A stretch of 64,000 nucleotides of DNA from an uncultured Candidatus Pelagibacter sp. (GCA_905618905.1 CAJQTH010000008.1:21051-85050), one strand, 5' to 3'; shown: positions 1 through 64,000, counted from the stretch's first letter. Program-made: numbers and translations. Notes: generated by a model from the sequence alone, not told the origin.

Positions 1-2
1 AT

Positions 3-182
3 GATGAAACATTACATAAAATTATTAAATATGGATTAGTTGGAATAATAAGTGATTACGAGGGAAAAATGGGTGGGTTTAAAGATAACCTTAATGACAA
101 AGATATAGATTCAGTTTTAGCTTATATTAAAAGTTTTTGGCCAGATGATTATTATCAACATCAAATAAATTTAAGTAAATAA
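3..182 (+). CDS. c-type cytochrome-like protein, C-terminal fragment (5' end outside window)
   Basis: Open frame from the window edge: DETLHKIIKYGLVGIISDYEGKMGGFKDNLNDKDIDSVLAYIKSFWPDDYYQHQINLSK*; the M-x-x-F...L-x-x-x-D-I-x-x-V-L-x-Y-I-K pattern is typical of a cytochrome c C-terminus. Confidence 0.65.
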   Translation, partial: DETLHKIIKYGLVGIISDYEGKMGGFKDNLNDKDIDSVLAYIKSFWPDDYYQHQINLSK

Positions 183-187
183 ATTAT

Positions 188-625
188 ATGGCAACAGATA
201 CATTTCATTGGGGATGCAAACATAGCTGGAGAACTAGTGCAAAGAATACGATGTGGTGTGTTGTTGGTTGTTCCATTGGAGATTTTGGAACCATATTATT
301 TTTTCAGTTAAGTAAAATTCCTTTTCCACTATTAGGTATTATGATTTTAGCAATCATTAATGGTTTACTCACTAGCACTATGCTTGAGACTTATATTTTA
401 ATGAAACAAAAATTTGGTTTTATTAACGCATTAAAGACAGCTTGTGGCATGAGTTTTATCTCAATGGTTAGTATGGAAATTTCTATGAATGCTACGGATT
501 ATTTTTTAACTGGTGGAGCTCAACTTACGTGGTGGGTAGTACCCATTATGTTAATAGTTGGTTTTTTAACACCATGGCCTTATAATTACTGGAGACTTAA
601 AAAATTTAATCAAGCGTGTCATTAA
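188..625 (+). CDS. DUF4396-like multi-pass membrane protein
   Basis: 145 aa ORF, hydrophobic helices, N-terminal FHWGCKHSWRTSAKNTMWCVVGCSIGD motif. Confidence 0.65.
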   Translation: MATDTFHWGCKHSWRTSAKNTMWCVVGCSIGDFGTILFFQLSKIPFPLLGIMILAIINGLLTSTMLETYILMKQKFGFINALKTACGMSFISMVSMEISMNATDYFLTGGAQLTWWVVPIMLIVGFLTPWPYNYWRLKKFNQACH

Positions 626-816
626 ATATTAAAATGTTTACAACTTCTGAAATTATTCTAGCAGTTATTATTGTTACTTTATCTGTTGTTATGCCTATCT
701 ATTATTATTATCAAAAGAAGAAAAACCCCAAACAAGACAGCAAACCTTCAGATGGTAATGAGATAAAGAATTATATTGATAAGATTAATGAAATTACCCG
801 TAAAAAACATAAATGA
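616..816 (+). CDS. small single-TM hypothetical protein
   Basis: 66 aa ORF (GTG at 616 or ATG at 634), one hydrophobic segment then a basic tail; overlaps both neighbours. Confidence 0.5.
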   Translation: MSLNIKMFTTSEIILAVIIVTLSVVMPIYYYYQKKKNPKQDSKPSDGNEIKNYIDKINEITRKKHK

Positions 817-977
817 AAAAACGTTTATCAGGGTGTAGCGAGTGTGGAGATGATACTGCTATCTTAACACAAGTAAGCTCAGGCCCTGAAGTGATCTTAC
901 TTTGTACAGATTGTTATAATTTTAAGCATTCAAATGAAACACAAAACCATATTGGCCATGAAGAAGAAAAAAGTTAA
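813..977 (+). CDS. 54-aa small zinc-ribbon-like protein
   Basis: Manual translation MKKRLSGCSECGDDTAILTQVSSGPEVILLCTDCYNFKHSNETQNHIGHEEEKS*; two CxxC pairs; ATG overlaps the stop of the upstream ORF. Confidence 0.55.
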   Translation: MKKRLSGCSECGDDTAILTQVSSGPEVILLCTDCYNFKHSNETQNHIGHEEEKS

Positions 978-1074
978 AAAATTAAAGACTAAAAAACCTG
1001 CACCTAATTTTTATGGTCTTGGCAAATTTAATTACTTTATCTTTAAGTTTCTTTGTTCAAGATTTAAACTTTGA
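958..1074 (+). CDS. 38-aa small basic hypothetical protein
   Basis: Manual translation MKKKKVKKLKTKKPAPNFYGLGKFNYFIFKFLCSRFKL*; ends just before the transporter start. Confidence 0.3.
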   Translation: MKKKKVKKLKTKKPAPNFYGLGKFNYFIFKFLCSRFKL

Positions 1075-1076
1075 CA

Positions 1077-2030
1077 ATGAGTAGGGACAATAATTCAAAA
1101 GGGATAGTTTTAATACTGATTGCAATGAGCTTGTTTGCAATCCAAGACTCGTTAATTAAATTTATTTTTGAAAAATCTGCTCTTTATGAGATCTTTTTTG
1201 GAAGGTACTTGATTGCAGCAACAGTGCTTTTTATTTATTTAAGTTTTAAAAGACAGAAAGTATCGCTCAAAACACATTATCCCGTATTAACTTTTGTAAG
1301 AGTGTTGTTACACTTTATTGCTTTTTCAACTTTTTTTATCTCTATTACTTATATGCAACTAGCAACTGCTAATGCTTTATTCTTTTCTTGTCCTTTTTTC
1401 GTATCTATCTTTGCTAAATTTTTCTTAAAAGAGTTTATTGGTATTAGAAGATGGTCTGCAATTGCCTTTGGTTTTTTTGGTGTATTAATCGTCTTAAACC
1501 CTGATTTTGCAAGTTTTGATTATAGAAATTTGTTACCAGTATTAAGTGCTTTATTTTATGCAGCTTCAATGACTATTACTAAATACACATCGGATAAGGA
1601 TAATGTGAATACTCAGTTATATTACTTTTATTTAATAGCTCTTATATTGTGTGGCATCATTTATGTCTTTATGGGCAATGGTCAATTCAACAACACAGAT
1701 TTTGATCCAACTACACAGTTTATATTTAGAGAGTGGTTTACAAACTTTGATTATACTTGGAAATTTATATTATTCTTTGGAGTTGCAGCATCCATTGGGT
1801 TTGTATGTATCTTCTCAGCTTATATTATTGCATCTCCATCTGTTGTTTCATTGTTTGAATATTCATTAATTATAATGTCAATGATCCCAGGTTACTTTCT
1901 ATTTAGTGAAATCCCATCACTTAGAACTTTGTCAGGGGTTATTTGCATTATCTCAGCTGGCGTTTATATTTATTTTAGAGAAGGCGTTCGAAAACATTAC
2001 GTTGCATCTAAAATTCCAACTAGAAGATAA
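1077..2030 (+). CDS. DMT-superfamily (EamA) transporter
   Basis: ~317 aa ORF with ~10 hydrophobic segments, EamA-type repeats; ATG at 1077 preferred over TTG at 1071. Confidence 0.85.
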   Translation: MSRDNNSKGIVLILIAMSLFAIQDSLIKFIFEKSALYEIFFGRYLIAATVLFIYLSFKRQKVSLKTHYPVLTFVRVLLHFIAFSTFFISITYMQLATANALFFSCPFFVSIFAKFFLKEFIGIRRWSAIAFGFFGVLIVLNPDFASFDYRNLLPVLSALFYAASMTITKYTSDKDNVNTQLYYFYLIALILCGIIYVFMGNGQFNNTDFDPTTQFIFREWFTNFDYTWKFILFFGVAASIGFVCIFSAYIIASPSVVSLFEYSLIIMSMIPGYFLFSEIPSLRTLSGVICIISAGVYIYFREGVRKHYVASKIPTRR

Positions 2031-2040
2031 ACTAATTAAT

Positions 2041-2084
2041 TATCATTCCATCACCTAGACACTTGATTTAAGGTTTAGTAGTAT
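2041..2084 (+). repeat. intergenic repeat copy 1
   Basis: tatcattccatcacctagacacttgatttaaggtttagtagtat; 38/44 identical to 2907-2950, with a 21-nt exact core. Confidence 0.8.
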
Positions 2085-2197
2085 ACTTTTATGTGTTGGT
2101 TAATCTTAATATCCTTTCTAAGCCTACTTAGTATTAGCTTTAAGTTAAAATTTTTAAAGAAATTGAGTAAGCTCCTTAATCTGTGTATTGTCTATCA

Positions 2198-2725
2198 ATG
2201 GCTAAAGTTGCAAAAGATAAATGGGATAAGGTAATTGAACATTTAACACATTCAGACAGTGATCTTGAGAAAGTATTAAGCTTATTAAAGGGGTGTGACC
2301 AAGGGAATGCATCTAATTATGATATTAATAGAGCTTCTTATTCATTAAATATTATTGCGATAGTTACACAAAAGCAACTTGATCCAGAAAATAAAGACAA
2401 GTCACTTACTCATATAATTAGACAGTGGGTTAAATCAAAAGACTTTATTCAATTTTATAATTTGATGAGAAAACAAGAAAATATTACTTGGGATAAGAGT
2501 AAACTTGAAGATTACACAAAGCAATTAAAAGACCTTTGGTACAGTAAATCACAATCTAAAAACAAAGAATATTTTAAAAAAATAGACGGATTTAAAAAAA
2601 CAGCTGGGGCAAATCTTTTAGAAAAAGATAGTAAAGAAGAGCTAAGACCGAAAGCTAAAATAATTGAGAAAACCTTTGATAAGATAAAACAGAATGAACG
2701 ACGGTCTCGCACAAACGTTGCTTAA
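2198..2725 (+). CDS. hypothetical protein
   Basis: 175 aa from ATG at 2198, helical and charged, no family recognised. Confidence 0.55.
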   Translation: MAKVAKDKWDKVIEHLTHSDSDLEKVLSLLKGCDQGNASNYDINRASYSLNIIAIVTQKQLDPENKDKSLTHIIRQWVKSKDFIQFYNLMRKQENITWDKSKLEDYTKQLKDLWYSKSQSKNKEYFKKIDGFKKTAGANLLEKDSKEELRPKAKIIEKTFDKIKQNERRSRTNVA

Positions 2726-2740
2726 TACAAACTAGATATA

Positions 2741-2905
2741 ATGATGGATCAGATATTACCCTTTGTTTATATGCTAGGGATACTCTTATTAGTACTCCCA
2801 GCTTTTCTACAATCTAATTCTAAATTAAAACAATTCTTAACTAATCTTGCTATTTGGATTGTCATTATCCTTATAATTCTAACGATTATCTATTTCATTA
2901 AGTGA
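2741..2905 (+). CDS. 54-aa small membrane protein
   Basis: Manual translation MMDQILPFVYMLGILLLVLPAFLQSNSKLKQFLTNLAIWIVIILIILTIIYFIK*; two hydrophobic segments. Confidence 0.5.
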   Translation: MMDQILPFVYMLGILLLVLPAFLQSNSKLKQFLTNLAIWIVIILIILTIIYFIK

Positions 2906-2906
2906 T

Positions 2907-2950
2907 AATCATTCCATCACCTAGACACCTGATTAGAGGTTTGGTAGGAT
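2907..2950 (+). repeat. intergenic repeat copy 2
   Basis: aatcattccatcacctagacacctgattagaggtttggtaggat; see copy 1. Confidence 0.8.
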
Positions 2951-2960
2951 TTTGAATTAG

Positions 2961-3443
2961 ATGAAAAAGAAAATAGATAAAAAGAAATACAAAAAAGCTT
3001 TAGATTTTACCTAGAAGATACACTTTAAACAAAACCGTAAAGGAACAGGTATTCCTTACTTCACTCACTTAGTATCCGTTAGTAACAATATCATAGAAGA
3101 TGGTGGCACTACTGATGAAGCTATAGGAGGTTTATTACACGACGCTGTAGAAGATCAGGGTGGATTAAGAATTTTAAAAGAAATTAAAAAACAGTTTGGT
3201 AGTAAAGTTGCTAAAATAGTTGATGAACTTAAAGAATATCAAGATATGAGGGACCGTGAAAGAGCAGAGGAACTTAAGAGATTAAGAGAGGAAGATAATA
3301 AGGTAAAATTTACTTCTGTAGAGCCTTTTAGAAAAGATCCAAATTGCGGAATGAAATTTGTGAGCTGTTCTGATCCAATTAATAAAGGGAAACTTGGTTC
3401 ATCTAGGTCTTTTCTTAATAAAAGGGATAGGGGATACTATTAA
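2961..3443 (+). pseudogene. HD-domain (RelA/SpoT-type phosphohydrolase-like) gene with an in-frame stop and atypical C-terminus
   Basis: MKKKIDKKKYKKALDFT*KIHFKQNRKGTGIPYFTHLVSVSNNIIEDGGTTDEAIGGLLHDAVEDQGG...; TAG at 3012-3014, same frame continues to TAA at 3443. Confidence 0.7.
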
Positions 3444-3580
3444 AAATAGAGACGGTACATAAAGTTAACCGAGACTACTGTTAAGACAATAACTAGTAAG
3501 TAGAGAGATATATAATCTTTTGGGGTTAACATGGCTTATAAATACTCTTATTGTTAGTTACTAGCTAGCTTCTTTATTTG

Positions 3581-3856
3581 TTATTTTTCACAAGCAAGTG
3601 TTGCAAATTCAGTTAGTTGTTGAATTTCATCAGGCTCTTTACTGAACACTTCATCGATCTCTTCATCACTAAATTTCTCACTTAATTTATCAATTGTGCA
3701 TGTGCAATATATTTTAGCGCCATCTGTACCTAGATATTGTTTAGAGTTAGTGTAACAACCAACATATAATTCCTTCTCGTATTCAGGGCTTAGAGCATGA
3801 CTTTTAGAGGTAAAAAGGAGGATAAAGATTAGTAAATATTTATATTTTTTGATCAT
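3581..3856 (-). CDS. secreted/periplasmic hypothetical protein with signal peptide
   Basis: MIKKYKYLLIFILLFTSKSHALSPEYEKELYVGCYTNSKQYLGTDGAKIYCTCTIDKLSEKFS...ACEK; starts inside the upstream gene's 3' end (17-nt overlap). Confidence 0.6.
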   Translation of the reverse strand: MIKKYKYLLIFILLFTSKSHALSPEYEKELYVGCYTNSKQYLGTDGAKIYCTCTIDKLSEKFSDEEIDEVFSKEPDEIQQLTEFATLACEK

Positions 3857-5294
3857 ATTCGCCAACTTTGCCAGTTTTTTGTAAAAGGTCATCAATAAAA
3901 TCAAAGATCTTTTTCTTTCTCTCATTCGATGTTGGGCTTTCAGTAACAATTACAAGTGATGGCTTATTTGATGAGGCTCTAATCAATCCCCATGAGCCAT
4001 CTTTAAAAGAAAATCTGATACCATTAACTGTTAGAACTTCACTAATCTCCTGGTTATCAATTTTAGTTTTATTATCTTTAATAACGTTCACTTGTTTAAC
4101 TAAATCTTCAACCACTTGATATTTCTCTTCATCTTTACAAAATGGAGCCATCGTTGGTGTTTGAAAAGTGTTAGGTAATTCTTTTATAATCTCATGCATA
4201 GTTTTGTTTTCATTATCAAGTAAATGACACACATGTATTGCTGAATTAATTCCATCATCATATCCAAAACCTAATGGTTGGTTAAAGAAAAAGTGCCCAC
4301 TTTTCTCAAATCCAGCTAAAGCTTTTTCAGTATTAACTTTTCTTTTAATGTGTGAGTGACCTGTCTTCCAATAAATAGTTTCACAGTTATTCTCAGTTAA
4401 AACTTTATCAGTTGCGTACAATCCAGTTGATTTTACATCAACGATAAACTTAGAGCCTTTGTGAGTTTTAGATAAATTTCTAGCAATCAATAATCCAATT
4501 TTATCTGAAAATATTTCATCACCCGTATTATCAATTACACCAACTCTATCGCCATCTCCATCAAAACCAAAACCAATATCAGCATTATTATCTTTAACTG
4601 CTTTTGCAATTGCATGTAGCATCTCTAAATCTTCAGGATTTGGATTATATTTTGGAAAAGTCCAATCAAGATTGCAATCTAATTCTATTACCTCACAACC
4701 AATACCTCTTAAAATTTCAGGGGCAAATATTCCAGCTGTACCATTACCACAAGCAACAACTGCTTTAATTTTTTTTGTTATTTTATTTTTATTTATTAAA
4801 TCATTTTTATAAATTTGTTGAAAACCTTCTATTTGTTTTTCACTACCTTCGCCTTTTATGAAGTTTTCATTTAAAGTAATCTCTTTTAATTCTTTCATCT
4901 CTTCTGGTGCGTGGGTTAAACCTTTTTTGATACCCATTTTAACTCCAGTCCAACCATTTTCATTATGACTAGCAGTTACCATTGCAACAGCATCAGCATC
5001 TAAATTAAATTGTGCAAAATAAACAGTGGGGGATAGAGATAAACCTATATCTTCAATATTACATCCTGTTGAAAGTAGTCCTTTTTTAAGAGCCGTTTTA
5101 ATTTCCTCACTGTAAGATCTGTAATCATGACCTACGATTACTCTTGGATTCGTTTTTTTTGTATGTTTTATAATTTGAGTACCTAAACCTTTGCCGAGAT
5201 TCTCTATTCCGAGTTGGTTTATGTCCTTCTCATACAGCCACCTTGCGTCATACTCCCTGAAGCCATATGGGTCTATTTTTAAATTTGTTGTCAT
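3840..5294 (-). CDS. phosphomannomutase/phosphoglucomutase
   Basis: 484 aa; catalytic TASHNENGWTGVK and metal-binding GFDGDGDRVG motifs. Confidence 0.92.
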   Translation of the reverse strand: MTTNLKIDPYGFREYDARWLYEKDINQLGIENLGKGLGTQIIKHTKKTNPRVIVGHDYRSYSEEIKTALKKGLLSTGCNIEDIGLSLSPTVYFAQFNLDADAVAMVTASHNENGWTGVKMGIKKGLTHAPEEMKELKEITLNENFIKGEGSEKQIEGFQQIYKNDLINKNKITKKIKAVVACGNGTAGIFAPEILRGIGCEVIELDCNLDWTFPKYNPNPEDLEMLHAIAKAVKDNNADIGFGFDGDGDRVGVIDNTGDEIFSDKIGLLIARNLSKTHKGSKFIVDVKSTGLYATDKVLTENNCETIYWKTGHSHIKRKVNTEKALAGFEKSGHFFFNQPLGFGYDDGINSAIHVCHLLDNENKTMHEIIKELPNTFQTPTMAPFCKDEEKYQVVEDLVKQVNVIKDNKTKIDNQEISEVLTVNGIRFSFKDGSWGLIRASSNKPSLVIVTESPTSNERKKKIFDFIDDLLQKTGKVGEYDQKI

Positions 5295-5403
5295 TGTTAA
5301 CCTTTCTTACATTCATTTTATTTTTTTATTGATATTTCTTTTCTATGTTCTATAAACGTTCTGTTGAATAATTATTTATATGGTATATCAATGCTTTCAG
5401 CAT

Positions 5404-5418
5404 ACAACATATAGTTGT
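5404..5418. promoter_or_regulatory. inverted repeat upstream of nrdA, possible NrdR-box-like site
   Basis: ACAAC-ATATA-GTTGT, 32 nt upstream of the nrdA ATG. Confidence 0.35.
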
Positions 5419-5450
5419 TTTGCAAAAATAAACTAAAAAAAACATAAAAT

Positions 5451-7385
5451 ATGAACAAAATTCTATCACAGGCACTCAAGAAAGCTGTCTCCGAGTATAG
5501 CCCTGATACTAGAGAATTAACAAAAGAAAAAAGACCTGATTTATTCTCATTAAGCAATGACACTGAACTTTTTCAAAATGAAAAAGGAATAATCATTAAG
5601 ATCGACCGATCTAGAGATGCAAATTTAACTGATTTTGGTAGAGCAACTTTAACAGATAGATATTTAGGTCCAAACGAATCTTTTCAAGATTTATTTGCAC
5701 GTGTTGCAAGTGCATACGCTGATGACAATTTACATGCTCAAAGGATTTATAATTATATTAGTAATTTATGGTTCATGCCAGCAACTCCAGTCTTGTCAAA
5801 TGGTGGAACTAAAAGAGGTTTACCAATTTCATGTTTTTTAAATGAAGCATCAGACAGCTTAAATGGAATACTTGATCTATGGAGTGAGAATGTTTGGTTA
5901 GCAGCTAAAGGTGGTGGAATTGGAAGTTACTGGGGTAACCTAAGATCTATTGGAGAAAAAATTGGTAAAGTTGGAAAGACATCAGGAATAATTCCATTTA
6001 TTAAAGTAATGGATTCTTTAACAATGGCAATTAGTCAAGGTTCATTAAGAAGAGGATCGGCTGCTTGTTACTTACCTATTGATCATCCTGAAATCGAAGA
6101 GTTCATTGAAATGAGAAGACCAACAGGTGGTGACCCAAATAGAAAAGCATTAAATTTACATCATGGAGTTTTGTTATCAGATGCATTTATGAGAGCTGTT
6201 GAAAATGATGAACAGTGGGCATTAAAAAGTCCAGCTGATGGATCTATTCAATCAACAATGGCAGCTAGAAATTTATGGATTAGATTACTGACTGCAAGAA
6301 TTGAAACAGGCGAACCTTATATTATCTATATTGATACAGTTAATAGACAAATTCCACAGCACCACAAGTTAGCTGGTCTTACAGTTAAAACTTCTAATCT
6401 ATGCAGTGAAATAACACTTCCAACTGGAATAGATAAAGATGGAAGAGACAGAACAGCGGTATGCTGTTTATCATCGCTTAATTTAGAAAAATATGATGAG
6501 TGGAAAGATGATAAAGATATGCTTAATGATGTCATGAGATTTTTAGATAATGTTCTTTCTGACTTTATTAATAAAGCACCAGAACAGTTTTCGGATGCAA
6601 CGTATGCGGCAGAAAGAGAAAGAAGTGTTGGACTTGGGGTAATGGGTTTCCACTCTTATCTACAAAAAAATAATATTCCTCTTGAGTCTGTAATGAGCAA
6701 GGTTTGGAATAAAAAAATATTCAAAAATATTCAAGAAGGCGTCGATCAAGCATCAAAAGATTTAGCTGATGAAAGAGGTGCTTGTCCAGATGCTGCAGAT
6801 TATGGATTTAATGAAAGATTTTCTAATAAAACTGCAATTGCACCGACAGCTTCTATATCTGTAATTTGTGGTGGAGCCTCTCCAGGAGTAGAGCCTGTTG
6901 CTGCGAATAGCTATACACACAAAACTTTATCTGGATCTTTTAATGTTAGAAATAGATATTTAGTCAAAGTTTTAGAAAAATATGGAAAAAATACAGATGA
7001 TATTTGGTCTGGTATCACCAACAATCAAGGATCTGTATCACACCTAGATTTCTTATCAGATATTGAAAAAGATGTATTTAAGACTGCATTTGAATTAGAC
7101 CAAAAATGGATAATTGAATTAAGTGGAGACAGAACTCCGTTTATTTCTCAGGCGCAGTCAGTTAACTTATTTTTACCTGCAGATATTCACAAAAGAGAAC
7201 TACATAAAATTCATTTTGATGCTTGGAAAAAAGGTTTAAAAAGCCTTTATTATTGTAGGTCTAAATCAATTCAACGTGCAGAAAATATCAGTGATGCTAC
7301 AAAAACTGATGTCACTGCTAACGTTTATAAAAAAAAACAAACAACTGAACAACCAGAGTATGAGGAGTGCCTATCATGTCAGTAG
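5451..7385 (+). CDS. nrdA: ribonucleoside-diphosphate reductase, alpha subunit
   Basis: 644 aa; SNLCSEI, PTASIS and C-terminal ECLSC signatures; no N-terminal ATP-cone seen. Confidence 0.93.
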   Translation: MNKILSQALKKAVSEYSPDTRELTKEKRPDLFSLSNDTELFQNEKGIIIKIDRSRDANLTDFGRATLTDRYLGPNESFQDLFARVASAYADDNLHAQRIYNYISNLWFMPATPVLSNGGTKRGLPISCFLNEASDSLNGILDLWSENVWLAAKGGGIGSYWGNLRSIGEKIGKVGKTSGIIPFIKVMDSLTMAISQGSLRRGSAACYLPIDHPEIEEFIEMRRPTGGDPNRKALNLHHGVLLSDAFMRAVENDEQWALKSPADGSIQSTMAARNLWIRLLTARIETGEPYIIYIDTVNRQIPQHHKLAGLTVKTSNLCSEITLPTGIDKDGRDRTAVCCLSSLNLEKYDEWKDDKDMLNDVMRFLDNVLSDFINKAPEQFSDATYAAERERSVGLGVMGFHSYLQKNNIPLESVMSKVWNKKIFKNIQEGVDQASKDLADERGACPDAADYGFNERFSNKTAIAPTASISVICGGASPGVEPVAANSYTHKTLSGSFNVRNRYLVKVLEKYGKNTDDIWSGITNNQGSVSHLDFLSDIEKDVFKTAFELDQKWIIELSGDRTPFISQAQSVNLFLPADIHKRELHKIHFDAWKKGLKSLYYCRSKSIQRAENISDATKTDVTANVYKKKQTTEQPEYEECLSCQ

Positions 7386-8404
7386 AAAAAATGAAGTCTG
7401 AAATTATTCAGCCTGAAACAAAAGAAATTGTTCAACCACAAAAAATGGGACTACTAGTTGAAAACCCAGTTTACAAACCATTTAGATATCCATGGTGTTA
7501 TGATGCTTGGCTAACTCAACAAAGAATTCATTGGTTACCAGAAGAAGTACCATTAGGAGATGATGTTAGAGATTGGCAAAAAAGTCTAACAGTGTCAGAG
7601 AAAAATTTATTAACTCAAATTTTTAGATTTTTTACACAAGCTGATGTTGAGGTACAAAATTGCTATTTAAGACATTATACAACTGTATTCAAACCAACAG
7701 AAGTATTGATGATGATGACTGCTTTCGCTTCAATGGAAACTGTTCACATTGCTGCATACTCTCATTTACTTGATACTATTGGAATGCCTGAATCAGAATA
7801 TTCTGCGTTCATGAAGTATAAAGAGATGAAAGATAAATACGACTACATGCAAAATTTTGACATGAGTTCAAAAAAAGATATTGCATTAACAGTAGCTGTA
7901 TTTAGTGCGTTCACTGAAGGTCTACAATTGTTTGCAAGTTTTGCAATCTTACTTAACTTCCCAAGACATAATAAAATGAAAGGGATGGGCCAAATCGTTA
8001 CTTGGTCAGTAAGAGATGAAACGTTGCACTGTAATTCTATGATTAGATTGTTTAAAGAGTTCATTCATGAGAACCCAGAAATCTGGACTCCTGAATTTAA
8101 GAAAGAACTTTATCAAGCTTGTAGAACAATTATAGAGCATGAAGATGCTTTTATTGATCTAGCTTTCCAAATGGGTCCTATGGAAGGTCTAACTGGAAAA
8201 GAAGTTAAAGATTATATTAGATTTATTGCCAACAGAAGACTTACGCAACTTGGTCTAGAGGCAATTTATGACATTGATAAAAATCCTTTAACTTGGCTTG
8301 ACGATATGCTGAACGGTGTTGAGCACATGAACTTTTTTGAAGGTCGTTCAACTGAGTATTCCAAAGCATCTACTCAAGGTTCATGGACAGAAGCATTTAG
8401 TTAA
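7376..8404 (+). CDS. nrdB: ribonucleoside-diphosphate reductase, beta subunit
   Basis: 342 aa from ATG at 7376; METVHIAAYSH retains E-x2-H-x3-Y spacing of the metal/radical Tyr site. Confidence 0.93.
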   Translation: MSVEKMKSEIIQPETKEIVQPQKMGLLVENPVYKPFRYPWCYDAWLTQQRIHWLPEEVPLGDDVRDWQKSLTVSEKNLLTQIFRFFTQADVEVQNCYLRHYTTVFKPTEVLMMMTAFASMETVHIAAYSHLLDTIGMPESEYSAFMKYKEMKDKYDYMQNFDMSSKKDIALTVAVFSAFTEGLQLFASFAILLNFPRHNKMKGMGQIVTWSVRDETLHCNSMIRLFKEFIHENPEIWTPEFKKELYQACRTIIEHEDAFIDLAFQMGPMEGLTGKEVKDYIRFIANRRLTQLGLEAIYDIDKNPLTWLDDMLNGVEHMNFFEGRSTEYSKASTQGSWTEAFS

Positions 8405-8444
8405 TTTTATCTTAAACCCATATGTGCAGAAAGTAAGAGACACT

Positions 8445-9014
8445 ATGAGTGAAATGAGTAACTTTTTTTCTAAAAGACGATCTGTTATGGCTAGGAAAAT
8501 GTCATCAGAGCCAATTGATAAAAATGATCTAAATGTGATTATTGAGGCAGGTTTAAGAGTTCCAGATCATGGAGCTCTAAGTCCTTGGAAGTTAGTAATA
8601 TTGCAGGGTGATGCATTAATAAATTGTGATAATGATATTATATTATCAGAATTTATTAGACTTAACCCAAATACAGATAAAAAATTTCAAGAGAAAGAGT
8701 CAAAAAGACTACAGAGAGCAGGCGCTGTAATAGCTGTTCTTTCAACACCATTGGAGCACCCAAGTATCCCTCAATGGGAAATGCAACTATCATCTGGAGC
8801 TGTTTGTATGAATCTGTTGGCTTGTGCACAATCTATGAATTATGCTGTTCAATGGCTAACTGAGTGGTATGCATATAATGATAAAATGCTGAATCACTTA
8901 GGAGGGAATAAAGAAATAGATCAAATATCTGGTTTTATTTATATAGGTCACAAAATAGAGGAGCCTATTGAGAGAAAAAGACCAGATCCATTTGAAGTAG
9001 TCACTTTTTTATAA
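8445..9014 (+). CDS. nitroreductase-family protein
   Basis: FFSKRRSVMARKM...RVPDHGALSPWKLVIL; ATG at 8445 avoids overlap with nrdB. Confidence 0.85.
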   Translation: MSEMSNFFSKRRSVMARKMSSEPIDKNDLNVIIEAGLRVPDHGALSPWKLVILQGDALINCDNDIILSEFIRLNPNTDKKFQEKESKRLQRAGAVIAVLSTPLEHPSIPQWEMQLSSGAVCMNLLACAQSMNYAVQWLTEWYAYNDKMLNHLGGNKEIDQISGFIYIGHKIEEPIERKRPDPFEVVTFL

Positions 9015-9056
9015 CAAATAATTTTGGATTGGTTGTTAATTTTTATTAATCATCGT

Positions 9057-9683
9057 ATGAAATATAAAAAATATTTTAGAAAAACTAGCCTTAAACAAGA
9101 GGGTATTGGAGAGCATTTTCTTAATGAAATAGCCTCCAAGAAACCTAAAAATTTTCTTGAGATTGGTGTGTTTCATGGTGTTACTGCGAGAAATGTTTGT
9201 GAGCTATTATACAATATTCATGGAAGTGATTTTAAATACGTAGGGTTAGATTTGTTTAGTGAAAGTGCTGAAAATGCAAATGAAATTATTCCAAATACTA
9301 AATTTAACAATCCATTAAAAAAAATATATTTTGAATATATTTTAAGACAAGATCCATACTCAGTTGAGGCAGTAGCTTATCTTTTAAAAAAATTTAAAGA
9401 AAATGTTCATTTGATTAAGGGGAACTCTAATCAACTATTAAAAAAAATGGATATGTCCCAAATTGATTATGTTTTTTTAGATGGAGGACACGCTTATGAG
9501 ACAGTTATAAATGATCTTTATTATTCAAAACCAGTTTTGGAAAATGATGGTACTATTCTTTGTGATGATTATAACCTTGCTCACGCACCTGATGTAAAAC
9601 AAGCTATTGATGAATTTGTTAACGATAACAATCTTAAGTCAGAAATTATTTTTGAAAGATTTGCAAAAATAGAAAAAAATTAA
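9057..9683 (+). CDS. class I SAM-dependent methyltransferase (Methyltransf_24-like)
   Basis: FLEIGVFHGVTARNV motif and YVFLDGGHAYETVINDL. Confidence 0.75.
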   Translation: MKYKKYFRKTSLKQEGIGEHFLNEIASKKPKNFLEIGVFHGVTARNVCELLYNIHGSDFKYVGLDLFSESAENANEIIPNTKFNNPLKKIYFEYILRQDPYSVEAVAYLLKKFKENVHLIKGNSNQLLKKMDMSQIDYVFLDGGHAYETVINDLYYSKPVLENDGTILCDDYNLAHAPDVKQAIDEFVNDNNLKSEIIFERFAKIEKN

Positions 9684-10808
9684 TTATCTTTGATTTAACT
9701 GCATAACTTTTCTATGCTTACTACCTTTATAACTAGCAAGAGGTCTAATTAATTTATTAGCAGCATGTTGTTCCATAATATGTGCTGACCAACCTGTAAT
9801 TCTTGAAATTACAAATATAGGTGTAAAGAAATCAGTATCAAAACCCATTAAATGGTAAGTAGGTCCTGTTGGGTAATCAACATTTGGATAAATATTTTTT
9901 TTTTCAATCATTACCTTTTCAACAATGTCATAAATTTTTTCAAATGTTTTATCTTTTTTAATTGTTGCTACTCGTTTAAAATATTCTCTCATAGTAGGAA
10001 CTCTTGAGTCACCACTTTTGTAAACTCTATGACCAAATCCCATTACCACATCTTTATTTTTCAAAGCTTTAGTGATCCATTTGAATGCATTTTCAGGTTT
10101 TTTAATTTTCTTCATCATATGCATTACTTCTTCATTGGCACCGCCATGAAGAGGACCTTTTAAACTGGCAATCGCACCTGTTATTGCTCCGTGAATATCA
10201 GACAAACTACTGGTAATAGTTCTAGCTGTAAAAGTTGATACGTTAAAACTATGCTCGGCATATAGAATTAATGATACATCGAAAGCTTTAACGATTTCTT
10301 TGTTTGGAACTTTTCCAAAACACATATGGAAAAAGTTTTCAGAAAAGCTAAGATTTTTCTTTGGTGCTATAATTTTTTTTCCCTTTCTAAGTCTATAAAA
10401 CGCCGCTAATGCAGTAGGTGTTTTTGCAAGGATTTTGATCGCCTTTCTTAAATTTGCTTTTGGAGAGTTATCTTTAGTTTCTTTGTCTTCAAGACCCATA
10501 ACACTGACAGCAGTTCTTGCAACATCCATTGGATGAGAATTTTTAGGTATTTTTTTTAAAATATCTATAAAATTTTTTGATAAATTTATTTCTTTAGATA
10601 ATTCTTTCTTAAATTCTTTTAGTTGTTTTTTATTGGGTAATTCTTTATTTAAAATTAAATATGCAACCTCTTCAAAATCACATCTTGCACATAAATCTTG
10701 AGCTGCATAACCTCTATAAGTAAGAGAATTGATTTCTGGCATAACTTTTGAAATTTCGGTTTCATCAACAACTATCCCTAACAAACCCTTTTTAATATCA
10801 TCACTCAT
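9684..10808 (-). CDS. prpC: 2-methylcitrate synthase / citrate synthase family
   Basis: 374 aa; GFGHRVYK, LHGGANEEV; context prpD-prpB-prpC. Confidence 0.88.
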   Translation of the reverse strand: MSDDIKKGLLGIVVDETEISKVMPEINSLTYRGYAAQDLCARCDFEEVAYLILNKELPNKKQLKEFKKELSKEINLSKNFIDILKKIPKNSHPMDVARTAVSVMGLEDKETKDNSPKANLRKAIKILAKTPTALAAFYRLRKGKKIIAPKKNLSFSENFFHMCFGKVPNKEIVKAFDVSLILYAEHSFNVSTFTARTITSSLSDIHGAITGAIASLKGPLHGGANEEVMHMMKKIKKPENAFKWITKALKNKDVVMGFGHRVYKSGDSRVPTMREYFKRVATIKKDKTFEKIYDIVEKVMIEKKNIYPNVDYPTGPTYHLMGFDTDFFTPIFVISRITGWSAHIMEQHAANKLIRPLASYKGSKHRKVMQLNQR

Positions 10809-11704
10809 TATTCATGACCTTCCGTACTAAAGTTATAAATTTTTTCATCTAATGAATTATATTTTTCATATTCAACTAACTCATAAAGTCTTTTTCTTGT
10901 TTGCATTTTATCAATAATATTGTTTTGATGTCCACTTACAAATATGTCTCTAAGACCATCTTCTACATTTTTCATAGCTAGTCTTTGTGTGGTTACTGGA
11001 TAAATTACAATATTATATCCAAAATTTTCTAATTCTTTGTAATTGAATAACTTTGATTTACCGAATTCAGTCATATTTGCTAACAAGTAGCATGACAGTT
11101 CTTTTCTAACTTTTTCAAAATCTTTTTCATCATGTAAAGCTTCTGGAAAGATAATTTCTGCTCCAGCATCAATATACGCCTTACATCTATCAATCATCTT
11201 ATCAATTCCCTCAACACCTTTAGCATCAGATCTTGCTATAATTTTAAAATTTTCATCTTGTTTTGCTGAAACGCACTCTTTAATTTTCTTAACCATTGCT
11301 TCAGTTGAAATCAATTCTTTGTTATCTAAGTGACCACATCTTTTACGCTCTACTTGATCTTCTAAGTGAACAGCTGACACTCCAAATTCTTCAAAAGTTT
11401 TAATAGTTTCTTCACAAGACTTAAAACCAGTATCTATATCAACTATGGTAGGTAAGCTTGTAACTCTAGATATTAAATAAGATCTAGTACTAACATCTTG
11501 CAGTGTAGTTAAGCCTATATCTGGAAAACCTAAATCATTTGCCATAACCCCACCAGATACGTAAACAGCATCATAACCAATTTCTTCAATTAGTTTTGCA
11601 GTTAGTGGATTATAAGCACCGGGAACTCTTAAAATTTTATTTAATTTTAATTTACTTACAAAGTCAGCTCTTTTTTGACTAGGCTCTTTATCTACAAAAT
11701 GCAC
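10808..11704 (-). CDS. prpB: methylisocitrate lyase (ICL/PEP mutase family)
   Basis: KRCGHLDNKEL active-site motif, PTIVDIDTGF; ATG overlaps with neighbour stop. Confidence 0.9.
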   Translation of the reverse strand: MHFVDKEPSQKRADFVSKLKLNKILRVPGAYNPLTAKLIEEIGYDAVYVSGGVMANDLGFPDIGLTTLQDVSTRSYLISRVTSLPTIVDIDTGFKSCEETIKTFEEFGVSAVHLEDQVERKRCGHLDNKELISTEAMVKKIKECVSAKQDENFKIIARSDAKGVEGIDKMIDRCKAYIDAGAEIIFPEALHDEKDFEKVRKELSCYLLANMTEFGKSKLFNYKELENFGYNIVIYPVTTQRLAMKNVEDGLRDIFVSGHQNNIIDKMQTRKRLYELVEYEKYNSLDEKIYNFSTEGHE

Positions 11705-13206
11705 TAAAAAATTCCTTGTTTTGTATTTTTCTTTATCTGACTTCTTTTAACCTGAATATTTAATTTATTTAACTCCCCAGCTTTCAATTTTTTAAGATTT
11801 TGAACAACTTTTAAGAAACGGGCACTTTCTTTCTTATCTAAAATACCATCTGTTAAAGTTAAAAACTTGTTTATATAATTTTGTCTTTTAAATGGACGTG
11901 CTCCATAAGGATGCGCATCTGCTCTATCTAATTGTTCTATAATTTTTTTGCCATTATTTAAAGTAACCACAACCTTTGCACCAAATGATTTATTCTTTGG
12001 ATTAGGATCGTGATATTTTTTAGTCCATTTTTTATCTTCAAAAGTAGTAATGGATTTCCAAATTTTTATAGTACTTTTCTTGTTAGCCCTTTGTTTGCTG
12101 TATGATTTAACATGGTGCCAATCAGCATCCTCAAGTGCTACTGCAAAAATGTACATGATAGAGTGATCTAGCGTTTCTCTACTTGCGTTTGGATCCATTT
12201 TTTGTGGATCATTTGCACCTGTTCCAATTACGTAATGAGTGTGATGACTTGTGTAAATATCAATTTTCTTAATTTGATTTAAATTTGGAATTTTATTATT
12301 AAGTTTTTTAGCAATATCTATAAGTGCTTGAGACTGGTATTCTGCTGAGTATTCTTTTGTATAGGTCTCTAGTATCGCTTTCTTAGATTCTTTTTTCTTA
12401 GGTAGAGGCACATTATATAAAGCTTTCTTACCATCCAGTATTCTAGCTACAACACTATCTTCTCCTTCATAAATTGGACTTGGAGCACCTTCACCACGCA
12501 TTGCTCTATCAACTGCTTCGATTGCAAGTTTACCAGCGTGAGCAGGGGCGTAAGCTTTCCAGCTAGAGATTTCACCTTTTCTAGATTGTCTTGTCGAAAC
12601 TGTTGTATGTAATGCTTGCTGAACTGCTTGGTAAATTGTTTCAGTGTTTAATTTTAACATTGTACCAAGTCCTGCTGCAACACTTGGTCCTAAGTGTGCA
12701 ATATGATCAATTTTATGTTTGTGTAAACAAATTCCTTTAACTAAATTAACCTGAACTTCATAACCTGTGATAATTCCTTTTAATAAATCTAGCCCACTTT
12801 TTTTAGTTTGTTGAGCAACACTTAAAATAGGTGGAATGTTATCTCCCGGATGACTGTAGTCTTCTGCTAAAAAAGTGTCATGAAAATCAAGCTCTCTTAC
12901 AGCTGTTCCATTTGACCAAGCAGCCCACTCACAATCAAATTTTAATTTTGAATCAATTCCAAATAAATTTGCACCATTTTTTCTAGGATGTTTTAGGGCC
13001 ATTTCTCTTGAAGAGATAACAGCTTTTCTGTTTAAAGAAGCAATGGCAACTGAAGCATTATCAATTATTCTATTAATAACCATTTCAATAGCTGATTTAT
13101 CTAATTTTGCATTATCAGAAGCGATTTCAGCAATTTTCCATGCTAATTGATTTTTTTTTGGTAAATGAATTTTTGATGGATAAACTTTAACTTTGTGTGA
13201 AATCAT
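11704..13206 (-). CDS. prpD: 2-methylcitrate dehydratase (MmgE/PrpD family)
   Basis: 500 aa MmgE/PrpD-type; SD-like AAGGAG upstream of the ATG. Confidence 0.9.
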
Positions 13207-13256
13207 AGGGTCTCCTTAATTATGCTGCCCTATTAATAGTAAGAAAAAAAATTAAA

Positions 13257-13946
13257 TCAATCTTTTAAGTAAGTTGAAACTATCTTTTCAACACCAATAA
13301 AGTCTTTTATCAAATGATTATGGTAAATTTCATTGGAATTTTTTTCTGTATAACCATTTTCTAATAAAATAACAGGAACAGAAGCAGCCTTTGCAGCATT
13401 TGCATCAGTTTCACTATCACCAAACATTAGAGATCTTTTTACATCACCACCGATGATTTCAATTATACTTGTTATGTGTCTTGGATCAGGTTTGCAATAA
13501 TCAAAAGTATCTGAACCAGCAACATATTCAAAGTAATTATAAATTCCAATTTTTTTTAAAAGGTCAATTGCTAAGTGTTCTTGTTTATTGGTACAAACTG
13601 CCATTGAAATTTCTTTTTCTTTACACCACTTTAAAAATTCATTTACCCCATTAATAAGAGTGCTTTGTTTGATGATATTCTTTCCATAATATTCAACAAA
13701 GTCTTTAGACATTTTATCCTTAATTTTTAGATCTGTGACGTTATGATATTCTTTCTTTGCTTGACCCCATATAGATCTACCAATTAATGCCCCAGCTCCT
13801 TGTCCTACTAGATTTCTAATATCTGCTGTAGATTTTGTAGGATAGCCATATTTTTTCATTACATGATTATGGGCATTCATTAAATCAGGTGCGGTATCAA
13901 CCAATGTGCCATCTAGGTCAAATAAAATTGAGTATTTTTGAGTCAT
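13257..13946 (-). CDS. gph: HAD hydrolase, phosphoglycolate phosphatase-like
   Basis: FDLDGTLVDTAPDLMNAHN..., MFGDSETDANAA. Confidence 0.85.
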   Translation of the reverse strand: MTQKYSILFDLDGTLVDTAPDLMNAHNHVMKKYGYPTKSTADIRNLVGQGAGALIGRSIWGQAKKEYHNVTDLKIKDKMSKDFVEYYGKNIIKQSTLINGVNEFLKWCKEKEISMAVCTNKQEHLAIDLLKKIGIYNYFEYVAGSDTFDYCKPDPRHITSIIEIIGGDVKRSLMFGDSETDANAAKAASVPVILLENGYTEKNSNEIYHNHLIKDFIGVEKIVSTYLKD

Positions 13947-14015
13947 TAATAAAGTATTTTAAAGAAATAAATTGTGAATTAAGCAATCTATACACTTAAT
14001 ATAAAATATTTCCAG

Positions 14016-14639
14016 ATGAAACAAATAAATTCTAATATTGAACAAGAAAAATTTCGTAAATTTTTTATCAAGTCTGGTGTAAAAATGATCGGACCTGAAA
14101 CTATTTTTTTTTCAAAAGACACAAAGATTGGAAAAAATGTTACTATTAATCCATACGTTGTCATTGGAAAAAAAGTTAAAATTGGCAATAATGTAACTAT
14201 CAATTCATTTTCTCATCTAGAAGATTGTAAAATAAAAAATAAAGTTGAAATTGGACCTTATGCAAGATTAAGACCAGGTACTACTCTTGAAGAAGGATCA
14301 AAAATTGGAAATTTTGTAGAAGTTAAAAAAAGCACGGTCGGAAAAAAATCAAAAATTAATCATTTATCGTATATTGGTGATAGTGAAATAGGTAAAGGTG
14401 TAAATGTGGGAGCTGGCACAATTACCTGTAATTATGATGGTGTTAAAAAAAGTAAAACAAAAATTAAAGATAACGTATTTATAGGTTCTAATTCTTCATT
14501 AGTTGCACCTATCACTCTTGAAAAAAATAGTATTGTAGGAGCAGGCTCTGTAATTACAAAAAAAGTTAAAAAAAATTCATTAGCTTTAACTAGAAATTCT
14601 CAAACAGAAGTTAAAAACTATAAAAGAAAAATAAAATAA
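14016..14639 (+). CDS. stand-alone left-handed beta-helix acetyltransferase resembling GlmU C-terminal domain
   Basis: 207 aa hexapeptide repeats, GAGTITCNYDGVKKSKTKI and FIGSNSSLVAPI as in GlmU; no nucleotidyltransferase domain. Confidence 0.85.
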   Translation: MKQINSNIEQEKFRKFFIKSGVKMIGPETIFFSKDTKIGKNVTINPYVVIGKKVKIGNNVTINSFSHLEDCKIKNKVEIGPYARLRPGTTLEEGSKIGNFVEVKKSTVGKKSKINHLSYIGDSEIGKGVNVGAGTITCNYDGVKKSKTKIKDNVFIGSNSSLVAPITLEKNSIVGAGSVITKKVKKNSLALTRNSQTEVKNYKRKIK

Positions 14640-14640
14640 A

Positions 14641-16461
14641 ATGTGTGGAATTATAGGAATAGCTAGTAATAAATCAGTGACATCTGCAATCATCAATTCT
14701 CTTAGAAAATTAGAGTATAGAGGTTACGACTCTGCTGGTATTGCAACTTTATCGAATGGCATATTAAATGAAGCAAAATCAGAGGGTAGAGTTGATATTT
14801 TAGAAAAAAATCTTGCAGTTAAGAATATGTCAGGCCCAATTGGAATTGGACATGTAAGATGGGCAACACACGGTATTCCAAACACTATCAATGCACACCC
14901 TCATTCATCAGAGAGTGTATCAGTAGTGCATAATGGTATTATTGAAAATTCTACACTTTTAAAAAAGTATTTAATAAACAAGGGTCACATATTTAAATCT
15001 CAGACAGATACAGAAGTAATTGTCCATTTAATAACAGAATATTTAAAAGAACTTAATTTAAAAGATGCAATTATTAAAACTCTAAAACAGCTTCATGGAA
15101 GTTTTGCTTTAGGTATAATCTTTAAAGATCAACCCGATTTTATAGTGGGTGCTAGAAGAGGGTCGCCACTTGCAGTAGGTTATGGTCCTAACGAAAATTA
15201 TCTAGGATCAGATTCTTATGCTTTAAAATCTATGACTAACAAAATTTCGTATCTAAATGATGGTGAATTTTGCATCATAAAAAAAAACCAAGTTGAGTTT
15301 TTTGATGAAGAGGGCTTAAAGGTTAATAAAAAAGTTTTAGAATTATCCTCTAAAGAACAGGATTATGACAAAGGTGAATATAAACACTTTATGGCTAAAG
15401 AAATTGAAGAACAGCCAACAACGCTAAAAAACTGCATAAACGAGTATGTTGATACAATTAACAATGACATCAATATCTATAATTTTCCCTGGGATATAAA
15501 GGAAATTTCTTCTGTTACTATAATTGGTTGTGGAACAGCTTATCATTCTTGTTTAATGGCAAAGTATTGGTTTGAAGAAAACACTACACTTGATGTAACA
15601 ATTGATATTGCATCCGAGTTTAGATACCGAAAAAATAGATTTAAAAATGACAATTTATATATTTTTGTTTCACAGTCTGGTGAAACTGCAGACACTTATG
15701 CAGCGTTAGATTTATGTAATAAAAACAACATGAAAACTTGTAGTGTGGTTAATGTTATAGAAAGTTCAATTGCAAGAGATTCTAAATTTGTTTTACCAAT
15801 TCATTGTGGACCTGAAATAGGAGTAGCTTCTACAAAAGCTTTTATGGGTCAAATGTTAGTTCTTTATATTTTGGTGTTAAAATTAGGAATTTTAAGAAAA
15901 GATTTAGATAAAGATTTATATTTAAATAAAATTAAAGACTTAAAAGTATTACCCAAGTTGGTAGAGCAAACTTTACTTACAGAAAGCAAAATTCAAACAG
16001 TTTCCAGTTCATTTATTGATGCAAAAGGTTCGATGTTTTTAGGGAGAGGTTTTTCTTACCCAATTGCATTAGAAGGAGCATTAAAGTTGAAAGAATTAGC
16101 TTATGTGCATGCCGAAGGATATCCTGCGGGTGAGATGAAACATGGTCCTTTAGCTTTAATTGAAGATGGAATGCCAGTTGTTGTCTTGGCTCCAAGAGAT
16201 AATTATTATAAAAAAACAATTTCTAACATGCAGGAAGTAATAGCAAGAGGTGCCAAAGTTTTATTGATTACCAATAAAAGTAAAGATGAAGTTTTTTCAG
16301 AAAATATTTGGGAAACAATATTAGTTGAAAGTGCTAATGATGACTTATTACCTTTTTTATTAACTATTCCATTACAAAAATTAGCTTATTATTCAGCTCT
16401 CAAAAAAGGTTATGACATCGATAAACCTAGAAATTTAGCAAAATCAGTCACAGTTGAATAA
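14641..16461 (+). CDS. glmS: glutamine-fructose-6-phosphate aminotransferase
   Basis: MCGIIGIA N-terminus, two SIS domains (SQSGETADT), C-terminal DKPRNLAKSVTVE. Confidence 0.97.
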   Translation: MCGIIGIASNKSVTSAIINSLRKLEYRGYDSAGIATLSNGILNEAKSEGRVDILEKNLAVKNMSGPIGIGHVRWATHGIPNTINAHPHSSESVSVVHNGIIENSTLLKKYLINKGHIFKSQTDTEVIVHLITEYLKELNLKDAIIKTLKQLHGSFALGIIFKDQPDFIVGARRGSPLAVGYGPNENYLGSDSYALKSMTNKISYLNDGEFCIIKKNQVEFFDEEGLKVNKKVLELSSKEQDYDKGEYKHFMAKEIEEQPTTLKNCINEYVDTINNDINIYNFPWDIKEISSVTIIGCGTAYHSCLMAKYWFEENTTLDVTIDIASEFRYRKNRFKNDNLYIFVSQSGETADTYAALDLCNKNNMKTCSVVNVIESSIARDSKFVLPIHCGPEIGVASTKAFMGQMLVLYILVLKLGILRKDLDKDLYLNKIKDLKVLPKLVEQTLLTESKIQTVSSSFIDAKGSMFLGRGFSYPIALEGALKLKELAYVHAEGYPAGEMKHGPLALIEDGMPVVVLAPRDNYYKKTISNMQEVIARGAKVLLITNKSKDEVFSENIWETILVESANDDLLPFLLTIPLQKLAYYSALKKGYDIDKPRNLAKSVTVE

Positions 16462-16496
16462 TAATTAAACTCTGCTACAACACTCCTAGGTTGAAT

Positions 16497-17876
16497 ATGA
16501 AAAATTGGAAAATAAATAGCTGGAGAAATTATCCCGTAAAACACATTCCGGAATATCCGGATCCAAAAGATTTAGACGATGTTTTAAATAAAATTAAAAA
16601 TTTTCCCCCATTAGTTTTTGCTGGTGAGACAAGACATTTAAAAGAACAATTAGCTGATGTTGTTGATGGAAAAGCTTTTTTACTACAAGGTGGAGATTGT
16701 GCGGAAAGTTTTGCAGAATTTCATCCTGACAATATTAGAGACACATTTAAACTGATACTTCAAATGTCACTTGTGCTTACTTATTCTGCATCATTACCAG
16801 TTATTAAGCTTGGAAGAATTGCTGGACAGTTTTCGAAACCAAGAAGCTCTCCCGTTGAAAATATTGATGGCGTTGAATTACCTAGCTACCTAGGAGACAA
16901 TATTAATGGAATGGAATTTAATGAAAAATCAAGAGTTCCAGACCCTAAGAGACTTTTTAAAGCATATTCTCAGTCTGCATCAACTCTTAACCTTATAAGA
17001 GCATTCTCCCACGGAGGTTTTGCTGATCTTAAAAAAGTACATACTTGGAACTTGGGTTTTATTAAAAACTCTCCAGCTGCTAAAAAATTTAAAGATTTAG
17101 AAGATAGAATAGCAGATGCACTAGCATTTATGGATGCATGTGGAATTAATTCAGACTTTAATAGAAGATTAAAAACAGTAAATTTTTGGACTTCACATGA
17201 AGCTTTACTACTTCCTTTTGAGCAAGCCATGACAAGAGTAGATTCAACAACAGGTGAATATCATGATACTTCAGCTCATTTTGTTTGGATAGGTGATAGA
17301 ACCAGACAGTTAGATGGAGGACATGTTGAGTTTTGTAGGGGAATTGAAAATCCAATTGGAATTAAATGTGGACCAACATTAAAAGCAGAAGACTTGATAA
17401 ATCTTTGTAATAAAATTAATCCAAAAAATGAAAAAGGCAAAATAACTTTAATTTCTAGATTTGGACATGAGAATGTTTCTAAATTTTTACCAAAATTAAT
17501 TAGAGCAATTAAAAAAGAAGGTTTAAAAGTAATATGGTCATGTGATCCTTGTCATGGAAATACAATTAAAGCTACAACCGGATTTAAAACAAGACCTTTT
17601 AATAGCGTTGTAAAAGAAGTAAAAAATGTTTTTGAATGTCACCAAAGTGAAGGAAGTTATGCTGGTGGACTGCATATTGAAATGACCGGTCAAGACGTTA
17701 CAGAATGCACAGGTGGTGCTCAGAAAATATCTGACCAAGATTTATCTAGCCGTTACCACACTCATTGTGATCCAAGACTTAACGCTAACCAGGCATTAGA
17801 GCTAGCTTTTTTAATTTCTGATGAGATTAAAAAAAATGCTGCTTATTCTAAAAAAAATATTAAAGCGGCATCTTAA
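16497..17876 (+). CDS. class II 3-deoxy-7-phosphoheptulonate (DAHP) synthase
   Basis: LLQGGDCAESF and WSCDPCHGNT motifs. Confidence 0.93.
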   Translation: MKNWKINSWRNYPVKHIPEYPDPKDLDDVLNKIKNFPPLVFAGETRHLKEQLADVVDGKAFLLQGGDCAESFAEFHPDNIRDTFKLILQMSLVLTYSASLPVIKLGRIAGQFSKPRSSPVENIDGVELPSYLGDNINGMEFNEKSRVPDPKRLFKAYSQSASTLNLIRAFSHGGFADLKKVHTWNLGFIKNSPAAKKFKDLEDRIADALAFMDACGINSDFNRRLKTVNFWTSHEALLLPFEQAMTRVDSTTGEYHDTSAHFVWIGDRTRQLDGGHVEFCRGIENPIGIKCGPTLKAEDLINLCNKINPKNEKGKITLISRFGHENVSKFLPKLIRAIKKEGLKVIWSCDPCHGNTIKATTGFKTRPFNSVVKEVKNVFECHQSEGSYAGGLHIEMTGQDVTECTGGAQKISDQDLSSRYHTHCDPRLNANQALELAFLISDEIKKNAAYSKKNIKAAS

Positions 17877-17915
17877 AGCATTGTATTAAATACAATTTTG
17901 TTTAGATTTTAAATA

Positions 17916-18653
17916 ATGAAACCATTAGAAAAAGCACAATTTATAAGCAATTGGATTAAAGATTATGTAGAAAAGATGCCAAGTAAGGCTCAATCTTTAA
18001 TCATTGGAATTTCTGGAGGAATAGACTCTTCCGTATCAAGCACATTGAGTGCAATGACAGGTATAAAAACAATTGTATTGTTAATGCCTATTAAACAAAA
18101 ATCATCACAACATGACTTAAGTTTAAAACACCAAGAATGGCTTGTTAAAAATTTTGATAATGTTGAAGCACACACACTAAATTTAGATAAATTATTTGAA
18201 ACATTTGAGAGCACACTATCCAATTTTGACAGTGAGCTTGGAATGGCAAATTCAAGAGCAAGAATTAGAATGACTACTCTTTATCAGGTAGCTGCTGCAA
18301 ACAAGGGAATTGTAGTCGGTACCGGGAATAAAGTTGAAGATTTTGGAGTAGGGTTTTACACAAAATATGGAGATGGTGGAGTTGATATTTCTCCAATTGC
18401 AGATTGCAACAAATCAGAAGTATGGGAAATAGGTAAATCTATTAATATTCTACAAGAGATAATTGATGCCGCTCCAACAGATGGATTGTGGGATGATGGT
18501 AGAACTGATGAAGGCCAGTTAGGTCTTAAATACGAGGAATTAGAAGAAGCAATGAACAATGTTAATTCAATAAATCGTGAAAAATACCAAAAAATAAGAA
18601 AGATGAACCTGCATAAGATGGAACCAATCCCAGTTTGCAAGATTCCCAACTAA
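17916..18653 (+). CDS. nadE: NAD synthetase (no glutaminase domain)
   Basis: GISGGIDSSV, GTGNKVEDFGVGFYTKYGDGGVDISPIAD. Confidence 0.92.
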   Translation: MKPLEKAQFISNWIKDYVEKMPSKAQSLIIGISGGIDSSVSSTLSAMTGIKTIVLLMPIKQKSSQHDLSLKHQEWLVKNFDNVEAHTLNLDKLFETFESTLSNFDSELGMANSRARIRMTTLYQVAAANKGIVVGTGNKVEDFGVGFYTKYGDGGVDISPIADCNKSEVWEIGKSINILQEIIDAAPTDGLWDDGRTDEGQLGLKYEELEEAMNNVNSINREKYQKIRKMNLHKMEPIPVCKIPN

Positions 18654-18655
18654 TC

Positions 18656-18677
18656 TTATAGATTCACAAATCTATAA
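18656..18677. terminator. perfect 9-bp hairpin between nadE and cysS
   Basis: TTATAGATT-CACA-AATCTATAA. Confidence 0.45.
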
Positions 18678-18698
18678 TTAAAGTATAATTCTAAGATA

Positions 18699-20060
18699 AT
18701 GAACAAGGAAATTTTTTTAACAAATAATCTAAGCAACAAAAAAGAAAAATTTATTCCATTAGATAAAGAAAACATAGGAGTGTATGTTTGTGGTCCAACA
18801 GTTTATGACAACCCACACATTGGCAACGCAAGACCTCTTGTTATTTTTGATATTTTGTACAAAGTTTTAAAATCAAAATATGGGCATAACAAAATAAATT
18901 ATATAAGAAATATTACTGATGTTGATGATAAAATAATTAAATCAGCAAAAGAAAAAAATATTTCAATATCTGAATTAACAAAAAATGTTATTATAGATTT
19001 TAATAATGATTGTAATTATCTAAATTTAGATAGTCCAACACAAGAACCAAAAGCTACAGATCATATTGATCTTATGATTGAAATGATATTGTCTTTATTA
19101 GAAAAAGATTTTGCCTATGAGACAAACAGCCATGTTTATTTTGAAGTCAGTAAATTTAAAGATTATGGAAAACTATCAAATAAAAAATTAGAAGATTTAA
19201 TTGCAGGATCTAGAGTTGAAGTTTCAGAGAACAAAAAAAAATCTGAAGACTTTGTTTTGTGGAAGCCGTCTAAAGATGATGAACCTGCTTGGGATTCGCC
19301 CTGGGGCAAAGGAAGACCTGGTTGGCATTTGGAATGCTCTGCGATGTCTAGGAAGTATTTAGGTGACGTATTTGATATTCATGGAGGTGGAATAGATTTG
19401 ATTTTCCCTCATCATGAAAATGAAATTGCACAATCAAGATGTGCTAATGATACTAAAGTTTTTGCAAATTATTGGATCCATAACGCATTTATTACCATGT
19501 CCAATGAAAAAATGGCTAAATCTACAGGCAACATAATAAAGATTAAAGATTTTAAAGACAAAGTTGATGGACAAGTTTTAAAACTTGCTCTTATGAGTGC
19601 TCACTACAAGCAACCATTAGACTGGAACGAAAAGCTCTTAGAAGATTGCAAAAATACTATTGATAAATGGTATGAAGTTTATTTACCCTCAAATGACAAA
19701 ACAGTTTTAGATGAAGATATTTTATCTCCGTTATACGATGATTTGAATACACCTGGCTACATTGCAAAGTTACATCAACTTTATGATAAAGCTTTAAAGG
19801 GGGGTAATGAAGAGAAAAGCTTATTTGTATTAGCTTGTAATTTCATTGGTATTTTAAATAAAACAAAAGAAGAATGGATTGAATTTAAAAAGAAAAAATC
19901 ATCCATTAATGAAGATGATATTTTAGAAATGATTGCACTTCGAAATAAAGCACGAGAAGACAAAAATTATAAGGAAGCTGATATTATAAGAGATAAGCTT
20001 TTAGATAAAGGGGTTTTAATAGAAGACAAAGATGGTAAAACAATTTGGAAATTAAAATGA
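18699..20060 (+). CDS. cysS: cysteinyl-tRNA synthetase
   Basis: CGPTVYDNPHIGNAR, KMAKSTGN. Confidence 0.97.
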   Translation: MNKEIFLTNNLSNKKEKFIPLDKENIGVYVCGPTVYDNPHIGNARPLVIFDILYKVLKSKYGHNKINYIRNITDVDDKIIKSAKEKNISISELTKNVIIDFNNDCNYLNLDSPTQEPKATDHIDLMIEMILSLLEKDFAYETNSHVYFEVSKFKDYGKLSNKKLEDLIAGSRVEVSENKKKSEDFVLWKPSKDDEPAWDSPWGKGRPGWHLECSAMSRKYLGDVFDIHGGGIDLIFPHHENEIAQSRCANDTKVFANYWIHNAFITMSNEKMAKSTGNIIKIKDFKDKVDGQVLKLALMSAHYKQPLDWNEKLLEDCKNTIDKWYEVYLPSNDKTVLDEDILSPLYDDLNTPGYIAKLHQLYDKALKGGNEEKSLFVLACNFIGILNKTKEEWIEFKKKKSSINEDDILEMIALRNKAREDKNYKEADIIRDKLLDKGVLIEDKDGKTIWKLK

Positions 20061-21658
20061 ACAAAGAACAACTTTTTATATTCGATACAACGCTAAGAGA
20101 TGGAGCTCAAACGCAAGGTGTAGACTTTTCTGTAGATGATAAAATAAAAATTGCTTCAGCATTAGATAATTTAGGCGTTGATTATATTGAAGGTGGGTGG
20201 CCAGGAGCAAACCCTACAGATACAGAATTTTTTCAAAAAAAACATTCATTTAATAATGCTAAACTAACATCTTTTGGTATGACTAAAAGAACTGGTCGTA
20301 GTGCAGATAATGATTTAGGCCTATCAGCACTTTTAAATTCAAACACACCAGCAGTTTGTATTGTTGGAAAATCGTGGGATTTTCATGTTGATATAGCTCT
20401 TGGTATTTCTAATGAAGAAAACTTAGAAAATATCAAAGAGACAGCGAAACACTTTGTTAAAGAGAATAAAGAATTCATGTTTGATGCAGAGCATTTCTTT
20501 GATGGATACAAAGCTAATCCAAATTATGCTTTATCATGCCTTAAAGCAGCATTTGATGAAGGAGCAAGGTGGATTGTCTTATGCGATACTAATGGTGGAA
20601 CCTTACCTCATGAAGTTACAAAAATTGTTACAGAAGTTTCTAAAATTATCCCTGGGAAAAATTTAGGTATACATGCTCACAATGATACAGGTAATGCTGT
20701 TGCTAATTCTTTAGCTGCAGTCTGGGCTGGGGTTAGACAGGTGCAAGGAACCATCAATGGTTTAGGTGAAAGATGTGGTAATGCAAATTTAATGTCATTA
20801 ATTCCCACTTTTTTTTTAAAGAAAGATTTTGCAACTAAATTTCAATTAAAAATTAAACCAGATAATATTAAAAAATTAACAGAATGTTCTAGGTTATTAG
20901 ATGAGATTTTAAATAGAAAACCCAACAAACATCTTCCATATGTTGGTGCTGCTGCTTTTTCTCATAAAGGAGGTCTTCACGTTTCAGCTGTTCAAAAAGA
21001 TCCAAGAACATATGAGCATATTAATCCTGAAGAAGTTGGAAACTCTAGAAATATTGTAGTTTCTGATCAATCTGGAAAATCAAATATAATTTCAAGATTA
21101 AGAACTATTGGTATTGAAATAGAAGAAAGTGATCCTAAAATTAGAAAACTTTTAGATGAAGTAAAAGACAGAGAATTTATTGGTTATAGTTATGATGGAG
21201 CTGACGCATCTTTTGAATTATTAGCAAGAAGAATTATCAGCAAAATACCAAGATATATATCAATTAAAGAATATGATGTTTCTGTCAAAAAAGATTCATC
21301 AGGAACAATTGTTTCTTTAGCAAAAGCACAGCTTGAAGTTGATGGTGAAAAAATTATGTGTACTGGTGAAGGAAATGGTCCAGTTAATGCATTAGATAAT
21401 GCCATTAGACAAAATGTAGATCGATTAAACAAATATTCAAAATATTTGAAAGATCTAAAATTAGTTGATTATAAAGTTAGAATTTTAAATACAGGTACAG
21501 AAGCGATTACTAGAGTTTCAATTGAAAGCACTGACTCAAAAGGTAAAAATTGGTTTACCATTGGTGTCTCAGCAAATATAATTGATGCTTCATTAAAAGC
21601 ATTGGTTGATAGTTTGGATTACAAATTATTTAAAGATAATGCTCCAGCAAGTCTTTAA
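20057..21658 (+). CDS. cimA: citramalate synthase (2-isopropylmalate synthase family)
   Basis: FDTTLRDGAQTQGV; long LeuA-dimer-like C-terminus; ATGA overlap with cysS stop. Confidence 0.88.
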   Translation: MNKEQLFIFDTTLRDGAQTQGVDFSVDDKIKIASALDNLGVDYIEGGWPGANPTDTEFFQKKHSFNNAKLTSFGMTKRTGRSADNDLGLSALLNSNTPAVCIVGKSWDFHVDIALGISNEENLENIKETAKHFVKENKEFMFDAEHFFDGYKANPNYALSCLKAAFDEGARWIVLCDTNGGTLPHEVTKIVTEVSKIIPGKNLGIHAHNDTGNAVANSLAAVWAGVRQVQGTINGLGERCGNANLMSLIPTFFLKKDFATKFQLKIKPDNIKKLTECSRLLDEILNRKPNKHLPYVGAAAFSHKGGLHVSAVQKDPRTYEHINPEEVGNSRNIVVSDQSGKSNIISRLRTIGIEIEESDPKIRKLLDEVKDREFIGYSYDGADASFELLARRIISKIPRYISIKEYDVSVKKDSSGTIVSLAKAQLEVDGEKIMCTGEGNGPVNALDNAIRQNVDRLNKYSKYLKDLKLVDYKVRILNTGTEAITRVSIESTDSKGKNWFTIGVSANIIDASLKALVDSLDYKLFKDNAPASL

Positions 21659-22371
21659 TGTCATTCAATAATATTTCATTTATTTTACATCAACCTCAAT
21701 TATCTGAAAATATTGGAGCTTGTGCTAGATCTATTAAAAACTTTAACTTTAAAAAGTTAGTTATTGTTAAACCAAAGCCTATTTTTCCAAATGATAAAAT
21801 TCTAGCAACATCTGTTGGTGCAAAAGATCTAATTATTAATGCTAAAGTATATGAAACTTTAGAATCTGCTGTAAAAAAAGTTGATTATGTTATTGCAACA
21901 TCTGCAAGATTTAGAAATAAAAACATTAAACACATTACTTTAGAAGATTTAAAAAAGATTGATTTTAATAAAAAGATTGCTTTTTTATTTGGTTCAGAAG
22001 CGTCTGGCTTATCCAATAATGAGATTAGTTATGCTAATTATACTATGCAAATACCAACTAACCCTGATTTTAAATCTTTAAATTTGTCTCACAGTGTCAT
22101 TATTATTGCTCACACAGTAGCAAGTATCATTAAATTAAAGGGTGCAAAGTATTCTAAATCAAAAAAAGTAACTTTAGCCAACAAGAAGGATATTCAGGCA
22201 ATGACTAACCTGTGCATCAAAAAATTAGAGGAAAAACACTTTTTTAAACCTTTGGAGAAGAGACCTATTATGATTGAAAACTTAAGAAGCATTTTTTCTA
22301 AAATGGAGCTTTCAGAGAAAGAAACGCGTATTTTATCCAGTGTATTCGCAAGTTTGTCCAAAAAAGGTTGA
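21658..22371 (+). CDS. TrmJ/TrmH-family (SPOUT) RNA methyltransferase
   Basis: LHQPQLSENIGACARSIKNF, FGSEASGLSN. Confidence 0.87.
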   Translation: MSFNNISFILHQPQLSENIGACARSIKNFNFKKLVIVKPKPIFPNDKILATSVGAKDLIINAKVYETLESAVKKVDYVIATSARFRNKNIKHITLEDLKKIDFNKKIAFLFGSEASGLSNNEISYANYTMQIPTNPDFKSLNLSHSVIIIAHTVASIIKLKGAKYSKSKKVTLANKKDIQAMTNLCIKKLEEKHFFKPLEKRPIMIENLRSIFSKMELSEKETRILSSVFASLSKKG

Positions 22372-22399
22372 TTGACAAAATAATGAGTGAGTTTATAAA
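22372..22399 (+). promoter_or_regulatory. predicted sigma70-type promoter for rpsD
   Basis: TTGACA (22372-22377), 16-nt spacer, TATAAA (22394-22399); rpsD ATG at 22412. Confidence 0.6.
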
Positions 22400-22411
22400 C
22401 CCTCATATCAA

Positions 22412-23029
22412 ATGACAAAAAGAATAAGTGCTAAACACAAAATTGACAGAAGGTTAAAAATTAACCTATGGGGCAGACCTAAAAGTCCCTTTAATAAAAG
22501 AGATTACGGTCCTGGACAGCATGGGCAAGGCAGAAAAGGAAAACCATCTGATTATGGAATTCAGCTACAAGCTAAACAAAAATTAAAAGGTTACTATGGT
22601 AACATAAACGAAAGACAATTTAGAAATATTTATAAAAAAGCTACCATGTTAAAAGGAGATACTGGTGAAAATTTAATTGGATTACTTGAAAGAAGATTAG
22701 ATTCGGTAATTTACAGAGCAAGATTTTCAACAACTGTGTTTTCAGCTAGGCAACTTATTAATCATGGACACGTGAGAGTTAATGGTAAAAAAGTTAATAT
22801 TGGAAGTTACGTTGTTAAAGAAGAAGATATAATTGAAATTAGAGATAAATCTAAACAGTTAGCTATAATTGATATCGCATTAGCTAGCAAAGAAAGAGAA
22901 ACTCCAGAATATATTCACTTAGATGAAAAGAATAAAAAAGTTACTTTCGTAAGAACACCTAAGTTTGATGAAGTTCCTTACCCAGTAGTAATGGAACCTA
23001 ATTTGGTTATTGAATATTATTCAAGATAA
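22412..23029 (+). CDS. rpsD: 30S ribosomal protein S4
   Basis: 205 aa, [12 protein letters not shown]...[20 protein letters not shown]4 domain. Confidence 0.97.
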
Positions 23030-23038
23030 AAATTCTTG

Positions 23039-23722
23039 ATGAGCAAAATCAACTATGACGGTTTTGAGCTCGAAACGTTCGATAGAGCTAAAAATTTTAG
23101 AAAATATCAAATTTATTATTTAAAAAATTTTATTAAAGATCCATTTTTAGAAGTTGGTGCTGGACAAGGTGGGTTAGTGAATTTATATAAAAAATTTACG
23201 AATGATACAACGCTATTAGAACCGGATAGTAAACTTTTTCACTTATTAACAAAAAAATTTAGAAAAAAAAATATTAAAATAAAAAATCACACTATAGACA
23301 AGATAAGGTCTAAATATCAAACAATAATTTATTTTGATGTTCTTGAACATATTAAAAATGATTTAAAAGAAGTAAAAATAGCCTCAAAAAAAATAAAAAA
23401 AAATGGACGGTTAATTTTTAATGTTCCAGCACATCAGTTATTTTATAATGAATTTGATAAAGCAGTTGGTCATTTTAAAAGATATAATAAAAAAGATTTT
23501 AGGGATATTGAAAAAAAAACTGACTTAAAAATTGAAAAATTAATTTATTATGATTCAATTGGTTTATTGTTCTTAATATTAAACAAGATATTTAAGTTAA
23601 AAGAGACTAATTTAAAAAATAAAATATATTTTTGGAATATGTTAATACCATTATCAAAAATAATTGATAAGCTTACTTTAAATAAATTTGGGAAATCTCT
23701 TCTTTGTGTATTTACAAAATGA
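23039..23722 (+). CDS. class I SAM-dependent methyltransferase
   Basis: EVGAGQGGLVNLY, YFDVLEHIKNDLKE, NVPAHQLFYNEFDKAVGHFKRY. Confidence 0.8.
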   Translation: MSKINYDGFELETFDRAKNFRKYQIYYLKNFIKDPFLEVGAGQGGLVNLYKKFTNDTTLLEPDSKLFHLLTKKFRKKNIKIKNHTIDKIRSKYQTIIYFDVLEHIKNDLKEVKIASKKIKKNGRLIFNVPAHQLFYNEFDKAVGHFKRYNKKDFRDIEKKTDLKIEKLIYYDSIGLLFLILNKIFKLKETNLKNKIYFWNMLIPLSKIIDKLTLNKFGKSLLCVFTK

Positions 23723-25305
23723 TTGATAAAAATAAGCATTTATTTAGGCTTTTTTTTATTATTTATTTATTTATTGGTACCTACTTAAGTTTAACCACTG
23801 GTATATCCCACGATGAATATCACGAACAATTAAATTGGGAAAAAAATATTGAAGGTATTATTAGTTTTTTAAGTACTGGTGAGTACAAAAATTTGATTAA
23901 CTACATTGATAAATATCATGGGATTGGTTTTCATTATATTTCAATACCATTTCAAAAGTTATTTAACGGGATTGTTTATGATATAAATGATATTTCTCAA
24001 TACGGATCTTTACTTGTTGCAAAACATTCGGCTATTTTTTTTATATTCACAATTTCTGGTTATTTTTATTTTTTAATTAACTTCAAAATATCTCAAAATT
24101 TATTGTTCTCAAAAATATCAACGATTATTTATTTACTATATCCATATTTTTTTGGGCATGCACAATTTAATCATAAGGATATTCCATTCTTATCATTTTG
24201 GATTATATGTTCATATTTTTTTCTACATATTATTGAAAATTTATACTTAGACAAAAAGATTAAAATTAAATCACTTTTTTTTCTTTCTTTTTTTTCTGCA
24301 TACTTGGTTAGTATAAGAATTACGGGTTTGATTATTTTTATTCAATATTTTATTGGATTGGTTGTGCTATTTAATTTTAAAAAAATTAAATTTACAAATT
24401 TGATTTCTAAAAATATATCAAATATTTTTATAGCCATATCTTTGTTTCTGATTTTTGTTTATTTCTTAAATCCAATTATGTGGCACAATCCATTTGAAAT
24501 TGTAAATTCATTAAATTGGATGGGTAAATATTATCATAATATTTGTACTCTTACACTTGGTGAATGCATGAAAGCTTTAAATTTACCTTCAAGTTATTAC
24601 TTTATTTGGCTATTCTTTAAGTTACCTATAATTGTGATTTTTGGTTTTTTCTTATTTCCGTTTTGTGAAAATAAAATTTTTAATAATAAAAATGTTTTAG
24701 CACAAATCTACTATTTGATTTTTTTAATTACTCCACTGTTGATTATTTTAATCTTTATACTTAAAGATGTGGCAGTTTATGACGAGATCAGACACGTTAT
24801 GTTTTTGATACCATTAATTTTTATAACCTCATTGTTTAATATTTATATCTTTAATAAAAAGATTTTTTACTCATTATCTTTTTTAACTTTACTATTTTTT
24901 ATTTTAGAAAATGTAACTTTAAAACCATACCAATATACTTGGCTTAATTCTTTTGCTAAATTTACTGACATAGAAAAAAATTTTGAAATTGATTACTGGG
25001 GTATAAGTAATAAAAATTTACAAAAAGAAATAATCAAAGACTCTCAAACAAGAAATTTGAATAAAAATATTTGCGTTTTCGGAGATATTTATACTAAAGA
25101 GTTTTTAAGCAATACTAATTTTAGTTGTTTTAAAAACTATTCAGCAATTGATGCTGAAAAGAATAGACCTTTCTATGCATATAAAAATGTTAGGAACGTT
25201 AAAAGATCTGACCCTAAAGATTGTGAGTTAATTTGGAATGAAGGTTATAAGTATACTTTTTATAAAAAAAAAGTTAGCACAGCAACTTTGTGGTTCTGTG
25301 ATTAG
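23719..25305 (+). CDS. multi-pass membrane glycosyltransferase-like protein (ArnT/PMT-like topology)
   Basis: ~528 aa, many TM segments, N-terminal GISHDEYHE loop and FGHAQFNHKDIPF as in GT-C enzymes. Confidence 0.6.
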   Translation: MIDKNKHLFRLFFIIYLFIGTYLSLTTGISHDEYHEQLNWEKNIEGIISFLSTGEYKNLINYIDKYHGIGFHYISIPFQKLFNGIVYDINDISQYGSLLVAKHSAIFFIFTISGYFYFLINFKISQNLLFSKISTIIYLLYPYFFGHAQFNHKDIPFLSFWIICSYFFLHIIENLYLDKKIKIKSLFFLSFFSAYLVSIRITGLIIFIQYFIGLVVLFNFKKIKFTNLISKNISNIFIAISLFLIFVYFLNPIMWHNPFEIVNSLNWMGKYYHNICTLTLGECMKALNLPSSYYFIWLFFKLPIIVIFGFFLFPFCENKIFNNKNVLAQIYYLIFLITPLLIILIFILKDVAVYDEIRHVMFLIPLIFITSLFNIYIFNKKIFYSLSFLTLLFFILENVTLKPYQYTWLNSFAKFTDIEKNFEIDYWGISNKNLQKEIIKDSQTRNLNKNICVFGDIYTKEFLSNTNFSCFKNYSAIDAEKNRPFYAYKNVRNVKRSDPKDCELIWNEGYKYTFYKKKVSTATLWFCD

Positions 25306-25571
25306 TTTTTACTAGCTTCTTCTAATTCTTTTTTTATTTTTTTTAAAAAAGCATCAATTAATTTAGCATCTTCTTTTGAAAGATATCTTTCTTTTTTAAT
25401 GCCTTTGTTAATTTCTTCTCTCATCTTATTGACGCTTTCTTTACGTCCTTCTTTAGATGTGAAATTGTTTAGTTGATTAGAGTATTTGCTTATTTGTTTT
25501 CCTATAGTGAACTCATAAATAAGTATTACTGCTATCACAGAAATTATTATTTTGTATATAAAAGATTTCAC
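25302..25571 (-). CDS. hypothetical single-TM protein
   Basis: 89 aa, N-terminal hydrophobic anchor, charged C-terminus. Confidence 0.5.
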   Translation of the reverse strand: MKSFIYKIIISVIAVILIYEFTIGKQISKYSNQLNNFTSKEGRKESVNKMREEINKGIKKERYLSKEDAKLIDAFLKKIKKELEEASKN

Positions 25572-25579
25572 TTAGTCTT

Positions 25580-25750
25580 TTTTCTTAAAATTAATTCCTT
25601 TTTTCTCAAGTACTTTCTTGAGTTCACCGTTTTCATACATTTCCTTAACGATGTCACAGCCATCAATAATTTCACCTATTGCTCCATTGTTTTAATTGCT
25701 AATACATGAAATTTGTTGCTCATTTTTTTTTAAAGAATTATATACCATTA
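25580..25750 (-). pseudogene. fused relic of grxD 3' end and bolA 3' end
   Basis: Near-identical to 27132-~27230 (grxD end) then directly to ~27465-27535 (bolA end), with the ~230 nt between them deleted. Confidence 0.85.
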
Positions 25751-25933
25751 ATTATATTGTTAATCAAATTAGGAAAGTTACTTTTATGAAGATATCAGTG
25801 CTAAACTCATTAAAAAAACATTTTATTTATTTTCTAAAAAAACCTCAATATAATTAAGAAATAATCCTGGATGTATTTAATATAAATTTATCATATATTT
25901 TAGTTTATGAAAAAACTTTTTATGAAAGTTTAA

Positions 25934-27124
25934 ATGCAGCTAGCAAGATATTTAGATAATTTATTTCAGAAAGATGGCTTTCTATTAATCGATGCAAATT
26001 CGAATAAATACATCATAGGCTCACCAAAAAATAAAACTCCAATTACAGTTAAGATTTTAGATAAAAACCTGCATTATAAATTATTATTTCGTCCAGATTT
26101 ATATTTTGGAGAGGCTTATTCTAATGGAGATATAAAAATCGAAAACGGAAGTTTGTCTGATTTTTTAGATATAGCACTTATGAATATTGGAAGAGATGAG
26201 TTAAATTTTTTTAGTATGCTGATTAATAAATTTTATGGTTCTTATAGATATTTAACAAATTTTAATTTTATAAAAAAATCTAAAATGAATGTTGCTCATC
26301 ACTATGATCTTTCAGATGATTTATACAGTCTATTTTTAGATCCCAAAAAACAATATTCATGCGGATATTTTAAAAATAAAAATGATACTCTAGAAGATGC
26401 TCAAAATAATAAGATCCAACACATAATAAAAAAACTAAACATACAACCAAATCAAAAAGTTCTTGATATAGGTTGTGGATGGGGATCTTTAGCTATAGAT
26501 ATTGCCAAAAATACAAATTGTGAAGTTACCGGAATTACTTTATCTGAAAATCAGTTTAACCATTGTGTTAAAAAAGCTAAAGAGCTTAATTTAGAAAATC
26601 AAGTTACTTTTAAACTATTAGATTACCGTCAACTTGATGAAAAATTTGATAGAATTGTAAGTGTTGGAATGTTTGAGCACGTAGGTAGGAAATTTTATAA
26701 AAATTTTTTTATGAAAATTCACAAGTTGCTTAATAATGACGGTGTTTCATTGGTGCATACTATTGGTTCAGTTAATCCCCCTAGAGACCCGCACCCCTGG
26801 ATAACGAAATATATTTTTCCAGGTGGTTATACACCGAGTCTGAGTGAAGTAGTAACACCTATAGAAAAAGCTGGATTAATTGTATCTGATATAGAAGTTC
26901 TTAAATTACATTATTCTCATACTCTAAGACACTGGAAGGAAAATTGTATAAAAAATAAAATCCAAATAACCAACATGTTTGATGAAAAATTTTTTAGGAT
27001 GTGGGAATTTTATTTAGCCAGTTGTGAAAGTGCTTTTAAATGGGGAGACCAAGTTGTTTATCAGTTCCAATTAACAAAGAATTTTATGTCAACACCCAAT
27101 ACTAGAGATTATATTTATAAGTAA
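25934..27124 (+). CDS. cfa: cyclopropane-fatty-acyl-phospholipid synthase family protein
   Basis: 396 aa; HHYDLSDDLYSLFLDPKKQYSCGYF, LDIGCGWGSLAIDIA. Confidence 0.92.
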   Translation: MQLARYLDNLFQKDGFLLIDANSNKYIIGSPKNKTPITVKILDKNLHYKLLFRPDLYFGEAYSNGDIKIENGSLSDFLDIALMNIGRDELNFFSMLINKFYGSYRYLTNFNFIKKSKMNVAHHYDLSDDLYSLFLDPKKQYSCGYFKNKNDTLEDAQNNKIQHIIKKLNIQPNQKVLDIGCGWGSLAIDIAKNTNCEVTGITLSENQFNHCVKKAKELNLENQVTFKLLDYRQLDEKFDRIVSVGMFEHVGRKFYKNFFMKIHKLLNNDGVSLVHTIGSVNPPRDPHPWITKYIFPGGYTPSLSEVVTPIEKAGLIVSDIEVLKLHYSHTLRHWKENCIKNKIQITNMFDEKFFRMWEFYLASCESAFKWGDQVVYQFQLTKNFMSTPNTRDYIYK

Positions 27125-27128
27125 TAAT

Positions 27129-27461
27129 TTATTTCTTAAAATTAATTCCTTTATTCTCAAGTACTTTCTTGAGTTCACCGTTTTCATACATTTCCTTAAC
27201 GATGTCACAGCCACCAATAAATTCACCTTTGATGTAAATTTGCGGAATAGTAGGCCAGTCGCTAAATTCTTTTATACCTTCTCTTAAAGCTTGAGATTCA
27301 AGAACATTGATCCCCTTATAATTTACTTCTAAAATTTTTAACATATTTGATGTAGCCATAGAAAATCCACACTGAGGAGCATCTGGTGTTCCTTTCATAA
27401 ACAAACATACTTCGTTAGTATCAATATGACTTTGAATTAAATTTTTTGTGCTATCGTCCAT
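27129..27461 (-). CDS. grxD: monothiol glutaredoxin (Grx4 family)
   Basis: MKGTPDAPQCGFS, WPTIPQIYIKGEFIGGCDI. Confidence 0.94.
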   Translation of the reverse strand: MDDSTKNLIQSHIDTNEVCLFMKGTPDAPQCGFSMATSNMLKILEVNYKGINVLESQALREGIKEFSDWPTIPQIYIKGEFIGGCDIVKEMYENGELKKVLENKGINFKK

Positions 27462-27691
27462 TATTGTTCCTTTGTTTTAATTGCTAATGCGTGAAGTTCG
27501 TTGCCCATTTTTCCTTTTAGAGAATTATATACCATTTTGTGTTGTTCAATTTTGCTTTTTCCAGAAAATTGACTTGAAGTAATTGTTGCTGAGTAGTGAT
27601 TGCTATCTCCTGCTAAATCCTGAATTTCTATTATAGCATCTGGTAAAGCTTCTTTAATAAGTGTTTCAACTTCTTTTATATCCATTGCCAT
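27461..27691 (-). CDS. bolA: BolA-family protein
   Basis: 76 aa; DLAGDSNHYSATITSSQFSGKSKIEQHKMVY...HALAIKT. Confidence 0.92.
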   Translation of the reverse strand: MAMDIKEVETLIKEALPDAIIEIQDLAGDSNHYSATITSSQFSGKSKIEQHKMVYNSLKGKMGNELHALAIKTKEQ

Positions 27692-27692
27692 T

Positions 27693-29885
27693 TTAATTGT
27701 CCATATAGTTAGGTAGCCAATTTGTATGTGATTTAATCAAATCGTCAATTGATACTTTTGTCTTATCATCGATTATTAAATTATTGTCATTTACTGATCC
27801 AAGTTCATCAAAATGTACTGAGTTATCTTGAAGTATCTTAGTAGCACTTTTTAGGTCAACTTTACTAATTTCTACAATATATCTTCCTTGGTCTTCACCA
27901 AATAAGTATTCGATCTGATTAATTAAATAATTTGGTTTCTTTAGGGTTACACCTTTTTTACCTTTAATGCACATTTTAGAAAGAGCGATAATTATACCCC
28001 CTAAAGAGACATCATGTGCTGATTTAATAAATTTTTTATCAATAAGTTTTAATATTGTTTCACCATTATTCTTTTCATTGAAAAGATTAATTTCAGGAGG
28101 TGGTCCATTTTTTTCATTTAAAATATCTCTAGCAAATAAGCTTTGATCTAAGTAGCCCTCGGTTTTACCAACAACTAAAAGTATATTATCAGTTTCTTTT
28201 AAATCCATTGTAACCATGTTCTTGTAATCTTTAATTAATCCAATACCGCCAATAGCAGGGGTGGGTTTGATACCAATATCTTTAGTTTGGTTATAGAAAG
28301 AAACATTTCCAGACACCACTGGAAACTCTAAGTAAGCACTTGCTTCACCTAAACCTTGAACGCATTCTACAAACTCACCCATATTTTCTTCATTTTCAGG
28401 ACTACCAAAATTTAAACAATTAGTAATTGCAATTGGTTTCGCACCAACAGAAATTAAATTTCTCCAACTTTCACACACAATTTGTTTTCCGCCACTTAAA
28501 GGGTGAGCCCAACAATATATTGCTGATGAGTCAACAGATGCTGCAACAGCTTTATTAGTTGCATGAACTCTAACGACACCTGCATCTCCACCAGGTTTTT
28601 GAATAGTATCACCCATAACAGTATGATCATACTGTTGCCAAATCCATTCTTTACTACAAATATTTGGGTTGGATAATATTTTGTTTAAAATATTTTTTAC
28701 TTTTAAAGTTTTAAATAGCTCTTTATTAATTTTAATTCTTTTAGGTAATTTAGTTTTTTTCCATTTCCGGTCATACATAGGTGAGTTTTCAACCAATGTA
28801 TCAACAGGAATATCTGCAACTTTTTCTTTATCAAAATAAAGTTCAATTTTTTTACTTTTTGTTGTTTTACCAATTATAGCGAAGTCCAAATTCCATTTAT
28901 CAAATATTTTTTTAGCGATTTCTTCTTTGCCGCTCTCTAAAACAATAAGCATTCGCTCTTGGCTTTCTGATAACATGATTTCATAAGGTGTCATGTTTGC
29001 TTCTCTACAAGGAACTTTATTTAAATTAATTTCAATTCCTAAATTTCCTTTTGAAGCCATCTCGATACTTGAAGAGGTTAAACCTGCGGCACCCATATCT
29101 TGAATCGCTATAATCGAGTCTCCTGCCATCAACTCTAAGCAGGCTTCTAGTAAAAGTTTTTCAGTAAAGGGGTCACCAACTTGAACAGTTGGTTTCTTTT
29201 CCTCAATTTTATCATCAAAAGAGGCTGAGGCCATACTTGCACCGTGTATTCCATCTCTACCAGTTTTTGATCCAACGTAGATTACAGGTTTATTTAAACC
29301 AGCTGCTTTTGAATAGAAAATTTTACCCTTTTTAACAAGACCTAAAGTCATTGCGTTTACTAAGATATTACCATTATAAGACTCGTCAAAACTAGTTTGA
29401 CCAGCAATCGTTGGAACTCCCATGCAATTACCGTACCCACCTATACCGTGAACAACGCCGCGCAATAAATTTTTAGTTTTTTTATGTTGAGGTGAACCAA
29501 AATGAATTGAGTTTAAATTTGCTATTGGCCTTGCACCCATCGTAAAGACATCTCTCATAATACCACCAACGCCAGTTGCCGCACCTTGATAGGGTTCAAT
29601 AAATGAAGGGTGATTATGACTTTCGATTTTAAATACAATTGCATCACCATCACCAATATCAACAACGCCGGCATTTTCACCAGGTCCTTGAATTACATTT
29701 TTTCCTTTAGTGGGTAAATTTTTAAGATGAAATCTCGAAGATTTATAGGAACAATGCTCATTCCACATTGCTGAAAAAATACCTAATTCAGTAATATTAG
29801 GAACTCTTTTTAATAAATCACAAATTTTTTTATACTCATCTTTTTTTAAACCATGATCTATTGCAAGTTGTTCGTTAACTATCAT
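27693..29885 (-). CDS. purL: phosphoribosylformylglycinamidine synthase, large subunit
   Basis: 730 aa; [20 protein letters not shown]. Confidence 0.97.
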
Positions 29886-30568
29886 TATTTTAAATTATTA
29901 ATTAAGTTTTCAAAAAATATTGAACCATCTTCACCTGATAGAGCAGGGTCTATCATTCTTTCAGGATGAGGCATCATCCCTAAAACATTTTTTTGTTTAT
30001 TAAATATGCCTGCTATATTTTGCAATGAACCATTAGGATTAGATTGTTCATTAACAATTCCATTTTCATCTGAATAAAATAAAGCTATTTGGCTATTGTC
30101 ATTAATTTCTCTAATTTGCTCATTAGAACAAAAATAATTTCCTTCATTGTGAGCTATATGAAATTCATAAACATCTTTTTTATCATCTTTAAAATAAGAG
30201 TTATCTTTATTGTTAGCTTTAACAAAAACATTTTTGCAAATAAATTCTAGGTATTTATTTCTAAGCAGCACACCTGGTAACAAGCCAGATTCAACTAGAA
30301 TTTGAAAACCATTGCATATCCCCATAACTTTACCGCCACCTTGAGCAAAGTTTAAAACAGATTTCATAATTTTGGATTTTGATGCCATACTTCCACATCT
30401 AAGATAGTCTCCATATGAAAAACCACCTGGTAAAACTACCAAATCACTTTTTGGAAGTTCTACATCATCATGCCAAACCATTTTATTTTTAAAACCAAAT
30501 TTTTTCAAAGCAACATCCATGTCTCTATCACAATTAGATCCAGGAAAGGTTATTACGGATGAATGCAT
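29885..30568 (-). CDS. purQ: phosphoribosylformylglycinamidine synthase, glutaminase subunit
   Basis: [24 protein letters not shown]. Confidence 0.97.
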
Positions 30569-30574
30569 TATTTA

Positions 30575-30817
30575 TTATTGTGATCCAATAATTTTAAAGT
30601 CTTCTATTACTAAATTGGCTAAAAGTTTTTTACACATATCTTCAACTTTTGCTTCAGCTTTTTTTTGATCATTTTCTTTTGTATCAATTTCAAAAAATTT
30701 TCCTTGTCTTACTTCATTGATTCCTTCAAATCCCATACCATCTAAAGTTTGATGAATAACTTTACCTTGAGGATCTAAAACATCTTTCTTTAGAGTTATA
30801 ACTACAGATATTTTCAT
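30575..30817 (-). CDS. purS: phosphoribosylformylglycinamidine synthase subunit PurS
   Basis: 80 aa PurS, operon context. Confidence 0.95.
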   Translation of the reverse strand: MKISVVITLKKDVLDPQGKVIHQTLDGMGFEGINEVRQGKFFEIDTKENDQKKAEAKVEDMCKKLLANLVIEDFKIIGSQ

Positions 30818-30818
30818 A

Positions 30819-31601
30819 TTATTTTCTTTTTTTAACTGATCTTAACTTTGTAACATTAACAGCACTTAAGTTTAATTGTTCATGTAATATACCAAGTCTT
30901 TTAGCAACTTCAGTATAAGCCGGAATTAAATCACCCAAGTTTTTACGAAACCTGTCTTTATCTAGCTTTTTATCAGTAATACTGTCCCATAACCTACAAG
31001 TATCAGGACTAATCTCATCAGCTAAAATAACTTCATTTTTTCCATTTTCTTTAAGTCTCCCAAACTCAAGCTTGAAATCAATTAGTTTAATTCCAACCCC
31101 CCTAAACATTCCAATCATAAAATCATTAATTCTAAGAATCATTTTTTTAACTTTCTCTAATTCAGATTTTGTAGCCCAATCAAAAGCTAAAATATGCTCT
31201 TCTGCAATAAGTGGATCACCTAAATTATCATCTTTTAAACAATATTCTAATAGGGGCTGATTTAAAACTGTTCCATCTTCAATACCAAGTCTTTTAGTAA
31301 TAGAACCTGTTGCAACATTACGAACAATAAACTCAATTGGAATAATCTCTACCAATTTAATAATCTGCTCTCTCATGTTTAGTCTTTTAACTAAATGATT
31401 TTTAATCCCAATTTGAGTTAGGTTTGATAAAATATGTTCTGATATTCTATTATTTAAAACACCTTTACCTTCAATAGTTGATTTCTTTAAGTTGTTAAAA
31501 GCTGTTGCATCATCTTTAAAATATTGGATGACTAAATTTTTATCAGATGTCGCATAAATTATTTTAGCCTTACCCTCATATAATTTTTTACCTTTTTTCA
31601 T
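30819..31601 (-). CDS. purC: SAICAR synthetase
   Basis: KLYEGKAKIIYAT, LADEISPDTCRLWD. Confidence 0.96.
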   Translation of the reverse strand: MKKGKKLYEGKAKIIYATSDKNLVIQYFKDDATAFNNLKKSTIEGKGVLNNRISEHILSNLTQIGIKNHLVKRLNMREQIIKLVEIIPIEFIVRNVATGSITKRLGIEDGTVLNQPLLEYCLKDDNLGDPLIAEEHILAFDWATKSELEKVKKMILRINDFMIGMFRGVGIKLIDFKLEFGRLKENGKNEVILADEISPDTCRLWDSITDKKLDKDRFRKNLGDLIPAYTEVAKRLGILHEQLNLSAVNVTKLRSVKKRK

Positions 31602-32893
31602 TATTTAAAAACTCTTCTAAAGATTAAATCTACATTTTTAAAGTGTGATGAATAATTGAATATAGCTTTCAATTTTTTTGAAGAAATTTTAGCCATTATA
31701 AATTCATCATTTGAAATAATATCGAATAAATTTAAGTTTTCCGCAAAACATTTTTTGGCATAGTTTTGAACAATTTTGTAAGATTGCTCTCTACTTAATC
31801 CTGATTTTGTTAGCTCTAACATTACTTCTTGTGAAAAAATTAAACCTTTAGTTATATTTAAATTTTCAACCATCTTTTTTGGGTAGACAATCATTTTATC
31901 TAAAATATTACTAAGTCTAGCTAAAGCAAAATCTAAAGTTATATTAGCGTCGGGACCAATATTTCTTTCAACACTTGAGTGAGAAATATCTCTTTCGTGC
32001 CATAGTGCAATATTTTCTAGCGCAGGAATAACAGCACTTCGAACCATTCTTGCAAGACCTGTTAAATTTTCACTTAGTATTGGATTTTTTTTATGTGGCA
32101 TTGCAGATGAACCTTTTTGATCTTTTGAAAAAAATTCTTGCACTTCATAAACTTCTGTTCTTTGTAAATGTCTAATTTCAATTGCAACTCTTTCAACTGA
32201 GCCTGCGATAATTCCAAGTATTGAGAAATAAAAGGCATGTCTATCTCTTGGTATTACTTGTGTTGATATAGGTTCAACTTTTAAACCAAGTTTTTTTGCT
32301 ACATGTTTTTCAACGTTAGGATTAATATTTGCAAATGTGCCAACTGCACCGGAAATTGCGCATGTTGAAATTTCATCAATTGCATCAACTAATCTTTTTC
32401 TATTTCTTTTAAACTCTTCATAAAATGAAGCTAATTTTAAACCAAAAGTTATAGGTTCAGCATGAATTCCATGACTTCTACCCATACAAGGAGTGTACTT
32501 ATATTTTTTGGCTTGTTTTCTTAAAACTTTTAGAATTTGATCGATATCACCAAGTAAGATTTTACCTGATTGAACTAATTGAATATTTAAACTGGTATCT
32601 AGAACATCAGAAGAGGTCATACCTTGATGAAGATATCTTGCTTTAATCCCTGCTTTTTCAGTAACAGAGGTTAAAAATGCAATTACATCGTGCTTAACTT
32701 TGCTCTCAATTTGGTGAATTCTTTTAACATTTATTTTAGTTTTTTTTCTAACAATTGATGCAACACCTTTGGGAATTTGACCTAATTTTTCCATTGCTTC
32801 AGCTGCTGCAATCTCTACGTCGAGCCAAATTTGGTATTTATTTTCTTCTGACCATATGTCAGTAAGTTGTTTTCTAGAATATCTTTCAATCAT
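31601..32893 (-). CDS. purB: adenylosuccinate lyase
   Basis: GSSAMPHKKNPILSENLTG signature. Confidence 0.97.
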   Translation of the reverse strand: MIERYSRKQLTDIWSEENKYQIWLDVEIAAAEAMEKLGQIPKGVASIVRKKTKINVKRIHQIESKVKHDVIAFLTSVTEKAGIKARYLHQGMTSSDVLDTSLNIQLVQSGKILLGDIDQILKVLRKQAKKYKYTPCMGRSHGIHAEPITFGLKLASFYEEFKRNRKRLVDAIDEISTCAISGAVGTFANINPNVEKHVAKKLGLKVEPISTQVIPRDRHAFYFSILGIIAGSVERVAIEIRHLQRTEVYEVQEFFSKDQKGSSAMPHKKNPILSENLTGLARMVRSAVIPALENIALWHERDISHSSVERNIGPDANITLDFALARLSNILDKMIVYPKKMVENLNITKGLIFSQEVMLELTKSGLSREQSYKIVQNYAKKCFAENLNLFDIISNDEFIMAKISSKKLKAIFNYSSHFKNVDLIFRRVFK

Positions 32894-32896
32894 TAA

Positions 32897-33667
32897 TTAT
32901 AAGTAAGGGGGCTTAGAATAACCTTTAACAGATTCTGTAAAGATTTCATAACCATTTTCAGTAATACCTAACGTATGTTCAAATTGTGCTGATAAAGATT
33001 TATCTTTTGTAACAGCAGTCCAACCATCTTTTAGCATCTTTACATCCCATTCACCGGTATTTATCATAGGTTCAATTGTAAAAGTCATACCAGGTCTAAG
33101 CTCCATTCCTGTGTTTCTTCTTCCATAATGTAAAACATTAGGTGGTTCGTGAAATGTTGTACTTATTCCGTGACCACAAAAATCTCTAACAACAGAGTAC
33201 CCTTTTTTTTCAACAAAAAATTGTATTTCATATCCAATGTCACCTAATTTTAATCCTGGCTTTAGTAAACTTATTGCTCTCATCATCGACTCGTATGTAG
33301 CATCAATTAAATTATTAACTTTTACAGGAGTTTTACCAATACAGAACATTCGACTTGTATCACCATAATGCTCATCAACTATAGCTGTCACATCAACATT
33401 TAAAGCATCACCTTCAACTAAAATTCTATCAGATGGAATACCGTGACAGACAACATGGTTTAAAGATGTGCATAATGATTTTTTAAAACCTCTATAAAAA
33501 AGTGGAGCTGAGTATCCACCGTTATCTCTAATAAACTCATAACCTAATTTATCCACAAAATCTGTGGTTACACCTGGCTTAATATTATCTGTAAGCATAT
33601 CAAGAGTTCTTGCTGCAAGATTTCCTGCAATTCGCATTTTTTCAAATTTTTCTAAATAACTATTCAT
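32897..33667 (-). CDS. map: type I methionine aminopeptidase
   Basis: NHVVCHGIP, CGHGIST, FTIEPMI. Confidence 0.96.
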   Translation of the reverse strand: MNSYLEKFEKMRIAGNLAARTLDMLTDNIKPGVTTDFVDKLGYEFIRDNGGYSAPLFYRGFKKSLCTSLNHVVCHGIPSDRILVEGDALNVDVTAIVDEHYGDTSRMFCIGKTPVKVNNLIDATYESMMRAISLLKPGLKLGDIGYEIQFFVEKKGYSVVRDFCGHGISTTFHEPPNVLHYGRRNTGMELRPGMTFTIEPMINTGEWDVKMLKDGWTAVTKDKSLSAQFEHTLGITENGYEIFTESVKGYSKPPYL

Positions 33668-33823
33668 TTATTCAATTGTTATTTTTTTATACTTATCATC
33701 TAATGAAAAATTATATTTTTCAATAGAAGAATCTTCAATATTCAAAAACATAACATCTAAAGTATTATGCTCTGCTTTAAAGCTACAAGATGATAAAAAG
33801 ATCAGAAAAATAATTTTTTTCAT
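33668..33823 (-). CDS. 51-aa putative lipoprotein (not in supplied ORF track)
   Basis: MKKIIFLIFLSSCSFKAEHNTLDVMFLNIEDSSIEKYNFSLDDKYKKITIE*; LSSC lipobox; fits exactly between sfsA and map. Confidence 0.65.
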   Translation of the reverse strand: MKKIIFLIFLSSCSFKAEHNTLDVMFLNIEDSSIEKYNFSLDDKYKKITIE

Positions 33824-33826
33824 ATT

Positions 33827-34525
33827 TTATTTATTTATAATTTTAAGTTTTCTTTCTATTAGTATTTCTTTTGAACTTATTTTACATCTATAAGCTAAAA
33901 AAATAACTCCAGCTTTTTTTGCAAGTAAATAATTTTCATAATATTCTTTATCAATATCTTTTGCTATTTTAAAATTATCTACACCTTCTATTTGAACCAA
34001 GAATAATAGATAGGATTTAAAACCTTTTTTGACTGCCTCTATCAGGGTTTTTAAATGCTTTGAACCTCTAGTGGTAACAGCATCTGGAAATTCTGCAGTT
34101 TTTTCTTCTCTAAATAAAGTAACATTTTTAACTTCTACAAATATTTTTTGTTTATTTTTTTCAATCAAAAAATCAAACCGTGTTTCTTTATCAAAAAATA
34201 CCTCGGGCTTAATACTATCATTGTTTGCAACTTCTTTGACTAGATTATTCGATAAACCATGGAAGGCAATCTTGTTTGCAAAATGGGTATTAACACCTAC
34301 TAAATTTTTTTTAACTTTAATTATCTCAAGAGTATATTTTAACTTTCTTTTAGGATCGTCATTTTTAGATACATAAACCTCATTTCCCTCATCCAATAAA
34401 CCCTTCATGGACCCAGTATTGGGACAATGTGCCGTAACAATTTCCTTACCAATTTTAACGTCTGTAAAAAATCTCTTATAACGTTTGATAAGTTTGCCTT
34501 TAATTAAAGCTTTGGTAAATTCCAT
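33827..34525 (-). CDS. sfsA: sugar fermentation stimulation protein A
   Basis: AHCPNTGSMKGLL, FVEVKNVTL, FPDAVTTRGSKHL. Confidence 0.93.
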   Translation of the reverse strand: MEFTKALIKGKLIKRYKRFFTDVKIGKEIVTAHCPNTGSMKGLLDEGNEVYVSKNDDPKRKLKYTLEIIKVKKNLVGVNTHFANKIAFHGLSNNLVKEVANNDSIKPEVFFDKETRFDFLIEKNKQKIFVEVKNVTLFREEKTAEFPDAVTTRGSKHLKTLIEAVKKGFKSYLLFLVQIEGVDNFKIAKDIDKEYYENYLLAKKAGVIFLAYRCKISSKEILIERKLKIINK

Positions 34526-34546
34526 ATATAAATTGTATATTTAATA

Positions 34547-35296
34547 ATGACACAAAATACAAAATTTAATGCCGCAATACTTATTATAGGTAATGAAATC
34601 CTTTCTGGTAGAACGCAGGACACTAATACTTGCACAATTGCTCAGTGGCTTAACTCAATTGGTGTAAAAGTTAATGAGGTGAGGGTTATCCCAGATATTG
34701 AAAATACAATTGTGGAGACCGTTAATCATTTAAGAAAAGTTAATAATTATGTGTTTACTACTGGCGGTATAGGTCCAACCCACGATGATATTACTGCTCA
34801 ATCTATCTCGAAAGCATTTAACCTTGAGTATGAAATTCACAAAGAAGCTTTTAAAATACTAGAAGCTTATTACAAAAGAGGTGAGTTTAATGAGGGTAGA
34901 CAAAAAATGGTTTGGATGCCACGTAATGCTAACTTAATATTAAATCCAACAAGTGGCGCACCAGGATTTAGTGTTAAAAACGTTTTTTGCTTACCAGGAG
35001 TTCCTTCAATTTTAAAATCAATGTTAGGTGGATTAAAAAATAAAATAGTAGGAGGAGATCCGATATTAAGCCATACAATAAGTTTAAAAACTGTTGAAAG
35101 TGAAATTGCAAAATCTTTAACAGACGTCCAGGATGATAATAAGGATGTTGAAATTGGGAGTTACCCTTTTTTTCAAGCAGGCAAACTAGGTGTATCAATA
35201 GTAATACGATCTGAAGACCAACTTAAAATTGACAAGTGTAGTTCTGAAATTTTAGAGTTTGTTAATCAAAAAAAAATAGAAGTAGTTGTAAGATAG
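34547..35296 (+). CDS. CinA N-terminal-like / molybdopterin-binding domain protein
   Basis: AILIIGNEILSGRTQDTN, TTGGIGPTHDDIT. Confidence 0.9.
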   Translation: MTQNTKFNAAILIIGNEILSGRTQDTNTCTIAQWLNSIGVKVNEVRVIPDIENTIVETVNHLRKVNNYVFTTGGIGPTHDDITAQSISKAFNLEYEIHKEAFKILEAYYKRGEFNEGRQKMVWMPRNANLILNPTSGAPGFSVKNVFCLPGVPSILKSMLGGLKNKIVGGDPILSHTISLKTVESEIAKSLTDVQDDNKDVEIGSYPFFQAGKLGVSIVIRSEDQLKIDKCSSEILEFVNQKKIEVVVR

Positions 35297-35300
35297 TTAA

Positions 35301-35702
35301 ATGCTTTATTTCGCTTATGGAAGCAATTTAAATCATTATCAAATGAAAAGAAGATGCAAAGACAGTGTCTTTTTAAAGAAAATTAATTTAACTAATTTTA
35401 AATTAACCTTTAGAAGCAAATATCGAGCTGCAGATATAGAGCCTAAAAAAAGCTCAATTGTTCCAGGAGCTTTATTTGAAATATCTAAAAGTGATGAAAA
35501 AAAATTAGATGTTTATGAAGATTATCCAGCTCTATATAAAAAATATTATTTTACTTATTATGGTAAGAAAGTAATGACCTATACAATGACTAAAAAAACT
35601 TTTTTTGCATACCCAACAGAACGATATTTAAATGTTGTAAAGAGAGGTTATAAAGATTGTAATTTAGATAATCATATTCTTAAAAAAGCATTAAAAGCTT
35701 AA
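35301..35702 (+). CDS. gamma-glutamylcyclotransferase-like (AIG2 family)
   Basis: YFAYGSNLNHYQMKRRC, VPGALFEIS. Confidence 0.85.
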   Translation: MLYFAYGSNLNHYQMKRRCKDSVFLKKINLTNFKLTFRSKYRAADIEPKKSSIVPGALFEISKSDEKKLDVYEDYPALYKKYYFTYYGKKVMTYTMTKKTFFAYPTERYLNVVKRGYKDCNLDNHILKKALKA

Positions 35703-35781
35703 TTAAGATATTGATATAATTTGTTAACAAAAAGAAGTTGAGTTATAAATAAAAACGGTTAAACAAATGAAAATAGTACAT

Positions 35782-35866
35782 GCCCTCGTGGTGAAATTGG
35801 TAGACACAACGGACTTAAAATCCGTGCCTTTTTGGAGTGCCAGTTCGAGTCTGGCCGAGGGCACCA
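35782..35866 (+). tRNA. tRNA-Leu (anticodon TAA)
   Basis: gccctcg...cgagggcacca; loop CTTAAAA; long variable arm; CCA encoded. Confidence 0.95.
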
Positions 35867-35870
35867 CTAA

Positions 35871-36650
35871 ATGAGAGATAAAGTATATTTAGTATTTGAT
35901 AAAACCAAGGCTTCCCTAAAGATTAAATCAATTCTAATTAAAAAAGTTAACGTTACATCTTTAAGAAAATCCAACATAATAATTGTTCTAGGTGGGGATG
36001 GTTTTATGCTTCAAACTTTAAAAAAATTACACAAATATAAAAAACCTTTTTATGGAATTAATTCTGGAAACTATGGTTTTTTGATGAATAAGTTTTCTAA
36101 TGAAAACATCATTAAAAATTTAAATATCTCCAACAGTATAAAAATTTATCCTCTACAAATGACTGTTACTAATAAAAATAACCAAACAAAAAAATCAATA
36201 GCTATTAATGAGGTGTCAATATTAAGACAAAGCAAGCAGGCATCATCAATTTCTATTACAGCTAATAAGAAAAATATTATTAAAAATCTAATCTCTGATG
36301 GCGTACTAGTTTCAACACCTGCGGGTAGTACGGCGTACAATTTATCAGCACATGGGCCAATTCTAAATTTAGATTCAAGAAAATTAGCAGTTACTCCTAT
36401 TAGCCCCTTTAGACCTAGAAGATGGAAGGGATCAGTAGTTAGTGATAAATCTAAAATTTTAATAAAAAATTTAGATGTAAATAAAAGACCTATTAGTGCT
36501 GTAGCAGATAATTTTGAAGTTAGAAATGCAAAGATAATTAAAATTCAAGCAAATAAGAAAATTAGCTTTGAACTATTGTATGATAAAAAAAACAGTCTTT
36601 ATAAAAAGATTAAGATCGAACAAGTTAGAGAAGAGACCTCAAATAATTAA
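35871..36650 (+). CDS. nadK: NAD kinase
   Basis: VLGGDGFMLQTL, NSGNYGFLM, TPAGSTAYNLSAHGPI. Confidence 0.93.
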   Translation: MRDKVYLVFDKTKASLKIKSILIKKVNVTSLRKSNIIIVLGGDGFMLQTLKKLHKYKKPFYGINSGNYGFLMNKFSNENIIKNLNISNSIKIYPLQMTVTNKNNQTKKSIAINEVSILRQSKQASSISITANKKNIIKNLISDGVLVSTPAGSTAYNLSAHGPILNLDSRKLAVTPISPFRPRRWKGSVVSDKSKILIKNLDVNKRPISAVADNFEVRNAKIIKIQANKKISFELLYDKKNSLYKKIKIEQVREETSNN

Positions 36651-36707
36651 AAAAAATAATTAAAGAATTTTTTTTTACCCATCATTGTTCTTATTTTTTT
36701 TGAGCGA

Positions 36708-36753
36708 TGGTGCCCGAACGGATTTGAATCGTGGACCTATTGATTACAAATCA
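36708..36753 (-). pseudogene. tRNA-Thr relic: 3' half plus anticodon arm
   Basis: Reverse complement TGATTTGTAATCAATAGGTCCACGATTCAAATCCGTTCGGGCACCA closely matches the 3' half of the intact tRNA-Thr; similarity stops after the anticodon arm. Confidence 0.85.
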
Positions 36754-36829
36754 GTAAGCTAACAAATTATCCCTTCATTAACTATTGATACTACTTACTT
36801 CTAGACTCCCGTCAAGTTGGTTAAAGATA

Positions 36830-36850
36830 TTTCACTTCAATTTCACTTCA
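36830..36850. repeat. 21-bp direct repeat, copy upstream of lectin gene
   Basis: tttcacttcaatttcacttca; 20/21 match to 39084-39104; itself two TTTCACTTCA units 11 bp apart. Confidence 0.8.
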
Positions 36851-36884
36851 CTTGATTATTTATTATGCTAGATATTGACTAATT

Positions 36885-39071
36885 ATGAAAAGATTAATAT
36901 TTGCGTTAGTTCTTAATATCTTTACAAATTTTAATTACGTTACAGCCGAAACTATAACGATGCCGTCAAGTTTGACAGCTGATACCACTGCTTTTGTTTT
37001 ATTATCTTCTTCAGGAACAACACCAAGTATCAGTGGATATACGGCAACAGATTTATTAGCAACTATTGTTGCATCAGCTGGAACTTTAATTGTTACAACT
37101 ACCACAGGTTTGGAACAAGCTTCTGGGTATTGTGATTATACTGCAGATAATTCCGGTGAACCTACTAATTGCAAATTAGAAGCTAGTGATCATCCTGAAA
37201 TAGGATTTATAGGAACTCAGGCTGAAATAAATGCTGCTCTAGCTACTTTATCTTTTAAAGGTGATGGATCTACTGGATCACCAACCGTTACACTTTCGAT
37301 AACACCTGCTGGTAATAATTATAATTCAGCAAATGGTCATTATTATAAAATAGTTAACGATGATGAGATTTCTTTTACAGATTCAATAGCAGCAGCTGAA
37401 GGATCTACATATAATGGATTATCTGGTTATCTTGTTAGTATAACTTCAGAAGCAGAAAATGATTTTTTAAATGCAAAAGTGAATCAAAATGCTTGGATTG
37501 GAGGTTCTGACAAAGCCTCATTAACTTCAAACTCTCATTCAGTAACTGAAGGAACTTGGGAATGGATATCAGGTCCTGACAACGGAAAAACTTTTTTTTG
37601 TCAAGTAGCAATTAGCGGTAAAGCTAATGCTGCAGATAGTGATTGTACAGTAGCTACTGGTTACTCTTATAATAATTGGAGAAATGCCGAACCCAACGAT
37701 CACAGCAGCAATACAACTGGAGAAGAAGATTGTGCGCACATGAGAAGTGATGGAGAGTGGAATGATTTTCCATGTAATTCAACAAGTGTAGATTATTACA
37801 TTATTGAATATGGAGGAACTGCAGGTGAAACAGCAACAACTTTTGGATTAACAATATTAACAATAGAATCTTTAGAAGCAAGCGGAAGTACGCACCAAGC
37901 ATTTAATGACAAACAATTATCTGGAATAGTGGAAGCTCAAACTGAGAGCATGAAAAGACATATGTTTAATTCGACTAATTCTATTATGGATCGAATGGAA
38001 CAGTTCAGAAGAACCGGAGATAACAAAGGTTTACAGTTAAATGATTTTAGATTGTCACTCATTGATCAAGGAGTAGATAATCATACTCATGCCAAACTAG
38101 CAAAACATTATCTACAAAAATACTCTAAAGAAGTTTCTAATAAAAAAGGATTTAATCTTACAGAGAAAAATATAGAAAAATTTATTACTGAACTACCACT
38201 TTCAAAATATATGAAACAAGAATTTGGTTTAAAGCCTAAAAAATGGGTTATGTGGAGTGCAGGCTCAATATCTCAAGGAGGTCTTAACTTTAGTGTTGGT
38301 CAATTAGGTAGAAAAAATAAATCTAATGGATTTACAGTTGGCGCAGATTTAGACTTGAGTGATAATTCCTTATTAGGGTTTGCTTTAAGGGATGAAACTG
38401 AAGATGTAGAGGTTAGTACAAATGGAACTAAGTATAAATCTGATAATTCAACATTATCATTTTATAACACTTGGAGAGCTAATGATGAAAACTATGTAGA
38501 TACTTTCATAGGATTTGGGAAAACAAAACAAGCAACTACAAGAATTGTTGATGTTACAAATAAGACTAAAGTTACGGGTGAATTGAAAAGTAAACAAGCT
38601 TTTGGTGCAATTAAGTATAATTTCAAAAAAAATTATAAATTAGTTAATCTTAACAATTATTCCATAGTAAATTTTGGTTATAGCATGTTTGACTCTTATT
38701 CAGAAAAAGGTGACAGTAATTTAAAATTAAAATTTGATGATCGTGATCTAAAATCTTATTCTCTTTCTATAGGATCTTTAATAGAGTCTAAAATAGATTT
38801 GAAAAATTCAAAATTAATTCCATATTTAAGAATTGATATAACAGAAGATCTGACTGAAGATTCTAATTTAAAAGCAAATTATATCTCAAGCCCCTCTAAT
38901 CAATATAGCAAAAGTATTAGTAAACATTTCTCAACTATTATTCGGGCAGAGACTGGATTTGATTGGAATTTTAGAAATGATTGGAATATATCATCCACTT
39001 TAGAAAGAATTGATAAAAATGGTTTAGGACATCAAAATAGTTTAAAATTTAATGCAAATAAATCTTTTTAG
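36885..39071 (+). CDS. secreted C-type lectin-like domain / autotransporter beta-barrel protein
   Basis: 728 aa; signal peptide; GYLVSITSEAENDFLN...WIGGSD...GTWEWISG...NNWRNAEPNDHSS...EEDCAHMRSDGEWNDFPC...YYIIEYGG (EPN and WND motifs); amphipathic strands to C-terminal NKSF. Confidence 0.85.
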   Translation: MKRLIFALVLNIFTNFNYVTAETITMPSSLTADTTAFVLLSSSGTTPSISGYTATDLLATIVASAGTLIVTTTTGLEQASGYCDYTADNSGEPTNCKLEASDHPEIGFIGTQAEINAALATLSFKGDGSTGSPTVTLSITPAGNNYNSANGHYYKIVNDDEISFTDSIAAAEGSTYNGLSGYLVSITSEAENDFLNAKVNQNAWIGGSDKASLTSNSHSVTEGTWEWISGPDNGKTFFCQVAISGKANAADSDCTVATGYSYNNWRNAEPNDHSSNTTGEEDCAHMRSDGEWNDFPCNSTSVDYYIIEYGGTAGETATTFGLTILTIESLEASGSTHQAFNDKQLSGIVEAQTESMKRHMFNSTNSIMDRMEQFRRTGDNKGLQLNDFRLSLIDQGVDNHTHAKLAKHYLQKYSKEVSNKKGFNLTEKNIEKFITELPLSKYMKQEFGLKPKKWVMWSAGSISQGGLNFSVGQLGRKNKSNGFTVGADLDLSDNSLLGFALRDETEDVEVSTNGTKYKSDNSTLSFYNTWRANDENYVDTFIGFGKTKQATTRIVDVTNKTKVTGELKSKQAFGAIKYNFKKNYKLVNLNNYSIVNFGYSMFDSYSEKGDSNLKLKFDDRDLKSYSLSIGSLIESKIDLKNSKLIPYLRIDITEDLTEDSNLKANYISSPSNQYSKSISKHFSTIIRAETGFDWNFRNDWNISSTLERIDKNGLGHQNSLKFNANKSF

Positions 39072-39083
39072 ATAAAAAAAAAT

Positions 39084-39104
39084 TTTCACTTCAATATCAC
39101 TTCA
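39084..39104. repeat. 21-bp direct repeat, copy downstream of lectin gene
   Basis: tttcacttcaatatcacttca, 12 nt after the lectin stop codon. Confidence 0.8.
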
Positions 39105-39204
39105 ATGAGTTCTACTTTCTTCCTTTTTATAGTCTTTGTTCTGGTATTTTTTCCTACAGTTTTTTTTCCAAAGATTCAAAAAGTGAAATAAGTAAAGGAT
39201 TGTG

Positions 39205-39280
39205 TGGTGCCCCCGCACGGAGTCGAACCGCGGACCTATTGATTACAAATCAATTGCTCTACCAGCTGAGCTACAAGGGC
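39205..39280 (-). tRNA. tRNA-Thr (anticodon TGT)
   Basis: GCCCTTGTAGCTCAGCTGGTAGAGCAATTGATTTGTAATCAATAGGTCCGCGGTTCGACTCCGTGCGGGGGCACCA. Confidence 0.95.
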
Positions 39281-39413
39281 ATAACATTTATCAACAATTA
39301 GTGGGTTATATATTAATTATAATTTCTAGCACTCTTTTTTTTATTAAAAAACCTAAGTAAAAACAATAAATTATAGAATATTGCATAGTATTTGTTATAA
39401 GAAAAAATTTTAT

Positions 39414-40142
39414 ATGAAAAACAAAATTAAAAAATTTTTAAATATTTTAAAAGTAGCCTTGATCGGTGTTAGGCATAACCTGATACCGGTACCAAGAAAG
39501 CCTGAGAAGAAAATTACACCCTACACAATGTTTCGAGATGAACAGCTATCTAATTGTTATGAACACTTTAAGAAATATTTCAAATCTTCAATATTCATAA
39601 GCACAACTAGACTATTAAGAGAATACGCTATTAAAGAATCATTAGTAAATGATAAAAATTGTGAAAAATTTTCCCTTGAATTTGGAGTTCATAAAGGTGA
39701 GTCAGTTAATTTTTTTTCAAAACATGTCCAGCACATTTACGGTTTTGATTCTTTTGAAGGCTTGAAAGAAGATTGGCATGGGACATTAGATTTACAAAAA
39801 GGAAGTTTTGACACGGGCAGCATGATGCCCAAAACAAATTCGAATGTAACTCTTATAAAAGGATGGGTTCAGGATACAGTTGAAAAATTCCTAGATGAGA
39901 AGAAACCGAAAATTAACTTTGTACATATGGACCTAGACACATACGATTCATCTAAATATGTGCTTGAAAGAATAAAGCCATATTTAGTAAAAGATTCTAT
40001 TATAGTTTTTGATGAACTTTATAATTATCCAGGGTGGGATGTTGGTGAATATAAAGCGCTAACAGAGGTATTTAATGAAAATGAGTATAAATATTTAGCA
40101 TTTGCGGATGAAGGAACAGCATGTGCAATAAAAATAGTTTAG
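39414..40142 (+). CDS. TylF/macrocin O-methyltransferase-like protein
   Basis: SLEFGVHKGESVNFFSKHVQHIYGFDSFEGLKEDW, VHMDLDTYDSSKYVLE; ATG at 39414 preferred. Confidence 0.8.
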   Translation: MKNKIKKFLNILKVALIGVRHNLIPVPRKPEKKITPYTMFRDEQLSNCYEHFKKYFKSSIFISTTRLLREYAIKESLVNDKNCEKFSLEFGVHKGESVNFFSKHVQHIYGFDSFEGLKEDWHGTLDLQKGSFDTGSMMPKTNSNVTLIKGWVQDTVEKFLDEKKPKINFVHMDLDTYDSSKYVLERIKPYLVKDSIIVFDELYNYPGWDVGEYKALTEVFNENEYKYLAFADEGTACAIKIV

Positions 40143-40259
40143 TTTTTTAAAACACCAATTGGTAACATTAAGTACAAATATCTTAACTAAAATTAAGCTT
40201 CATTACTAGGGTTCACCAAACACAGAGTTAATGCAGTTAGAATATTTTTATATATTAAA

Positions 40260-40475
40260 ATGCAAGAGGGGAAGTTTGTTTCAAGTGGAGAATTAAAACC
40301 AAAAACTCACACTTGGATTGCACTTGATAATAAGAATACAGAAGCAATGGTAGGGCTTCACAAATCTCATAAGTGGGACAAGTTAAGAACCTTGCAGCAG
40401 CAAGGATTAATAGAATTAAAAACTTGTAAAGGTAAGGCTCCCAGATCCAAGATTATTGTGCAAAGTTCGCACTAA
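40260..40475 (+). CDS. hypothetical 71-aa protein
   Basis: ORF track, ATG start, no family recognised. Confidence 0.35.
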   Translation: MQEGKFVSSGELKPKTHTWIALDNKNTEAMVGLHKSHKWDKLRTLQQQGLIELKTCKGKAPRSKIIVQSSH

Positions 40476-40633
40476 ATTTTAGGATTACACTACCTAAACA
40501 AATTGTTAAGAATTCACCGTAACATTTGTTTTAGCAGCAGCTGGAATACAAGGTAACTGCGACATGCAGATTGTTAGCAGATGTTAGCAACTAAATTAAT
40601 AAAAACGTAATTGTTTAGTGATGTTTAGGTCGT

Positions 40634-40675
40634 TTGATTACAAATCAATTGCTCTACCAGCTGAGCTATAAGGGC
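40634..40675 (-). pseudogene. tRNA-Thr relic: 5' half plus anticodon arm
   Basis: ttgattacaaatcaattgctctaccagctgagctataagggc; one mismatch to the 5' half of the intact tRNA-Thr; the 3' half is absent. Confidence 0.9.
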
Positions 40676-40708
40676 ATAACTAATTTCTATTCAGAAATCT
40701 TATACTAA

Positions 40709-41452
40709 TCAAGAATTTTTTTTCAAATAACTTAAATGATGAAACACAATCGCTGCACTATTTGAGATATTTAAGCTTTCTACATCTTTATTTATATCAA
40801 TCTTAACAAAAAAATCGGTGTACTTTCCAGTGTGTTCTCTCATACCAAAACCTTCAGATCCAAATAAAAGGACATTTTTTCCTTCCCATTTAATATCTGT
40901 AAAGTCTTTTTCTCCTCTTGCATCAAACCCATAAACCCAAAAATTCTTTTCTCTTAAATTTTTAAGTGTAGAATTTATATTTGATACCTCAAAAATGTTG
41001 ATATGTTCCATGCAACCACTTGCGGCTTTATACATAAGTTTACTATCAGATGGGAATTGTCTTTCTTTAACTATTAATCCATCTATATGAAATGAAGAAG
41101 CACTCCTAATTAATGATCCAATATTTCTTGGGTCGGTCACTTCATCAATGCAAACAAATGTTAATTTATTTTTACCTTTTATAAATTCTTTTAAGTCGGG
41201 TTGATCAATATTTTCCACTTCCGCAATGTAACCGCCGTGCATAATTTGATCTTTAGAAGTGTACTTATCTAATTCTTTTTTTGATTTAAAATAAACCTTA
41301 ACGTCCTCAAGAACATTTTTCTTTGGGTTTTTTCTATGAATATTTTTTTTACTTTCCTCTGTTAAAAAAACTTTTAAAACTTTTCTTTTTGGGTTTCTTA
41401 AAGCCTCAATAACAGCATGTTGACCAACGATTAAAAAAGATGATTTATTCAT
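40709..41452 (-). CDS. rlmB: RlmB/TrmH-family 23S rRNA/tRNA 2'-O-methyltransferase
   Basis: DEVTDPRNIGSLIRSA, LLFGSEGFGM, SLNISNSAAI. Confidence 0.9.
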   Translation of the reverse strand: MNKSSFLIVGQHAVIEALRNPKRKVLKVFLTEESKKNIHRKNPKKNVLEDVKVYFKSKKELDKYTSKDQIMHGGYIAEVENIDQPDLKEFIKGKNKLTFVCIDEVTDPRNIGSLIRSASSFHIDGLIVKERQFPSDSKLMYKAASGCMEHINIFEVSNINSTLKNLREKNFWVYGFDARGEKDFTDIKWEGKNVLLFGSEGFGMREHTGKYTDFFVKIDINKDVESLNISNSAAIVFHHLSYLKKNS

Positions 41453-41582
41453 AAATTATCATTGTTTTATACGTATTTTTCCCCATTTTCACAGTAAATC
41501 TCGTGTTGCAATTGCATAATAAAAATATATAAAACGCATGTTGTTTGAAGCTTTATTAAACAAGGGGACACTTCCCCAAAAA

Positions 41583-41668
41583 GGAGGGGTTCCAGAGCGG
41601 TCAAATGGGGCGGGCTGTAAACCCGTTGACTTCGGTCTTCGAAAGTTCGAATCTTTCCCCCTCCACCA
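41583..41668 (+). tRNA. tRNA-Tyr (anticodon GTA)
   Basis: ggaggggttccagagcgg...gggctgtaaaccc...ccccctccacca; long variable arm. Confidence 0.95.
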
Positions 41669-41714
41669 CTCAATAAAATTTTTTATGACAATGGAGTGTT
41701 ATTCTTGATGTTGT

Positions 41715-41788
41715 GCGGGTGTAGTTCAATGGTAGAACGCTAGCCTTCCAAGCTGGATGTAAGAGTTCGATTCTCTTTACCCGCTCCA
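41715..41788 (+). tRNA. tRNA-Gly (anticodon TCC)
   Basis: gcgggtgtagttcaatggtagaacgctagccttccaagct...acccgctcca. Confidence 0.95.
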
Positions 41789-41834
41789 AGAAGAAAAGAA
41801 ATTATTAATAAAACTAAACTGAGGTAAAAAAGTA

Positions 41835-43031
41835 ATGTCAAAAGAAAAGTTCGTAAGAAATAAACCACACTGTAACATTGGTACAATTGGTCATGTCGAC
41901 CATGGTAAGACAACATTAACTGCAGCGATCACAAAAGTGTTATCTGAAACAGCTGGTTCAACTGCAACTTTTACAGCGTACGATCAAATTGATAAAGCCC
42001 CTGAAGAAAAAGAAAGAGGAATTACAATTTCGACTGCTCACGTTGAATATGAAACTGACAAGAGACATTATGCACACGTAGATTGCCCAGGTCACGCTGA
42101 CTATGTAAAAAATATGATTACAGGTGCAGCTCAAATGGATGGAGCAATTTTAGTAGTTAATGCTGCTGATGGCCCTATGCCTCAAACTAGAGAACACATT
42201 CTTTTAGGAAGACAAGTTGGAATTCCTTCAATTGTTGTTTACTTGAATAAAGTTGATCAAGTAGATGATAAAGATATGATTGAACTTGTAGAAGAAGAAA
42301 TTAGAGAACTTTTAACTTCTTATAAATATCCTGGTGAAACAACTCCAATTACTAAAGGTTCCGCTTTAGCAGCTGTTGAAGGTAGAGATGATGAAATTGG
42401 AAAGAATTCAATTATAGAATTAATGAAAACTGTTGATGAATTCATTCCTCAACCAACTAGAGATGTTGATAAACCTTTCCTAATGCCTGTTGAGGATGTT
42501 TTCTCAATTTCAGGTCGAGGAACTGTTGCAACTGGTAGAATTGAATCTGGTGTTATTAAAACTGGTGAAGAAGTTGAAATCGTTGGTGTTACTGAAACTA
42601 AAAAATCAGTTTGTACTGGTGTTGAAATGTTCAGAAAACTTTTAGATTCTGGTGAAGCAGGTGATAACGTTGGTATTCTATTAAGAGGTGTTGAGCGAGA
42701 TGATATTCAAAGAGGACAAGTTCTTTGTAAAACTGGTTCAATTACCCCACATACTAAATTTGAAGCTCAGGCTTATGTACTTAAAAAAGATGAGGGTGGA
42801 AGACACACTCCTTTCTTTACTAAATACAGGCCTCAGTTTTACTTTAGAACAACTGACGTAACTGGAGAAGTTACATTACCAGCTGGAACTGAAATGGTTA
42901 TGCCTGGTGATGATGCTAAATTCACTGTTACTTTAATTACTCCAATTGCGATGAGCGAAAAATTAAACTTTGCAATTCGTGAAGGTGGTAGAACAGTTGG
43001 AGCTGGAGTAGTAACTAAAATTATAGAGTAA
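41835..43031 (+). CDS. tuf: elongation factor Tu
   Basis: [17 protein letters not shown], full length. Confidence 0.98.
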
Positions 43032-43038
43032 ACTCTAT

Positions 43039-43114
43039 AGGAGTGTAGCTCAATTGGTAGAGTGCCGGTCTCCAAAACCGGAGGTTGAGGGTTCGATTCC
43101 CTCCGCTCCTGCCA
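43039..43114 (+). tRNA. tRNA-Trp (anticodon CCA)
   Basis: aggagtgtagctcaattggtagagtgccggtctccaaaaccgg...ccgctcctgcca. Confidence 0.95.
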
Positions 43115-43133
43115 ATAAGCTTAACAGTATATT

Positions 43134-43325
43134 ATGAAAAACCCGATAAAATTTATCCAAGAAGTTAAACAAGAAGCTTTTAAAGTTTCTTGGCCTACTG
43201 GAAAAGAAACAATGCAGGGTGCATTAATGGTATTTGCTATGGCAGTTATTATGTCTCTTTTCTTTTTGCTTCTTGATCAAGTGCTTAAATTTTTATTGGA
43301 AGCATTACTAAAGGTAAGTATTTAA
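43134..43325 (+). CDS. secE: preprotein translocase SecE
   Basis: FIQEVKQEAFKVSWPTGKET plus one TM; context. Confidence 0.95.
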   Translation: MKNPIKFIQEVKQEAFKVSWPTGKETMQGALMVFAMAVIMSLFFLLLDQVLKFLLEALLKVSI

Positions 43326-43855
43326 TGAAAAATTGGTATATTGTTCAATCTCACTCAAATTTTGAGAATAAGGTTGCTGGATTAATTAAAGAAGAAGCTG
43401 AAAAAGCAAAAATTTCTGATAAAATTGAAGAAATTGTTGTTCCGACACACGATGTTACTGAAGTTAAAAGAGGAAAGAGAATTCAGAGAAAAAAGAAATA
43501 CTTTCCTGGTTATGTTTTAATTAAAAGTGAAATGGATAATGATATTTATCATTTAATTAAAAATTTAAAGCGTGTTAGTGGATTTTTAGGTTCAAAAGGT
43601 ATACCCGTACCTGTTTCTGATAAAGAAATAGAAAAAATTTTAGGACAAATAAAAGATGGTGTAGCTCAGCCAAAATCTGGTATAGAATACATTATTGGTG
43701 AAAAAGTTCAGGTCGTTGACGGTCCTTTTGCATCATTCAGTGGTATGGTTGAAGATATAGATGAAGAGAAATTAAGACTTAAGGTTTCAGTTTCAATTTT
43801 TGGAAGACCAACACCAGTTGATTTAGAATATAACCAAGTAGAGAAAGCAAGTTAA
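43325..43855 (+). CDS. nusG: transcription termination/antitermination protein NusG
   Basis: [18 protein letters not shown] region [10 protein letters not shown]. Confidence 0.97.
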
Positions 43856-44280
43856 TGGCTAAAGAAATTAGTGGATACATAAAATTACAAATTATGGGTG
43901 GACAAGCCAATCCAGCTCCACCAGTTGGTCCTGCGTTAGGTCAACGTGGTATTAACATAATGGAATTTTGTAAAGCTTTTAACGATAAAACTAAGGCATT
44001 CGCTGGAAAACCAATTCCAGTTGTTATAACAGTTTATAAAGACAAAAAATTTGATTTTGAAATTAAATCACCTCCTGCATCACACTTTATTAAAGAAGCT
44101 GCTAAACTTAAAGGTGGATCAAAAGAACCTGGCAGAAGTATTGCTGGATCAATCACAAAAAAACAAGCTGAAGAAATTGCAACACAAAAAATGAAAGATC
44201 TTAACGCTCACGATCTTGAGCAAGCAGTAAAAATTATCGCAGGATCTGCTAGATCAATGGGTATAGAGGTTAAAGACTAA
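43855..44280 (+). CDS. rplK: 50S ribosomal protein L11
   Basis: [26 protein letters not shown]. Confidence 0.98.
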
Positions 44281-44969
44281 TGCCGTCAAAACGATTTAAA
44301 CAATTACCAGAAAAGACGAAAGATTTAACTGCTGATACAATTGAAATTTTATTAACAACTATTAAGAAAAATTGCACTGCAAAATTTGATGAGTCGATTG
44401 ATTTAAGTTTTCAAGTAAACAACAAGCAAAAAAAAGGTGAAGTAAACATCAGAACTATAGTTAATTTACCCGGTGGAACTGGTAAAAATGTTAAAGTAGC
44501 TGTTGTTTGTGAAGACAATAAAGCTCAAGAAGCTAAAGATGCTGGTGCTGATATAGTTGGTAGTGAAGAATTTATAGATAAAATTAAAGCAGGTGAGCTT
44601 AATTTTGAAAAATTAATCTGTACACCAGGCATGATGGTTAAGCTTTCTAAGTTAGGAAAAGTTTTAGGTCCAAAAGGGTTAATGCCAAATCCTAAATTAG
44701 GATCTGTATCTGAAGATATTAAAGAAGCTGTAACAAACGCTAAATCTGGTCAAGCAGAAATTAGAAATGATAAAGATGGAAATATTGGTGTAAGTATTGG
44801 TAAAAAATCATTTCATGATGATCAACTACTTAAGAATTTTCATGCTATTTTAGATACTTTAGAGAAAGAAAAAGGAAACCTAACTTTAAAAGATGGTTTA
44901 ATAAAAAATACTTTTGTAACGTCAAGTATGGGTGTTTCGTATAAAGTTAAATTAGGAAAAGTTATATAG
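44280..44969 (+). CDS. rplA: 50S ribosomal protein L1
   Basis: GLMPNPKLGSV signature. Confidence 0.98.
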   Translation: MPSKRFKQLPEKTKDLTADTIEILLTTIKKNCTAKFDESIDLSFQVNNKQKKGEVNIRTIVNLPGGTGKNVKVAVVCEDNKAQEAKDAGADIVGSEEFIDKIKAGELNFEKLICTPGMMVKLSKLGKVLGPKGLMPNPKLGSVSEDIKEAVTNAKSGQAEIRNDKDGNIGVSIGKKSFHDDQLLKNFHAILDTLEKEKGNLTLKDGLIKNTFVTSSMGVSYKVKLGKVI

Positions 44970-44971
44970 TT

Positions 44972-45475
44972 ATGATGAACAAGGAACAAAAAAAGAATTA
45001 TATTAGTGAAATGGAAACTCAGTTTCAGAACAATGAAGCTGTAATAGTAACACACTACCAAGGTCTTACAATGACTCAGCTTGATGAACTAAGAGGGCAG
45101 ATGAGAGAACATGGTATCAAATTTACTATAACAAAAAATAAAATTACTAAAATTGCACTTGAAAAAACTAAGTGTAAGGAACTTTCCAATTTATTTACAG
45201 GTGCTACAGCAGTAGCTTTTTCTGATGATGCTATAATGTCAGCTAGAATTTTATCAAAATTTGCAAAAACTAATGAAAATCTAAAACTTTTAGGTGGAAT
45301 TATGGGTAGCGATGTTTTAGACCAAGCTGGAGTTCAGAATGTAGCCAATTTACCAACATTAGATGAGGCTAGAGCAAATATTATAGGTATTTTAGCAGCA
45401 CCAGCGTCAAAATTTATAAGTATTTTACTTGCACGATCCGAAAAAATGAGTAATTTGACCCCAGAAAATTCTTAA
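44972..45475 (+). CDS. rplJ: 50S ribosomal protein L10
   Basis: L10 sequence and context. Confidence 0.96.
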
Positions 45476-45501
45476 AAAACAACCTAAAGAGTAAAAAAAA
45501 T

Positions 45502-45867
45502 ATGCCTGATCTAAATAAAATTATTGAAGACCTATCAAGTTTAACTGTTGTTGAAGCAGCTGAGCTTTCAAAACAACTTGAGGAAAAATGGGGTGTTACA
45601 GCTATGGCTGCAGCAGCACCAGCAGCAGCAGCAGGTGGAGCAGCTGAAGAAGCTAAAGATGATTTTACAGTTATGTTAATTTCGGCTGGTGATAAAAAAA
45701 TTAACGTTATTAAAGAAGTTAGAGCCGCAACATCTTTAGGTCTTAAAGAAGCAAAAGATTTAGTTGAAGGTGCTCCAAAAGAAGTGAAATCTGGTGTTAA
45801 CAAAAAAGATGCTGAAGAACTTAAAGCTAAGTTAGAAGCAGCAGGCGCAAAAGTAGAACTTAAATAA
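45502..45867 (+). CDS. rplL: 50S ribosomal protein L7/L12
   Basis: Ala-rich hinge, [27 protein letters not shown]. Confidence 0.98.
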
Positions 45868-45889
45868 ATTAATTAGAAAGATTTTATAA

Positions 45890-45911
45890 ACTGGTTAATT
45901 TATTAGCCAGT
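45890..45911 (+). promoter_or_regulatory. hairpin in rplL-rpoB gap (possible attenuator or processing site)
   Basis: ACTGGTTAA-TTTA-TTAGCCAGT, 9 bp with one G-U pair. Confidence 0.45.
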
Positions 45912-45923
45912 GATTAGTATTAA

Positions 45924-48900
45924 ATGCAATTATCTTTTACACAGAAGAAAAATATAAGAAAAAGCTTTGGAAAGCTTACAGAAACTTTATCTATTCCAAA
46001 TCTAATTGAAGTTCAAAAAAATTCATATAAACAGCTTACAGACTTTGATAGCGAAGCTGGGGATTTATCAAAAGGATTTGATAGGGTTTTTAAAAGTATT
46101 TTTCCAATAGAGGATTTAAATGATAAAGCAACATTAGAATACGTTTCTTATAGACTTGAAAAGCCAAAATTTGATACTGAAGAATGTATCCAAAGAGGAT
46201 TATCTTTTACGTCAGCATTAAAATGTACTTTAAGATTAGTTGTCTACGAGATTGATCAAGAAAATAATACTAAAGATATTTTGTCTGCAAAAGAACAAGA
46301 AGTTTACATGGGTGAAGTGCCTATGATGACGGACAGTGGAACTTTTATAACTAATGGTGTTCAAAGAGTTGTTGTAAACCAAATGCATAGAAGTCCTGGA
46401 GTTTTCTTTGATCATGACAAAGGTAAATCACACGCAAGTGGTAAATTATTATTTAACTGTAGAGTTATTCCTAATAGGGGATCTTGGTTAGATTTAGAGT
46501 ACGATGTTAAAGATTTTTTATATTTTAAAATAGATAGAAAGAAAAAAATATTTGCTTCAACTCTTTTGATGGCTTTAGGTTTAACTAAATCTGAAATAGC
46601 TGATGAGTTTTATGCTAAAGACACTTATTCATTTGATGCAAAAGCAGGTAAGTGGAAGACAAAATTTAACCCTGTAAACTATAAAGCTAAAAATTTTTCT
46701 GAAGAAGTTACCGATGCTAAAACTGGAAACGTTATAATTAAACTTGGTGATAAAATTAATTTCTTAAGTGCAAAAAAACTAGCTACAGATGGACTTAAAG
46801 ATATTTTAGTATCTCAAGAATCTTTAATTGGAAAATATTTACATAGTGAAGTTAAAGTTAGCGACGATGAAGAAGAGGGAACCTTTGGAATTGGTACTGA
46901 GCTAAATGACACTATTATCAAACAAATTTTAGAAGCTAGCATAAACTCAATTGAGATTTCTATTACAAATTCTATCAATAAAGGACCTTATTTATTATCA
47001 ACAATATTAAATGATAAAAATAATTCTAAAAATGATGCAATTACTGAAATTTATAAAGTTTTAAGACCGGGCGAACCACCAACAGTCGAGATTGCTACAC
47101 AAATATTCAACAACCTTTTCTTTAGTTCAGATAGGTATGACCTTTCAGATGTGGGTAGAGTTAAAATGAATTCAAGATTGAGCCTTGAATGTTCTGATAA
47201 AATTACAATTTTAAGAAATGACGACATAATTGCCATTGTTCACAAAATGTTAGATTTAAGAGATGGCAAAGATGAAGTTGATGACATTGATCATTTAGGT
47301 AACAGAAGAGTAAGGTCTGTTGGTGAACTTGTTGAAAACCAAGCACGCGTTGGAGTCTACAGAATGGAAAGAGCTATTAAAGAAAAAATGACAACTCTTG
47401 ATATTGAATCAGCAATGCCACAAGATTTAATTAATGCAAAACCATTAACGGTTTCCCTTAAAGATTTTTTTGTAAGTTCACAACTTTCACAATTTATGGA
47501 TCAAACAAATCCACTATCTGAAATTACACATAAAAGAAGAGTTTCAGCTTTAGGACCAGGTGGTCTAACAAGAGAAAGAGCTGGATTTGATGTTCGTGAT
47601 GTTCACCCAACTCACTATGGAAGAATTTGTCCAATTGAAACACCTGAAGGACCAAATATTGGTTTGATTAATAGTTTGTCTACTTATGCTAAGATTAATA
47701 AATATGGTTTTATTGAAAGCCCATATAAAAAAGTAGAGAATGGTGTGGTTCAAGATAAAGTTGAATATCTATCAGCGATGGAAGAGACAAAATATACAAT
47801 CGCACAAGCTAACGCCAAACTTGATAAGAATGGAAAAATTTTAGAAGAACTTGTTCCTTGTAGAGAAAACTTAAACTTTGTTTTATCAAAACCTGAGAAA
47901 ATTGATTACATTGATGTTTCACCTAAACAGTTAGTTTCTGTAGCAGCATCTTTAATTCCTTTCTTAGAAAACGATGATGCAAACAGAGCCCTAATGGGAT
48001 CTAACATGATGAGACAAGCGGTCCCTCTTTTAAAACCAGAATCTCCATTAGTTGGTACTGGTATTGAAAGTGATGTAGCTCTTGACTCGGGTGTTACTAT
48101 TGTTGCTAATCGTGATGGTACAGTTGACAAAATTGATGGAAAAAGAATTGTAATTAAAGCAACTGAGGAAACAGATTTCTCAAAATCAGGTGTAGATATT
48201 TATAACTTACAAAAATTTAAAAGATCAAACCAAAACACATGTATTAACCAAAAACCACTTGTTAGAGTAGGTGATAAAGTTAAATCCGGTGATATTATTG
48301 CTGACGGACCATCTACTAAGCTAGGTGAATTAGCACTTGGAAAAAATGTAACTGTAGCATTTATGCCTTGGCAAGGTTACAATTTTGAAGACTCTATTCT
48401 AATTTCAGAAAGATGTGTTACAGATGATGTATTTACATCAGTTCATATCGTTGAATATGAAGTTATGGCTAGAGATACAAAGCTAGGTGAAGAAGAAATC
48501 ACTAGAGATATTCCAAATGTAAATGAAGAAGCTTTAAAAAATCTAGATGAATCTGGGATCGTTTATATTGGTGCTGAAGTAAAAGCTGGAGACATATTAG
48601 TTGGTAAAGTTACACCAAAAGGTGATTCAGCATCAGGACCTGAAGAAAAATTATTAAGATCAATTTTTGGTGAAAAAGCAATTGACGTAACTGATACATC
48701 TTTAAAAATGTCCAGAGGTAGCAGTGGAACGATTGTTGATGTCAGAGTATTTAATAGACATGGTATTGAAAAAGATGAAAGATCTATAACAATTGAAAGA
48801 GCTGAAATTGAAATTGTTCAACAAGATAAAATTGTAGAGGAAGAAATTTTAGAAAGAAGTATAAAGCAAAGAGCTAATCAGATTTTGTCTGGAGCTTCTT

Positions 48901-50015
48901 TAACAAAAAAAATTAAAGATTTCGATGAAGGTACTAAACTTGATCTTGAAACAATTAACAAAATTAGTATTAATGATATATTCAAAATAACAGTAGGTAA
49001 TGTTAATGATGAAGCAAGTATTGCCCAATTAAAAGATCAATACAATCAAGCAAAACAAGATATTCAGGAAAGATTTGAAGATAAAGTTTTAAAAATTAGA
49101 AGCGGTGATGATTTATTACCAAGTGTTATGAAAATGGTAAAAGTTTTTGTTGCGATTAAAAGAAGATTAAGACCTGGTGACAAGATGTCAGGAAGACACG
49201 GAAACAAGGGTGTAGTCAGTAAAATAGTACCTGTTGAAGATATGCCTTATAGAGAAGATGGAAGACCTGTCGATATCGTATTAAATCCACTTGGGGTTCC
49301 AAGTCGTATGAACGTAGGTCAAATCTTAGAAACACACCTTGGTTGGGCATGCAAGGAATTTGGTGAAGAAGTTAAAAAATTAGTAAATGAAAATAATAAA
49401 AAAATTGAAAAAACAGAAAAAATTTCGTCATTTCTAAAATCTGTTTACGGTAATGAAGTATTTGATGATGGAATTGACAAGTTAAACAAAACTGAGTTTA
49501 GAGATTTATGTGAAAACTTGCAAAATGGTATAGCGATTTCAACTCCTGTTTTTGATGGTGCAAAAGAAAAAGACGTTTCCGAAATGCTTGAATTAGCAAA
49601 ATTACCTACTTCTGGTCAAACAAATTTATGGGATGGTAGAACAGGTGAAATGTTTGATAGACCCGTAACAGTTGGAATTATCTATATGCTTAAATTACAT
49701 CACTTAGTTGAAGATAAAATTCACGCAAGATCTACTGGACCTTATAGTCTTGTCACTCAACAGCCATTGGGTGGTAAAGCTCAACTTGGTGGACAAAGAT
49801 TTGGTGAAATGGAAGTATGGGCTCTTGAAGCTTATGGAGCTTCGTACACATTGCAGGAAATTTTAACAGTTAAGTCAGATGATGTTGCTGGAAGAGTTAA
49901 GGTTTACGAAACAATAGTTAAAGGTGAAGAAAATTTTGAATCTGGAATACCAGAGTCGTTTAACGTTCTAGTCAAAGAAATTAAATCATTAGCTTTAAAC
50001 ATAGAATTAAATTAA
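45924..50015 (+). CDS. rpoB: RNA polymerase beta subunit
   Basis: 1363 aa; [39 protein letters not shown]. Confidence 0.99.
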
Positions 50016-50017
50016 AT

Positions 50018-53000
50018 ATGAAAAAAGAATTAACAGACTTATTTAAAAATAGTGAAATTTCTGAAGCGCAAAATTTTAATAGTATTAAAATTACTTTAGC
50101 TAGTCCTGAAAAAATTAAATCTTGGACATACGGTGAAATTAAAAAACCTGAAACTATTAACTACAGAACTTTTAGACCAGAAAAAGATGGCTTGTTTTGT
50201 GCTAGAATATTTGGACCAATAAAAGATTACGAATGTTTGTGTGGTAAGTACAAACGAATGAAGTTTAGAGGAATTATTTGTGAAAAATGTGGTGTTGAAG
50301 TAACAAAATCAAACGTAAGAAGAGAGAGAATGGGTCACATAAACCTTGCTACTCCTGTTGCACACATTTGGTTTTTAAAATCATTACCCAGTAGAATTTC
50401 ATTAGCTGTTGATATGAAGCTTAAAGAAGTTGAAAGAGTTTTATATTTTGAAAATTTTATAGTTATAGAGCCTGGTATGACTACTCTGCAAAAAAACCAG
50501 CTCTTAAATGAGGAAGAGTTAGCTAAATATCAAGATGAATTTGGTGAAGAATCATTTGAAGCTGGAATAGGTGCTGAAGCTATATTGTCAATTCTTAAGT
50601 CAATGGATCTTGAGCTTGAAAGAAAACTTTTAATTAATACAATTAAAGAAACAAAATCTAAGGTTAACGAAGAAAGATCAATTAAAAGACTTAAATTAAT
50701 TGAATCATTTATTGAAACTGGTCAAAAACCTGAATGGATGATTTTAACGGTGATACCAGTTATACCACCTGAATTAAGACCTTTAGTACCATTAGATGGT
50801 GGAAGATTTGCAACATCTGATCTTAATGACCTTTATAGAAGAGTTATAAACAGAAATAATCGTCTTAAGAGATTAATGGATCTAAAAGCTCCTGACATTA
50901 TTGTTAGAAATGAAAAAAGAATGCTTCAAGAATCTGTTGATGCTTTATTTGATAATGGTCGTCGAGGAAGAGTAATTACTGGTACTGGTAAACGTCCACT
51001 TAAATCTTTAGCTGAGATGCTTAAAGGTAAGCAAGGTAGATTTAGACAAAACTTATTAGGAAAAAGAGTTGATTACTCAGGAAGATCTGTAATTGTTGTA
51101 GGTCCTGACCTTAAGCTTCATGAGTGTGGCTTACCGAAAAAAATGGCTTTAGAATTATTTAAGCCATTTTTGTATGCCAGATTAAATAAATTAGGATTAG
51201 CTTCCACAATTAAACAGGCAAAAAAATTAGTAGAAAAAGAAACCAATGCTGTTTGGGATGCGTTAGAACTTATTGTAAGAGAACACCCAGTTTTACTAAA
51301 TCGTGCACCAACGCTTCACAGACTAGGGGTTCAAGCTTTTGAACCTAAGTTAATTGAGGGAGATGCAATTGAATTACACCCATTATGTTGTGCAGCTTTT
51401 AATGCTGACTTTGATGGTGACCAAATGGCTGTTCACGTTCCTCTAAGTTTAGAGGCTCAACTAGAAGCTAGAATTTTAATGCTTTCAACGAACAACATTT
51501 TAAGTCCATCAAATGGTAAACCTATCATAGTGCCGAGTCAGGATATGATTTTAGGTCTATACTATTTATCTCAAGCACCATTTCAAACTGAAAAGCCAGA
51601 TGGTTACTTTATAAATAATAATGAAATTGAACATGCTTTATCAACGGGTCAGATAAAAGTACACTCTACTATTGTTTCAAGGTTTGAAACACTTGATGAG
51701 AAAGGTAATAAAAGAGTTGAAAAACACACAACAACTGCTGGAAGATTTTTATTAGCTAATTTATTACCAAAAAATAAAGACATTACTTTTTCAATGATAG
51801 ACAGACTGCTTCCAAAAAAAACTGTTTCAGAAATTATTGATAGTGTTTTTAGATTTTGTGGTCAGAAAACTACAGTTATTTTCTGTGATCATTTAAAAGA
51901 TTTAGGATTCAAACACGCGTTTAAAGCAGGTATTTCTTTTGGTAAAGATGACTTGGTTATTCCTGCAAACAAAGGACAATTGATTGATGACACTAAAAAA
52001 TTAATTGCTGACTATGAAAATCAATATTCAGAAGGTTTAATTACTAGAGGTGAGAAATACAACAAAGTTGTTGATGCTTGGTCAAAATGTACTGATAAAG
52101 TAGCTGGTGAAATGATGAGAGGTATTTCAGCTACTGAAAGTACTCCTGATGGCATGAAGATTAACTCAGTATTTATGATGGCGGATAGTGGAGCTAGGGG
52201 TTCAGCTGCTCAAATGAAACAGTTAGCTGGTATGAGAGGTCTTATTGCAAAACCATCTGGTGAAATTATTGAAACACCTATTATTTCTAACTTTAAAGAA
52301 GGTTTAACTGCTCTAGAATATTTTAATTCAACGCACGGAGCCAGAAAAGGTTTAGCTGATACAGCCCTAAAGACTGCAAGCTCAGGTTATTTAACTAGAA
52401 GACTTTGTGATGTAGCTCAAGACCTTACAATTTCAAAAATTAAATGTGATAATCCTGGCTTTATTGAGTTAGCAGAAATTTTAGAAGGTGGAAACGTAGT
52501 TGTGAGTTTATCAGAAAGAGCACTTGGTAGAGTTACGGCTTTTGAAGTAAAAAATCCTATTACAGGTGAAGTGGTTATTAAAAAAGAAACTATGATTGAT
52601 GAATCGGGTTGCGATAAAATTGATGCAGCTGGTGTTAAATTTATCAAAGCTTATTCAGTTATGACTTGTAGCTCTAAAATTGGTGTTTGTGCCACTTGTT
52701 ATGGAAGAGATCTATCTAGAGGAAAAATGGTTCACGTTGGTGAAGCAATTGGTATGATTTCAGCCCAATCTATTGGAGAACCTGGTACGCAGTTAACAAT
52801 GAGAACTTTCCACGTTGGTGGTACCGCTTCTGTTAAGCAAGAGTCTGAAATTGTTACAAAATCTGCAGGTACTTTGAAAATTATTAATACTAATTTATTA
52901 GAAGATTCTAAGAAAAATCTAATTGTTATGGGAAGAAACACCCAACTTTCTATTGAAGATAATAACGGTGTTCAAGTTGCAATTTATAAAGTTGCTTATG

Positions 53001-54187
53001 GATCAAAATTATTTTTCCAAAATGGTGATAAAATAAAAGCTAATGAAAAAATTTGTGAATGGGATCCTTATACAACTCCAGTTATTGCAGAAAAAAGTGG
53101 TATTGCTGGTTATGTAGATTTAATCGATGGTGTTTCTATTCAAGAGACAACTGATGATGCTACTGGAATTTCTTCTAAATCAGTTGTTGATTGGAGAGCG
53201 CAATCTAAAAATACAGATTTAAAACCAAGAATTACCTTAAGAGATGAGAAGGGTAATGTAATTAAGAAAGCTGACGATAATGAAGCAAGGTACTACTTGG
53301 TACCTGATTCAATTCTTTCTATTAAAGATGGTCAAAAAATTTTTGCTGGTGATATAATCGCAAGACTTCCGAAAGAAACAACTAAAACGAAAGATATTAC
53401 TGGAGGATTACCTCGTGTAGCTGAATTATTTGAAGCTAGAAAAGCAAAAGATAGTGCAATTATTGCTGAGAATGATGGGCAGGTCTTATTTGGTAAAGAA
53501 GTAAGAGGTAAACAAAAAATTTCAATTCAACCAGATGATGGAGAACCTTCAAATTATTTAATACCTAAAGGTAAACATATTAACTTTAACCAAGGTGAGA
53601 AAATTAAGAAAGGTGAGTACTTATTAGATGGACAACCTTTACCTCATGATATTTTGAGAATTTTAGGCATTAAAGATTTAACGGAATATTTTGTTAATCA
53701 GGTTCAAGAAGTTTATAGATTGCAGGGTGTAATTATTAATGACAAACATATCGAAACAATATTAAGACAAATGCTTAAAAAAGTTGAAATCAAAACTTCA
53801 GGTGATTCTTCATACCTACCTGGAGAAATGATTGATAGAATAAAGTTTGATAATGCAAATGAAAAACTTGCAGCTGAAGGAAAAAATCCAGCATCTGGTG
53901 AAAGAGTTTTAATGGGTATTACTAAAGCTTCTCTCCAAACAGAGTCATTTATTTCTGCAGCTTCTTTCCAAGAAACTACAAGAGTTTTAACTGATGCTGC
54001 AATTAAAGGTAAAGTTGATCCTTTAAATGGTTTGAAAGAGAACGTTATAGTTGGTAGATTAGTCCCAGCTGGAACTGGTCATATTAAGAACAAATGGAAC
54101 AAAAATGCTATTGAAGCTGACAATAAATTTCTAGCAGACCAAGAGAAAATTGAACCTGTAGAAACCACAGAAACGCCAGCAAATTAA
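50018..54187 (+). CDS. rpoC: RNA polymerase beta' subunit
   Basis: 1389 aa; [12 protein letters not shown]. Confidence 0.99.
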
Positions 54188-54219
54188 TAAAAATAACGCG
54201 TCTAACTTGTAGTTTTAGT

Positions 54220-54247
54220 TTGACAATCAGTGATTTAATAGTATTTT
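54220..54247 (+). promoter_or_regulatory. candidate sigma70-type promoter for rpsL-rpsG-fusA
   Basis: TTGACA (54220-54225), 16-nt spacer, TATTTT (54242-54247). Confidence 0.45.
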
Positions 54248-54302
54248 GACGCTGTTTTTGGTTGGAATGTAGTACCTACTTTACGGAACTAAACGCTGCC
54301 AC

Positions 54303-54324
54303 AAAATAACCTGTCAGTTATTTT
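54303..54324 (+). promoter_or_regulatory. perfect hairpin in rpsL leader
   Basis: AAAATAAC-CTGTCA-GTTATTTT, 38 nt before the rpsL ATG. Confidence 0.45.
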
Positions 54325-54362
54325 CATTCAAAAATAAATTAATTAATTAATTAAAAAAATTT

Positions 54363-54734
54363 ATGCCAACTATTAACCAGTTGTTAAGAAAGAAAAGAAT
54401 TAGACCAGTTGCAAGAAATAAAGTTCCTGCACTTGAAAAACAACCTTTAAAAAGAGGTGTGTGTCTTAAAGTTTACACAACAACACCGAAAAAACCGAAC
54501 TCTGCATTAAGAAAAGTTGCAAGAGTTAGACTTTCAAACGGCTTTGAAGTTACGGCTTACATCGGTGGTGAAGGGCATAATCTTCAAGAACACTCAGTAG
54601 TTTTAATTAGAGGTGGTCGTGTTAAGGATTTACCTGGTGTTCGTTATCATATTCTTAGAGGAAATCTAGATACACAAGCAGTTGCAAATAGAAAGAAACG
54701 TAGATCTTTGTATGGAACTAAAAAAGGTAAATAA
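54363..54734 (+). CDS. rpsL: 30S ribosomal protein S12
   Basis: [18 protein letters not shown]. Confidence 0.98.
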
Positions 54735-54736
54735 CT

Positions 54737-55207
54737 ATGTCTAGAAAAAAAACGCAACCAAAAAAAGTTGTCACTCCAGATCCAATTTTTAAATCGACTA
54801 TTATTCCAAAACTAATTAACTCAATAATGTATGATGGAAAAAAAGTTGTTGCTGAAAAAATTGTATATGAAGCAATTGAAAAAATTAAATCAAAAACTAA
54901 AGAAGAGCCAATTAATGTATTTAACGAAGCTATAAATAATATCAAACCTACTGTAGAAGTTAGATCTCGTAGAGTTGGTGGCGCAACGTACCAAGTTCCT
55001 GTTGAAGTTAAAAATAATCGTGCTCAAGCACTTGCTATTAGATGGTTAGTTGACGCTTCAAGAAAAAGAAAAGACAAACATATGTCTGATAAAATTTTTA
55101 ACGAACTGTATGATGCGTATGAAAAAAAAGGATCTGCAGTTAAAAAAAGAGAAGATGTACATAAAATGGCTGAGTCGAATAAGGCTTTCGCTCATTTTAG
55201 GTGGTAA
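54737..55207 (+). CDS. rpsG: 30S ribosomal protein S7
   Basis: VEVRSRRVGGATYQVPVEV. Confidence 0.98.
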   Translation: MSRKKTQPKKVVTPDPIFKSTIIPKLINSIMYDGKKVVAEKIVYEAIEKIKSKTKEEPINVFNEAINNIKPTVEVRSRRVGGATYQVPVEVKNNRAQALAIRWLVDASRKRKDKHMSDKIFNELYDAYEKKGSAVKKREDVHKMAESNKAFAHFRW

Positions 55208-55213
55208 AAAATT

Positions 55214-57292
55214 ATGGCTAGAACTAATACATTAGATACATATCGTAATATTGGAATTATGGCTCATATTGATGCTGGTAAAACCACTACTACTGAAAGA
55301 ATTTTATATTACACTGGAAAAAGTCACAAAATTGGTGAAGTTCATGATGGTGCAGCAACAATGGATTGGATGGAACAAGAACAAGAAAGAGGAATTACAA
55401 TTACCTCTGCAGCAACTACTTGTTTCTGGAACGATCATAGAATTAATATTATTGATACTCCTGGTCATGTAGATTTTACCATTGAAGTTGAAAGATCATT
55501 AAAAGTTTTAGATGGTGCCGTATGTGTTTTTGATGGTGTTGCTGGTGTTGAACCTCAATCAGAAACAGTATGGAGACAAGCTGACAAATATAAAGTTCCA
55601 AGAATTTGTTTTGTAAATAAATTAGACAGAACTGGTGCAGACTTTTACAGATGTGTAGATATGATTAGAGATAGACTTGGTTGCAAACCTTTGGTTATAC
55701 AAGTTCCAATCGGTATTGAAGCTGACTTATCTGGTGTTGTAGATTTAGTTAAGATGAAGGCGCAAGTCTGGAAAAATGAAGCACTAGGTGCGGAGTGGGA
55801 ATACAAAGAGATTCCAGATGATTTAAAAGAAATTTCACAAAAATATAGAACTGAGCTTGTTGAAACAGCTGTTGAGCAAGATGAAAAATTAATGGAAAGC
55901 TATTTAAATGGTGAAGAAATTAAAGAAGAAGATTTAGTTAGATGTATTAGAAAAGGAACACTAAATTTTAGCTTTGTTCCAATAACTACTGGTTCAGCAT
56001 TTAAAAACAAAGGTGTTCAGCCGTTACTAGATGCAGTTATTAATTACCTTCCAAGTCCAATTGATATCGGCTCTATTAGTGGAACAAAACCAGGAACTGA
56101 AGATGTTGTTGAAATGAAATTTGATGATGGAGCTGGTTTTTCAGCATTAGCCTTTAAAGTTGCAAACGATCCCTTTGTTGGATCATTAACTTTTATAAGA
56201 ATTTATTCTGGAACAATTAAAACTGGAACAGCAGTCTATAATACCTCAAAAGAAAAAGAGGAAAGAGTTGGTAGAATGCTTTTAATGCATGCAAATTCTA
56301 GAGAAGACATTAAAGAGGCGAATGCAGGAGATATTGTTGCCCTAGCTGGACTTAAATACACAATAACTGGTCACACTTTGTGTGATGAAGCTAACCCAGT
56401 TTTATTGGAGCCAATGGAATTTCCTGAACCTGTAATTGAAATTGCTGTTGAGCCAAAAACTAAAGCTGACCAAGAAAAAATGGGTGAAGCTTTAGCAAGA
56501 TTAGCAAAAGAAGATCCTTCATTTAGAGTAACTTCAGATGAAGAATCTGGTCAAACAATAATTAAAGGTATGGGCGAATTGCACTTAGATATTATTGTCG
56601 ATCGAATGAAAAGAGAATTTAATGTTGAGGCAAATATTGGAGCACCTCAGGTTGCTTACCGTGAAACTATTCAAAATGCATCTGAGTTTGAGTACACACA
56701 CAAAAAACAAAGTGGTGGTGCTGGACAGTTTGCTAAAGTTAAACTTTTAGTAGAACCTCAAGAGCCAGGTAAAGGTAGAGAGGTTGATAGTAAAATTAAA
56801 GGTGGATCAATTCCTAAAGAGTTTATTCCAGGTGTTGAGAAGGGTATTGAAACAATATCTGATGGTGGAATTTTAGCTGGATTTCCGATGATTGATTATA
56901 AAGTTACAATTTTAGATGGATTACACCACGATGTTGACTCGAGTGTTCTTGCATTTGAACTTGCTGGTAGAGCTTGCTTTAAAGAAGCCTGTACTAGAGG
57001 TGGATTAAAATTATTAGAACCAGTAATGAGAGTTGAGGTTGTAACTCCTGAAGATTATATGGGTGATGTTATTGGTGACTTAAATAGTAGAAGAGGTCAA
57101 ATAAGTGAGCAAGAAAGCAGAGGAAATGCAACTGTAATAACGGCAATGGTTCCCCTAGCTAATATGTTTGGATATATAAACAGTTTAAGATCTATGTCTC
57201 AAGGAAGAGCCCAATACTCAATGTTCTTTGATCATTACTCTAAAGTCCCACAAAATGTGCAGGATGAAGTAACTAAAAAAATTGCTGGATAA
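55214..57292 (+). CDS. fusA: elongation factor G
   Basis: [24 protein letters not shown], 692 aa. Confidence 0.99.
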
Positions 57293-57297
57293 TTATT

Positions 57298-57606
57298 ATG
57301 GAAAAACAAAATATTAGAATTAAATTAAGAGCTTACGATAATAAGATTTTAGATGCATCTACGGAAGAAATCGTTAATACCGTTAAAAGAACTGGAGCGA
57401 CTATCAAGGGTCCAATACCTTTACCAACTAGAATTGAAAAATATACAGTTCTTAAAGGGCCACATATTGATAAAAAAAGTAGAGAGCAATTTGAAACTAG
57501 AACACATAAAAGATTAATAGATATTATTGAACCTACTCCTCAAACTGTAGAGGCTTTAATGAAACTTGATTTAGCATCTGGTGTCGATGTGGAGATAAAA
57601 ATTTAA
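57298..57606 (+). CDS. rpsJ: 30S ribosomal protein S10
   Basis: S10 sequence; [29 protein letters not shown]. Confidence 0.98.
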
Positions 57607-57608
57607 TT

Positions 57609-58319
57609 ATGACTGAAGTAGCTTTAGTTGGAAAAAAAATAGGTATGACAAGAGAGTTTTATAAAACTGGTCGTTTAGTTCCTGTTACAGTAATTAAAAT
57701 GGAAAAAGCTAGAGTTATTAGTGTGATTGAAGAAGAGAAACGTGGATATAAAGCTATACAATTAGGTTTTGGTAACATTAAAAGCTCAAAACTTACAAAA
57801 GCAATGAAGGGCATGTATGCTAAAAAAAATACTGAAGCAAAGAAAAAATTAAAAGAATTTAGAGTAAAAGATACAGAGCCATACAAAGAAGGTAATGAAT
57901 TTGGTTTAGAAATTTTTAATGAAGTCAAATTTGTTGATACCACTTCAAAGACTATTGGAAAAGGTTTTGCTGGAGCAATGAAAAGACACAACTTCGGTGG
58001 TTTAAGAGCTACACACGGTGTTTCTGTTTCACATAGATCTCATGGCTCAACAGGCCAAAGACAAGATCCTGGTAAAGTTTTTAAAGGAAAAAAAATGGCT
58101 GGTCATATGGGTGACAGAGTTAGAACCATGCTAAATTTAGAGATAATTAAAACTGATTTGGAAAACGAATTATTATATTTAAAAGGCTCAATACCAGGTT
58201 CTAAGAACTCAGAAGTATTAGTAAAACAATCAGTTAAAGTTATTAATAAACTTACTATTAAAGAAAAAATTGCTGCCGCTGAAGAGGCTAAAAAAACACC
58301 AGATAAAAAGAAAAGATAA
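57609..58319 (+). CDS. rplC: 50S ribosomal protein L3
   Basis: L3 signature FAGAMKRHNFGG...SHGSTGQRQDPGKVFKGKKMAGHMG. Confidence 0.98.
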   Translation: MTEVALVGKKIGMTREFYKTGRLVPVTVIKMEKARVISVIEEEKRGYKAIQLGFGNIKSSKLTKAMKGMYAKKNTEAKKKLKEFRVKDTEPYKEGNEFGLEIFNEVKFVDTTSKTIGKGFAGAMKRHNFGGLRATHGVSVSHRSHGSTGQRQDPGKVFKGKKMAGHMGDRVRTMLNLEIIKTDLENELLYLKGSIPGSKNSEVLVKQSVKVINKLTIKEKIAAAEEAKKTPDKKKR

Positions 58320-58942
58320 TGAAAATTGATAAAATAAGTTTAGATGGAAAAAAAGACTCGATTGAAGTTTTAGATAAAATTTTTTCAGCAAAGATAAATA
58401 AAAAATTAGTAGATAATGTTTTATATAAAACTAATGCTAACTACAAAGGTAGACACGCTAAAACAAAACAACAGAATGAAATTGCTGGAGCTACTTCAAA
58501 AATTTATGCTCAAAAAGGAACTGGTGGAGCACGTCATGCGAGTAGAAAAGCCCCTATATTTGTTGGTGGTGGTGTAGCGCATGGTCCAAAAGGTCAACTA
58601 GCTTATAAAAAAAGAAAACTTAACAAAAGTGAAAAAAAATTGAGCGTAGCATCACTAATTACTGAAAAGAATGAACTTAATAATTTATTAATCTTTAGTG
58701 ATTTTGCTACTGAAATTAAAAAAACTAAAGAAATGCAATCAATCATCAAAAAATTTAATTTAACTCATTCATTAATAATTCTAGATAAGATTTCAAAAGA
58801 TAAAGTTGAAAAATCAATGAGAAACATACCAAATGTTAAAGTTACTGACGTAAACCACTTTAGCGCCTTTGATATTATTAAATTTAAAAAAGTTGTGTTT
58901 ACTGAAAGTTCAATAAAAGAACTAGAAAAGAGATATTCTTAA
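58319..58942 (+). CDS. rplD: 50S ribosomal protein L4
   Basis: QKGTGGARHASRKAPIFVGGGVAHGPK. Confidence 0.97.
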   Translation: MKIDKISLDGKKDSIEVLDKIFSAKINKKLVDNVLYKTNANYKGRHAKTKQQNEIAGATSKIYAQKGTGGARHASRKAPIFVGGGVAHGPKGQLAYKKRKLNKSEKKLSVASLITEKNELNNLLIFSDFATEIKKTKEMQSIIKKFNLTHSLIILDKISKDKVEKSMRNIPNVKVTDVNHFSAFDIIKFKKVVFTESSIKELEKRYS

Positions 58943-58943
58943 A

Positions 58944-59237
58944 ATGGATAAGATACATTTATATGACAAAATTTTATCACCAATGCTAACTGAAAAGACA
59001 ACAAATCTTTCTGAGCAAAATAAAATTGTATTTAAAGTTCCAAGAGAAGCTAACAAAACTAATTTAAAAAAAAATATTGAAAAAATTTTTAAAGTAAATG
59101 TTATTAAAATTAACATAATCAACAAACAAAACAGAAAAGTTGTTAAACGAGGGAAAAAAGTAAATATTCAAGGATATAAAAAAGCAATTATAACTCTAAA
59201 AAAAGGTCAAAGTATCGATCTAACAACAGGAATTTAA
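58944..59237 (+). CDS. rplW: 50S ribosomal protein L23
   Basis: L23 sequence and context. Confidence 0.96.
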   Translation: MDKIHLYDKILSPMLTEKTTNLSEQNKIVFKVPREANKTNLKKNIEKIFKVNVIKINIINKQNRKVVKRGKKVNIQGYKKAIITLKKGQSIDLTTGI

Positions 59238-59240
59238 ATA

Positions 59241-60086
59241 ATGGCATTAAAAACATTTAAACCATATACAAAATCTACTAGAGGAACAGTTCTTGTTGAT
59301 AGAACGGGTCTATGGAAGGGTAAACCTTTTAAAATGCTTGTTGAGCCTAAAAATTCAATGCGTGGAAGAAATAACAATGGTCATATAACTTCTAGAAATA
59401 TGTCAGGTGGTGGACATAAGAAAATGTATAGACTTGTAGATTTTTATAGAAAAAAATTTGATGTGCCTGGTACAGTTGAGCGTATCGAGTATGACCCAAA
59501 CAGATCATGTTATATTATGTTAATTAAGTTTGAAGATGGAACTCATTTTTACTATTTAGCACCTCAAAAAATTAACGTTGGTGATGTTGTTGAAAATGGC
59601 TCCTCAAAAGAAATCAAAGTTGGTAATTGTATGCCGTTAAGAGACATTCCAGTTGGTGTAAACGTGCATAACGTTGAATTACAACCAGGTGGTGGTGGAA
59701 AAATAGCTAGATCTGCTGGTACCTCTGTGACTATAAGTGGTTTAGATGGTAATTATTCATTGGTTAAAATGACCTCTGGCGAAGTTAGAAGAATAGACTC
59801 AAGATGCATGGCAACAATCGGTGTCTTGTCAAATCCAGACCAAAAAAATATTAAGATTGGTAAAGCTGGAAGATCAAGATGGCTAGGTAGAAGACCTCAT
59901 ACAAGAGGAGTTGTAATGAATCCAGTTGATCACCCACACGGCGGTGGTGAAGGTAAGAGTGCTGGTGGTAGACATCCAGTATCTCCAACAGGCCAAGGTG
60001 CAAAAGGATTAAAAACAAGAACAAACGCAAGAACAGATAAGTTTATTGTTAAAAAAAGAAACAAAAGAAAGGATACTAAAAAATAA
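59241..60086 (+). CDS. rplB: 50S ribosomal protein L2
   Basis: [29 protein letters not shown]. Confidence 0.98.
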
Positions 60087-60379
60087 TGGCTAGATCAGTA
60101 TGGAAAGGTCCTTTTGTAGAAGAGAGCTTAATTAAAAAGGTTGAAAAACAAAAATTAGACCCCAAAAAAATGCCAATTAAAACTTGGTCAAGAAAATCAA
60201 CTATAATTCCTGAATTTATTGGTGTTAGTTTTTTGATTTATAATGGGAAAAAATTTATACCTGTTACCATTTCTGAAGATATGGTTGGACACAAACTTGG
60301 TGAATTTTCACCTACAAGAACATTTTTTGGACATACGCCTGCAGATAAAAAAGCAAAACCAGCAACAGCTAAGAAATAA
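60086..60379 (+). CDS. rpsS: 30S ribosomal protein S19
   Basis: [15 protein letters not shown]...[15 protein letters not shown]. Confidence 0.98.
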
Positions 60380-60381
60380 AC

Positions 60382-60780
60382 ATGAATAAGAAAAAGAAAA
60401 TTAATAGAATTAAAGTAGATACGGTTAGATCAGTAAATAACAATATTAGATCTAGTGTGAGAAAACTTAATCCAATTCTTAAAGCAATTGTTGGAAAAAA
60501 AGTTGATGTTGCTATTAGAGAATTACAATTTTCTGCAAAAAGAATAACCAGAGAAATTAGGAAAACAGTTTCATCAGCTATTGCTAATGCTGAAAATAAC
60601 AATCAATATGATATTGATAAGTTAATTGTTAAAGAAGCTTATTGTGGAAAAAAAGTTGTTATGAAAAGATTTAGACCTAGAGCAAAAGGTAGAGCTGCAC
60701 CAATTTTAAAGCCATATTCAACAATTACAATTATATTATCAGAAGCAAAACAGATGGAGAGTCATGGGACAAAAAGTTAA
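60382..60780 (+). CDS. rplV: 50S ribosomal protein L22
   Basis: [26 protein letters not shown]. Confidence 0.96.
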
Positions 60781-61444
60781 TCCAATAGGTTTTAGACTTG
60801 GTGTGAATAGAGGTTGGGACTCCGTTTGGTATGCTAAAAAGAAAGATTTTGGAAATTATCTAATTGAAGATTTTAAAATTAGAGCCTATATCAAAAAAAA
60901 TGTTGTTAACTCTGGTGTATCAAAAGTAATGATAGAGAGAACTTCAAATAAATGTTTTGTTACAATTTACACCTCAAGACCAGGGTTTGTAATTGGTAAA
61001 AAAGGTAGTGATATTGATAAAATTAAAAATAATTTATCTAAACTTACAAGCAATGAAATATCCTTAAATATTAAAGAAATTAAAAAACCTGAAACAAATG
61101 CTTTTTTAGTTGCTGAAAATATCGCACAACAACTAGTAAAAAGAATATCATACAGAAGAGCAATGAAGAGAGCCATGCAGTCTTGTATGAGATTGGGTGC
61201 CAAAGGAATTAAAGTTGCAATAAGTGGTAGACTTGGTGGTAACGAAATCGCAAGAACAGAATGGTTGAGAGAGGGCAGCATTCCCTCTCATACATTAAGA
61301 GCAGATATTGATTATGATGAAGCAGAAGCTTTAACCACATTTGGAATTATTGGAATTAAAGTTTGGATTTACAAAGGCGAAGTTTTTGCAAGAGAATTTA
61401 GTCAGGAAACAAATAAAGTTAAACCTAAAGAGGTTAAAGAGTAA
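60764..61444 (+). CDS. rpsC: 30S ribosomal protein S3
   Basis: [25 protein letters not shown]. Confidence 0.98.
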
Positions 61445-61446
61445 TT

Positions 61447-61857
61447 ATGTTACAACCAGTAAGGACAAAATATAGAAAAGCTCACAAAGGTAGAATTCAT
61501 GGAACAGCTACACGTGCAGCGAAAATTAATTATGGATCATTTGCTTTAAAAGCTATGGCTCCTGAAAGAATTATTGGTAAACAAATTGAGGCTGCTAGAG
61601 TCGCTTTAACTAGACATATGAAAAGACAAGGACGTGTTTGGACTAGAATTTTTCCGAATATTCCAGTTTCAAAAAAACCTGTTGAAGTAAGAATGGGCAA
61701 AGGTAAAGGTGCTCCTGAATATTGGGCATGCAGAGTTAAACCTGGTAGAATTTTGTTTGAAATTGATGGTGTTTCAGAAGCAATTGCAAAAGAAGCTCTT
61801 TATAAAGCATCTGCTAAATTACCTATTAAAACTAAGTTTATAAAAAGATTTGCATAA
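61447..61857 (+). CDS. rplP: 50S ribosomal protein L16
   Basis: [34 protein letters not shown]. Confidence 0.98.
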
Positions 61858-61858
61858 T

Positions 61859-62050
61859 ATGAAAAAACAAGAAATTAAAAAATTATCTAAAGACGAAGTT
61901 TTAAAAAATATAGATAAATTGAAAAAAGATTTATTTAATTTTCGATTTCAAAGAATTAACTCTGAAATTAAAGACCCATCAAAAATTGGACAAACAAAAA
62001 AAACGATTGCAAGGTTAAAAACTATACTAAAAGGAAAATTAAATGCCTAA
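61859..62050 (+). CDS. rpmC: 50S ribosomal protein L29
   Basis: [34 protein letters not shown] at 61859 preferred. Confidence 0.95.
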
Positions 62051-62279
62051 AAAAATATTAACAGGAGTAGTTACTAGTGATAAACCTAATAAAACTATTA
62101 CTGTAGCAGTAGAGAGAAAATATTCACATCCTGTGTTAAAAAAAGTAGTTAAAGTAAAAAAAAAATATAATGCGCATGATGAAAATAATAAATTTAAAAC
62201 TGGAGATAAGGTTTCAATTATTGAATGTAAACCATTTTCAAAAAATAAAAAATTTCAAGTAATGGATGGTTCTAAATGA
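62043..62279 (+). CDS. rpsQ: 30S ribosomal protein S17
   Basis: [25 protein letters not shown]. Confidence 0.97.
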
Positions 62280-62644
62280 TACAGGTACAAACTGAAATGT
62301 TAGTCGCAGACAACACTGGTGCAAAAAGAATTGAATGTATTAAGGTTCTTGGTGGATCAAAACGTAGATATGCTAGTATTGGTGATACAATTGTTGTTGC
62401 TGTGAAGGAAGCGATACCTAAGGGTAAAGTTAAAAAAGGTTCTGTACACAAAGCAGTTGTCGTTCGTGTTAAATATGGAATTCATAGAGATGATGGTTCA
62501 AAAGTTAAATTTGACAACAATGCAGCAGTTTTAGTTGATGATAAAGGTGAACCGGTTGGAACTAGAATTTTTGGGCCTGTTACAAGAGAATTAAGAAATA
62601 GAGGTCAAATGAAAATAATTTCATTAGCTCCAGAGGTATTATAA
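62276..62644 (+). CDS. rplN: 50S ribosomal protein L14
   Basis: [33 protein letters not shown]. Confidence 0.98.
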
Positions 62645-62645
62645 A

Positions 62646-62891
62646 ATGATTAAAAAAGGCTCTAAAGTAAAAGTATTAACTGGAAGAGATAAAAAAAAAG
62701 AAGGTGAGGTTATTGAAATAGATAGACCTAACAACAGAGCAAAAGTTCAAGGAATTAATATAGTGAAAAAACACGTTAAAACTACAAAAGAAAAAAAAGG
62801 TGGAATTATTTCGAAAGAAAGTTTTATACATATTTCAAACCTTGCACTTATTGATGTTAAAGAAAAAATTAAAAAAACTGAGGCTAAATAA
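62646..62891 (+). CDS. rplX: 50S ribosomal protein L24
   Basis: [20 protein letters not shown]. Confidence 0.96.
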
Positions 62892-62893
62892 TA

Positions 62894-63448
62894 ATGACAC
62901 CAAGATTAAAAGAACTTTATTACAAAGAAATTCAACCTGCCTTAAAAGAGCAATTAGGATTTAAAAATACTTTTCAAGGACCAAAACTTGTCAAAGTCGT
63001 TATTAATATGGGCCTAGGTCTTGATGGTGCTGATGCTAAAATTATGAAATCTACCGAAGAAGATTTAGGAAAGATCACTGGGCAAAAACCTACAGTTACA
63101 AAATTTAAGAAATCTGTTGCTAACTTTAAAACAAGAAAAGGTACAAATGCAGGTTTAAAGGTTACTCTAAGAGGTAATAAAATGTATGAATTTATTGACA
63201 GACTAGTTAATATTGCGTTACCAAGAATTAAAGATTTTAGAGGTCTATCTCCCAAAGGTTTTGATAAATTTGGTAATTATACTTTTGGAATTAAAGAACA
63301 TATAATCTTTCATGAAGTTAATTTTGATAGAATAGATAAAATTAGAGGTCTTGATGTTGTAGTTGTAATTGCTGCTATAAACAAAGATCATAGTTTTGCG
63401 CTCCTAGAAAAATTAAATTTTCCATTTATTAAAAAAGGAGACAATTAG
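62894..63448 (+). CDS. rplE: 50S ribosomal protein L5
   Basis: LRGNKMYEFIDRLVNIALPRIKDFRGL. Confidence 0.98.
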   Translation: MTPRLKELYYKEIQPALKEQLGFKNTFQGPKLVKVVINMGLGLDGADAKIMKSTEEDLGKITGQKPTVTKFKKSVANFKTRKGTNAGLKVTLRGNKMYEFIDRLVNIALPRIKDFRGLSPKGFDKFGNYTFGIKEHIIFHEVNFDRIDKIRGLDVVVVIAAINKDHSFALLEKLNFPFIKKGDN

Positions 63449-63450
63449 AA

Positions 63451-63756
63451 ATGGCTAAAGTAAGCGCAGTTCAAAAAAACGATAAAAGAATTAAACTTTC
63501 AGATAGATTGTTTAAAAAAAGATTAGCTTTAAAAAAAATTATCATGGATAAGAAAATTTCTCTTGAAGAAAGATTTAAAGCACAACAAAAATTGTCAAAT
63601 TTACCTAGAAATTCAGCTAAAAATAGAGTGATGAATAGGTGTCAAATTACTGGAAGACCACATGGTGTTTACAGAAAATTAAAAATATCAAGAATAGCTT
63701 TAAGGGACTTAGGATTGCATGGATTAATTCCAGGCATGACGAAGTCGAGCTGGTAG
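63451..63756 (+). CDS. rpsN: 30S ribosomal protein S14
   Basis: RCQITGRPHGVYRKLKISRIALRDLGLHGLIPGMTKSSW. Confidence 0.98.
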   Translation: MAKVSAVQKNDKRIKLSDRLFKKRLALKKIIMDKKISLEERFKAQQKLSNLPRNSAKNRVMNRCQITGRPHGVYRKLKISRIALRDLGLHGLIPGMTKSSW

Positions 63757-63766
63757 AAAGGAATAT

Positions 63767-64000
63767 ATGAGTTTAAGTGACCCAATAGGGGATATGATCG
63801 CAAGAATAAAAAATGCTTTAGTGAGAAATCACAAAAAAGTTTCACTGCCTTCTTCTAATTTTAAAGTAAAAATTGCAGATATTTTAAAAAATGAAGGTTT
63901 TATTAAAGAATATAAAATTGATACTGAAGATAAAAAACCAGTTTTATCTATAGACCTTAAATATTACTCAGGAAACCCAGTTATTAGCACATTTGAAAGA
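63767..64000 (+). CDS. rpsH: 30S ribosomal protein S8 (3' truncated by window edge)
   Basis: MSLSDPIGDMIARIKNALVRNHKKVSLPSSNFKVKIADILKNEGFI... Confidence 0.96.
   Translation, partial: MSLSDPIGDMIARIKNALVRNHKKVSLPSSNFKVKIADILKNEGFIKEYKIDTEDKKPVLSIDLKYYSGNPVISTFER

Follow-up and report, generated by a model that had tools for sequence, protein, structure and literature searches.

SAR11 bacteria dominate the ocean bacterioplankton and combine a large diversity of gene content with few visible mobile elements. A locus in an uncultured Candidatus Pelagibacter sp. raises the question of how three copies derived from one tRNA-Thr(TGT) gene, two of them broken, came to lie between nadK and an rlmB-type gene. 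The window analysed here is a stretch of 64,000 nucleotides (GCA_905618905.1, CAJQTH010000008.1:21051-85050), and the locus comprises the following features, counted from the first letter of the window.

35871-36650, plus strand: nadK, the left chromosomal flank (NAD_kinase domains; syntenic in relatives)
36708-36753, minus strand: left relic, tRNA-Thr 3' half with anticodon arm, at the outer end of the left cassette (88% identity to the intact copy; break at the anticodon stem)
36754-36884, no strand: putative leader or P arm, class C type (same arm class in L034, L059, L081, L083, L087, L090 and L144)
36830-36851, no strand: two putative 11-bp arm repeats, TTTCACTTCAA and TTTCACTTCAC, at the left end (11-bp period tested)
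36885-39071, plus strand: cargo, a predicted 728-aa secreted autotransporter with a C-type lectin domain (Pfam Autotransporter 1.5e-26, Lectin_C 3.8e-8)
39072-39204, no strand: putative trailer or P' arm of the left cassette, on the tRNA side
39084-39105, no strand: two putative 11-bp arm repeats, TTTCACTTCAA and TATCACTTCAA, matching those of the other end (repeat comparison)
39205-39280, minus strand: intact tRNA-Thr(TGT), the putative integration site (ARAGORN)
39281-40633, no strand: right (5'-side) element; the close relative L035 lacks it and has the counterpart of window 40634-42000 immediately next to the tRNA
39414-40142, plus strand: cargo, a predicted TylF/Methyltransf_24-type methyltransferase (Pfam 1.3e-10)
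40260-40475, plus strand: 71-aa ORF with no predicted function and no Pfam match
40634-40675, minus strand: right relic, the host's original tRNA-Thr 5' half with anticodon arm (98% identity to the intact copy; flank collinear with L035)
40709-41452, minus strand: rlmB-type SpoU methyltransferase, the right chromosomal flank (Pfam SpoU_methylase 2.8e-36)

The initial annotation described three minus-strand copies, the middle one intact, the left reduced to a 3' half and the right to a 5' half, with similarity to a common core breaking off from opposite sides, and the tRNA prediction, alignments and genome search bore this out at the same coordinates. ARAGORN called only the copy at 39205-39280 as an intact tRNA-Thr(TGT). 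The left relic (36713-36753) aligns with 39212-39252 at 88% identity and the right relic (40634-40680) with 39239-39285 at 98%, the latter as a 47-nt repeat that reaches 5 nt beyond the tRNA 5' end, and in both relics the breakpoint lies in the anticodon stem, approached from opposite sides. A query with the tRNA region matched exactly three places in the source genome, and their E values (6e-48, 2e-17 and 6e-9) exclude chance.

The order nadK, tRNA-Thr and rlmB is conserved in relatives, whose homologous loci are given L numbers here. Those taken from named records come mostly from single-cell genomes titled 'Pelagibacteraceae', which places the source genome in a SAR11 (Pelagibacteraceae) genus. 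In the nearest full comparison, L035, which is 93-94% identical to window positions 35301-36701 and 40634-42000, the tRNA directly adjoins rlmB and the spacer between nadK and the tRNA holds only a 102-aa lipoprotein ORF, while L037 has other cargo at the site. Window 40634-42000 aligns at 93% to this empty-site relative, which identifies the right relic as the 5' half that the host had originally, and the collinearity with L035 makes the right element an insertion. About 300 bp of the ancestral nadK-tRNA spacer, including the lipoprotein ORF, are missing from the window, so that the left relic may be either the 3' half that the host had at first or one from an earlier, lost cassette. Among 47 loci with both flanks, 13 were empty (<200 bp), 20 held tRNA halves, and 14 were occupied without recognisable halves; across the same 47 loci, the rlmB side carried an insert longer than 300 bp in 7. 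These proportions are indicative only since the loci were chosen largely for long contigs. The integration model had predicted near-empty sites in some strains and different cargo bounded by the same core in others; both were found, and instead of sharing one arrangement the close relatives have an empty site or other cargo.

The array between nadK, tRNA-Thr and rlmB is widespread in the genus, and the window is one case of it. In many genomes the interval from nadK to the intact tRNA contains one to five 3' halves in tandem, and we delimited 98 cassette units in 70 loci (named loci included), 90 of them non-identical and with a median length of 1.6 kb, each ended by a tRNA 3' half cut at the anticodon stem. 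In most units about 90 nt separate the tRNA half from the first start codon, and about 115 nt the last stop from the 3' end of the preceding tRNA, which defines a leader and a trailer of nearly fixed length, and it is across these leaders and trailers that otherwise unrelated cassettes resemble each other. Cassettes are mostly 0.7-7 kb long and free of phage genes, and of their 239 ORFs of at least 60 aa about 90% are co-oriented with nadK (217 vs 22 opposite). The left cassette of the window, judged by its sequence, is a 3'-side member of this array.

Leaders and trailers are built like the arms of a phage attachment site. Repeats with an exact 11-bp period are in large excess in the leaders, or P arms (78 observed vs 1.0 expected), and in the trailers, or P' arms (284 vs 1.2), the latter with a second period peak at 22 bp. 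Leader and trailer classes pair (0 of 10000 permutations), and the repeat sequence is common to both ends of one cassette and differs between cassettes, a sharing that holds under within-class shuffling (0 of 20000 permutations). As in an attP, the core reproduces exactly the tRNA's anticodon arm and 3' half, and direct repeats lie in both arms, paired within the cassette. Tandem arm repeats are the pattern expected from the arm-type binding sites of a lambda-like tyrosine integrase, and the 11-bp repeats are as expected of such putative sites. P-arm motifs of two classes occurred at the tRNA-Thr locus or on short contigs with pieces of it, the exception being one match beside a tRNA half on a 2.2-kb contig whose place is uncertain; a search of IMG/VR with cassette arm sequences gave no matches. 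A general cassette array with conserved arm sites goes beyond what the initial annotation had observed.

Cassettes have spread horizontally between hosts, as far as sequence identity can establish it: cassette stretches are 94-98% identical between hosts whose core genes are only 73-82% identical, and a 750-bp cassette shared by L151 and L159 is 98.3% identical as against 80.5% for rlmB; in further pairs the stretches are 94-95% identical. Natural transformation and homologous recombination could be a further route of spread once cassettes are formed. Halves adjacent to the tRNA were better preserved than those adjacent to nadK (12 vs 2, 8 ties, p = 0.013), as expected if new cassettes enter at the tRNA. 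We consider it probable that small integrase-less cassettes, mobilised by a tyrosine integrase acting in trans, use this locus as an integration hot spot. A cassette circle would carry an attP, in which the tRNA-Thr anticodon stem and 3' half lie between P and P' arms with 11-bp direct repeats, and a phage or satellite tyrosine integrase, supplied in trans, would recombine it with the anticodon stem of the intact tRNA. The incoming cassette would rebuild the 3' half of the tRNA and displace the old half toward nadK, so that successive insertions would give a tandem array with the newest cassette beside the tRNA. In the window, this would have left one cassette with the lectin-autotransporter on the left, and on the right a mirror-image element would have brought its own 5' half and left that of the host beside rlmB.

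As the initial annotation had noted, an integrase gene is not visible, and the source genome, which is 58% complete, gave no match to the tyrosine recombinase family PF00589. Its proposal that a tyrosine recombinase acts at the anticodon-arm core gained support, for an integrase of phage type, from a viral contig and from SAR11 loci in which an integrase gene lies beside the same tRNA half. The viral contig (L125) encodes a 328-aa tyrosine integrase with its start codon about 98 nt from a tRNA-Thr 3' half and has arms laid out as in the cassettes, both with TGCGGA-containing repeats, its P' arm resembling cassette trailers. This integrase family is present in SAR11 genomes, with a 73%-identical member at a tRNA-Thr half abutting nadK (L365) and a 76%-identical one in an element of about 6.4 kb with the same layout at tRNA-Asn (L363). 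In the cassette at the tRNA-Thr locus of L366, all that is left of the integrase is 78 aa of its N terminus, with peroxiredoxin, methyltransferase and MORN-like genes behind it. Elements that carry an integrase are few (L125, L365, L363 and the remnant in L366), and in them the integrase has the position and orientation that cargo has in the cassettes; we therefore infer that the cassettes are attP-bearing derivatives for which the integrase would be supplied in trans. Among the 90 non-identical units one encodes an integrase, the 7.7-kb satellite-like element L089, and an integrase together with a DUF5906 protein was present only in L089 and L363. For the cassette class of the window the helper would be an integrase of this kind, and a search for a full-length integrase accompanied by the class's own TTGAAGTGA arm repeats found none. 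Apart from the attP contig L125, a short-core scan turned up for the most part genuine phage tRNA-Thr genes. Most hits of a BLAST search of the tRNA half against named phages were annotated phage tRNA genes, and none of the listed matches came from a SAR11 phage.

The integrase fragment in L366 also fits cassettes that are decayed integrase-bearing satellites, each integrated once and spread afterwards by transformation and homologous recombination only, an exchange that homologous flanks would permit. We regard this as doubtful, although it deserves the most weight among the alternatives, since the arms have stayed conserved and paired and, in most units, a near-fixed interval separates the half from the gene start, which points to selection for ongoing mobility, and since repeated site-specific insertion is the better fit for tandem units whose neighbours differ.

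A host-encoded tyrosine recombinase of 317-318 aa, probably like SAR11_0551 of the O-chain region, might instead move the cassettes. In most genomes of the genus no other PF00589 protein was found, a PF00589 match is present in 21 of 22 nearly complete genomes, and several loci of the recombinase adjoin glycosyltransferase-like genes; such a mover nevertheless seems improbable, because upstream of the gene lies a separate covarying palindrome that does not resemble the tRNA-Thr core, and the cassette-specific arm repeats fit many cognate integrases and not one. The O-chain-region type of recombinase, whose palindromic site differs, was judged unlikely as the mover.

On the rlmB side, the right insert of the window is evidently a rarer mirror-image type, which would have brought a tRNA 5' half. 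Relics of 5' halves (about positions 1-42) occur in the window, in L083 (the same record as L318, AG-404-N13) and in L323 (AG-343-F19), where the inserts measure 1.4-1.6 kb; methyl- or glycosyltransferase-type genes are present in several of the 5'-side inserts, and a TylF-type gene lies on the 5' side in L047 as well. A search for paired arm repeats in the 5'-side elements found none that were convincing, and their mechanism is therefore less certain. L323 has a 5'-side insertion alone and L087, L090 and L144 have 3'-side cassettes alone, and the window is therefore best read, from these comparisons, as a composite of two independent insertions, in agreement with the initial proposal that insertions at the anticodon-arm core left two elements. 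That one phage insertion split the host tRNA-Thr, supplied the intact middle copy and then decayed would account for the two complementary outer halves around it, and a CRP-810-type prophage has been reported in a SAR11 genome (PMC11288001), but such an origin is highly improbable given the absence of a 3' half in L323, the position of rlmB beside the tRNA in the three 3'-only loci of the window's own cassette class, the recurrence of the left cassette (36713-39282) as a normal unit in L034 at 96% identity and with other neighbours, and ORFs without phage structural genes.

The cargo of the cassettes is varied. Type IV prepilin-like proteins account for 45 of the 239 cassette ORFs, and the families found in 92 cassette proteins include type III restriction helicase, Mrr, McrB-like, DUF4268, MORN repeats, polysaccharide lyase, trypsin-like proteases, T5orf172 and autotransporters; a DpnI-like protein is also among the cargo, and anti-phage models matched type IIG restriction enzymes and several candidate systems. 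From these predicted functions, the cargo may reasonably be supposed to serve phage defence and surface variation. An att-bounded array with conserved arm sites and identifiable integrases offers a concrete route for exchanging pilins, adhesins and anti-phage genes and hints at how streamlined cells could trade genes even though no mobile DNA is visible in them, and L366 is a cassette caught with a truncated integrase. We tentatively put forward the possibility of an integron-like exchange system built from phage attachment sites, in which element-specific 11-bp arms would match co-diversifying phage or satellite integrases, defence and surface genes would be mobilised in trans into one tRNA array, and a mirror-image set would use the 5' half.

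Among known systems, integron arrays consist of tandem, co-oriented cassettes of one to few genes without an integrase, and their cargo is rich in defence-type and unknown genes. The SAR11 array is alike in its tandem, co-oriented, small and integrase-less cassettes and in the abundance of defence-type and unknown genes among the cargo, and differs in that the units have no IntI, a tRNA takes the place of attI and the arms resemble those of a phage attP, which makes it an attP-based counterpart to integron cassettes. An IntI-type integrase was found in none of the cargo cassettes, with no tested protein passing the NCBIfam integron-integrase cut-off, and three trailers tested for attC-like folding folded no better than shuffles (z -0.79 to 0.83), with z -2.2 for one P arm plus core. 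Sites of the attC type were not found at SAR11 hypervariable regions (PMC2217521), of which HVR4 of HTCC1062 is tRNA-flanked and contains pilins (PMC2217521); we considered HVR4 as a candidate for the same locus, the HTCC1062 genome lying outside the loci compared.

The roseophage CRP-810, which has a tRNA-Thr of its own, uses a 13-bp core in the middle of the tRNA-Thr gene for integration (PMC11288001). With temperate phages and satellites that use the anticodon arm the SAR11 locus shares the tRNA-Thr anticodon-stem core and a site-specific integrase, here in the autonomous relatives L125 and L365, whereas in the cassettes cargo replaces the integrase and all phage genes. The window elements have no integrase, replication genes or regulators of the kind that PICI- or P4-like satellites carry. 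Some tycheposons have no recombinase of their own. According to PMC10872708, the tycheposons of Prochlorococcus sit at tRNA genes, bring cargo and have tyrosine recombinases. They are reported to be 4-200 kb long, whereas the SAR11 cassettes are units of one to few genes, mostly 0.7-2.5 kb, in a single tandem array, and the window elements, at 2.5 and 1.4 kb and without a recombinase, are not large elements with their own tyrosine recombinase.

Variable cassettes beside a tRNA, direct repeats of tRNA fragments and empty sites in relatives place the locus with the additive flexible islands. Small tRNA-targeted cassettes with tRNA-fragment direct repeats have been described in Ca. Actinomarinales (PMC7771536) and, at tRNA-Lys, in Ca. 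Methylopumilus (PMC10872708). A literature search found no description of the SAR11 tRNA-Thr array, with most subscription papers beyond its reach and a prior description possible. As far as the accessible parts of the two accounts go, these islands share with the SAR11 array small cassettes at a tRNA in streamlined aquatic bacteria and partial-tRNA direct repeats; they concern a different tRNA and other taxa, and the SAR11 array adds arm-type sites, a fixed leader and trailer, linked integrases and mirror-image 5' insertions. Cassettes bounded by tRNA fragments are already known from Actinomarinales and Methylopumilus, and what is new here is their SAR11 variant.

Satellite-like elements carrying an integrase and a DUF5906 protein were found in two of the compared loci (L-numbers, mostly SAR11 relatives), and two further features lie beside nadK, the left chromosomal flank of the tRNA-Thr site:

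L363:9277-15800, satellite-like element of ~6.4 kb at tRNA-Asn(GTT), with integrase and DUF5906 protein
L089:6300-14000, satellite-like element of 7.7 kb, with 451-aa integrase and DUF5906 protein
L126:5374-12000, 349-aa integrase and phage-like small genes, directly upstream of nadK
L074:4080-5228 (also in most of L271-L350), GcvT-fold protein of 382 aa, between tRNA and nadK

The arms of the tRNA-Asn element are laid out like those of the tRNA-Thr cassettes, and the 7.7-kb element is integrated at the tRNA-Thr used by the cassettes, in the interval from this tRNA to nadK. The integrase region of L126 occupies the place of the neighbouring tRNA-Leu(TAA) of the window, where ARAGORN detected no tRNA-Leu in L126; it is possibly an element inserted in tRNA-Leu(TAA).

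A tyrosine recombinase of 317-318 aa is present in most genomes of the genus (L094-L123, e.g., L098, L116, and L122), adjoined in several loci by glycosyltransferase-like genes. It is accompanied by a conserved promoter-like stretch followed by the palindrome ACTAACGATAATTAATGGTTATCAATAGT, which in L116 is altered in both arms together (TTTCCGATAA...TTATCGGAAA). The palindrome may be the recombinase's own recombination or operator site.

Within the cassette array, type IV prepilin genes form long tandem runs of about a dozen genes in one unit (L053, L058, L063, L162), whose products are conserved at the N-terminus and vary strongly at the C-terminus. In secreted cassette proteins of L036, L053, L059, L079, and L090 the signal peptide, MKKLLGIVVLGLLL, is nearly the same and the rest differs, as though start region and gene body had been shuffled independently.

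Many relatives have the GcvT-fold gene at this tRNA-nadK position, and in the lineages carrying it the gene may be an ancestral part of the site; the nearest models to its product are those of DMSP demethylase, with a score below their cut-off.
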